Shown here in pieces: positions 1 to 36,351 of a DNA stretch of 36,351 bases. Position numbers and translations under genes: made by a program. The DNA comes from an uncultured Verrucomicrobiales bacterium (GTDB lineage Bacteria > Verrucomicrobiota > Verrucomicrobiia > Limisphaerales > UBA1100): contig CAJWKQ010000008.1 of NCBI GenBank assembly GCA_913041895.1, positions 1 through 36,351 on the forward strand. Reading direction: 5' to 3'. Positions within the stretch are counted from its first letter, which is position 1; each line of letters opens with the position of its first letter. Under the pieces are notes generated by a model, which was given only the letters and a program-made list of their open reading frames with translations, did not search any database and was not told where the DNA came from.

Positions 1-160
1 TTTCTTTATGAAGCGTATGTCGGCGCAGGTGTGGGTTGTACTTCTTTTTTTCTACACGTTCAGTTTGAAGTTTTTTATTTCGTGTGCTCATGTACCGAGA
101 GACTGGCTTCCCTTCGGCTCTCGCTTCAGTGCATTCAAGTGTGATAATTTCGCGTGGCAT
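1..160 (-). CDS. rpmG: 50S ribosomal protein L33, cysteine-poor (C-minus) form, cut by window edge
   Basis: Reading the minus strand from an ATG at 160 gives 53 residues up to the window edge, beginning [18 protein letters not shown] and continuing through [13 protein letters not shown]. The MPREIITL start, the STRNKK block and the HTLHKE end are the L33 signature, so this is a large-subunit ribosomal protein that lacks at most a few C-terminal residues here. Zinc-binding L33 has two CxxC pairs. Only the first cysteine (residue 10) remains, and the second pair reads YNPH, so this is the zinc-free type. It lies 11 nt downstream of the dksA-like stop codon on the same strand, and the two are probably cotranscribed. 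No clear ribosome-binding site is visible. The call is secure; only the 3' end is missing. Confidence 0.93.
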
Positions 161-171
161 GGTTATATAGG

Positions 172-846
172 TTATTTAGAGCCTTTATTTTCACTATCGG
201 CCGATTCGGAGACAACAGTTTTACTTGAGCCTGCACCATCTATAGTTCCGAGGCTGCCGAGTTTATTTCTTTGGCGCACCGCGCCATCTTTTTCTAGTCG
301 AGCTTGAGCGTCAACAGTGTAGCGAGCCCATGGAACGGCATTCAGGCGTGTCTTGGGTATGTTTTTACCTGTCAACTCACAAACGCCGTATGTGTTTTTT
401 TCTATTCTTTTGAGGGCTTCATCAATCTGGTAGACGGCATCCTGATCCGAAGATAAAAGGCTCAATGCATTATCACGATCAAAATTATCAGTGCCGGAGT
501 CTGCCATGTGCATTGAATAACTTGACATCTCTTCAGCTGATTCTTTCTTTAGATCGTCCATTTGGTGTGTTAGGCGAGACCTCAAATCCAAAAGAATTTC
601 GTAGTATTTCTTCCATTCAGATTTGACTCTTATTTTAGCTGATGGTGATTTGATTTTTACGAGTTTTTTTGAAGCTATTTTCTTTGGCTTGGCGATTCCT
701 AAAATAGCTGCAGCGGATGCACTGGCAACATTTTTACCTTTTTTCGTTTTTTTCTTTTTGGTTGTGGATTTGGCCGATGCCACCTTTTTTGCCGCAGCCT
801 TTTTAGGGGCGGACTTTTTCTTTGCTGTTTTTTTTGATGATGCCAC
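172..846 (-). CDS. dksA: DksA/TraR-family RNA polymerase-binding protein with lysine-rich tail and degenerate zinc finger
   Basis: This is a 224-aa protein with a GTG start. Residues 1 to about 75 are Lys/Ala/Ser rich (repeated [12 protein letters not shown]-like runs), resembling histone H1-like or DNA-binding tails. Residues about 78-190 match the DksA coiled coil and C-terminal globular region: [18 protein letters not shown], then [20 protein letters not shown] and WARYTVDAQ. DksA binds the RNA polymerase secondary channel and tunes transcription with ppGpp. The canonical C4 zinc finger (CxxC...CxxC) keeps only one cysteine; the other three positions are T, T and A. Such cysteine-poor forms are known as DksA2 and also seem common in PVC bacteria. 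rpmG follows 11 nt downstream. The function of the basic tail is inference. Confidence 0.88.
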
Positions 847-889
847 GATTATTAATTGTGTTTACAAAAATTTCTATCGATTTTCTGCC

Positions 890-899
890 GCAAAAGGCT
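890..899 (-). promoter_or_regulatory. Shared 10-mer AGCCTTTTGC, copy 1 (upstream of dksA)
   Basis: Plus-strand GCAAAAGGCT lies 44 nt upstream of the dksA start codon, between folE2 and dksA. A second copy lies 20 bp away and a third lies upstream of folE2. The position fits a promoter or operator element. What binds it is unknown. Confidence 0.35.
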
Positions 900-906
900 A
901 TGGAAT

Positions 907-932
907 GTAGCAAAAGGCTCTCGGATTGCTAC
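907..932. promoter_or_regulatory. 7-bp perfect inverted repeat overlapping copy 2 of the shared 10-mer
   Basis: GTAGCAA at 907-913 is matched by TTGCTAC at 926-932 with a 12-bp spacer. The second copy of GCAAAAGGCT (910-919) overlaps the left arm. The element lies 61-86 nt upstream of the dksA start. It has no T-run on the side expected for a folE2 terminator, so an operator is the better guess. Confidence 0.35.
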
Positions 933-970
933 AAAAAAGTGATTTATTTTTCTCTGTGAAATGGTGGGTG

Positions 971-1762
971 CTAGCCTTTTTCGATGCAAGCATAGGCGTT
1001 ATGGTTGTGAATACTTTCAAAATTTTCAGCCTGAACCTTGTACCATAATATGTGAGGGTGATCGTTTAGGCTTGCGGCGATATTTCTAACAAGATCTTCA
1101 ACGAAGACAGGATTATCATATGCACGTTCAGTGACAGCCTTTTCGTCGGGACGTTTAAGCAACGAGTACAATTCACTGCTGGCTGAGGCCTCAGTAATTT
1201 CGATTATATCTTCAATCCAAACCGTTTTATCGGAACGTATTTGAACTGTAACTTCGCCACGCTGATTGTGTGCTCCATTTTTGCTGATTGCTTTTGAGCA
1301 TGGGCAGAGAGTGGTAACTTTCGTTCGAACCTCCAGCACAAAGTCAATTTCTGAGCAGTTAGCAGTTGCCTCAAACCGGGCATCGTAATCAAGTAGTCCA
1401 GTTTTCCTTGTAACAGGTGCTTTTTTTTCGAGGAAAAATGGAAAGCCCATTTCCAAATGTGCTGTGCGTGAGTCTAGTTTTTGCTGCATTGCGGAGAGAA
1501 TTTCAGGAATGTTCTCGACGTGGACCACATTGCCGTGAGCGTTTAGTACTTCAATAAAACGACTCATATGTGTGCCTTTGAAATGATGCGGCAAGTCCAC
1601 AAACATGCCAACTGTTGCAATAGTATCTTGAAATGTATGAGCCTTGTCTCGAATCCGAATCGGAAACCGAAGGTTTCTCACACCCACTTTATCGATAGGC
1701 AGTTTACGACTATCGTGTTGCATTTGTGTGTCAGTTAATTCAATTGTACTGTCAGATTCCAT
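971..1762 (-). CDS. folE2: GTP cyclohydrolase IB (FolE2), zinc-independent
   Basis: This enzyme converts GTP to 7,8-dihydroneopterin triphosphate, the first step of folate or tetrahydropterin synthesis. The product is 263 aa from the ATG at 1762; a TTG at 1780 in the same frame would add six residues, but the family N-terminus fits the ATG better. Visible family motifs are HDSRKLPIDKVGVRNLRFPI, HFKGTHMSRFIE, and TLCPCSKAIS followed by GAHNQRGE, which carries the proposed catalytic Cys, with NHNAYA near the C-terminus. FolE2 is the metal-promiscuous alternative to zinc-dependent FolE and in many bacteria is induced under zinc limitation. It lies upstream of the dksA-like and rpmG genes on the same strand, separated from dksA by 124 bp. 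No classical AT-rich palindromic Zur box is visible. Confidence 0.93.
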   Translation of the reverse strand: MESDSTIELTDTQMQHDSRKLPIDKVGVRNLRFPIRIRDKAHTFQDTIATVGMFVDLPHHFKGTHMSRFIEVLNAHGNVVHVENIPEILSAMQQKLDSRTAHLEMGFPFFLEKKAPVTRKTGLLDYDARFEATANCSEIDFVLEVRTKVTTLCPCSKAISKNGAHNQRGEVTVQIRSDKTVWIEDIIEITEASASSELYSLLKRPDEKAVTERAYDNPVFVEDLVRNIAASLNDHPHILWYKVQAENFESIHNHNAYACIEKG

Positions 1763-1802
1763 GATGATGGTGTGAGGCAACCTAGCATAATCTACTTTTT
1801 CA

Positions 1803-1812
1803 GCAAAAGGCT
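1803..1812 (-). promoter_or_regulatory. Shared 10-mer AGCCTTTTGC, copy 3 (upstream of folE2)
   Basis: An exact third copy of GCAAAAGGCT lies in the folE2/EEP divergent intergenic region, 40 nt upstream of the folE2 ATG and 28 nt upstream of the EEP start. The flanks are AT-rich (TTTTTCA before it, TTTTCTG after it), as expected near a promoter. Confidence 0.35.
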
Positions 1813-1840
1813 TTTCTGTATAAAGAGGGGTTGATATTTT

Positions 1841-2755
1841 TTGAGCATGGTTTTCCGGTTTATATATTTTTGTATGATCACGACTCTGCCTTTAATGGCA
1901 GCAGACGGTTTTACCATCGCTACCTTCAATGTGGAAAATTACTTTTTAACTCCGTACTCCACACGTAAGGAGAAGGCTGAGGTTTCTAGAGAAAAAGTAT
2001 CCGAAATAATAGCGTCGGTGCGCCCGGATGTTTTGGCGTTACAGGAGATGGGTCGCAAGATTGCCTTTGACGAACTCAGAAACAGGTTAAGTCACAAAAA
2101 AATAAATTACCGTTATCATCTCTGGATGAAGGGGCCTGACCCGGCAATTCATCTTGCGTTATTGAGTAAGTTTCCATTAGTTGCTGATCATTCAAAAAGT
2201 AATGTTATTTATATTTTGGATCAAAAACGTTTTCAAGTAAGTCGGGGGTTTATGGAAGTCAAAATTCAGATTAATCCAGGTTACAATTTTACTCTGGTTA
2301 ATGCTCATCTTAAATCCAAGAGGCCGATTTCTTTAGCTGATGAGGCTGAAATACGTCTTGAGGAAGCTCGGGCATTACGAAGATTGGTAGATAAACGCTT
2401 AGCGAGAAATCCTGCAGAAAACTTATTGTTGGTAGGGGATTTGAACGATTCTCCAGCAAGTGATCCCGTTCGTGCTTTAATTGGTCGGGGAGCCTCTAAG
2501 TTAATAGATTTGAGGCCGTTTGAGTCAAGCGTCGGCATAACAAATTATTGGTCGAACTCAAAATACAAATCCAGAGGTGTTGCTTGGACATATTTTTACG
2601 CGAAAGAGGATCAGTATAATCGATTTGACTATATATTAGCCAGTCAGGGAATTTACACAGAGTATGTTGCTTCGTTTGTGAAAGCTCAAAGCGACTGGGG
2701 AGCAGCCTCGGATCACAGAATGGTTGTTGCAAAGTTTACCGCCAAGGATCGTTAG
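1841..2755 (+). CDS. Exported endonuclease/exonuclease/phosphatase (EEP) family protein
   Basis: This is a 304-aa protein from a TTG start at 1841, placed 10 nt after AGAGGGG (1824-1830); an ATG at 1847 is the alternative. The N-terminus (VFRFIYFCMITTLPLMAADG) is a signal peptide with probable cleavage after LMA. The mature part carries the EEP fold motifs in order: TFNVENYF, LQEMG (metal-binding Glu), VNAHLKS (His), LVGDLNDSP (GDxND), FDYILAS and ASDHRMV (SDH catalytic end). It is therefore predicted to be an active metal-dependent phosphodiesterase or nuclease outside the cytoplasm; whether the substrate is DNA, lipid or phosphoester cannot be told. Its 3' end overlaps the convergent lptD by 20 bp. 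Confidence 0.85.
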   Translation: MSMVFRFIYFCMITTLPLMAADGFTIATFNVENYFLTPYSTRKEKAEVSREKVSEIIASVRPDVLALQEMGRKIAFDELRNRLSHKKINYRYHLWMKGPDPAIHLALLSKFPLVADHSKSNVIYILDQKRFQVSRGFMEVKIQINPGYNFTLVNAHLKSKRPISLADEAEIRLEEARALRRLVDKRLARNPAENLLLVGDLNDSPASDPVRALIGRGASKLIDLRPFESSVGITNYWSNSKYKSRGVAWTYFYAKEDQYNRFDYILASQGIYTEYVASFVKAQSDWGAASDHRMVVAKFTAKDR

Positions 2756-4925
2756 CCATCCTAGGCCCTCTAGGAGAGGTTTTGAGAGAATAATTGAACG
2801 AAATACTGGTTCCATCGCCGTGCCTGTTGTTGTCATTACGAAACGAAAGGTCGACTAAGAAAGTCCAGCTACGCATGTCCTTTTCGAAAATATAATTGTG
2901 CTGCGATAGTTGGCCATCTTTAGAGTCATAGTATTGACGGGTGCTAAAAGACCAATTTTCATTTATATTAAAACCGAGCCCACTGTAATAAACATCTGTG
3001 CGGTCGTCTCGGGAGGTGCTTGGCTGCGCCAGATGATAATATTGGCCCGCGTTGATGGTCCAACGATGTGATTTAGGATGGAGTGCAACTCCGTGCGCAT
3101 AGGTTCTCCAGAGCGAGTTGTCGACATCGTATCGAAGATTTGAATTGAGTGTAAGCCAGTGTCTTGGTCGTAGATATGTATCTGAAAAAGCATCTGCAAA
3201 AGTGTTCTGGTTGCTCGTTGGGTTAAGGCGCCAGTCAGTGTAAGCGTCCCAATCGAACACATCTACAATGGAATCATCTCTCTTGGTTTGCAATCGGTTG
3301 CGTAGGCTCATGCGCAATACATTCTTGCTGTCAATATTGTCTATTGCGTTATACTCAGGCAGTTCAATGGGGAGAAGTCTTGGGCTGGTTATCTCATAAT
3401 CAAATTGGTCGATTTCATTAGGAACTCGGTTTGGCTTAGGGATAAACGCGTAGTTTACAGAGGGCTGTAAGATATGGCGGGCGCCGTTATTGATTCCCAG
3501 CAATTTACTGTCAAATTTCGGCATCATTTTGGATAGCTTTGTGGAAATTTCCACACCTGTGTGAGCTACGTATCGCTCGCTACTGTTTTTTGTGGTTCCT
3601 AGCCCACTACTTTCTCCATAGTGCGTAAATCTGGCACCAATTCTTGGTGTGACATTCAGCCATCCTCCGTAGTTCTTAGGAAGATAAATTTGGTGTAATG
3701 TATCGGCTCTTAATAAAGCGTAGTTATTATTGTTACTTGCATAATCATAACGGCGCTCAAAATAGCCAACACTTGATTCTGTATCATAGTAAAAGGGTGA
3801 ATTACTTAGTTGGTGGCGAGTGCCTGATAGTTTTATATCAGGTGTTCGCTGTATTGCCTCATAGAACTCATTCACTCTGGGTTGTGCTAATATGCTTAAG
3901 TTGTAATTTGACCAGTTTTTAGATGCCTCGAAGTAGCTATTAGGCTGAGAATTTCGTTGGTATTGGTCCTGGAAGAAGTCACGACGGATGTATTCATCGG
4001 ATTCATAATTCAGTACACCTGTCGCTGTTAGGCTGCCTCGCTTGAGCCGGTGGCTCCACTGGAGTAAATCACGTTCTCGGCCTATGTTGCTGCCTCTCGA
4101 ATCAGTTAAGGGGTCTTCGTCATAGGCGCGATAGATATCCAGACGGCCTTCGCCCCATCGCGGGTTTTCGTATCTGATCGAGGGACCGAGACCGATGCCC
4201 CGCTCGGTTCGGTAGTCCAACTTAAACTCGCTGTCAAAAATGTCATTTGCTGGTAAACGGATGGAACTCGAGAGAAATCCACCCCATTCGCTTTTGTACC
4301 CTGGTTTTAGGTGAAGGCTTAAAGGCCGGTTCTTTAAGTTCCTTTTGTATGAAGGAAGGTAGAAGATTGGCGTTTTTCCCAGATAAAATGTCGCTGAACG
4401 GAATAGTGCGTATTCGCCGGGTGCTACTTCGACTTCACTAGCCTTAACATAGTAATCTGGGTTCTTATTGTCGTCGGTTGTGAAAACTGTGTTTTTAGCA
4501 AGATAGACGCCGTTAGTTCGGCTTCCTATCATGGTTTCACCTCTGATGAAAAATTTCAGATTACCCGATGCAAATTGTGCACCGCTTATTTCTTTTGTTC
4601 TGAAATTGTATTCAATACGCTCAGATGCCCAAATGACCTCACCTCGACGGAGGCTTACGTCTCCGGTTGCGATAATTTTCCCGGTTTTTTGGTTTAAGAT
4701 TGCCGACCTCCCTGTAAGTACGGTCTCATCTGATGAGCCGGCCTTGTAGGTAACTCGAACACCTTTAGTCGTGCGTATTTCGCCGGATTGGAGATCGTAT
4801 TTGATATCGCCTTCACCAGTCAGAGCCTCCACTTTCCATGGAGACGCAGGCGGGTCTTGCGCTATCGTGTTAAATCCTAACAGAAACTCCCCGGCCAATG
4901 CTAAAATAAGCAGTGGCTTCTTCAT
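2736..4925 (-). CDS. lptD: LPS-assembly outer-membrane protein LptD (OstA)
   Basis: This is 729 aa from the ATG at 4925, which begins MKKPLLILALAGEFLLG, a signal peptide ending near IAQ; an upstream start at 4964 gives a poorer N-terminus. Residues about 45-200 form an OstA/LptA-like jellyroll (GEGDIKYDLQSGEIRTTKGV, IIATGDVSLRRGEVIWASER), and the remainder is a long Tyr/Asn/Arg-rich beta-barrel with alternating strands. LptD inserts lipopolysaccharide into the outer leaflet, which implies an LPS-type outer membrane. The protein has no cysteine at all, so the disulfides that gate E. coli LptD cannot form here. No lptE-like gene is adjacent. It runs convergent with the EEP gene and divergent from the beta-propeller gene. 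Confidence 0.87.
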   Translation of the reverse strand: MKKPLLILALAGEFLLGFNTIAQDPPASPWKVEALTGEGDIKYDLQSGEIRTTKGVRVTYKAGSSDETVLTGRSAILNQKTGKIIATGDVSLRRGEVIWASERIEYNFRTKEISGAQFASGNLKFFIRGETMIGSRTNGVYLAKNTVFTTDDNKNPDYYVKASEVEVAPGEYALFRSATFYLGKTPIFYLPSYKRNLKNRPLSLHLKPGYKSEWGGFLSSSIRLPANDIFDSEFKLDYRTERGIGLGPSIRYENPRWGEGRLDIYRAYDEDPLTDSRGSNIGRERDLLQWSHRLKRGSLTATGVLNYESDEYIRRDFFQDQYQRNSQPNSYFEASKNWSNYNLSILAQPRVNEFYEAIQRTPDIKLSGTRHQLSNSPFYYDTESSVGYFERRYDYASNNNNYALLRADTLHQIYLPKNYGGWLNVTPRIGARFTHYGESSGLGTTKNSSERYVAHTGVEISTKLSKMMPKFDSKLLGINNGARHILQPSVNYAFIPKPNRVPNEIDQFDYEITSPRLLPIELPEYNAIDNIDSKNVLRMSLRNRLQTKRDDSIVDVFDWDAYTDWRLNPTSNQNTFADAFSDTYLRPRHWLTLNSNLRYDVDNSLWRTYAHGVALHPKSHRWTINAGQYYHLAQPSTSRDDRTDVYYSGLGFNINENWSFSTRQYYDSKDGQLSQHNYIFEKDMRSWTFLVDLSFRNDNNRHGDGTSISFNYSLKTSPRGPRMANDPWR

Positions 4926-5032
4926 CAACGAACGAACTACAGCAAATACAACCATTCGTGCCAAATCAGAGTTATCCGCAAAGCCCCCGCGTTGACATGC
5001 TTAACTTAACAGCGGACAATTATCTCTTTCAG

Positions 5033-7306
5033 ATGAAAACACTACTTATTTTGTTTGCTTTTCACAGTTTCGTCGTACTTGCGGCTCCCAAAGATATTGC
5101 CAAGCAAGCTGAGCCTGATTGGAGAGATGGAAGATACGCAAAGGTGAAATTTGGCCCTTTTGTCAGCGGTAATATCGCAACCCCAAAAGGCGCAACTCAC
5201 AAAGGAATAACGGTTAAAATTGGGAAAAAAGGCAATGCGGCAATGGTTTTTGACACTGATCTATGTGCTTGGCGTGCTGGTTGGGTCGAGGGGTTTTTAC
5301 TAACTGATCCAACTCGCTATGGATTGATCCGAGCTTTAAAGCCTGAGGGTAAGGTGCTTTTCTCTAGATCGCGAATGCCGGGTGCTGCCAAGCACTTTTC
5401 CTTTCGGGATCCGAGGGAGCCTAAATATGGTCCATTGCCTCAAGACTGGGCAAAGTATTTAGGAATTCATGTCAATGGCAAAAGAGTTGTGTTGGAATAT
5501 AGTGTAGGCAAAACAAAAATCCTTGATTCACCCTGGCTAATTGACGGTACAGGAATAATGACCCGTGAGATACAAACGGATGCTTTTACAGGTCAATTGA
5601 TTCTTGGGATTTGCGAGGAGAAGGCGGGTAAATGGCGCGAGGAAGTTGTTGGGGATCATGAAGGGGCTCTTGAGCAGGAGTCAGTTGGGTTGATGATTGT
5701 AAATGAGAATAAGGGAAATGTGTTTGCTGTGGCAATTGTGCGCTCAGGGGTTTCTGCTGGACTTGACTACACTCAAGAAGGGCAGGCGACAGTAAAACTG
5801 TGGGGAGAAGGCAAGCCTGTTAAAGCTAAGATATTCATTTGGAATGGTGCAGCTGATAAACTTGGCACATTCACTAAAGAAATTTTGCGTCATCAACAAC
5901 TATCCGGCTTGAATGAAATGGTTAAACCCGGGGCGAAGCGATGGGGGAACCCCCTGCTTACAACAGGGATTGTCGACAAGCGTGAGGTTTCATTTGCTAT
6001 CGATACAATCACTATACCCTACAAGAACCGACACAATGCGCTCTTTTTTACTGCAGGACACGATTTTGACAGCAACGGTAACTGTTACGTGGCGACCGCT
6101 CACGGTGATGTATGGAAGGTGACAGGAATTGATGATGAACTTAAGGAGTTAGAATGGCACAGGTTTGCTACCGGCCTATATCAGCCCTTGGGGTTAAGGG
6201 TGGTTAAAGATAAAATATATGTTCTCGGCCGGGATCAAATTACCCGCCTGCATGACAAGAATAAGGATGGTGAGGTCGACTTTTATGAGTCATTTAATAA
6301 CCACATTATGATTGGAGGTGGCGGTCATTCATATGCCACTTGTCTGGAAACAGATCCAGATGGAAATTTCTATTTCATTCGGTGCGCTGAAGGGACGCCA
6401 CACGGTGGTGTGGTTCTCAAGGTGGCAGCCGATGGCAGCAAGCTGGAAGTTGTTGCCACAGGTTTCAGAAACCCCAATGGCCTAGGAGTAGGGCCTAATG
6501 GAGTGATTACAGCAGCCGATCAGCAAGGCGGCTGGGTGCCTGAGACGCGTTTGGATATAATTAAGCTGGGAGGGTTTTACGGTTTTATGCCAATGCACAA
6601 ACGCAAGGTTGCCCCCAAGACTTATGATCCTCCTTTATTGTGGCTTCCTCGCGTGATGGATAACTCTGCGGGCGGTCAGGTTTGGGTTCCTGAGGGAAAG
6701 TGGGGCCCGCTTGGAGGTGAGTTAATTCATTTTTCCTACGGTCGCTGCACGATGATGCACATTGTGCGCGATGGGCCTAATGGTGGTGTTGTTTCTTTGC
6801 CGGGGCGTTTTCTATCCGGAGCTTGTCGGGGGCGCTTTAATTCTAAGGATGGGCATCTTTATGTAACGGGCCTTCTCGGGTGGCAGACAGCAGCTATTCG
6901 TGATGGCTGTCTGCAACGTGTTCGGTATACAGGGGCTCCTATTCACCAGCCCATCGGCATGAAAATTTATGCCAATGGCATTCAGCTCAAGTTTAGTTCA
7001 GAACTAGACAAGGATATTGCTGAGGATATTGATAGTTGGTCTGCTGAGCAGTGGAATTACAAGTGGAGCAACCAATACGGATCTAAAGATTGGTCTTTAG
7101 AGGACCCCGCCAAGCAAGGTCGTGACAAAGTTACAATAAAGAAGGTGAAACTTCTTTCTAATGCTAAAGGAGTGTTCCTTTATATGGACAACCTTCGCCT
7201 TGTTCACTCCATGGCTATCAGATATAACCTTGATACTAAGACTCAGAAAATTTTCAAGGGGACCTTTCATCTCACCATTAATGAAATAGGCCCACCTTAC
7301 GAATAA
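5033..7306 (+). CDS. Secreted beta-propeller protein (DUF6797-like, sugar-dehydrogenase/NHL-type)
   Basis: This is 757 aa from the ATG at 5033, chosen because MKTLLILFAFHSFVVLAAPK is a clean signal peptide; the frame stays open farther upstream. The N-terminal third (WRDGRYAKVKFGPFVSGN; VFDTDLCAWRAGW) resembles a domain common in large secreted PVC proteins (DUF6797, from memory). Residues about 340-640 form a six-bladed propeller of the sorbosone/glucose-dehydrogenase or NHL kind: FDSNGNCYVATAHGDVWKV, DKNKDGEVDFYESF (EF-hand-like, possibly calcium binding), GFRNPNGLGVGPNG. There is no CxxCH haem site. The substrate is unknown, with sugar or polysaccharide handling the usual guess. The PDZ protein follows 28 bp downstream and is probably in the same operon. 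Confidence 0.72.
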   Translation: MKTLLILFAFHSFVVLAAPKDIAKQAEPDWRDGRYAKVKFGPFVSGNIATPKGATHKGITVKIGKKGNAAMVFDTDLCAWRAGWVEGFLLTDPTRYGLIRALKPEGKVLFSRSRMPGAAKHFSFRDPREPKYGPLPQDWAKYLGIHVNGKRVVLEYSVGKTKILDSPWLIDGTGIMTREIQTDAFTGQLILGICEEKAGKWREEVVGDHEGALEQESVGLMIVNENKGNVFAVAIVRSGVSAGLDYTQEGQATVKLWGEGKPVKAKIFIWNGAADKLGTFTKEILRHQQLSGLNEMVKPGAKRWGNPLLTTGIVDKREVSFAIDTITIPYKNRHNALFFTAGHDFDSNGNCYVATAHGDVWKVTGIDDELKELEWHRFATGLYQPLGLRVVKDKIYVLGRDQITRLHDKNKDGEVDFYESFNNHIMIGGGGHSYATCLETDPDGNFYFIRCAEGTPHGGVVLKVAADGSKLEVVATGFRNPNGLGVGPNGVITAADQQGGWVPETRLDIIKLGGFYGFMPMHKRKVAPKTYDPPLLWLPRVMDNSAGGQVWVPEGKWGPLGGELIHFSYGRCTMMHIVRDGPNGGVVSLPGRFLSGACRGRFNSKDGHLYVTGLLGWQTAAIRDGCLQRVRYTGAPIHQPIGMKIYANGIQLKFSSELDKDIAEDIDSWSAEQWNYKWSNQYGSKDWSLEDPAKQGRDKVTIKKVKLLSNAKGVFLYMDNLRLVHSMAIRYNLDTKTQKIFKGTFHLTINEIGPPYE

Positions 7307-7334
7307 GTTTACCAAGAGTCTGTTGCCAATTCCA

Positions 7335-8894
7335 ATGTTAGAGCTAAAGTCAGTCGTGCGGTGTTTTATATTAGCTTGGATGATTTCTTTTTCCTTCATT
7401 TGGGCTCTTCAAGGGGCACCTCGCCCTGCTACATTAATACTAAAGAATGGGGATCGATTTGGGGGGAGGTTCCTTGGCTATAACGAAAACAAGGGACTGG
7501 TTTGGCAACACGAGTCTGTAAAAGGGGAAATGAGAGTAATCGCTATTGAGGCAGCAAGACTCCAACTCGCTGCGGTTAGTGTGACCAATAGTATATCTAA
7601 TTCAGCTCGAGTCCATTTTACTAATGGTGATGAATTGGCGATTAGCTTATCTGATTTAAATCCTGAAGTACTCACAGTTGAAACATGGTTTGCAGGTAAA
7701 TTGAAGGTGCAGCGAGAATATCTTAAATGGCTGATCCCGGGAGGTGACGGCGGCATTCTCTACTCTGGGCCAGAAGGGATTAGGGGATGGGGGGCTGCCC
7801 TAATGGGGGTTATTTTGGGAGATGATGGTATTGAAGTAGGGGGGATTGTTGTGAACGAAGTTATGCCTGAGAGCCCTGCGTTCAAATCTGGTATGCAGAT
7901 CGGAGATATCGTTACCCACATCAATGGCAAGGCGTTTCAAGATCGTGCAGCCATGATTAGGCACGTGAAAGGGCATAAGGTCGGAGACAAACTTAAAGTG
8001 AAAGTGATGCGTGGAGATGCTCCTAAGGAATTAGAGGTAGGGTTGGCTGCTCTGCATTGGCGTTTTGAGAATGGGGCTTTGGTAACAAACAGTGTGGGAA
8101 GCATGATCGGGCGTGAACTGAAGTGGCCAAAGCAGTCTGATTTATCCTTTGACTTCGTCTGGGGTAATATGCCGGCCATGGATGTCATTATTTGCGCGGA
8201 CAAAGTACGTGAATACAACGCAATGAACGGATACAAGATACGGATATATCAAAATTACGCTCACTTATACCGAAATACTTCTCCTGATGGGGTCTCCTAT
8301 AACGCCACGAGCTTGGGGACTGCTACCCTAAGGTGGCCCAGTTCACGTAAGGTAAAGGTCCGTTTACTTGTGGATAAGAAGAAGGCAACTGTTTCGATGT
8401 TGCTTGATGGAAAACTGGTAAAGACATGGAGGGATGCGAATGGGTTTGTAGGTGGAGGTGGAGCACTTGGTTTTAATCCACAGTTGGCAGGGAAAATGGA
8501 GATTTCCTCTATCCAGCTTAAAGGCTGGAATGGGCAAATTCCCAATTCAGGGAATGCGCTTTCGGTTGTTGCGGGTCGTGTTGATCAGATCCAATTTTCC
8601 AATGGGGATAATCTGAGTGGCAGCATTGTTTCCATCAAAGATGATAATGTATCGGTTAAGACGCCTTTTGCTGAAGTTCCAGTTCCCATGGGGAAAGTTT
8701 CAGCGATTGTTTTTGCTGGATCAAACGGAGGAGGAGAAAAGAAGGTATCCGGTGCTCAGTTCGTTCTAGGAGGAATTGGACGGATCACAGGCAACATGAT
8801 CGAATGGAATGAGCAAAAGGTTAGAATTAAGTCGCCACTATTTGGAGATATTGAGGTTGATCCCGCAGTGATTACCTCGATTGTGTTCCGCTAA
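7335..8894 (+). CDS. Exported PDZ-domain protein with four NGD-type beta repeats
   Basis: This is 519 aa from the ATG at 7335 (a TTG at 7323 is possible). The N-terminus is a signal peptide (CFILAWMISFSFIWALQG). Two NGD modules follow (LILKNGDRFGGRFLG; VHFTNGDELAISLSD), then a PDZ domain at about residues 170-245 (VVNEVMPESPAFKSGMQIGD, IVTHINGKAF). A concanavalin-like region at about 255-395 (LSFDFVWGNMP; KIRIYQNYAHLYRN; LRWPSSRKVKVRLLVDKKKA) comes next, and two further modules end the protein (IQFSNGDNLSGSIVSIKDD; IGRITGNMIEWNEQKVRIKS). No protease catalytic domain is present, so a scaffolding or binding role in the periplasm is likely. Its stop codon overlaps that of the convergent glycerate kinase. 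Confidence 0.75.
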   Translation: MLELKSVVRCFILAWMISFSFIWALQGAPRPATLILKNGDRFGGRFLGYNENKGLVWQHESVKGEMRVIAIEAARLQLAAVSVTNSISNSARVHFTNGDELAISLSDLNPEVLTVETWFAGKLKVQREYLKWLIPGGDGGILYSGPEGIRGWGAALMGVILGDDGIEVGGIVVNEVMPESPAFKSGMQIGDIVTHINGKAFQDRAAMIRHVKGHKVGDKLKVKVMRGDAPKELEVGLAALHWRFENGALVTNSVGSMIGRELKWPKQSDLSFDFVWGNMPAMDVIICADKVREYNAMNGYKIRIYQNYAHLYRNTSPDGVSYNATSLGTATLRWPSSRKVKVRLLVDKKKATVSMLLDGKLVKTWRDANGFVGGGGALGFNPQLAGKMEISSIQLKGWNGQIPNSGNALSVVAGRVDQIQFSNGDNLSGSIVSIKDDNVSVKTPFAEVPVPMGKVSAIVFAGSNGGGEKKVSGAQFVLGGIGRITGNMIEWNEQKVRIKSPLFGDIEVDPAVITSIVFR

Positions 8895-10012
8895 AATTCC
8901 TTGGCTACTTCGGCGGAAAGTTTTTCCAGCCAGTGTGCGGCATTATGTTCGGCTTCCTCACGTGAAGTGATTTCAGTGAGTGCGCGACATTGATTGAAAA
9001 GTGTCGCAAGTTCCTTGTCGTTATCCAATTGCCCAGCCAATCCGATGCATTTCGAATTATTAACTTGAGCTAATTTGGCAAGTTCTCCCACTCCTTTACC
9101 CATGCTGGTTTGGCGATCTAACGCGCCTTCACCTGTGATAACAATATCATTTTCTGCCAATTTGGATTTCAGGTCTGTAGCTTCTGCGAAAACTTTAAAG
9201 CCTGAGCGAATTGACGCACCAGCAAAACAATGTAGCCCAAAACCCAATCCACCAGCGGCTCCTGCGCCTGGAAGGATGGCTGCATTCTCCCCCATTTGTG
9301 ATTCCCAAACCTCTGCTAATCTGGTGAGTGCCGCTTCAGACTTAGGAATGTCTCTTTCAAGCAATCCTTTTTGCGGGCCGAAAACTTGTGTGCAGCCATT
9401 TTCTCCGAGTAACGGGTTTTGCACGTCGGCTGCGACAACAATTGAAGGTAGATTGTTCAACGGCAATCTATCAGGTGTAGGTTTGGTAATTTTTCCCAAA
9501 TGAATCAGTTCAGGCCAGTTCTTGATTTCTTTACCTTCTTTATCACGGAATTCCCATTGCAACTGTTTTGCCATTCCAAATCCGCCGTCATTGGTAGCGC
9601 TGCCTCCAATTCCAATTATAATTCTTTGGACAATCTGTCCTGAGTGTTGATTAAAAGTTTTTAACAAAGATCCCAAGTCCGTGCTGTCTACACTCATTGG
9701 GTTGCGGTTGCTATCCGAGTATATTTTGGTGATACCAATCATTTCGGCCGACTCAATGATGGCTGTGCCAGATTTGTTGTCCTTCCACCAGTGGCACGAA
9801 GTGCCGTTTGCCATTTTGTGATCCAAGCGGTCTGCCCCGATTATTTCCCCCATTAATTTGCCGAATCCATCCCCACCGTCACTAATGGGTAGTTTGGTGA
9901 TATCGTCCTCAGGGTTTGTGGACAACCATCCTCTTTCAATGGCTTCGGCTGCTTCTGTTGCTGATAGAGTCCCCTTGAATTTATCAGGTGCGATGAGGAT
10001 TTTTCGTGTCAC
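8891..10012 (-). CDS. Glycerate kinase (GlxK/GarK family)
   Basis: This enzyme phosphorylates D-glycerate, feeding glyoxylate or sugar-acid breakdown into glycolysis. It is 373 aa, the usual length, with a GTG start. Family landmarks are the start KILIAPDKFKGTLSATEAA, the motif LPISDGGDGFGKLMGE, IIGIGGSATNDGGFGMAKQL, ENGCTQVFGPQKG, PGAGAAGGLGFGL and ITGEGALDRQTSMGKGVGEL. The conserved nucleotide- and substrate-binding glycines are all present, so it should be active. It is divergently transcribed from the glutaredoxin-like gene. A shared 18-mer lies 22 nt before the start codon. Confidence 0.92.
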   Translation of the reverse strand: MTRKILIAPDKFKGTLSATEAAEAIERGWLSTNPEDDITKLPISDGGDGFGKLMGEIIGADRLDHKMANGTSCHWWKDNKSGTAIIESAEMIGITKIYSDSNRNPMSVDSTDLGSLLKTFNQHSGQIVQRIIIGIGGSATNDGGFGMAKQLQWEFRDKEGKEIKNWPELIHLGKITKPTPDRLPLNNLPSIVVAADVQNPLLGENGCTQVFGPQKGLLERDIPKSEAALTRLAEVWESQMGENAAILPGAGAAGGLGFGLHCFAGASIRSGFKVFAEATDLKSKLAENDIVITGEGALDRQTSMGKGVGELAKLAQVNNSKCIGLAGQLDNDKELATLFNQCRALTEITSREEAEHNAAHWLEKLSAEVAKEF

Positions 10013-10034
10013 TTCCGTGAGTTTGCGTCGAGTA

Positions 10035-10052
10035 TGGCTAGTTTTCCAGCAT
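10035..10052 (-). promoter_or_regulatory. Shared promoter-region 18-mer, copy 1
   Basis: The plus-strand sequence TGGCTAGTTTTCCAGCAT lies in the glycerate kinase/glutaredoxin divergent intergenic region, 22 nt before the kinase GTG. The identical 18-mer occurs at 18184-18201, again 22 nt before a GTG on the minus strand. It probably contains a promoter or binding site. Confidence 0.45.
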
Positions 10053-10083
10053 CGGGTTTACATTTTGTGCAAAATCAGGTACT

Positions 10084-10434
10084 ATGCCCGCCCTTATGGA
10101 TAAACCAAATATCACCTGCTATTTGAAGCCCTCTTGTGGATGGAGCGAGGGCGTTCGTTCGGTTTTGCGCAAGCACGGTCTGGAGTGGGAAGAGAAGGAC
10201 GTGGTTAATAATCCGGAGCACCGGGCAGAAATGGTTGAACGTAGCGGCCAGATGTTACAGCCATGCGTGGAAATTAATGGTAATATGCTGGCTGATGTGA
10301 GTGGAGACGAAGTGGAATCGTGGATGTTGGCCAACAACATTGTCCAAGCTACTGACGCTGAGGCAGATGCTCCAACAGACCAGCCCTGCGCGCACGAGCT
10401 GCCGGAAAACAAAACCATTCAGATCAAAGAATAG
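10084..10434 (+). CDS. Glutaredoxin-like thioredoxin-fold protein
   Basis: This is 116 aa; the start could be 10084 or the ATG at 10096 (MDKPNITCYLK). The fold begins ITCYLKPSCGWSEGVRSVLR, with a single active-site cysteine in a CGWS motif, then GLEWEEKDVVNNPEHRAEMV, a cis-Pro region QPCVEINGNMLADVSGDEV, and a short acidic tail. This is the monothiol glutaredoxin pattern, so it may act in thiol exchange or FeS handling; no CPYC dithiol site is present. It ends 21 bp before a strong terminator and is probably transcribed alone from the divergent promoter region. Confidence 0.8.
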   Translation: MPALMDKPNITCYLKPSCGWSEGVRSVLRKHGLEWEEKDVVNNPEHRAEMVERSGQMLQPCVEINGNMLADVSGDEVESWMLANNIVQATDAEADAPTDQPCAHELPENKTIQIKE

Positions 10435-10455
10435 TTTGCCTGGATTTTACGAAAT

Positions 10456-10480
10456 GGGCCGGTTAGCCGGCCCTTTTTTT
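10456..10480 (+). terminator. Strong intrinsic terminator between the glutaredoxin-like gene and panC
   Basis: GGGCCGGTTAGCCGGCCC forms a perfect 7-bp GC stem (10456-10462 with 10467-10473) around a TTAG loop, followed immediately by seven T (10474-10480). It is a textbook intrinsic terminator. The panC GTG begins only 5 nt after the T-run. Confidence 0.92.
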
Positions 10481-10485
10481 GTCGC

Positions 10486-11319
10486 GTGAAAACAATTACC
10501 GATTCCCAGAAAATGCAGCGTCAGGCAATAGCTTGGCGCAAAGCAGGGAGGCGTGTGGTTTTGGTTCCAACAATGGGGGCTCTGCATGATGGCCACAGAA
10601 GACTGATTAATATGGCGCGCAAAAAAGTGAAAACTAATGGTATTGTGGTGGTGAGTATTTATGTAAATCCAAAGCAGTTTAATGATCCTAAAGATCTTAA
10701 AGATTATCCTAGAACTTTGAGTGCGGACAAAAAGCTATGCCGTGAAGAATCAGTTGATATGGTATTTGCTCCCAATACTCTTTATGAGAAAGATGTCAGT
10801 GCAGGGGTTAAGGAGGATGATTTAACCACTCGCTTGGAAGGATTGCATCGACCTGGTCACTTTGCAGGAGTGATGACCGTAGTCGCCAAACTCTTTAATT
10901 TGGTGCTGCCGGACTTTTCTGTATTTGGGGAAAAGGATTTTCAGCAGGTGACGGTGATTAAGCGTATGGTACGGGACTTGGATTACCCTATTTCAATTTT
11001 AGTCGGACCTACAGTACGCGAAGCAGATGGATTGGCTATGAGTTCAAGGAACGTACTTTTAACGGGTGATCTTAGAGATCAAGCAACTGTCTTGTCGCGT
11101 GCCATCGAATTGTCCCGGCAGTCGCTTGGGTCACGTGCAGTTGATATAAAACGTAAATTAAAACGTTTTATAGAAAAACAGCCTGATGCACAGGTTGACT
11201 ATATTGAGTTTGTGGACACAATTAACCTGAATCCACTCAAGACAGTAAAGAAAGGGAGCCGAATTTTGTTAGCGGCAAAGATAGGCCCAGTTCGTCTTAT
11301 AGATAATGGATTGTTATAG
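10486..11319 (+). CDS. panC: Pantothenate synthetase (pantoate--beta-alanine ligase)
   Basis: This enzyme joins pantoate and beta-alanine using ATP in the last step of pantothenate (vitamin B5) synthesis. It is 277 aa, of normal length. Motifs are VPTMGALHDGHRRLI (HxGH-type nucleotide site), YVNPKQFNDPKDLKDYPRT, LEGLHRPGHFAGVMTVV, FGEKDFQQVTVI and LAMSSRNVLL (KMSKS-equivalent). The GTG start at 10486 matches the family N-terminus. It has no visible Shine-Dalgarno sequence because the preceding bases are the terminator. Its TAG stop overlaps the nadB GTG by one base, so panC and nadB are translationally coupled. Confidence 0.94.
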   Translation: MKTITDSQKMQRQAIAWRKAGRRVVLVPTMGALHDGHRRLINMARKKVKTNGIVVVSIYVNPKQFNDPKDLKDYPRTLSADKKLCREESVDMVFAPNTLYEKDVSAGVKEDDLTTRLEGLHRPGHFAGVMTVVAKLFNLVLPDFSVFGEKDFQQVTVIKRMVRDLDYPISILVGPTVREADGLAMSSRNVLLTGDLRDQATVLSRAIELSRQSLGSRAVDIKRKLKRFIEKQPDAQVDYIEFVDTINLNPLKTVKKGSRILLAAKIGPVRLIDNGLL

Positions 11320-12947
11320 TGAAACAGTTTGACTACATCGTTATTGGGAGTGGTATCGCAGGCCTCACCTTTGCCTTGAAGGTGGCGGGTCAAGGGCGGG
11401 TTGCTGTCGTCACCAAAAAGCATCTTTCTGAGGCCAACACCCAATATGCTCAGGGAGGCATTGCCGCAGTTACCAAGACGACAGACTCAATTGAGTTACA
11501 CGTAGCCGATACCTTGAGGGCTGGGGCTGGGTTATGTCGTGAGGAAGTGGTTCGGAGGGTAGTTAAAGAAGGCCCGGATCGGGTTCATGAGTTGATTGAG
11601 CTGGGGATGGATTTTACACGGGAGGAGACAACTTCCGCAGACGGCGAACGCGTTTACTCATTGGGTAAGGAAGGCGGTCATTCCAAAAGACGTGTGTTGC
11701 ATACTAAAGATGCGACGGGAAGGGAAGTGATGCGTGCGCTTTTGGCAGCGTTGGAACGCGCACCCAATGTATCGGTTTTTGAAGATCACTTTGCAATCGA
11801 CCTCATTACCACAGCTAAACTTGGAGGAGATACTGAGAATCGATGTGTAGGGGCGTATGTGCTCAATCGTGAAAACGGAATAGTGGAAACTTTTAGTGCT
11901 CCACATGTTATTTTGGCAACGGGCGGGAGCGGAAAGGTTTACCTATATACTACCAATCCTGATATTGCGACGGGTGATGGAGTGGCAATGGCTTACCGGG
12001 CGGGTGCACCCATTGCCAACATGGAATTTACTCAATTCCATCCTACTTGTCTTTACCATCCACAGGCCAAGTCATTTCTAGTAAGCGAAGCTCTGCGGGG
12101 GGAGGGTGCGGTACTAAAAGATCTGGCAGGGAATGAATTCATGGATGCAGCCCATCCTATGGCCAATCTTGCTCCGCGCGATATTGTGGCACGCGCTATA
12201 GACAGTGAGATGAAGCGTTCGGGGGCAGGGCATATGCATCTGGATATTACCCATAAATCGGCGCCCTTTATTATGGATCGGTTCCCGAATATTTATCGTA
12301 CCTGTCTTAAGTTCGGAATCGATATCACCAAGGAGCCGATTCCTGTTGTGCCGGCTGCTCACTATCAATGTGGTGGTGTGAAAACTGATGTGGATGGGCG
12401 CACGGAATTACCCGGTCTCTATGCAGTGGGCGAAGTCGCAAGCACCGGATTACACGGAGCCAACCGGTTGGCGAGCAACTCACTATTGGAGGGATTGGTG
12501 TGTGCGCATCGGGCAGCCATGAATGTGTTGGAGGACCGTCAGCCGGATGTGACAGTCAAGATGCCGCAATGGCAATCAGGGCAGGCAGAAGATCCTGACG
12601 AGCTGGTGGTTGTTAGTCATAACTGGGATGAGGTGCGCCGCTGTATGTGGGATTATGTGAGTATTGTGCGTACTCGCAAACGTCTGTTGCGTGGGCAGTC
12701 ACGCATTGAAAATTTACGTGAGGAGATTCGGCAATATTATTGGGATTTCAAGGTGACAGCGGATCTATTGGAATTGCGTAATATTGCGCAGGTCGCAGAG
12801 CTCATTATTGCCTGTGCGTTGCAGCGGCCTGAGAGTAGGGGATTACATTTTAATCTGGATTGTCCGGGCCTAGATGAAACATGGGCTCAACGCGAAACGA
12901 TTGTGCAGCGTGAAATCAGCCCGCTCGTGAAGTTAGGAAACGCTTGA
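11319..12947 (+). CDS. nadB: L-aspartate oxidase
   Basis: This FAD enzyme oxidises L-aspartate to iminoaspartate, the first step of de novo NAD synthesis (with NadA). It is 542 aa with a GTG start. Motifs are the dinucleotide-binding DYIVIGSGIAGLTFALKVA, EANTQYAQGGIAAV, MEFTQFHPTCLYHP, SEALRGEGAVL, LAPRDIVARAID, HYQCGGVKTD and GLHGANRLASNSLLEGLV, with the fumarate-reductase-like helical C-terminus. The HYQCGG motif and domain order fit NadB rather than SdhA. It is coupled to panC (one-base overlap), grouping two cofactor-synthesis genes. No nadA or nadC is in the window. Confidence 0.94.
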   Translation: MKQFDYIVIGSGIAGLTFALKVAGQGRVAVVTKKHLSEANTQYAQGGIAAVTKTTDSIELHVADTLRAGAGLCREEVVRRVVKEGPDRVHELIELGMDFTREETTSADGERVYSLGKEGGHSKRRVLHTKDATGREVMRALLAALERAPNVSVFEDHFAIDLITTAKLGGDTENRCVGAYVLNRENGIVETFSAPHVILATGGSGKVYLYTTNPDIATGDGVAMAYRAGAPIANMEFTQFHPTCLYHPQAKSFLVSEALRGEGAVLKDLAGNEFMDAAHPMANLAPRDIVARAIDSEMKRSGAGHMHLDITHKSAPFIMDRFPNIYRTCLKFGIDITKEPIPVVPAAHYQCGGVKTDVDGRTELPGLYAVGEVASTGLHGANRLASNSLLEGLVCAHRAAMNVLEDRQPDVTVKMPQWQSGQAEDPDELVVVSHNWDEVRRCMWDYVSIVRTRKRLLRGQSRIENLREEIRQYYWDFKVTADLLELRNIAQVAELIIACALQRPESRGLHFNLDCPGLDETWAQRETIVQREISPLVKLGNA

Positions 12948-12982
12948 AATCCAAAGTGACAGCGGTAGCTTCTTGCCTGTTT

Positions 12983-13057
12983 GCGCGCTTAGCTCAGTGG
13001 TAGAGCACATCGTTCACACCGATGGGGTCGTTGGTTCAAATCCAGCAGTGCGCACCA
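12983..13057 (+). tRNA. tRNA-Val, anticodon CAC, CCA encoded
   Basis: A full cloverleaf can be drawn: acceptor GCGCGCT/AGTGCGC (one G-U), D-arm GCTC/GAGC, anticodon stem CATCG/CGATG with loop TTCACAC, T-arm GTTGG/CCAGC with loop TTCAAAT, discriminator A and encoded CCA (13055-13057). Anticodon 13015-13017 is CAC and reads the Val codon GUG. Its 3' end, from the T-loop through the CCA, is duplicated at 13853. Confidence 0.95.
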
Positions 13058-13058
13058 T
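13035..13058 (+). repeat. Putative att site, left copy (3' end of tRNA-Val)
   Basis: The 24 bp from the T-loop through the CCA plus one base (TTCAAATCCAGCAGTGCGCA, then CCAT) recur exactly at 13853-13876. Duplication of a tRNA 3' end is the footprint of tyrosine-recombinase integration, and this copy keeps the tRNA intact. Confidence 0.8.
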
Positions 13059-13140
13059 TATCAATTTCCATTGATAATCAAAGCAAAGCTGGGCTTGCTC
13101 GCTTCAGCACCTTTCCAAAACCAAACAAAACAGGGCGAAA

Positions 13141-13160
13141 TGGTCCCGCTTTGGTCCCGC
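13141..13160. repeat. TTTGGTCCCGC-type direct repeats, left cluster
   Basis: Two copies of TGGTCCCGCT spaced 11 bp apart lie about 83 bp inside the left att copy. Three more lie near the right att copy (13731-13762). Further inward (13180-13240) is a family of GCGACGGTTCTGC-like repeats. The arrangement resembles integrase arm-binding sites. Confidence 0.5.
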
Positions 13161-13322
13161 TTGCAAGGTGTTTGCAAGCTGCGACGGTTCTGCTGGATAC
13201 CGTGACGGTTCTGCTGCGGTTCTGCGGTGACGGTTCGAAGCAAAATGGTCCACAGTGAAAGGGTAGTTATGCCAGGCCAACACCAATGAAGGGTTCTGGC
13301 TTTGTTGATCCTTGGCGCTGAG

Positions 13323-13514
13323 CTACTTAAATCCCCAGTGATATATGTGACGGATAAAAAATAGTGTGCCTAGAAAAAGAGGCAGGTAAACAGCCCAAGA
13401 TTCTAGGATGGTGAGCTTGATGAAGTATATAGCAGCATATCCTAAGATAAAAATCCCGACTATAGCACCCCTCCTCTTCACTTTGACGGGGTCCACTGGT
13501 TCGCCCATAGCCAT
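13323..13514 (-). CDS. Small membrane protein in the tRNA-Val remnant
   Basis: A 63-aa product from the ATG at 13514 (or 13508, MGEPVDPVKVKRRG). A charged N-terminus is followed by two hydrophobic segments (GAIVGIFILGYAAIYFI and WAVYLPLFLGTLFFI). Its first codons overlap the end of the neighbouring 13478-13696 frame. A GAGG lies just upstream. Family unknown; it may be the last gene kept from the integrated element. Confidence 0.45.
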   Translation of the reverse strand: MAMGEPVDPVKVKRRGAIVGIFILGYAAIYFIKLTILESWAVYLPLFLGTLFFIRHIYHWGFK

Positions 13515-13696
13515 ACCTCAAACCTTACTTGCCCCTTTCCTGATGTAAAACCTGAATTTGCCGCCCTCATTCCTCCCCGTGAAAGTCCTTGAGGGCTTAT
13601 CAGTATCTCGTAGGTATCAAGATCCGCCAGTCCAAGCACACGCTCTCGGCCAAGTTTTTTGTACCTGACGACGATGCGTTTTGGATCCGGTTCCAT
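13478..13696 (-). pseudogene. Short ORF, probably truncated
   Basis: A 72-aa frame beginning MEPDPKRIVVRYKKLGRERV, then LGLADLDTYEILISPQGLS. The first 45 residues look protein-like, while the remainder (TSGKGQVRFEVWLWANQWTP) looks like random translation. This suggests a gene truncated or frameshifted at about residue 46. It lies in the remnant between the two att copies. A TAGAAT box lies just upstream on the minus strand. No function can be assigned. Confidence 0.35.
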
Positions 13697-14084
13697 TCAA
13701 CTATTCTAGCACACGAATCGTGGCATGGAATTGGTCCCGTTTTGGTCCCGCTTTGGTCCCGTCGCATATCGTCGCAGACCGTCGCCGATCATAGCAGCTT
13801 GCGTTTTCTTTGGGGAACTGGCTTTTTAAAGGGGTGAAAAGTGCAGAGACGCTTCAAATCCAGCAGTGCGCACCATCTCTTAATAGCACTGATTTTCCGT
13901 AGTGCTTTGAATTTAGATTCAATTTTAAAGGCAAAGTCACAACGAAAGTAACAACAAGTCCGGTGAAGTTTGACTGTGTATAATTCAGATCAGAAGACCC
14001 ACCACGGGATACCCACCACCCCCCCCAACGGACCGCGTATACTATAACACCCCCTCTTTTTTTGCGGGGTGATTTAACAGGGGG
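13697..14084. other. Non-coding stretch: right end of the remnant and its flank
   Basis: No convincing gene is present. It holds three 11-bp-spaced TTTGGTCCCG repeats (13731-13762), a GTCGCAGACCGTCGC segment that is an inverted relative of repeats near 13180, the right att copy (13853-13876), then about 170 bp without recognisable features. CACCCC/GGGGTG at 14048-14071 could fold, but with no following T-run. Confidence 0.5.
13853..13876 (+). repeat. Putative att site, right copy
   Basis: An exact 24-bp duplicate of 13035-13058 (T-loop to CCA of tRNA-Val plus one base) with no tRNA body upstream of it. It marks the right boundary of an integrated segment of about 0.8 kb. The bases on both sides differ from the left copy, so the match is a discrete core. 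Confidence 0.8.
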
Positions 14085-14513
14085 TTATTCGCTTTTGCTC
14101 CAACCAAGTTCCGTAGCCCACCTTTTCCACTTGAGGTAGAAGAGTCCACTCGAAATAGTAAAATAGAGCCACGAACCACCACAAATAACAGGAAGAGTTT
14201 TTATCAAAAATCCAATAGCTTCTTTTTCGGATTCATCGCCGCTCAAATCCGATATGTATAAAAGTAATAAATAGAAACCTATAAAAACAGCAAAACACAT
14301 TATAGTCATATGTAGAAAACCGTCCTTCTTTGCGTAAGGGACATATATTTCTTTGTTGCACTCTACACATTTTCTAATTGTTACAGTATAAGACCCCTCG
14401 CTAGAAGAGCGGGTTCCCTCCTCCTCTGTAAATTCAGTGTGACCCCGACACTTGGAACACCACGGTTTGTTCGGATCTGGATTATTTACACCAGTCTTAT
14501 TAGCTCCGGCCAT
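14085..14513 (-). CDS. Zinc-ribbon plus two-TM small membrane protein (last gene of array)
   Basis: This is 142 aa. The N-terminal part has two CxxC pairs (WCSKCRGHTEF at about residue 18 and KCVECNKEIYV at about 48), a zinc-ribbon pattern. Two membrane segments follow (MTIMCFAVFIGFYLLLLYI and LIKTLPVICGGSWLYFTIS) and a basic C-terminus. Repeat copy A lies directly before the start with GTGGGGG just ahead of the ATG. Function unknown. It is the most downstream gene of the minus-strand array and is followed by non-coding DNA to the tRNA-Val remnant. Confidence 0.65.
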   Translation of the reverse strand: MAGANKTGVNNPDPNKPWCSKCRGHTEFTEEEGTRSSSEGSYTVTIRKCVECNKEIYVPYAKKDGFLHMTIMCFAVFIGFYLLLLYISDLSGDESEKEAIGFLIKTLPVICGGSWLYFTISSGLFYLKWKRWATELGWSKSE

Positions 14514-14522
14514 TCCCCCACG

Positions 14523-14563
14523 TTACCGCCCTGAACCCGAATGGCGAGTCTGAATCTGTTCGG
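14523..14563 (-). repeat. Array leader repeat, copy A
   Basis: Plus-strand core ACCGCCCTGAACCCGAATGG followed by CGAGTCTGAATCTG. On the minus strand it lies directly upstream of the ATG at 14513, with GTGGGGG between. One change from consensus (CCTGAAC for CCCGAAC). Confidence 0.85.
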
Positions 14564-14634
14564 CCTTTTTTAATAACCACGCCTGCACCGCCATAAGAGA
14601 TCCGCATCGGTATCCATACTGCCGCCATTGCACC

Positions 14635-14766
14635 TTACCATCGGCTAATTTCATGCAAGAGCTCTATTAAAGGGACCCATATTGGCAGCGTGATAAGCCA
14701 AAATCCGGAGAGAAACATAAGCACAACCAATAGTTCAATAAGGGTGAACGCTTTTTGAAACTTCAT
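14635..14766 (-). CDS. Miniature prepilin-like peptide (43 aa)
   Basis: The minus strand from the ATG at 14766 encodes MKFQKAFTLIELLVVLMFLS, then 23 more residues to a TAA at 14635. KAFTLIELLVV is the type IV prepilin/type II pseudopilin N-terminus (basic leader, cleavage before Phe, Glu at position 5 of the mature chain), with Ala instead of the usual Gly before the cleavage point. The globular pilin domain is absent; only about 37 residues remain after cleavage. Repeat copy B lies immediately upstream (GTGGGGGT then ATG). It could be a minor pseudopilin-like membrane peptide or a truncated pilin kept as a cassette. Confidence 0.65.
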   Translation of the reverse strand: MKFQKAFTLIELLVVLMFLSGFWLITLPIWVPLIELLHEISRW

Positions 14767-14775
14767 ACCCCCACA

Positions 14776-14808
14776 CTACCGCCCCGAACCCGAATGGCGA
14801 GTCTGAAT
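14776..14808 (-). repeat. Array leader repeat, copy B
   Basis: Plus-strand TACCGCCCCGAACCCGAATG then GCGAGTCTGAAT. It precedes the mini-prepilin ATG at 14766 by a CCCCCA-rich stretch. The conserved match ends earlier than in copies C and D (before CTGCTCGG). Confidence 0.85.
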
Positions 14809-14822
14809 TGGATTTGGAGTTT

Positions 14823-15071
14823 TTATTTGTAATGGTGGCGGTAGAAAACTTTCTTTCCATCATTGCTGACTGCGAATGGTTCCCATCCTTTATTTCCGTG
14901 CTGGGTGGGGAATCCATGAACTGGATCCTTTCCAAAGTCTTCTCTCCACGTCACTGTTACGCCTGTTTCCTCTGTTTTGGCTCCTTTGACGTCTGCAGCA
15001 GCCACGCCGAGGAAAATAGTCGAGGTGAGGAGTGCGCCAATGAGGAGAGATTTAACGTCGATGTTTTTCAT
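14823..15071 (-). CDS. Small exported/anchored protein, MKNIDVKSL family
   Basis: This is 82 aa. The N-terminus MKNIDVKSLLIGALLTSTIF is a hydrophobic signal or anchor ending LGVAAADVKG, followed by a short polar domain ending GWEPFAVSNDGKKVFYRHHY. Two other genes in the array share this start (15863-15967, 17132-17407), and 17132-17407 also shares the GWEPF...(F/Y)xR end, so they are paralogues. Repeat copy C lies directly upstream. A periplasmic or membrane-attached location is likely; the biochemical role is unknown. Confidence 0.7.
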   Translation of the reverse strand: MKNIDVKSLLIGALLTSTIFLGVAAADVKGAKTEETGVTVTWREDFGKDPVHGFPTQHGNKGWEPFAVSNDGKKVFYRHHYK

Positions 15072-15082
15072 GTGCCCCCACG

Positions 15083-15126
15083 CTACCGCCCCGAACCCGA
15101 ATGGCGAGTCTGAATCTGCTCGGGGG
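15083..15126 (-). repeat. Array leader repeat, copy C
   Basis: Full-length copy: CTACCGCCCCGAACCCGAAT, GGCGAGTCTGAATCTG, CTCGGGGG. CCCCGA near one end can pair with TCGGGG at the other, so the unit can fold as a hairpin. It lies directly upstream of the start at 15071. Confidence 0.88.
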
Positions 15127-15128
15127 TT

Positions 15129-15359
15129 TTAGATAAAAACCTTTTCACCTGAAATAATAGAGGCTAGCCCAAGAATAATAAACACCACCGACGCTAACAC
15201 CCATACTATAAGTCTCCACCAAAAACCAAACGGAGATTCGTCGCGAAGATAATATTTCTTACGACTGTACATTCTGCCTGTTTTGTAGGCGTTAAAATTG
15301 ATCAAAAGCCCTACTACGCCTAAAATTATTGCTCCGATTGATACAATACGTTCTTCCAC
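15129..15359 (-). CDS. Small two-TM membrane protein of the array
   Basis: This is 76 aa with a GTG start. Two hydrophobic segments (VSIGAIILGVVGLLINF and LIVWVLASVVFIILGLASII) are separated by a basic, aromatic loop (YKTGRMYSRKKYYLRDESP, then FGFWWR). Repeat copy D lies directly upstream with GTTGGGGGA before the GTG. No family recognised. Array context and size suggest the same kind of small inner-membrane protein as its neighbours. Confidence 0.6.
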   Translation of the reverse strand: MEERIVSIGAIILGVVGLLINFNAYKTGRMYSRKKYYLRDESPFGFWWRLIVWVLASVVFIILGLASIISGEKVFI

Positions 15360-15369
15360 TCCCCCAACG

Positions 15370-15410
15370 CTACCGCCCCGAACCCGAATGGCGAGTCTGA
15401 ATCTGCTCGG
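15370..15410 (-). repeat. Array leader repeat, copy D
   Basis: Full-length copy matching C through TCTGCTCGG, directly upstream of the GTG at 15359. Confidence 0.88.
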
Positions 15411-15443
15411 CCTTTTTCATGATGTTGCTGTTTTCTAATGTGA

Positions 15444-15575
15444 TCAATTATCATCACTATCTAACCACCAAAAAAAGAGGGTTCCAAAAACTTTCCCAAA
15501 AACTTTTGCAGGACCCCAAAGCCACAAACTTCCAACAATGATGACAAGAACTACAACGATAATATAAACTGTCAT
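15444..15575 (-). CDS. 43-aa single-TM peptide of the array
   Basis: The minus strand from the ATG at 15575 gives MTVYIIVVVLVIIVGSLWLW, then GPAKVFGKVFGTLFFWWLDS and DDN, with a TGA at 15444. One membrane segment is followed by an amphipathic aromatic stretch and an acidic tail. GAAAGAAG upstream can serve as a ribosome-binding site. Repeat copy E lies 34 nt upstream, farther than in its neighbours. Function unknown. Confidence 0.5.
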   Translation of the reverse strand: MTVYIIVVVLVIIVGSLWLWGPAKVFGKVFGTLFFWWLDSDDN

Positions 15576-15608
15576 TTGTCTTCTTTCACAAATTTAATAC
15601 CCCTCACC

Positions 15609-15648
15609 TATCGCCCCGAACCCGAATGGCGAGTCTGAAACTGATCGG
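15609..15648 (-). repeat. Array leader repeat, copy E
   Basis: TATCGCCCCGAACCCGAATG, GCGAGTCTGAAACTGATCGG. Two substitutions in the 3' half (AACTGATCGG for ATCTGCTCGG) keep the CCCCGA/TCGGGG pairing possible. Confidence 0.85.
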
Positions 15649-15666
15649 GGGGGTTCATCACGGAAC

Positions 15667-15831
15667 TCAAAGAAAAATCGAGATGACATCACAACCCGTT
15701 AAGTAGCTAAATATGTATAGGGCAACAAGGATAGCGCCACCACAAAACCACATTTTTAGTTGGATATACCAGCTTTCCCAAAAACCGTGCGTGCGGGGTT
15801 CTTCATTTACCGACTTATCCTCTTCCTCCAT
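15667..15831 (-). CDS. 54-aa single-TM peptide of the array, without a full leader repeat
   Basis: The minus strand from the ATG at 15831 gives MEEEDKSVNEEPRTHGFWES, then WYIQLKMWFCGGAILVALYI and FSYLTGCDVISIFL. An acidic cytosolic-looking N-terminus is followed by one membrane segment. A good ribosome-binding site (GAGGAG) lies 5 nt ahead. It is the one gene in this part of the array without the conserved leader; only CTCGGCCTTTA, matching the end of copies A and D, lies upstream. Function unknown. Confidence 0.5.
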   Translation of the reverse strand: MEEEDKSVNEEPRTHGFWESWYIQLKMWFCGGAILVALYIFSYLTGCDVISIFL

Positions 15832-15862
15832 AAATCTCCTCGGCCTTTATTATTTAAGTCCT

Positions 15863-15967
15863 TCATGCGCCAGCTGCCATTACGCGCGAGACGAAAATCA
15901 CCCCTAGGAAGATAGCAGTGGCTAATAATGCGCCAATGATAAGGGATTTAACGTCGATGTTTTTCAT
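15863..15967 (-). CDS. 34-aa peptide, truncated MKNIDVKSL-family paralogue
   Basis: The minus strand from the ATG at 15967 gives MKNIDVKSLIIGALLATAIF, then LGVIFVSRVMAAGA and a TGA at 15863. Its first 22 residues nearly match the protein starting at 15071, and the DNA is also close there, but the polar C-terminal domain is missing. It is either a decayed duplicate or a functional membrane peptide. Repeat copy F lies directly upstream. Confidence 0.55.
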   Translation of the reverse strand: MKNIDVKSLIIGALLATAIFLGVIFVSRVMAAGA

Positions 15968-15979
15968 ATGCCTTCACTC

Positions 15980-16012
15980 TACCGCCCCGAACCCGTATGG
16001 CGAGTCTGAATC
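15980..16012 (-). repeat. Array leader repeat, copy F
   Basis: TACCGCCCCGAACCCGTATG, GCGAGTCTGAATC, with one substitution (CGTATGG for CGAATGG). The stop codon of the upstream gene (TGA at 16011-16013) lies within its far end. Confidence 0.85.
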
Positions 16013-16181
16013 AGCCCTCTAGGACTTCTACTTCCCAATTATCTAAAAGTAGTTTAGCAAGCCAAAGCTGAAATGGTATAGCCGCAAAACCTAAAGTCAG
16101 CACTATGGCCAAGCACCAAAGAACTATTGGCCTCATGTAATCATTAAAATTTATGTTTAATTTGGATTTATATGTTTTCAT
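16011..16181 (-). CDS. 56-aa single-TM peptide of the array
   Basis: The minus strand from the ATG at 16181 gives MKTYKSKLNINFNDYMRPIV, then LWCLAIVLTLGFAAIPFQLW and LAKLLLDNWEVEVLEG. A basic N-terminus, one membrane segment and an acidic C-terminus are visible. GAAGGC lies before the ATG, followed upstream by degenerate repeat copy G. Its stop overlaps copy F. Function unknown. Confidence 0.5.
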   Translation of the reverse strand: MKTYKSKLNINFNDYMRPIVLWCLAIVLTLGFAAIPFQLWLAKLLLDNWEVEVLEG

Positions 16182-16193
16182 ACGCCTTCATGC

Positions 16194-16225
16194 TGCCGCC
16201 CTGAACACAAATTACGAGCACGAAG
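16194..16225 (-). repeat. Array leader repeat, degenerate copy G
   Basis: TGCCGCCCTGAACACAAATT, ACGAGCACGAAG. The GCCGCCC-TGAAC and CGAG parts remain and the rest has diverged. It lies upstream of the ATG at 16181 and just after the ACT-domain gene. Confidence 0.55.
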
Positions 16226-16238
16226 TGGCTTCCGTGTT

Positions 16239-16601
16239 TTAGGGTTGAATTTTCATCAAGCACTGAAGTGCCTTCTCAGCTTTTTCTTTGGGGACAAAAA
16301 TATGATCGTGGTGAGTTCCTGCTATAACATTACAGGCAATGGATTCCCTGGCTAAAGCATGAGAAAATAATGCCGTTAAGCCTTCCGAGTCCAATGCCGT
16401 ATGGACAGTCAAGGTAATCCATCTACAGCGAAAATGAATGTCGAACCCACGTTGCGAGGCTTCTTGTTCAGAAAGCACAAGTGTTAGGCCTTCAGATTCT
16501 CGCACAGATGCCACAACATTTAGTTCACTAATAGGCGTATCCAGCGACACTGAAGTAAACACGTAAGTTCCTTCATGTAGTTGTGGTTTTAAATAACTCA
16601 T
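16239..16601 (-). CDS. ACT-domain protein (ACT_3-like)
   Basis: This is 120 aa, soluble, with no signal peptide. The sequence MSYLKPQLHEGTYVFTSVSL, SVRESEGLTLVLSEQEA, ITLTVHTALDSEGLTALFSH, ALARESIACNVIAGTHHDHI, FVPKEKAEKAL matches a stand-alone two-ACT-fold family found widely in bacteria (DUF2241/ACT_3, from memory). The CNVIAGxxHDHxFVP motif is the clearest sign. It may sense a small ligand such as an amino acid. It is an ordinary-looking gene between array members and may be an insertion point rather than part of the array. Confidence 0.75.
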   Translation of the reverse strand: MSYLKPQLHEGTYVFTSVSLDTPISELNVVASVRESEGLTLVLSEQEASQRGFDIHFRCRWITLTVHTALDSEGLTALFSHALARESIACNVIAGTHHDHIFVPKEKAEKALQCLMKIQP

Positions 16602-16616
16602 GGATTATTTCCGGAT

Positions 16617-17036
16617 CTAGGGCTCTCTATCTGATGTAACAGGTTGTGTGGCGTTTTCTTCTGTGCCCCAACCCATGATTTCAAGTTTTCCATTCAGATC
16701 AATTAGGGTGTCATCGGCCAGTTTCAATTCCATTATTGGTTTAATTTGGTTGCCTTCTGAAATCTCGCCGTAGGTTAAGGTGCCGGAGTTTTTTGTACCT
16801 TGCAGAGACATAATCATAAGTCCTCCATTGGGGGAACGTTTGTCTTGAGCGCTTAAGTCTACATTAACATTCTCAATCATCCCTAGGTGCTCCTGCAGAA
16901 TGGTTTTCTCGTTCAGTAATTCGGCCATGACATCTTCCTCCTGATTTTTCACATAGAAAAAGAGTCCAGTGCAGCTGCCGACCAAAAGCAATGCAGTCAG
17001 TGCCAGTGCGCATAGGATATAAACCACCTTTTTCAT
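16617..17036 (-). CDS. Membrane-anchored hypothetical protein, Coa1-like layout
   Basis: This is 139 aa. The N-terminal anchor is MKKVVYILCALALTALLLVG, followed by SCTGLFFYVKNQEE; the SC after a hydrophobic run could be a weak lipobox. The extracytoplasmic part begins LNEKTILQEHLGMIENVNVD and contains NSGTLTYGEISEGNQIKP, a layout like Coa1-type proteins (anchor, helix ending LG, then a beta domain). That similarity is impression only. It starts 15 bp upstream of the ACT gene and may be cotranscribed with it. Confidence 0.55.
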   Translation of the reverse strand: MKKVVYILCALALTALLLVGSCTGLFFYVKNQEEDVMAELLNEKTILQEHLGMIENVNVDLSAQDKRSPNGGLMIMSLQGTKNSGTLTYGEISEGNQIKPIMELKLADDTLIDLNGKLEIMGWGTEENATQPVTSDREP

Positions 17037-17131
17037 GATCTCAAAGTTGATGTAGCTTGGAAAACTGGTTTACCTGTTTTTAAAGGTGTGCAATTAAAAG
17101 AGGGTTGCTTGGTAGTTCAAAATGGATGGCA

Positions 17132-17407
17132 TTATTTAATGCGCTTACGAAAATAAAGATCATTTGCACCGAAAGGTTCCCAGCCTGGGGTGGCCTTGAA
17201 ATGATACAACATTTTTCCGTTGCCCTGCTTGGTTGATATCCCCTTAAGCAAGTTAGCCTTCTGTAAGTTATCTCGTGAGACAATTAGCCATTCCTGCTTT
17301 TTATCCCATTTGCCAACATCAGATTTACTGGTTGCGCCTACACCGAGAAAGAAAATTAAGCTCAGCACGACTCCAATGCTGAGGCTTTTCATGTCTAAGT
17401 TTTTCAT
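17132..17407 (-). CDS. Small anchored protein, MKNLDMKSL family (paralogue)
   Basis: This is 91 aa. The start MKNLDMKSLSIGVVLSLIFF, then LGVGATSKSD, matches the family seen at 15071 and 15967. The polar part (WDKKQEWLIVSRDNLQKANL) ends GWEPFGANDLYFRKRIK, recalling GWEPFAV...VFYRHHYK of the 82-aa paralogue. The upstream DNA keeps part of the array leader (CGATAACGTGGGG before the ATG). Likely periplasmic or membrane-attached; role unknown. Confidence 0.68.
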   Translation of the reverse strand: MKNLDMKSLSIGVVLSLIFFLGVGATSKSDVGKWDKKQEWLIVSRDNLQKANLLKGISTKQGNGKMLYHFKATPGWEPFGANDLYFRKRIK

Positions 17408-17412
17408 GGAAA

Positions 17413-17451
17413 CCCCACGTTATCGCCGTGTGGGTATGTTTATCCAGTCTT
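17413..17451 (-). repeat. Array leader repeat, degenerate copy H
   Basis: On the minus strand AGACTGG is followed after a diverged middle by CGGCGATAACGTGGGG just before the ATG at 17407; other copies read AGACTCG and GGGCGGTAGCGTGGGG. A 7-bp inverted repeat, TTTATCC/GGATAAA (17439-17460), overlaps its far end. Confidence 0.5.
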
Positions 17452-17560
17452 AAGGATAAACACGAATAAGACAGGCGGGTTTTACCACCCAAAACAAGTT
17501 CCTCTCCAGTGGGTAAGGCAAACACGAAGCTGCCTATTACCGTGCCAAGTCAGAAGCTTT

Positions 17561-17659
17561 TTACCGGTACATATCGTAGATCATGGAGGCAACAATTCCA
17601 ATAATGGCAACCACCGCCAACACATCCAACAGTCTAAAACCTTTGATAGTGTATTTCAT
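17561..17659 (-). CDS. Miniature prepilin-like peptide (32 aa)
   Basis: The minus strand from the ATG at 17659 gives MKYTIKGFRLLDVLAVVAII, then GIVASMIYDMYR and a TAA at 17561. KGFRLLDVLAVVAIIGIVA follows the prepilin pattern GFTLIELLVVIAIIGILA closely, including Gly before the cleavage point and an acidic residue (Asp for Glu) at position 5. No pilin head follows. Together with 14635-14766 this makes two pilin-stem-only peptides in one array. It is the first array gene in the direction of transcription. Confidence 0.5.
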   Translation of the reverse strand: MKYTIKGFRLLDVLAVVAIIGIVASMIYDMYR

Positions 17660-17858
17660 GATTTTATCGATCGTTTCAGTTTCTGTTTAAGAATGGTGAA
17701 TAACCCATCCATTCCAATGTTACTTGAGCAATATAAATGCCAAGAGTCAATGCGCTTTAGATTGCGAATTTTTAACGGTTTTGTTTTGGAATTATTAGCA
17801 GGCTAAAATGTTTGGCCTGTTTGGTGCGTAAATTTCCCTCGAGTTGCGTGGATTTTAT

Positions 17859-18161
17859 TCAATTCTCAGGACACATTTGCTGAAGTAAATCAAAAGAATA
17901 GAGACCGCCACTGTGGCCGTCTTTCCAGAAAATCTGGACTGCATAGCCCCCTACCATATGCAATTGGTTTACCTGATAGCTGGCTTCATTTAACGTGGCA
18001 TCAGGGCCTTTGTGCATTCGGCCCATAACATCTACTTCGCCGCAACACGAGGCGCAGGGGCAGGCATTGCGCAATTGCTCCAGTGCAATGAACTGTTCAT
18101 CACCGTCCTTCCATTTAAGAGCCAGTTGATCGCCTATCACCTGTAGATCATCCAATTGCAC
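17859..18161 (-). CDS. DUF971 family protein
   Basis: This is 100 aa with a GTG start. The sequence GDQLALKWKDGDEQFIALEQ, LRNACPCASC, VNQLHMVGGYAVQIFWKDGH, SGGLYSFDLLQQMC is typical of DUF971, the N-terminal domain of gamma-butyrobetaine hydroxylase, which occurs alone in bacteria and is often linked to FeS-carrier (Mrp/ApbC) proteins. The clustered cysteines (CPCASC) may bind metal. Its promoter region carries the 18-mer also found before the glycerate kinase gene. Confidence 0.85.
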   Translation of the reverse strand: MQLDDLQVIGDQLALKWKDGDEQFIALEQLRNACPCASCCGEVDVMGRMHKGPDATLNEASYQVNQLHMVGGYAVQIFWKDGHSGGLYSFDLLQQMCPEN

Positions 18162-18183
18162 TAGCCCAAATAGTAAACTTTGG

Positions 18184-18201
18184 TGGCTAGTTTTCCAGCA
18201 T
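18184..18201 (-). promoter_or_regulatory. Shared promoter-region 18-mer, copy 2
   Basis: TGGCTAGTTTTCCAGCAT, identical to 10035-10052. It lies 22 nt before the DUF971 GTG, the same distance as in the first copy, in a divergent intergenic region (the Sel1 lipoprotein gene lies on the other side). Confidence 0.45.
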
Positions 18202-18248
18202 AGACTGCTGTCTTGCGTGGGAATCCTTTAGGAGGGTAGGGTTGGGGT

Positions 18249-19067
18249 ATGAAGCAACGCGTTTTACTATTGATCGCTGTGACTATGGTTGGGTGTGCAA
18301 CTGCACAGAGATACGCTGGCAGCATGTATGCTTATGGTGTGGGAGTGAAAAAGAACCCACAGAAAGCGTTTAAGTGGTATCATAAGGCTGCTGATAAGGG
18401 GGAACCAACTGCTCAAAGCAACCTTGGGACGTATTATGCTTATGGGTTGGTTGTCGATCAGGACTATAAGAAAGCGCTTAAATGGTTCCAGAAAGCTGCT
18501 GATCAGGGAAATGCTGGAGGGCAAAACAACCTTGGATGGATGTATGAACAGGGGCAAGGAATGAAGCAGGATTACAAGGAGGCGGTTAAGTGGTACAAAA
18601 AAGCTTCCGATCAGGGAAATGCTAGAGCCGAAGCCAACCTTGGGAGGATGTATGAATTTGGGCAAGGAGTGGAGCAGGATTACAAGAAAGCGGTTGGGTG
18701 GTACCAGAAAGCTGCCAATCAAGGAAATGCTGGAGGGCAAAACAACCTTGGGATAATGTATAAAAATGGCAAAGGAATAGAGCGGGATTACAAGGAGGCG
18801 GTTAAGTGGTTTCAGAAAGCTGCCAATAAGGCAGACCCAAATTCACAAAGCAACCTCGGAGCAATGTACGCCAACGGACAAGGGGTAGAAAAAAATTATG
18901 TAACCGCTTACGCATGGTGGAATATTGCTGCTTCAAATGGGAGTGATAATGCCGAAAAAAATAAATCCATCTTGGCCAAAGATATGGCCCCTGAACAAAT
19001 TACCAAAGCCCAAGAGCTCTCCAAAGTGATGCTTAAAAAGAGTCCGAACCTGATTCAGGAAAAATAA
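18249..19067 (+). CDS. Sel1-repeat lipoprotein
   Basis: This is 272 aa. The N-terminus MKQRVLLLIAVTMVGCATAQ has a lipobox (MVGC), so the mature protein should be lipid-anchored. From about residue 20 there are six consecutive 36-residue Sel1 (TPR-like) repeats of the form AQxNLGxMYxxGxGVxxDYKxAVKWYxKAAxQGNA. Sel1 repeats form helical solenoids that mediate protein-protein contacts. The DNA of repeats 3 to 5 is nearly identical in stretches, suggesting recent internal duplication. AGGAGG lies 13 nt before the ATG. Confidence 0.85.
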   Translation: MKQRVLLLIAVTMVGCATAQRYAGSMYAYGVGVKKNPQKAFKWYHKAADKGEPTAQSNLGTYYAYGLVVDQDYKKALKWFQKAADQGNAGGQNNLGWMYEQGQGMKQDYKEAVKWYKKASDQGNARAEANLGRMYEFGQGVEQDYKKAVGWYQKAANQGNAGGQNNLGIMYKNGKGIERDYKEAVKWFQKAANKADPNSQSNLGAMYANGQGVEKNYVTAYAWWNIAASNGSDNAEKNKSILAKDMAPEQITKAQELSKVMLKKSPNLIQEK

Positions 19068-19094
19068 AGATTACCTCTTTTGCTTACCAATACC

Positions 19095-19310
19095 ATGGCC
19101 ATTAATATAGAGGCAACAATATGGTATTTAGTTTTACTGGATTGTGTCGGGTCAAACGTTGTCGCTTGGTTTTTTACCGATTGGTACCACGATAAATTCG
19201 AGGTGCTTCATAAGTATTTCCCGCTCACCAAATCGTGGGCCTTTATGTATCTGATACTCGTCCTGTGGGTCGGCTGGTTGTTGTACCGATTGGAAATACT
19301 TCCTTGGTAA
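19095..19310 (+). CDS. Small two-TM membrane protein
   Basis: This is 71 aa from the ATG at 19095 (a TTG at 19080 extends it). MAINIEATIWYLVLLDCVGS begins the first membrane segment, and AFMYLILVLWVGWLLYRLEI the second. It starts 27 bp after the Sel1 lipoprotein stop on the same strand and is probably cotranscribed. No family recognised with certainty. Confidence 0.55.
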   Translation: MAINIEATIWYLVLLDCVGSNVVAWFFTDWYHDKFEVLHKYFPLTKSWAFMYLILVLWVGWLLYRLEILPW

Positions 19311-19344
19311 AGGCGCTAATATATCAACTATTGGATCAAGTTGT

Positions 19345-19689
19345 TTATTTAGCTGGAATGATAGATGCTTGTCCAGTTTGTGGGTTATAGGTCCACTTTG
19401 TGCCAGCCGGCAATTCAGGTAACTCTCTGAGAAGGCCTTCAGTAATGAGTTCGTTTAGGAATGCCGGGGATCTGGAGTTAGAAACTTTAAATTGATTAAG
19501 GGCTCCATTCACCTGCATTAAAGCAGAATCAGTAATGGCCTTTTTGCGCCCCTTGTTTACTGCGCCCAGATAATCCACTGGGGCGGAGGCCGGATTTCCC
19601 GAAGAATTTTCATTAATATCGGGAGGAGGTTGTTTTCCGCAGGAAATGCCCAGTAGTGCAAATAGACAAATTAAGAGGGTAAGCTTCAT
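19345..19689 (-). CDS. Small lipoprotein
   Basis: This is 114 aa. MKLTLLICLFALLGISCGKQ is a lipoprotein signal with lipobox LGISC. The mature part has a Pro/Asn-rich linker, a helix (ITDSALMQVNGALNQFKVSN), and an end LPAGTKWTYNPQTGQASIIP. The pattern of a helix over a sequence such as FLNELITEGLLRELPELP and then a short strand pair resembles the stub of a pseudopilin-like or competence-like domain, but no firm family can be given. It converges on the small membrane-protein gene. Confidence 0.6.
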   Translation of the reverse strand: MKLTLLICLFALLGISCGKQPPPDINENSSGNPASAPVDYLGAVNKGRKKAITDSALMQVNGALNQFKVSNSRSPAFLNELITEGLLRELPELPAGTKWTYNPQTGQASIIPAK

Positions 19690-19752
19690 AACGCAAAATA
19701 ATCCTCTTGGGCTGAAGAGGCAAACCTAAGATTGAAAAGAACGTGTAATTGT

Positions 19753-20046
19753 TCAGTCAAAAAAAAGATAATAGAACCCGGAGTCAGCAGAGGCTTCCAG
19801 AAAAGCAAGCCATACCTCGGGGTGACAAAGTATGCCTACGGTATCAAATGTGAAAGAGAAGGGCGCATCTACGATCATGGCAGGATAGCGTGCTTTACCC
19901 CATTTTTCTTCCGAATAAGTTTCGTTAATATTTCGGATGCCTCCATAAGGCCAATATTCATCGGTGCCTTCCTCCTGAAGCGTATTTACTGAACTGCAGC
20001 CCATTATCACTATTGCACTTAGAAGTAATAAGAATCTTTTTATCAT
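19753..20046 (-). CDS. YceK/YidQ-like small lipoprotein
   Basis: This is 97 aa. The signal MIKRFLLLLSAIVIMGCSSV has lipobox IMGC. The mature part YWPYGGIRNINETYSEEKWG, MIVDAPFSFTFDTVGILCHP follows the YceK/YidQ (DUF1375) pattern: YGG near the start, then DxPFSxxxDTxxLP. In enterobacteria these are outer-membrane-linked lipoproteins of unknown role. It is transcribed divergently from the Gfo/Idh/MocA gene. Confidence 0.65.
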   Translation of the reverse strand: MIKRFLLLLSAIVIMGCSSVNTLQEEGTDEYWPYGGIRNINETYSEEKWGKARYPAMIVDAPFSFTFDTVGILCHPEVWLAFLEASADSGFYYLFFD

Positions 20047-20206
20047 TTTTTAGATATATACACCATCAAAGACAGTTTGTCGTGGGTAAATGAATGTTAG
20101 TTATCCAAGTTATGACAATAGATGTCGTCTAAAATCCAGTTTAATGAAAAATTTTCTGTTCACTGGGCAGTTAATGATTAAAATTTTTTTCATGATCTCT
20201 GAAGAC

Positions 20207-21562
20207 ATGGGTCCTAAAACAAAAGTCTCAAACCGGCGTCATTTTTTGAAGGCCAGTGCTGCACTGGGTGCTGCAGTTGCCTTACCTTCTTTTACCATGC
20301 GTGCTGCAGCCAATAAGAACAGTAATCTCCGTGTTCTGCACATTGGAGTAGGAGGGATTGGCGGGATGCAACGCGGAAATCTTAAGAATCATTCGAAGGT
20401 GGAATTTGCATTCCTATGCGATGTGGATGTGAACCCATTGAATAGATTTGGGAAGGAGTTTCCAAAGGCAAAGAAGTTTAGAGACTACCGTGAGGTTTTT
20501 GAGAAACACCTTGATGAATTTGATGCGGTGATAGTTGATACGCCTGATCACCATCACGCTCCGATGATGACTCATGCCTTAGAAGCGGGTAAGCATGTTT
20601 ACGGACAGAAGCCGCTTGTGCATCAACTAGATGAATTACGCCTTATTCGTGAAGTGCTGGCAAAGCGACCGAACCTATATACCCAAATGGGCAATCAACG
20701 GGCCTGTTACACTGGCCGAATGCAGGCTGTCGAAATCCTTAAAAAGGGCCAATTGGGTAAACCAGTTGAGGCTCATGTATGGACAGGGACAGTTTCGGAT
20801 GGTCATTATTTTTCCTCACCATGGCGAGAGCTACCTAAGTCTCAGCCTGTACCCTCTAATCTAAATTGGGATTTATGGAATGGTCCGCTTCAAAATGCGA
20901 TGCCGTACAGTCCTCATATTGCCCCAAGAAAATGGCGTACCTACTGGGAAACCGGTGGAGGCCAATTGGCTGACTGGGGTTGTCATCTGATTGATCTACT
21001 TTATTTTGCTTATGAGATGCCTGATCCAGAGTCGGTCCAGACCAATACGATCCGTCCTTCAAATGACACGCATTCAGCATACAACCAAAGTACTATCACT
21101 TACCCGGGAGGTGGTGACTTCGCTCGAGATAAGTTCGTGATGTATTACAATGACAACGGTATAAACCCATCATGGGCCTCGTTAGGTTTGCCGCACTTAA
21201 AAGAAGGCTCGAATCGGACATTAGTCATATGCACTGAAGGGGCATTGCTTCTGGAGCCGAGTGGTAAAATGAAGATTTTCCGTAAAGGTAAAGAGGTGAA
21301 AAATGAACCGATGCCCAAGGTGGAGCCACGCAATCACTGGCATGACTGGGCAGATTGCTGTCTCGGGAAAGAAAAACCGCTTTGGACTCCATTTGGAATT
21401 GGCTCACGGATTACTGAGCCAGCACTTTTAGCAGTTAAAGCCACCCGTTTCCCAGGTCAGGAACTCCGTTGGGATGCTAAGAACTATCGATTTACCAACC
21501 ATGAACCGGCCAACAAGACAATCGTGAAGCGGAATTACCGTAAAGGATTTGAGCCAGCCTAA
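20207..21562 (+). CDS. Tat-exported Gfo/Idh/MocA family oxidoreductase
   Basis: This is 451 aa from the ATG at 20207, chosen because it places the twin-arginine signal NRRHFLKASAALGAAVALPS at the N-terminus; the frame is open back to 20090. The Rossmann fold follows (LRVLHIGVGGIGGMQRGNL), with DAVIVDTPDHHHAPMMTHAL and EAGKHVYGQKPLVH, where the usual EKP is QKP as in many PVC members. The C-terminal domain includes WETGGGQLADWGCHLIDLLY. Such enzymes act on sugars or cyclitols with tightly bound NAD(P), exported folded. Substrate unknown. Confidence 0.85.
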   Translation: MGPKTKVSNRRHFLKASAALGAAVALPSFTMRAAANKNSNLRVLHIGVGGIGGMQRGNLKNHSKVEFAFLCDVDVNPLNRFGKEFPKAKKFRDYREVFEKHLDEFDAVIVDTPDHHHAPMMTHALEAGKHVYGQKPLVHQLDELRLIREVLAKRPNLYTQMGNQRACYTGRMQAVEILKKGQLGKPVEAHVWTGTVSDGHYFSSPWRELPKSQPVPSNLNWDLWNGPLQNAMPYSPHIAPRKWRTYWETGGGQLADWGCHLIDLLYFAYEMPDPESVQTNTIRPSNDTHSAYNQSTITYPGGGDFARDKFVMYYNDNGINPSWASLGLPHLKEGSNRTLVICTEGALLLEPSGKMKIFRKGKEVKNEPMPKVEPRNHWHDWADCCLGKEKPLWTPFGIGSRITEPALLAVKATRFPGQELRWDAKNYRFTNHEPANKTIVKRNYRKGFEPA

Positions 21563-21572
21563 TTGTTAGGCT
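21556..21572. terminator. Hairpin between convergent genes
   Basis: AGCCTAATTGTTAGGCT is a perfect 7-bp inverted repeat around a TTG loop. It overlaps the oxidoreductase stop codon and lies just before the 3' end of the opposing gene. The following T-run is weak, so bidirectional termination is only likely. Confidence 0.4.
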
Positions 21573-21582
21573 GTAGCTCTGT

Positions 21583-21846
21583 TTATTCAACTTCCGGCGA
21601 CGCGGCGGTTTGTTCTGCCACAATATTATCAAAAGCCCGCCTGACCGGTTCGGGGGTTTTATGTTCTGGCCAGTCGGCAATGAAGATGCTTGTGATAATT
21701 TCGCTGTCCCTCTCAAGGGACTTCTCACAATCGTGAGCTTGCTTGTTTTTTAGCTCTAACATTGTCCGTTTTAGTTTAAAGATTTGATAGTCCTTGTGGA
21801 TCATCCAAAGCAAAAACAAGAAAAGAGCAATCCATTCATATTTCAT
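21583..21846 (-). CDS. Small N-terminally anchored hypothetical protein
   Basis: This is 87 aa. One N-terminal membrane segment (MKYEWIALFLFLLWMIHKDY) is followed by a charged helix (KLKRTMLELKNKQAHDCEKS) and a soluble tail ending PEPVRRAFDNIVAEQT. No recognised family. It converges on the Gfo/Idh/MocA gene, 20 bp away. Confidence 0.5.
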   Translation of the reverse strand: MKYEWIALFLFLLWMIHKDYQIFKLKRTMLELKNKQAHDCEKSLERDSEIITSIFIADWPEHKTPEPVRRAFDNIVAEQTAASPEVE

Positions 21847-22008
21847 TATTTGACCCTAGCGTTCCTACCAAATAGCTTCAGCTTAAATTAGTTCACAGGA
21901 ATTGTTTTTGCAGTTATGCACTGATGCCTTAGTCATCTAAAATCCTACAAACGCTTAAGATCAGGCTATAACCTAGTGAAACCCGGTCGAGATTGCTGTT
22001 TAACTGCT

Positions 22009-22305
22009 TTATTGGGCTTGTTTATTTGCCGCTTCGGCTTCTCTTTTATTTCTTAAAATATCGTCAATAAGTTCTCTGCCGCCGGCAAAAAAAGGGCCCA
22101 GTTCTTTGGCAAAATCGTTGGCTCCATCCTGAAGGTTTCCAATCTTTTCCGAAGCGTTACTTGTGTATATTTTTATTTGATCAATATCCGTTAGGGCGCG
22201 TTTAATATTTGAATTTAATTGGTCTAAAATGCTAACTGCCTTCCATAAGCTAACCAATAGGATGAGAACTAGGATCACTAAGAGGATATTCAAGAATAAT
22301 TCCAT
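22009..22305 (-). CDS. Membrane-anchored coiled-coil protein, DUF948-like layout
   Basis: This is 98 aa. The N-terminal membrane segment LFLNILLVILVLILLVSLWK is followed by an amphipathic helix (LDQLNSNIKRALTDIDQIKI, EKIGNLQDGANDFAKELG). The layout of one anchor followed by a long helix with Ile/Leu heptads is that of DUF948/YtxG-type proteins, but the match is by shape only. Alone in its transcription unit, with about 160 bp of empty DNA downstream. Confidence 0.55.
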   Translation of the reverse strand: MELFLNILLVILVLILLVSLWKAVSILDQLNSNIKRALTDIDQIKIYTSNASEKIGNLQDGANDFAKELGPFFAGGRELIDDILRNKREAEAANKQAQ

Positions 22306-22380
22306 GAATCAATGGTATTACTTACATTGCAAGTTTGCAGCTCTAATCGAAATAAATTTCTGAATCAGCGGTAATACGCT

Positions 22381-23286
22381 CTAAGGTTTTAATTTATTTT
22401 TAATGGGTATTAATTTAAAGCCCGACGAATGGCTTGTTATTTTACCTCTAGTCTTGGCGATTATAATTCTAATATCATAGTCTGCTTCCAATTTATAATC
22501 AGCCCAAATTTTAGGAGTGAGTCGTTTTTGTTCCAAAAGAATGTAGGCAGAGTTAATCGAGCCGATTACTCCAGCAAACATTTTTACGGGTTCAACTAAT
22601 TTTGCCTCCATTTTAGATACTTGGAATTCTTCTTGATCCACCCAAATTTTAATCTGCATCTGGTTCATAATCCGGTCTGAAGTGTTGTTTTTTAGCCGGT
22701 GTTTGGCGTTTGGCACTAGTTGAACAATATAGGCCGGGCGATTGTTGATCGATTCGTAGCCGATTAACCTTGGAATGAATTTTTCCTTATAGATTTCTAT
22801 GTTATTTGAAATAATTCTATCGGAATTTTTTTTGTTATTTCGATCTAGATATTGCCGTTGTCGTTTTAGGTTCCTTTTTCGGTCTTCCTCAATTTCTTTT
22901 TCTGTTGGCTCTCGTCCATCGACCTTGATGAGAGTTTGATCACGGTTGTTTGTGTAAGCTTTATAAGTCTTGATTTTCTCGTTCACTGTTCCATTTACGT
23001 CAACAGGCTTTGTTATTGTAACTTTCCGGAGGAATGAAAATATGGGTAAATTGTTTGAGTTTTCTCTAATCTTTCCGTTTTCTCTGGCGCGATCAACAAT
23101 TTCACTGGCTGAAAGAGTGAAATTCTCAGTTGTGACCAACTTTTTAAGAGCGAGGCTGTCCTTTTCAAGGAGTTGTACCGATGAAGTGGTTGAGCAGCCA
23201 AATCCAACGATTAATGGCAAAAGACATGTAAATAGCGCCTGACGTTTCGGTGCGTATTTTGTATAAGGATTAATCAATGTTCGCAT
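22381..23286 (-). CDS. Hypothetical lipoprotein, possibly LolA/outer-membrane-sorting-like
   Basis: This is 301 aa from the ATG at 23286 (a TTG at 23307 is also in frame). The signal QALFTCLLPLIVGFGCSTTS has lipobox VGFGC. The mature protein is rich in charged residues (EKEIEEDRKRNLKRQRQYLD). The second half (NRPAYIVQLVPNAKHRLKNN, QMQIKIWVDQEEFQVSKMEA, KLVEP) reads like the curved beta sheet of LolA/LolB-type lipoprotein carriers, where conversion of a stored quantity to a force on an IWVDQ strand is typical. This is an impression, not a confirmed family. It is divergent from the M19-like gene. Confidence 0.55.
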   Translation of the reverse strand: MRTLINPYTKYAPKRQALFTCLLPLIVGFGCSTTSSVQLLEKDSLALKKLVTTENFTLSASEIVDRARENGKIRENSNNLPIFSFLRKVTITKPVDVNGTVNEKIKTYKAYTNNRDQTLIKVDGREPTEKEIEEDRKRNLKRQRQYLDRNNKKNSDRIISNNIEIYKEKFIPRLIGYESINNRPAYIVQLVPNAKHRLKNNTSDRIMNQMQIKIWVDQEEFQVSKMEAKLVEPVKMFAGVIGSINSAYILLEQKRLTPKIWADYKLEADYDIRIIIAKTRGKITSHSSGFKLIPIKNKLKP

Positions 23287-23494
23287 GTTGGTCCAGCGCC
23301 TAAGCAATTGATCTGCGTGATATATGCAAAGTTGATGTCAAAATTTATTCACCAGACTAGCTTTTGGCACGGCAACCAAGCAAGCTTGAGTACTCAAGAA
23401 ATTTAATCATCTATTATTTGCGATCTAAAATCCCTTAATCTTATCATCAGTTAACATGAACTGGTAATCTGTTGGATCGTGTTTAAACTTTGGT

Positions 23495-24796
23495 ATGAAA
23501 ATGAATTCAACCCGACGCGATTTTCTTAAGACCGGGGCTATTGCCTGTCCCTTACTTTTTTTACCTCGATTGAAGGGTGCGGAGGCATGGGAGGCAAATG
23601 AAGTTATTCAGAAATCCCGACGAGCTGCGTTGGCGGTTCTCAAACCAACTGCCTCGCAACTTGAACGTGGACTCAAGCTGCATGAGGAATCGATTGTGTT
23701 TGATACATATAGTTTTGCTCCACGCTGTGCGGTAGATGGAAAGGCGCTCGCAAAATTAGCGAGTGAGAATGCATCAGCCATTGAGATCAAGGATGCGCGA
23801 GAGCGGATGATGATGGTTCGTTGTGTTGATGACGCTGAGGAACGTAAGGAGTTTACACAAGCTTGGAAGGCTAGTGGGGTGACTTGCCTTTTTCAGAATG
23901 CAGGCGAGGAAGGTCAGGCTCCATTACGTCTGATTAAGCGCTTGGCTAATTTCACTTACGTGACTGATCATTTGAAGGGTTTTTTAAACAAGGCCACCAC
24001 TACGGCTGACATTCTGGCGGCCAAGAAATCGGGTCAACATTGTCTTTACTTTACTGGCAACGGAGTTCCTCTCACACAACAATGGATTAGTGTGCCCGAT
24101 GAGCTGCGTTATCTGATGGTTTTCCGCAACCTTGGGATGCGGATGCTCCACCTGACCTATAATCGCCGGAATATGATTGGTGATGGATGTGCTGAGCCGG
24201 GAAATGCAGGTCTCAGCGATTTTGGAAAGACAGTTGTTAAAGAAATGAATCGGATAGGAGTAATCCCTGACTGTGCCCATTCAGGGTGGCGGACAAGTTT
24301 AGAGGCAGCGAAAATTTCAGAGAAGCCTGTGCTCGCCAGCCATAGTTGTGCAGCCGATTTGCATCAACACATCCGTGGCAAACCTGATAAGGTGATCAGA
24401 GCCATTGCTGATACTGGTGGCCTCACCGGCATTGCTTGTATTCCGAGTTTTCTGGGGAATCCTGGCGACATTAGTGCATTTCTCAATCACATTGATCATG
24501 TAGTCAAGACGACCAATATCAATCACGTTGGGATAGGCACCGATACAACCTATGTGTCTCGCAATCAATCCGGGGAGTCAGCCAAGATACCAAAACTACC
24601 TCGGTCGCGGACTGCTTGGCGCTACTTTTGGCCCGCGGGCAGCTTGCGGCCTCAGCCGCAAGCTCGTTTAAGTATTGCCTGGACTAATTGGCCCTTGTTT
24701 ACCGTGGGGTTAGTGCAACGAGGGTATAAGGATGAAGAGATACGCAAGATTATTGGGGGCAATATGATGCGAGTGTGTCGCCAAAGTATGAAATAA
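23495..24796 (+). CDS. Tat-exported M19 (membrane dipeptidase)-like protein with lost metal ligands
   Basis: This is 433 aa. Twin-arginine signal: STRRDFLKTGAIACPLLFLP. The TIM-barrel family match is clear: MLHLTYNRRNMIGDGCAEPG, FGKTVVKEMNRIGVIPDCAH, PVLASHSCAADLHQHIRGKP, HVGIGTDTTY, RGYKDEEIRKIIGGNMMRVC. In M19 enzymes a HxD pair near the N-terminus and a bridging Glu hold two zincs. Here the first site reads SIVFDTYSFAPR and the Glu region YFTGNGVPL, so both are missing, while the later two His (CAHSG, ASHSC) and the Asp of GTD remain. It may bind one metal or act differently. Confidence 0.8.
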   Translation: MKMNSTRRDFLKTGAIACPLLFLPRLKGAEAWEANEVIQKSRRAALAVLKPTASQLERGLKLHEESIVFDTYSFAPRCAVDGKALAKLASENASAIEIKDARERMMMVRCVDDAEERKEFTQAWKASGVTCLFQNAGEEGQAPLRLIKRLANFTYVTDHLKGFLNKATTTADILAAKKSGQHCLYFTGNGVPLTQQWISVPDELRYLMVFRNLGMRMLHLTYNRRNMIGDGCAEPGNAGLSDFGKTVVKEMNRIGVIPDCAHSGWRTSLEAAKISEKPVLASHSCAADLHQHIRGKPDKVIRAIADTGGLTGIACIPSFLGNPGDISAFLNHIDHVVKTTNINHVGIGTDTTYVSRNQSGESAKIPKLPRSRTAWRYFWPAGSLRPQPQARLSIAWTNWPLFTVGLVQRGYKDEEIRKIIGGNMMRVCRQSMK

Positions 24797-24800
24797 TTAC

Positions 24801-25067
24801 CTAGGCGGAATCGGTTGTATGCCTTTTGATTCGCGCCGCACGTAGCAAGACCAATTTTCGCTCAATTTGCGAGATCAGCTGATCTATTTCGTGAGCTTGA
24901 TTTCCTGCAGTAACAGCCAGTGCTGTGCCGCCCGCATTTCCGGCCATTGTAATCCACCACCCGGAATCGGATGCGTCATGACTGTCCTGAGAAGCTCTTT
25001 TGAGTTTAGGCAAGAGTGCTTGCAGTTCTTCAATTTGGGTATCGATTTGGTACAGGGGCCGGTCCAC
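24801..25067 (-). CDS. Hypothetical helical protein with a glycine-rich hydrophobic hairpin
   Basis: This is 88 aa with a GTG start. Heptad-like helices at both ends (YQIDTQIEELQALLPKLKRA; AHEIDQLISQIERKLVLLRA) flank a Gly/Ala-rich centre (WWITMAGNAGGTALAVTAGN). It could form an antiparallel coiled-coil pair. No signal peptide. Converges on the M19-like gene, 4 bp away. Family unknown. Confidence 0.5.
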   Translation of the reverse strand: MDRPLYQIDTQIEELQALLPKLKRASQDSHDASDSGWWITMAGNAGGTALAVTAGNQAHEIDQLISQIERKLVLLRAARIKRHTTDSA

Positions 25068-25118
25068 GTGCTCTAATATATTTCTACTGGGGTAATGATG
25101 GAAGCATTTAATTGTCCC

Positions 25119-26543
25119 TTACCAAGGCAGGAAAAATTTCGGGTTATTAAATGGCTGTTTCGCAAACAAAAATTCGGCTAGAATTAACAGACAAATTATT
25201 ATGCCAGTTAAAATAATGTCTCTTTTTTGAGGCGTTTGAATTAACCACCATGATTTAACTGTTGTAGGGATATTTTCCTCCAGAAACTTTTGGGTGGTTT
25301 CAATGGGTTCAGCCAGAACGGATTCCATTTCAGGAATGTGTTCAGGAGGTGAGATTGGCGGCGGCGGAGGTTCTGCTCCAGGGTGAAGTAGATCAGATAG
25401 TTCCTTAATGTTCTTTGGTCTGTCTGAAGGTTCTTTTTCCAGACATTTCATGATGGCTGATTCAACGTGAGAAGGAATCTTGTTAGTAATGTTAAATTCC
25501 TGCAGTCGCATGGAAAGGCTAGGAGCTTGGTTTTTCTGTACTTGTTGGTATATGTCACCTTCAAAAAAAGGAGGCTTGGTAGACAGCAAGTCGTATAGTG
25601 TTGCACCAAGAGCGTAGATATCATCGGTTGGTGCAGGCATGGTTCCTCGCATTTGTTGTGGGCTCATATATACCATGGTGCCACTCGCATCTCCCTCCAT
25701 ATTTGCTTGGGGTGATTTTTCTGATGTTCTTGCGGCTATGCCGAAATCAGCGAGTTTGAGATTTCCTTCCCGGGTGATCATCATATTGGCCGGTTTTAAA
25801 TCTCTATGAATGATTTGCTCTTGGTGGGCGTATTCGAGTGCATTGCACATTTGGCTTACCAGACCTTCAAGTCGTTCCCAAGTGAATAGACCATTAGGCT
25901 GCTGATTCCTCAAAGTGCCTAAATCTGATCCATCAACAAATTCCATTGAAACAAATGGGATTTCATCCTGCACTCGGATGTAGTCGTGGATTCGAATTAT
26001 ATTCGGATGAGAGAGCAATCGTGCTTTTTGGACTTCCCCAACAAGGTCATTGAGGGCGACCGGATCATTTTCTAGTTCTACCGGCAAAAGTTTTAAGGCG
26101 ACCGCTTGGTTCAGATGCTCGTCGTGTGAAAGCCATACAACTCCGCCCCCGCCACGCCCAATTTCCTGTTTAAGGGTGTAACGCCCACTTCCAACCATGT
26201 CGTCAGAGTTATGTAGCTTTAAAGGTGAGATGATTTTTTGGTTTATTTGTACAGTTAAAAATAAGTCACCTATCTGAACAGTTTGTCCTGTATTAATAGT
26301 TGTTGGCTGTACGACAGAGATGCCGTTGATCAATGAGCCATTGGAACTGCCTAAATCTTCAAAGGTCAAACAGGCTTCAGATATCGATAATTTTGCATGA
26401 TATCTGGATACGTGTTCGCTTTCAATTTGAATAGAATTATCCGTTGCCGTTCCGATGGTATATTCACCAAAAGTCAAAGGATGTTGAATTACTAATTCTC
26501 CGTTCTGGTGCTGGATGCTAATGCAAAACTCAGGAGAGCTCAT
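25119..26543 (-). CDS. FHA-domain serine/threonine protein kinase with C-terminal membrane anchor
   Basis: This is 474 aa from the ATG at 26543 (a TTG at 26558 adds five residues). Residues about 15-95 are an FHA phosphothreonine-binding domain (SEHVSRYHAKLS; FEDLGSSNGSLING). The kinase domain (about 122-390) has glycine loop IGRGGGGVVW, Lys151 in VALKLL, HRDLKPANMM (246-255), DFGIA (266-270) and TMVYMSPQQMRG. All catalytic residues are present. A Pro-rich linker (PPPPPISPPEHIPEME) leads to one membrane segment near the C-terminus (ILTGIIICLLILAEFLFAKQ), so the kinase should sit in the cytoplasm under a tail anchor. It is divergent from an FHA-FHA-GAF gene, a likely partner or substrate. Confidence 0.9.
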   Translation of the reverse strand: MSSPEFCISIQHQNGELVIQHPLTFGEYTIGTATDNSIQIESEHVSRYHAKLSISEACLTFEDLGSSNGSLINGISVVQPTTINTGQTVQIGDLFLTVQINQKIISPLKLHNSDDMVGSGRYTLKQEIGRGGGGVVWLSHDEHLNQAVALKLLPVELENDPVALNDLVGEVQKARLLSHPNIIRIHDYIRVQDEIPFVSMEFVDGSDLGTLRNQQPNGLFTWERLEGLVSQMCNALEYAHQEQIIHRDLKPANMMITREGNLKLADFGIAARTSEKSPQANMEGDASGTMVYMSPQQMRGTMPAPTDDIYALGATLYDLLSTKPPFFEGDIYQQVQKNQAPSLSMRLQEFNITNKIPSHVESAIMKCLEKEPSDRPKNIKELSDLLHPGAEPPPPPISPPEHIPEMESVLAEPIETTQKFLEENIPTTVKSWWLIQTPQKRDIILTGIIICLLILAEFLFAKQPFNNPKFFLPW

Positions 26544-26637
26544 TCTTTCTTTGATCAAAATTAGAAGAAAATAGTACTCAAGTCGACACTCAAACGGTGT
26601 TGACTATTATGCCTTAGGCTCGACAATCTCCTTCTGC

Positions 26638-27999
26638 ATGATTGAGGTGAAAATCAGGCAAGGTGGGGAAGTCCGGAGTATTTCGGTAAACCAAGATGAG
26701 GTCGTTATTGGGCGGCCTAATGAAAAAAGGGACGTCCATGTCGATCTGAGCCCAGACGACTCCGTTTCGCGCGTTCATGCTCAGGTATGGGAGGAGAATG
26801 GAGTTTTGTGCTTGAAAGATCTCGGTAGCAGTGGGGGGACTTTTGTCAATGGTTCGGCCATAAATGATACCGTTTTACTGGAGTCGGATACACAAGTTGC
26901 AATTGGAAATCATAGTCTTTGCTTTTCTATTGGAAGTAGTGCTTCAAGAAGCGATGAGCAAGGCATTCATGCTGAAGTGTTCATTGGAGGGGGGAAAAAT
27001 AAATCCGTTTTTAATTTGGAGGAAATATATATCGGCAGGAATCATCCTGAGCGTGAAGTCCATATTGATTTAAGCGAAGATTTAAACGTGTCCAGAGTTC
27101 ATGCTAAAGTATGGAGAACCCGTGAGATTTGCTGGATCAAAGACGAAAATAGTACCCATGGGACATCGGTCAATGGGGAAGGCCTAACCGGTGCGCGTGT
27201 TATCGGGCCAGAGGATGTGGTACAAATTGGGGATTGTCAGCTAAAGTTTTATTACTGCGCAGAACACTCAAGAAAGGGCGACGATCCATCCTTTAAGTAC
27301 GAAACTAGTAAAATACCTTCAGTTAAGAAAGCAACTAAAGGTGCCTTTGAAAAAATGGATTCCTATCCGGTATATAAGGAAGATAGCTATAGGTATTTTC
27401 AGCCGGGCAAGAGGAATAAATCTGACTTAGAGGACGTATTTCAAAGTCGGAAAAGCCCTATGGGAAGAATACGAATAACTTGCGAAGTTTCTTTGGAAGA
27501 TTCGTTCCAAGATGAAGAAGAGGGGGCGTCAGAATTTTTAAAACTTCTCCCTGATTTGATAACTAGGATCAATAAGGATTCTGATGTTAATATGGTTTCC
27601 AATTGGTTTGTTAACTCAGTTTCAAAATGGGTTACAGCAGCTGAAAGAGCTTCTTTTTATACGATTGATAAAGGATTAGGTCGGATTAAATTAATGGCGC
27701 ATAAGCCGGCGTTGAAGCCTATCATAAGTGATATATTAGTTCACCGTGCTCTTGAGGAGCGCCAAGCAATTGCTTGGAAGCAAGTCAGCAAAGAGGAGTC
27801 TGTTAGGAGAATTTCCGCAAATGCAGGAATTTATGTTCCGCTAATTGGTTCGTGTGAAGAAATGGGCGTGATATGTGTTGAAGACACTAGCCCTAGTTCG
27901 GGCTTCTCGGAAGGTCATCTTTCGCGATTGATCATAGTGGGAAAACTAATTAGCCCAATTTTATTACAGCTCGCCCAAAGCGATGAGGAGTCTGCATAA
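26638..27999 (+). CDS. Two-FHA plus GAF-like signalling protein
   Basis: This is 453 aa, cytoplasmic. FHA 1 (about 1-95): VVIGRPNEKRDVHVDL, SVSRVHAQVW, KDLGSSGGTFVNG. FHA 2 (about 105-200): IYIGRNHPEREVHIDL, NVSRVHAKVW, NSTHGTSVNG. In FHA 1 the usual Asn of SxNG is Gly, which may weaken phosphopeptide binding. A low-complexity linker follows. Residues about 300-445 resemble a GAF domain (VNSVSKWVTAAERASFYTID; AGIYVPLIGSCEEMGVICVE). There is no output domain such as a cyclase or kinase, so it may be a scaffold or sensor for the divergent FHA kinase. Confidence 0.82.
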   Translation: MIEVKIRQGGEVRSISVNQDEVVIGRPNEKRDVHVDLSPDDSVSRVHAQVWEENGVLCLKDLGSSGGTFVNGSAINDTVLLESDTQVAIGNHSLCFSIGSSASRSDEQGIHAEVFIGGGKNKSVFNLEEIYIGRNHPEREVHIDLSEDLNVSRVHAKVWRTREICWIKDENSTHGTSVNGEGLTGARVIGPEDVVQIGDCQLKFYYCAEHSRKGDDPSFKYETSKIPSVKKATKGAFEKMDSYPVYKEDSYRYFQPGKRNKSDLEDVFQSRKSPMGRIRITCEVSLEDSFQDEEEGASEFLKLLPDLITRINKDSDVNMVSNWFVNSVSKWVTAAERASFYTIDKGLGRIKLMAHKPALKPIISDILVHRALEERQAIAWKQVSKEESVRRISANAGIYVPLIGSCEEMGVICVEDTSPSSGFSEGHLSRLIIVGKLISPILLQLAQSDEESA

Positions 28000-28008
28000 T
28001 AATTAAAC

Positions 28009-28890
28009 CTATGGTTTCTCAGATTCGTTCGGATTCTTTCCCTCTAGTATCGCTTGCATTCTTTTAGTCTCGCGCTCCTTAAGGTCCTTGTAATATCTGC
28101 GCCTTTCAAGATTTCTTAAAAAACCGCGAGCCATTCGCTGGCCTGCTTCAATTTGTTCTCGGTTTAAATATTGTGCTAAATGATCTCTGGCGACTGCTGC
28201 GTTTGGCAAACCTTGTGAGGAACACAGGATATAATATTTATATGAAGTCACCATGTCTTTTCTGGTTCCCAAACCACCTTGAAGTGCAATTGCTACATTG
28301 AATTGCGACTCTGCCAATCCCTCATTTGCTGCTTTGTTAAACCATGAAAATGCTTTTTGGTGGTCTAGGGGGACACCAAGTCCCAATGTGTATAGAACTG
28401 CAAGATTGTGCTGTTGACGAGGGTTTCCAGCTTCCGCCTCATCCCGTATGACCTTTGACTCACGGACAAACACACGCATTGCTTCTTCCATCATTTCAGG
28501 TGTTACAATTTCTTGCACCTGAGGTTGCGGTGAGTTTGTAGATACGGTTGCGCCCCCTCCAGGAATAGCTCCTCCGGCACCAGGAAGACCTCCACCGGGA
28601 ATAGGTATTCCAGTGGTGGGGTCGATAGATGGTGCTCCTGGGAGGCCGACTCCCCCTGGGGGCATTGGGTTAGGGTTTATCGTGCCTATACCGCCTGGCA
28701 AGCCACCAGGTATATTCGTGGGAGGGGCAGGTTTATTAGTACTTACGCTCGGCATGGAATTAGTGGCTGCGCCAGGAACGTTTGGGATAGGTGTCCCTGC
28801 TCCCGCTTCAGCTGAAATAGTAAAAAGAAACAGAGGGACAAAGGCCCCCAAGATAATTGTTCTTCGTCCAGTAAAACGCATAAACTTCAT
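28009..28890 (-). CDS. Secreted Pro/Gly-rich Sel1-repeat protein
   Basis: This is 293 aa from the ATG at about 28890 (GGTGAG precedes it; a GTG at 28932 extends it). Signal peptide RRTIILGAFVPLFLFTISAE, with cleavage near AEA. The next ~100 residues are low-complexity Pro/Gly/Asn/Thr (PGGLPGGIGTINPNPMPPGG; GLPGAGGAIPGGGATVSTN). The C-terminal half has two Sel1-type repeats (HNLAVLYTLGLGVPLDHQKA, SQFNVAIALQGGLGTRKDMV) and a charged tail. It converges on the FHA-FHA-GAF gene with a 9-bp gap. Role unknown; protein interaction likely. Confidence 0.75.
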   Translation of the reverse strand: MKFMRFTGRRTIILGAFVPLFLFTISAEAGAGTPIPNVPGAATNSMPSVSTNKPAPPTNIPGGLPGGIGTINPNPMPPGGVGLPGAPSIDPTTGIPIPGGGLPGAGGAIPGGGATVSTNSPQPQVQEIVTPEMMEEAMRVFVRESKVIRDEAEAGNPRQQHNLAVLYTLGLGVPLDHQKAFSWFNKAANEGLAESQFNVAIALQGGLGTRKDMVTSYKYYILCSSQGLPNAAVARDHLAQYLNREQIEAGQRMARGFLRNLERRRYYKDLKERETKRMQAILEGKNPNESEKP

Positions 28891-28988
28891 TTTTTGCTCA
28901 CCACCTTCACTACACAATAAACCATATTCCACCTATTTTTCAAGGCTAATTAGGGTCTGTGTATACGCCTTATCTTTCGAAATGCTAT

Positions 28989-30383
28989 TTATTCCATAGA
29001 ATTGATGATTACATCGTGAATATCTGTATTCACAATTTCATTGGAGTTAAGAGGGGTGTTATTGCCGGTAATTAGCACTGGCCAGTCGGCGCGATCTTTT
29101 GGGGTGCATCCGTGCGAGCCATTGACCAATGTCGGGTCGAGAGGGACCACATCCATTAACATTCGTAATCCAAATTTCTTTTGTAAAAGTCGCGCAGCAA
29201 TTCGTGATTTAGGAAATTTGATTTTTGGATCGATAAACAGCTCTAATGGGTCATAGCCTGGCTTGCGATGAATATCCACGGTTCGCGCGAAATCAGGAGC
29301 AAGATCATCTTCCATCCAGTAATAATAAGTAAACCATGCATTTTCTTCGGATACAGCAATTAGATCTCCCGCTCTTGCATGGTTAATTCCGTTCTCTGTT
29401 TTGGAATCAATGTCCATTACAGTGTCTACACCTTCGGTGGATTGCAATAAGGCCTGCACCTCATTTTTAATTTTAAAGTCATTTAGATAGATATGAGCAA
29501 TCTGGTGGTCTGCAACCGCGAATACTCTACTAGCCCCAGCATCTAGCAGTTCCAAGCCAAGTTCCTCTCTTACCGTTAACCATCCTTGCTCACGAAAAAT
29601 TCGGTTTAGATGGACTGCCTTATTACACTCGGTGATTCCGTATTCAGATATTAGGATTGGCTCTACACCCCGGTTTTTATAGGTCGTGACTAAATCTCTG
29701 ATAATATTATCAATCAACCGTAAGTCGGAGCTAACCGATGGATCGTTGGGTCCTACTCGCTGAAGATTGTAATCCAAGTGTGGGAGATATACTAAAGATA
29801 ATGTTGGTGAGTGTTTTTTCTCGATCCAAATTGCTGACTCGGCAATCCATCGGCTTGCACAATCAGGTGTACCTTTTGAAGTACTACGACCTGCGGCAGG
29901 GCCCCAAAACCCATGAAAGGGAAATTCTCCTAAATCCTCGGCAATCTTCGTACGCACACTTGCAGGGTAAGTGTAGATGTCTGGGATTTTCCTGCCATCG
30001 GCCGGATACATCGGGCGCGGTGAAATGCTCCAGTCAACACTTGAGTACATGTTGAACCACCAAAAAATTTTTGCACAGGTAAAATTAGGTTTGGATACCC
30101 GTAGCGTGTCCCAAATTTTTGGTGCTTGGACCAGTTGGTTGGGCTGTTTCCAGAATTGTACTTCAGCCAAGTCACGATTGTACCAACCATTTGCGACAAT
30201 GCCATGAATAGAGGCATTCTTACCCGTGAGATAATTGGATTGAGCAGTGCAGGTAACTGCTGGAAAGGCAGGTCTAATGAATGCCCGTTGACCTAAGTTT
30301 TTCATGGCCTGAGTAAAAGGCATACTTGGGCCAATATGCCGATCACACAACCCCACTACATTGATCACGGCCAGTCGGTTCAT
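28989..30383 (-). CDS. eboF: Alkaline phosphatase-superfamily phosphodiesterase, EboF-like
   Basis: This is 464 aa, type I phosphodiesterase/nucleotide pyrophosphatase fold. Visible elements are INVVGLCDRHIG, FPAVTCTAQSNYLTG with the nucleophile-type Thr, then SIHGIVANGWYNRDLAEVQF, VYLPHLDYNLQRVGPND, and SEYGI where active relatives have SDHG. The match is to EboF of the ebo cluster (first described from eustigmatophyte algae, bacterial in origin), judged from sequence style and the adjacent eboD. Metal ligands are partly altered, as is common in EboF. It starts 5 bp after eboD and is certainly in the same transcript. Confidence 0.8.
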   Translation of the reverse strand: MNRLAVINVVGLCDRHIGPSMPFTQAMKNLGQRAFIRPAFPAVTCTAQSNYLTGKNASIHGIVANGWYNRDLAEVQFWKQPNQLVQAPKIWDTLRVSKPNFTCAKIFWWFNMYSSVDWSISPRPMYPADGRKIPDIYTYPASVRTKIAEDLGEFPFHGFWGPAAGRSTSKGTPDCASRWIAESAIWIEKKHSPTLSLVYLPHLDYNLQRVGPNDPSVSSDLRLIDNIIRDLVTTYKNRGVEPILISEYGITECNKAVHLNRIFREQGWLTVREELGLELLDAGASRVFAVADHQIAHIYLNDFKIKNEVQALLQSTEGVDTVMDIDSKTENGINHARAGDLIAVSEENAWFTYYYWMEDDLAPDFARTVDIHRKPGYDPLELFIDPKIKFPKSRIAARLLQKKFGLRMLMDVVPLDPTLVNGSHGCTPKDRADWPVLITGNNTPLNSNEIVNTDIHDVIINSME

Positions 30384-30388
30384 TTGAT

Positions 30389-31588
30389 TCAGACTTGCGC
30401 CTTAATCACCTTTGAATTGCCTGAACCTTTAGAACGTTCATTTAGGAGGCGAATGGCATTAAGCATGCAGGGTAAGTTTACTTCATTCACTTCAAATCCT
30501 TCGCCGATTGATCTAAGGAGAGTAATTGTAAGCTGTCCGCCCAAATGTTCGCGGAATTCTTCAAGACCCTCTAGTAGAACCAATTGGCCACTTGCATCTT
30601 CATGCGCTAAGTCATTACTCCAAAGATTAAAGCTGAGCCTTTCAAGGAGGCGTAGAATCCGGTCGCAGTCCTTTGGCTTTAAGTATCCCATGTCCTGAGC
30701 GTACAGGCAGTCGAGCGCGATTCCTATAGCGACTGCTTCCCCATGACTTAACCGGTATTCAGATATTTGTTCCAGCTTATGTGCTGCCCAATGGCCAAAA
30801 TCTAAGGGGCGTGCTGATCCCATTTCAAAAGGATCGCCACAAGTTGCAATGTGTTTTGTGTGCAGTTCTGCGCACCGAAAGATCAGGCGCTGCATCGCGG
30901 CCGGTTCAAAATGGTTCAGGGCATCTGCTTTAGATTCTATCTCTTCGAAAAATTCTTGATCTCTTATACAGGCTACCTTAACAGCCTCCACATAGCCATT
31001 GCGTTTATCACGCGGTGATAGGGTAGTGAGTAGTTGAAAGTCATTGATCACTGCAAAAGGAGGGGCAAAGGTACCTATAAAATTCTTTTTGCCAAATGCG
31101 TTGATACCATTCTTCACGCCAACCCCCGAGTCATTCTGGCTCAATGTAGTGGTAGGGATTCGAACATGCCGAATGCCGCGGTGTGCAGTAGCTGCAGCCA
31201 AGCCGACCATGTCCAATAAAGCGCCTCCTCCAACGCAAATGAGATAAGAATGCCGATCAATATGATACCTGTCCAAATGGGAATGTACTTCGCTGACGTG
31301 AAAGTATGAATTTTTTGTGCGTTCACCGCCTTCCATCACAAGCGGATCACAGACTAGATCCAGAGTGTCAGCATGGGTCTTAAAATAGGCTTTAATCTGA
31401 GCTATGAGGGTGGGTTGTGCTTTTGAAAGTGCTTCATCAATCACGATGAGTGTCTTACGTGCTGCTCTCTGGGCTTCGCCTTTTAGGGTGTCGCGCAGGG
31501 AAGAGTTATCAGCATTGAAAACATCTTGCGTAAAAAGCACCTGATGGTGCCAATTGACTGAGATGTTGGTCTCAATTCGTGAAGACAT
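30389..31588 (-). CDS. eboD: 3-dehydroquinate-synthase-like sugar phosphate cyclase, EboD
   Basis: This is 399 aa. Cyclase motifs: EGGERTKN, YLICVGGGALLDMVGLAAAT, HRGIRHVRIPTTTLSQNDSG, VGVKNGINAFGKKNFIGTFA, PPFAVINDFQLL, NGYVEAVKVACIRD, SHGEAVAIGIAL. The stretch SQNDSGVGVKNGINAFGKKN is specific to the EboD branch, distinct from AroB. The enzyme presumably cyclises a sugar phosphate to make the ebo product's cyclitol part. eboF follows immediately. The other ebo genes (eboA, B, C, E) are not in the window, on either side. Confidence 0.88.
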   Translation of the reverse strand: MSSRIETNISVNWHHQVLFTQDVFNADNSSLRDTLKGEAQRAARKTLIVIDEALSKAQPTLIAQIKAYFKTHADTLDLVCDPLVMEGGERTKNSYFHVSEVHSHLDRYHIDRHSYLICVGGGALLDMVGLAAATAHRGIRHVRIPTTTLSQNDSGVGVKNGINAFGKKNFIGTFAPPFAVINDFQLLTTLSPRDKRNGYVEAVKVACIRDQEFFEEIESKADALNHFEPAAMQRLIFRCAELHTKHIATCGDPFEMGSARPLDFGHWAAHKLEQISEYRLSHGEAVAIGIALDCLYAQDMGYLKPKDCDRILRLLERLSFNLWSNDLAHEDASGQLVLLEGLEEFREHLGGQLTITLLRSIGEGFEVNEVNLPCMLNAIRLLNERSKGSGNSKVIKAQV

Positions 31589-31675
31589 GGAGTTGATAGT
31601 GGAGTATTCTCGGTTCAGTTACAAGAACATGAGCAGGCTAGGCTTGTTTTCTTGGTATAAAGTGGGTAAGATAAA

Positions 31676-32389
31676 GTGGTGAAGTACAGTTCTTTAGTGC
31701 CAGCTCTGGTGTTATTATTTCCAATTGCTTGCAGTTTTTCTTCTGGCTCGAAGGGTGTGGAGCTAAGCAATAGTACAGTGCCAGCAACTGATGTACAGAA
31801 AGCGTTCAGAAACTTTCAGGATCTTAATTCTACCCGTGCAAATTTAACCGGGGAATTAACCGCTGTAAGGGACCAGTTGTTTGCTCTTCCTAAAGGTGCG
31901 CCTTTAACCATGGAGCTGACCCGAAAGTACGCGACTTTGAATTCACAGGTTTCAAAGTTGGCACTGGAAGTAACGAGTGCAGAATTTGAGTGGCGAGCTG
32001 AGTTGCAGAAAGCGGAGGAAAAAAGAGAGCAGGAGGAGAAGGCAAAGGAGGAGGCTGATGCAAATAAAATAGTTGCTGAGGAAGGCGTTCTCAAGCTCTA
32101 CCCCTTTTCTATTAAATCTGACCCAAACACGGGGACCAGCTCAGTAAAGGGCAGGGTGGAAAATAGCGGATCCGTTTCGACAACCGATGTAACAGTGATA
32201 TTTGAGTTGTTTGATTCCGAAGGTAAATCGGTGGGAACAGCGTCAGATTTTATTGCGAGTATCGAGCCAAATTCCGACTGGGATTTTAATGCGTTAAGTC
32301 CTGTTGATGGTGCTACCCGCGCCGAATTTAAAAGCTTAAAGGCGTCTGGTGGTTTGCCTCCGTTGCCTGAGCCTGCTAAGCCTGAATAG
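31676..32389 (+). CDS. Lipoprotein with coiled coil and FxLYD-like beta domain
   Basis: This is 237 aa with a GTG start (a second GTG follows). SLVPALVLLFPIACSFSSGS is a lipoprotein signal with cleavage before Cys. The middle is a Glu/Lys-rich helix (AEFEWRAELQKAEEKREQEE). The C-terminal 90 residues (VKGRVENSGSVSTTDVTVIF, ELFDSEGKSVGTASDFIASI, EPNSDWDF) match an FxLYD-type beta domain common in secreted proteins. It is divergent from eboD. Function unknown. Confidence 0.6.
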   Translation: MVKYSSLVPALVLLFPIACSFSSGSKGVELSNSTVPATDVQKAFRNFQDLNSTRANLTGELTAVRDQLFALPKGAPLTMELTRKYATLNSQVSKLALEVTSAEFEWRAELQKAEEKREQEEKAKEEADANKIVAEEGVLKLYPFSIKSDPNTGTSSVKGRVENSGSVSTTDVTVIFELFDSEGKSVGTASDFIASIEPNSDWDFNALSPVDGATRAEFKSLKASGGLPPLPEPAKPE

Positions 32390-32421
32390 CTGCGCGGTAA
32401 AACTTAAAGAGGAAAAGGTTG

Positions 32422-32787
32422 CTAACCCTTCTTTAGTTCCGCTTTTACTTCAGTGGAAGTGCCTGTTTTCGGTTTCTTGAAGCCAAGCATTAGAACACTT
32501 CTCTTACGTTTAAAATGGTACTCACGTTGAACTATTCCTTCGTCATTTGGGATTTGCAAAACTTCATAGCACTCCCAGCCGTCTGCACCCAGTTCCTCCA
32601 TTCTGGTAATCTCATATTCGATACCTTTTAAATCCTGCCCACGGCGCATATCCCAGACTTTGTACTCCCAGTGGTCAACTAGTCGGTAATCGCGAAGGAT
32701 GCTCCATCCCAGATAACACAAGAGCAATCCCAGTAATAAGATTCTGGTTAGGTTATCGGTGATTACAAATTCCATCAGGAACATCAT
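32422..32787 (-). CDS. Membrane-anchored DUF4177-like protein
   Basis: This is 121 aa. N-terminal anchor TRILLLGLLLCYLGWSILRD, then WEYKVWDMRRGQDLKGIEYE, MEELGADGWECYEV, with a basic C-terminus. The pattern WEYKV...LNxxGxxGWE is that of DUF4177, a small domain of unknown role. It converges on the FxLYD lipoprotein gene, 32 bp away. Confidence 0.6.
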   Translation of the reverse strand: MMFLMEFVITDNLTRILLLGLLLCYLGWSILRDYRLVDHWEYKVWDMRRGQDLKGIEYEITRMEELGADGWECYEVLQIPNDEGIVQREYHFKRKRSVLMLGFKKPKTGTSTEVKAELKKG

Positions 32788-32855
32788 AGCTACAGTATAA
32801 TGCGTTTTCTATATTCCGGAGCGAGACAATAAAAAATTAGGCCGTGATAAGTCAA

Positions 32856-33554
32856 CTAGTCTCTCCAGACTACCGGTTCCGGTGCAGGTTTGGATTCGGA
32901 TTCATTCTCAGGTCGTTCCGATCTCTTGGATTGTTTAGCTAAGTTTTGGTAGTAGACAACAACTCCGTAATCAGGGCTTTTGTCTTGAGGGTCAGTATAA
33001 TTGATGGGTGAGACGCATATAACGTTGTCTTTTCCAATCTCTCCCAGAAAGGAGGATACGACATCGTCAAACCGATTCTGACCTTGCACGATGCATTCCT
33101 TGTTTCTAAAGGTCCGGATTGCGAGTGGTGAAGTGATCGGCTTTTGAGATTTTTCCGATTTTTTATTTTCAAACTCCTCTGTCCATGCGCTGGCCTCTTC
33201 TGATTTAGATTCGTATCTGAAAGGCCCTGTCGGCTTGGGCTTCTCCTCCTCAATGGCATCTTCTTCTGTTGGTTCGGTCTCTCCATCCTCATCGATCATC
33301 CGACCGATAGTGTCGTTGACACCTCCACCATGTACTCCAGTTTGCCCAGCTTTGCTTTTCAGATCTTTAATGGTTTCCTCTGCTGGTACGTTGTAGACAG
33401 AGTTGCAACCTTGGGGGAGGGGGCAGGTGACCGCCCCATCAAAATTTGAGCGGATTTGGGTTAAAGTTTCTTCGTTGATTTCCGCATCAACTCCACAATT
33501 AGGACAGTCGAACTGGATCAGTTCTCCGTTTAATCTGACATTAACGCAGTCCAT
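32856..33554 (-). CDS. Hypothetical protein with N-terminal zinc-ribbon
   Basis: This is 232 aa. Residues about 15-50 hold DCPNCGVDAEI and VTCPLPQGCNSVYN, a C2+C2 zinc-ribbon-like knot. A long acidic, low-complexity linker follows (DEDGETEPTEEDAIEEEKPK) and then a small globular end: AIRTFRNKECIVQGQNRFDD, VVSSFLGEIGKDNVICVSPI, NYTDPQDKSPDYGVVVYY. The last part has the helix and strands of a compact alpha/beta fold but no recognised family. Divergent from the metallopeptidase gene. Confidence 0.55.
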   Translation of the reverse strand: MDCVNVRLNGELIQFDCPNCGVDAEINEETLTQIRSNFDGAVTCPLPQGCNSVYNVPAEETIKDLKSKAGQTGVHGGGVNDTIGRMIDEDGETEPTEEDAIEEEKPKPTGPFRYESKSEEASAWTEEFENKKSEKSQKPITSPLAIRTFRNKECIVQGQNRFDDVVSSFLGEIGKDNVICVSPINYTDPQDKSPDYGVVVYYQNLAKQSKRSERPENESESKPAPEPVVWRD

Positions 33555-33710
33555 AAACTTTGTGCCGATATTCGACGGTAGACTTTACACTTTTGATGAT
33601 AAATTGCGAGTTTTAAATCATTGCTTTTACTTGTGGAAACGATTTTCAGAACTTTATCCATTTTTTATCTTGGCCGCTGTTTTTGTCCGCATTAAAAACA
33701 TCTTTTTCCC

Positions 33711-34730
33711 ATGGTAATGATTTCCACATCAGAATGGAGGTGTTTAGATGATGAGAGTTTACTCGATTGTCGCATATCTGATTTGGGGTTGAGGATGGAG
33801 GGGAAGGTCGCCGAATGTGTGAACCAGCTTTATAGGGAGCTTCAAGCTAAAGGCCTGTGTTTAATGCCTCGGTGTCACATCGGTGATGAGTGGTTTTGCC
33901 CGGAAGGTTGTGCGGCTATTTTTATTCCGTTTTATCTTTTTGATGACCGTTTAAGAAAGCTCGAGAAGAAGATGCTTTTGGATGTAGAAGGTGGGACACG
34001 TGAGGAATGCATGAAGTTACTCCGCCATGAGGCCGGCCATGCCTATTCCTATGCATACAAGCTGCAACGACGTAAAAAATGGCAGCACTATTTTGGCCTC
34101 GCTTCTCAAACATACCCTGAGACCTATCGGCCACGTCGTTACAGTAAATCTTATGTAATCCATTTGGATGATTGGTATGCTCAAATGCACCCGGATGAAG
34201 ATTGGGCTGAAACGTTTGCAGTATGGTTAACTCCAAGCTCGGATTGGCTTAACGAGTACGAGGGTTGGCCCGCACTGCGTAAGTTAAAATATGTTGATGA
34301 GCTTATGGGTTCTATTGCCGGCAAAGATCCTGGAAAACTAGAACCTTATCGGCCTTCAGTTGAAAGTTCATTGCGAATCAAGCTGCGTACTTATTACCGG
34401 CGAAAACAAAAAGCCTTTGCTGAATCATTCCCTGATTATTATGATGATGAACTGAAAAAACTTTTCAAGCATGAGCCCTCAGGGAGTGAGGTTTCTGCTG
34501 GGGCCTATATCAAGCAGCACCGCAAGCACGTGATTAGTTCCATTACTCAATGGACACGTGAACCTAAATACAGGGTTAATGAGTTGCTGGAGGATTTTAT
34601 TGAGCGGACAGATGATCTTGGGTTGGTTGCGGCAAAAGACCATGCTGAATTGCTCTCAAATCTTGTTTCTTTCATAACTGCGTTGGTAATGAATAGACGT
34701 TTTGCTGAACGCTCTAGTAATTCTAATTAA
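33711..34730 (+). CDS. Putative zinc metallopeptidase (Peptidase_Mx-like)
   Basis: This is 339 aa with an ATG at 33711 and no signal peptide. HEAGH at residues 106-110 (RHEAGHAYSYAYKL) gives two zinc-binding His and the catalytic Glu; the third ligand is probably the Glu of DWAETFAVWLTP (residue 167), so it is a gluzincin-type site. The layout resembles the putative zinc-binding metallopeptidase family PF15887. The N-terminal half has a cysteine-rich patch (CLMPRCHIGDEWFCPEGC). The ATP-grasp ligase follows 116 bp downstream on the same strand; the pairing suggests make-and-break of a peptide or peptide-like bond. Confidence 0.72.
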   Translation: MVMISTSEWRCLDDESLLDCRISDLGLRMEGKVAECVNQLYRELQAKGLCLMPRCHIGDEWFCPEGCAAIFIPFYLFDDRLRKLEKKMLLDVEGGTREECMKLLRHEAGHAYSYAYKLQRRKKWQHYFGLASQTYPETYRPRRYSKSYVIHLDDWYAQMHPDEDWAETFAVWLTPSSDWLNEYEGWPALRKLKYVDELMGSIAGKDPGKLEPYRPSVESSLRIKLRTYYRRKQKAFAESFPDYYDDELKKLFKHEPSGSEVSAGAYIKQHRKHVISSITQWTREPKYRVNELLEDFIERTDDLGLVAAKDHAELLSNLVSFITALVMNRRFAERSSNSN

Positions 34731-34846
34731 GATTCTATCCTCTCGTTCTAAATCAGGACGCTAATCGTAATTATTCTTATCAGATGGGAATTGTTTCAGT
34801 TTGCCTTTGAGGATTAGCCCTATCATATTTGGATAAGGAGGATTGA

Positions 34847-35851
34847 ATGGCCAAACGCCCCAAAGTACTGGTGTTGTTTGACGTGGGTGAACCTACGAGT
34901 CTGGATGTGGATTATACCGAGGATCTTAAATCTCCCACATGGAAAACCGAACGTCATGTGCTTAATGCCCTACGCTCATTGGGCTACCCATTCTCAGTCT
35001 TGGGAGTGCATGATAATACAGCCCTGATCCGGGAGATGATCAGTCGTTTCCAGCCGGATGTTGTTTTTAACATGGTTGAGCAATTTGCCAATTCTCTCAG
35101 CAATGAAACCCATGTGACCTCATATTTGGAATTACAGGGAGTGCCCATTACCGGATGCGGTTCCATCGGCATTGCTCTGGCCAAGAATAAAATTCTTTCA
35201 AAAAAAATTGCCAGCTTTCATGGAATAAGGGTGCCTCGTTTTACGGTTCATGAGCCAGGAAAAATTGTATCAATGGGTGAAGAGCTGGAGTTTCCTTTAA
35301 TCGTAAAACCGGTTCATGAAGAAGCCAGTTATGGGATCAGCTTAAAAAGTGTCGTGCATGGCCCCGAGGAATTGCTTAGTCGAGTTTGTTATGTGCATGA
35401 AAAATTTGAACAGGATGCGTTGGTTGAAGAATACATTGATGGGCGAGAGATTTATGTTGGAGTCATAGGTAATGACCGGCTGCAGTGTCTTCCGCCACGC
35501 GAAATGACTTTCGGAAAAAATGTTCCTCGAGAATCCCGGTTCGCCAGCTATAACGTAAAGTGGGATGAAAGCTATCGTGAACGATGGGGAATAAAGAACC
35601 GATTTCCATCCTCTTTAGAGAAGCAGGTTGAGAATAAACTAAATCAAACCTGTAAAGAGCTATACCGCGCGCTTAATCTCAAAGGATATGCTCGGATGGA
35701 TTTTCGTCTTACGGCAAAAAATGAACCTGTTTTTATTGAGGCTAATCCAAACCCGATGCTCGCAAAGGACGAGGACTTCGCCCTTTCAGCTCGTAAAGCT
35801 GGGATCGATTACCCAAAATTAATAGGCAGGATTATCTCTTTAGCCGCATAA
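34847..35851 (+). CDS. ATP-grasp ligase, D-alanine--D-alanine ligase-like
   Basis: This is 334 aa. A near-perfect Shine-Dalgarno (AAGGAGG) lies 5 nt before the ATG and fixes the start. ATP-grasp landmarks: preATP-grasp N-domain (RPKVLVLFDVGEPTSLDVDY), GVPITGCGSIGIALAKNKIL, FPLIVKPVHEEASYGISLKS, LVEEYIDGREIYVGVIG, and the metal-binding end FIEANPNPML. This is the D-Ala--D-Ala ligase (Ddl) branch, but the usual DGKYAxx and SxG substrate signatures are diverged and no mur genes flank it. A different carboxylate-amine ligation is therefore as likely as peptidoglycan synthesis. Confidence 0.8.
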   Translation: MAKRPKVLVLFDVGEPTSLDVDYTEDLKSPTWKTERHVLNALRSLGYPFSVLGVHDNTALIREMISRFQPDVVFNMVEQFANSLSNETHVTSYLELQGVPITGCGSIGIALAKNKILSKKIASFHGIRVPRFTVHEPGKIVSMGEELEFPLIVKPVHEEASYGISLKSVVHGPEELLSRVCYVHEKFEQDALVEEYIDGREIYVGVIGNDRLQCLPPREMTFGKNVPRESRFASYNVKWDESYRERWGIKNRFPSSLEKQVENKLNQTCKELYRALNLKGYARMDFRLTAKNEPVFIEANPNPMLAKDEDFALSARKAGIDYPKLIGRIISLAA

Positions 35852-36095
35852 GCCAATGAATGCTTCCCTTCGCTATTTCTAGACCATTAGATTTTTTTCG
35901 GGTATTAATTACGGTTAATGGCATATAGTGTGCTTCGAATTATGTGTTTAAGCGCCGGCTATATTAGCGAAAAAAGTGAATTCTAGCAGTTTTTAATTAA
36001 ATTGGTAGTTTGAGCGCTTGTTTGCCTAATTAGATGGGTTTAGAATTGAGCATTGGTTAGTTGATGGAACTTTTAGTAGGGTTTTATCGTCTAAT
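35852..36095. other. Non-coding stretch upstream of the Met/Gly/Gln-rich gene
   Basis: About 245 bp, AT-rich, with no ORF worth calling, no stem-loop terminator after the ligase and no repeats that stand out. It presumably carries the promoter of the following gene. Confidence 0.6.
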
Positions 36096-36351
36096 ATGGA
36101 CAGGATTGGCTTGAGTCAAATACATACAAAGCAAGGGTGGTTGGCATTCTTCGTGTTTTTCGGGATGCTAGGAACGGGTGTGCACGCTCAGCGTCAGCAG
36201 ATGATGGGCATGCAAGGTGGAATGATGGGCGGCGGTGGATTTCAGATGGGTGGAATGATGGGCGGCATGCAAGGTGGAATGATGGGCGGCATGCAAGGTG
36301 GAATGATGGGCGGCATGCAAGGTGGAATGATGGGCGGCATGCAAGGTGGAA
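36096..36351 (+). CDS. Exported Met/Gly/Gln-rich repeat protein, cut by window edge
   Basis: From the ATG at 36096 the frame is open to the window end (85 residues plus one base). The N-terminus (GWLAFFVFFGMLGTGVHAQR) is a signal peptide with cleavage after VHA. From QRQQMMGMQGGMMGGGGFQ onward the mature protein is Met, Gly and Gln only, apart from one Phe, built on the repeat MMGGMQGG. Such Met-rich, charge-free sequence could bind copper(I) through thioethers or form a flexible coat; neither is shown. Total length unknown. Confidence 0.6.
   Translation, partial: MDRIGLSQIHTKQGWLAFFVFFGMLGTGVHAQRQQMMGMQGGMMGGGGFQMGGMMGGMQGGMMGGMQGGMMGGMQGGMMGGMQGG
36255..36350 (+). repeat. Perfect 24-bp tandem repeat, four copies to the window edge
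   Basis: Four identical 24-bp units (ATGATGGGCGGCATGCAAGG then TGGA) at 36255, 36279, 36303 and 36327, encoding MMGGMQGG. A less regular copy precedes them. The lack of any substitution, even at third positions, suggests recent expansion or ongoing length change. Confidence 0.95.

Follow-up and report, generated by a model that had tools for sequence, protein, structure and literature searches.

The window analysed here, a 36,351-nt stretch of DNA from an uncultured Verrucomicrobiales bacterium, carries an intact tRNA-Val(cac) gene on the plus strand (12983-13057; found by ARAGORN, Rfam score 67.4 bits), the presumed target of an integration event. The 24-bp sequence TTCAAATCCAGCAGTGCGCACCAT, which comprises the final 23 bases of this gene (T-loop to CCA) and one additional T, lies at 13035-13058 and is repeated exactly at 13853-13876, on the same strand, with a start-to-start distance of 818 bp and different flanks. 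No third copy was present in the window at up to six mismatches, and a genome-wide search returned the two tRNA-Val copies and no others. Between these core repeats lie two short minus-strand frames of 63 aa (13323-13514) and 72 aa (13478-13696), and no recombinase was detected there, either among the ORFs or with an integrase profile. The exact copy, its distance and the two frames without a recombinase had all been recorded correctly in the preliminary description. The 63-aa ORF, a possible cargo gene, resembled a small membrane protein by eye. Neither ORF matched a transfer gene or any other family above the cut-off, nor did either match a PHROG.

Just inside both cores we found an 11-bp tandem repeat, TTTGGTCCCGC, present as two units on the left and three on the right, all in one orientation. 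The left units (TGGTCCCGCTT, 13141-13162, plus strand) lie 83 bp downstream of tRNA-Val, and the right ones (13732-13764, plus strand) begin 121 bp upstream of the right core. Specifically, the octamer TGGTCCCG, which had escaped the first reading of the sequence, occurs at 13141, 13152, 13732, 13743 and 13754, always on the plus strand and with a spacing of exactly 11 bp, one helical turn, inside each cluster. These five matches, all of the 36-kb window, fall within the 0.8-kb element; 0.74 were expected for the whole window and 100 shuffles yielded at most three. Tandem TTTGGTCCCGC repeats were found nowhere else in the window's genome, and the TGGTCCCG pair was absent from about 98 related genomes, bar one site with a single mismatch in G053. 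Integrases of the lambda type use arm-type binding sites located just inside both ends of tyrosine-recombinase elements. By analogy, we infer that the TTTGGTCCCGC repeats would bind an integrase as arm-type sites. Three imperfect GACGGTTCTGC repeats (13179-13225, plus strand; repeat family D9) may represent a second set of protein-binding sites.

The preliminary description had proposed to look for empty sites in close relatives and had counted the presence of the same 0.8 kb in all of them as evidence against integration. The latter outcome is excluded, because six relatives (G001, G003, G007, G008, G012 and G019) presented one tail copy and no 0.8-kb insert at the nadB-tRNA-Val locus, which is conserved among relatives. 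G019 constituted a true empty-site equivalent, since the sequence following its tRNA is homologous to the right flank of the window (70% identity over 132 columns beyond the second core). G007 has a different set of small genes arrayed after its single tRNA, and the sequence beyond them is orthologous to window 16009-17038. As for the larger, integrase-bearing version that had also been anticipated, this tRNA yielded none within the genus, and one appeared only at the homologous tRNA-Val(cac) of the more distant G030.

The sequence to the right of the second core opens with a different tandem repeat, AAAGTCACAAC, which is unlike TTTGGTCCCGC and common to two relatives. Its 12-bp units, AAAGTCACAACG and AAAGTAACAACA (13933-13956, plus strand), are putative left arm-type sites of a second element; a scan of 58 genomes located them at just two other places, immediately downstream of tRNA-Val in G019 and on G004:C5, where the 195 bp starting 8 bp past the core are 90% identical to the window. 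They are followed by a conserved end module, CCACC...CACCCCCTCTTTTTTTGCGGGGTG (13999-14077, plus strand), also present at tRNA-Arg and tRNA-Leu of G002, where it adjoins other tandem arm repeats. This module is terminator-like and is common to element ends at different tRNAs of the genus. Next comes an array of small genes with the dispersed motif A (14085-16181, minus strand), whose right edge has orthologues in G004 and G007. Because the distinct AAAGTCACAAC repeat recurs in two relatives, the array probably belongs to another, older element inserted at this tRNA. The small genes are probably the cargo of that older element and the 0.8 kb was inserted between it and the tRNA. The different tandem repeat and the adjacent end module support the earlier proposal that this tRNA was the source of the array as well. 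The 0.8 kb and the array could instead form one composite island that moved together, with the inner copy as a former end, and accretion of adjacent elements with a common core is indeed known (PMC5704250). However, different arm sequences flank the inner copy (TTTGGTCCCGC versus AAAGTCACAAC), the second end occurs separately in G019 and G004, and no core copy was found in the window at the right end of the array, which make a composite island improbable.

We then extended the analysis to the neighbourhoods of 95 tRNAs, from the window's genome (G000), G002 and G004 together with a few from other relatives. Downstream of 11 of the 95 tRNAs, at a distance of 20-260 bp, we found tandem repeats with units of 11 or 12 bp; among upstream flanks the count was 1 of 91, and among background windows 40 of 2006 (Fisher test for the latter, P about 1e-5). 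One of the 11 matches, at tRNA-Leu(cag) (L133), resembles a repeat of a coding sequence and is probably due to chance. Most repeat-flanked tRNAs had no integrase in the downstream DNA examined, where some contigs end early, and tRNA-Lys of G000 showed a one-sided, degraded end. Tail copies were present downstream of four surveyed tRNAs: the tRNA-Val of the window (at +797), tRNA-Lys of G002 (+1526, core of 47 bp), tRNA-Met of G004 (+1058 and +3673, cores of 50 and 25 bp, forming two tandem elements) and tRNA-Leu of G002 (+2037, a copy of nearly the whole tRNA). None of the elements at these four tRNAs contained a full integrase; that at tRNA-Leu of G002 contained an 86-aa N-terminal integrase fragment.

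The outer tRNA-Met element of G004 (on G004:C10) was a sister of the window element. It carries three right units (TTTGCACCCGC), two left units and the same small ORF together with other cargo; its right arm lies at -124, matching the geometry of the window's right end, and the small ORF lies beside the right arms. In the window this is the 72-aa ORF, whose 33 N-terminal codons are conserved with the sister. The frames between the cores had been called partly decayed, which does not apply to this N-terminus, conserved at the protein level; the C-terminus of the same ORF is shifted to another frame after a deletion. Over the 33 codons, 40 of 99 nucleotides differ between both ORFs, 26 of these 40 at third positions, and synonymous change is saturated. 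Since the nadB-tRNA regions of the two hosts are 93% identical, such a divergence indicates that the window and G004 elements are separate lineages with a common backbone. Similarly, the inner tRNA-Met element of G004 and the tRNA-Lys element of G002 form a second integrase-less pair, with ends 83-85% identical and different arm units (TTGTGCCAATT and TTGGACAAATT). A right end of this second type recurs on G007:C19, next to a sequence that resembles, by eye, the 3′ end of a tRNA-Ser. A second copy of the window's own element was not found. No match to the small ORF was obtained in viral contigs, phage records or plasmid records, nor to the core sequence in viral contigs. We considered the small ORF as a candidate excisionase; it matched no family and this role remains a guess.

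These data bear on two further explanations of the duplicated tRNA end. It might have arisen without a recombinase, through tandem duplication or rearrangement by replication slippage or as an artefact of metagenome assembly. The genome is a draft of 278 contigs, and a broken tRNA-Val of G004 joined to a 20-bp match with the sister ORF could be an assembly chimera. Against this, the copy ends at the T-loop, a usual crossover point of integrases, arm repeats are present at both ends and three other tRNAs of the genus show the same arrangement. Such an origin is very improbable. The G004 junction itself (L026 6252-6325, on G004:C16) consists of a tRNA-Val that breaks off after base 44 and is fused to a sulfatase gene, the 20 bp at the junction matching the small ORF on G004:C10, and may be either a chimera or a rearrangement.

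The second explanation is a dead remnant, in which a once complete, integrase-bearing island at tRNA-Val was reduced in place to its ends, losing the integrase and most other content. Decay does occur in the genus, as illustrated by the integrase fragment at tRNA-Leu of G002 and the degraded end at tRNA-Lys of G000, and the shifted C-terminus of the 72-aa ORF would also fit. In contrast, both cores and all five arm units of the window element are intact; a sister with the same ends and ORF and with other cargo resides at another tRNA, likewise without an integrase; and the divergence of the ORF relative to that of the hosts argues against one vertically inherited remnant. We consider in-place decay, the chief alternative, rather unlikely. 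Because all end sites are intact, the element is better described as non-autonomous or cis-mobilisable than as a remnant.

We used the N-terminal integrase fragment of G002 as a query against genomes of the same family and order. Nearly all matches were located directly downstream of a tRNA or tmRNA, with a layout in which the tRNA is followed after 33 to 84 bp by a tandem 11-bp repeat and then at once by an integrase of 420-480 aa. Examples were found at tRNA-Lys (G016, repeats TTACACAGTTT/TAACACAGATT), tRNA-Arg (G019), tRNA-Asn (G028), tRNA-Gln (G034, where the tail is repeated at a distance of about 6.2 kb) and the tRNA-Val(cac) homologous to that of the window (G030, repeats GGACACAAGTT/GGACACAGATA). 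The G016 protein scored above the Pfam phage-integrase cut-off and the G030 protein was weaker, below it; no relative of the G016-type integrase was detected in viral contigs. The window element and the integrase elements of the order (G016, G019, G034 and G030) are alike in the tRNA, the short gap and the two 11-bp repeats inside the end. They differ in that the latter carry other repeats (TTACACAGTTT, GGACACA and similar ones) followed by a tyrosine integrase of 420-480 aa, which the window element lacks.

The PF00589 matches of the window's genome were all on other contigs. Integrases with tandem repeats between the gene and a tRNA end were present on C231 (TTTGTACCACCT) and C193 (AAAGTTAATAC), and none of the integrase loci of this genome carried TTTGGTCCCGC. 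The C231 integrase is P4-like and lies beside a tRNA-Ser-like end, while C193 and tRNA-Ser(cga) on C26 probably represent the right and left ends, respectively, of a single element, with the same core and similar AAAGTTAA repeats (L070, L072 and L134 for C231, C193 and C26, respectively). Searches by arm sequence revealed no cognate integrase in 98 relatives or in viral contigs. Neither the genus nor 320 genomes of the order, the latter searched with a degenerate pattern, yielded an integrase associated with TTTGGTCCCGC, and the arm repeat led to no parent element in those 320 genomes. Across a genome collection the arm pair matched 28 loci, most of them without an adjacent integrase by profile. 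Two Leucobacter genomes have the exact TGGTCCCG pair with tRNA-Pro on one side and an integrase on the other; since tRNA, repeat and integrase came together at just 2 of the 28 loci, we take these as support by analogy only.

Altogether, we consider it likely that 13059-13876 is an integrated, integrase-less, CIME-like non-autonomous element of a tRNA site, whose integrase came from elsewhere. A tyrosine recombinase would join the T-loop core of tRNA-Val(cac) to a matching core on a circular or donor form, thereby restoring the tRNA on the left and leaving the 24-bp copy on the right. The binding sites of the enzyme would be the core together with the 11-bp TTTGGTCCCGC tandem units inside both ends, and the insertion point would lie between the tRNA and the older element with its AAAGTCACAAC repeats, conserved module and array. 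Because no such enzyme is encoded in the 0.8 kb, it would be supplied by another element, making the 0.8 kb cis- or trans-mobilisable; a trans-acting integrase presumably moved it, and the element may still be able to excise. The helper integrase could be missing from the data, as the genome is an 81.5%-complete draft. The view that this is a tRNA-targeting element without its integrase, or a mobilisable minimal element, had been put forward in the preliminary description and is supported by the arm repeats at both ends and by the sister at another tRNA. These observations suggest that the window element and its sisters form a small family of hitch-hikers that borrow the enzyme of another element, and the window element is most simply seen as part of a genus-wide population of such elements.

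Cis-mobilisable elements (CIMEs) were defined for relatives of streptococcal ICEs and IMEs (PMC5704250). Like them, the window element retains attL and attR of one target (the 24-bp cores with arm repeats at both ends), has no recombinase gene between the copies and no conjugation or transfer genes, just two small ORFs, and shares its tRNA end with another element in tandem (PMC5704250). Unlike a typical CIME, it is just 0.8 kb long with both arm clusters intact, and the presence of a sister at another tRNA suggests dispersal in integrase-less form rather than in-place decay. The ssrA islands of Dehalococcoides are also arranged in tandem and bounded by copies of the end of a tRNA-like gene, 15 without and 16 with an integrase; however, they rely on serine recombinases and one target, while the elements described here have tyrosine-recombinase anatomy and occupy many tRNAs (PMC3146451). 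The account of fGI-2 in Ca. Methylopumilus describes repetition of the last 20 nt of tRNA-Lys and cassettes from 330 bp to 42 kb (PMC10872708). In fGI-2 and in Alteromonas fGI1, as far as the available text of both accounts extends, variable cassettes of mostly unknown genes lie between tRNA-end copies, without mention of paired arm-type repeats or of ends common to elements in different tRNAs (PMC10872708, PMC4119200). The window element resembles a cassette of such additive flexible genomic islands in that a tRNA-end repeat bounds an insert missing in some relatives. Two other classes were discarded: tycheposons, described as 4-200 kb tRNA elements with a tyrosine recombinase (PMC10872708), in view of the 0.8 kb and the lack of a recombinase, and phage satellites (PICI/PICMI), as the ORFs had no PHROG match and there was no integrase. 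CIMEs, tandem accretion and tRNA-end cassettes are thus already described (PMC5704250, PMC3146451, PMC10872708 and PMC4119200).

A limited literature search found no description of integrase-less families below 3 kb with common ends and differing arms at several tRNAs of one bacterial genus. Integrase-less islands at tRNA genes are usually dismissed as debris. The present elements comprise two pairs with common ends at different tRNAs and in different species, without an integrase and with arm-type sites legible from the sequence. They allow a direct test of whether a resident integrase moves them in trans and whether the arm repeats choose the helper. In addition, a tail copy combined with an 11-bp tandem repeat provides a simple way to find small elements missed by integrase-based searches. 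As a tentative possibility, the genus may harbour long-lived lineages of tRNA elements that propagate in integrase-less form and switch tRNAs, their arms fitted to the available integrase. If so, only the core, the two plus three arm repeats and one small conserved ORF would be kept, with changeable cargo, and the common ORF would belong to the machinery, perhaps as a directionality factor.

Two dispersed sequences were also observed at the locus. A 38-bp motif with a GCCCTC...GAGGGC hairpin (13561-13598), folding with a z of -2.3, lies between small genes at many loci of the genus and recurs genus-wide where small genes, among them leucine-rich-repeat genes, end (e.g., L014 3919-3954 and L018 3711-3748, part of it being in frame as the end of the small ORF in L018). 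Its presence at gene ends in many loci ruled it out as an element-specific feature. In the array, seven copies of the dispersed motif ACCGCCCCGAACCCGAATGGCGAGTCTGAAT lie between same-strand small genes (window 14515-16218). An integron, with an intI-type integrase and attC sites, was considered for the array, whose repeat folds no better than shuffled DNA (z -0.32). Two cassettes of the window (15075-15420 and 15601-15786) have counterparts of 92% identity that adjoin each other on G002:C247 (L016 931-1403). Because G002:C247 lacks the intervening cassette 15362-15600, single cassettes have seemingly been gained or lost at the ACCGCCCCGAACCCGAATGGCGAGTCTGAAT motif.
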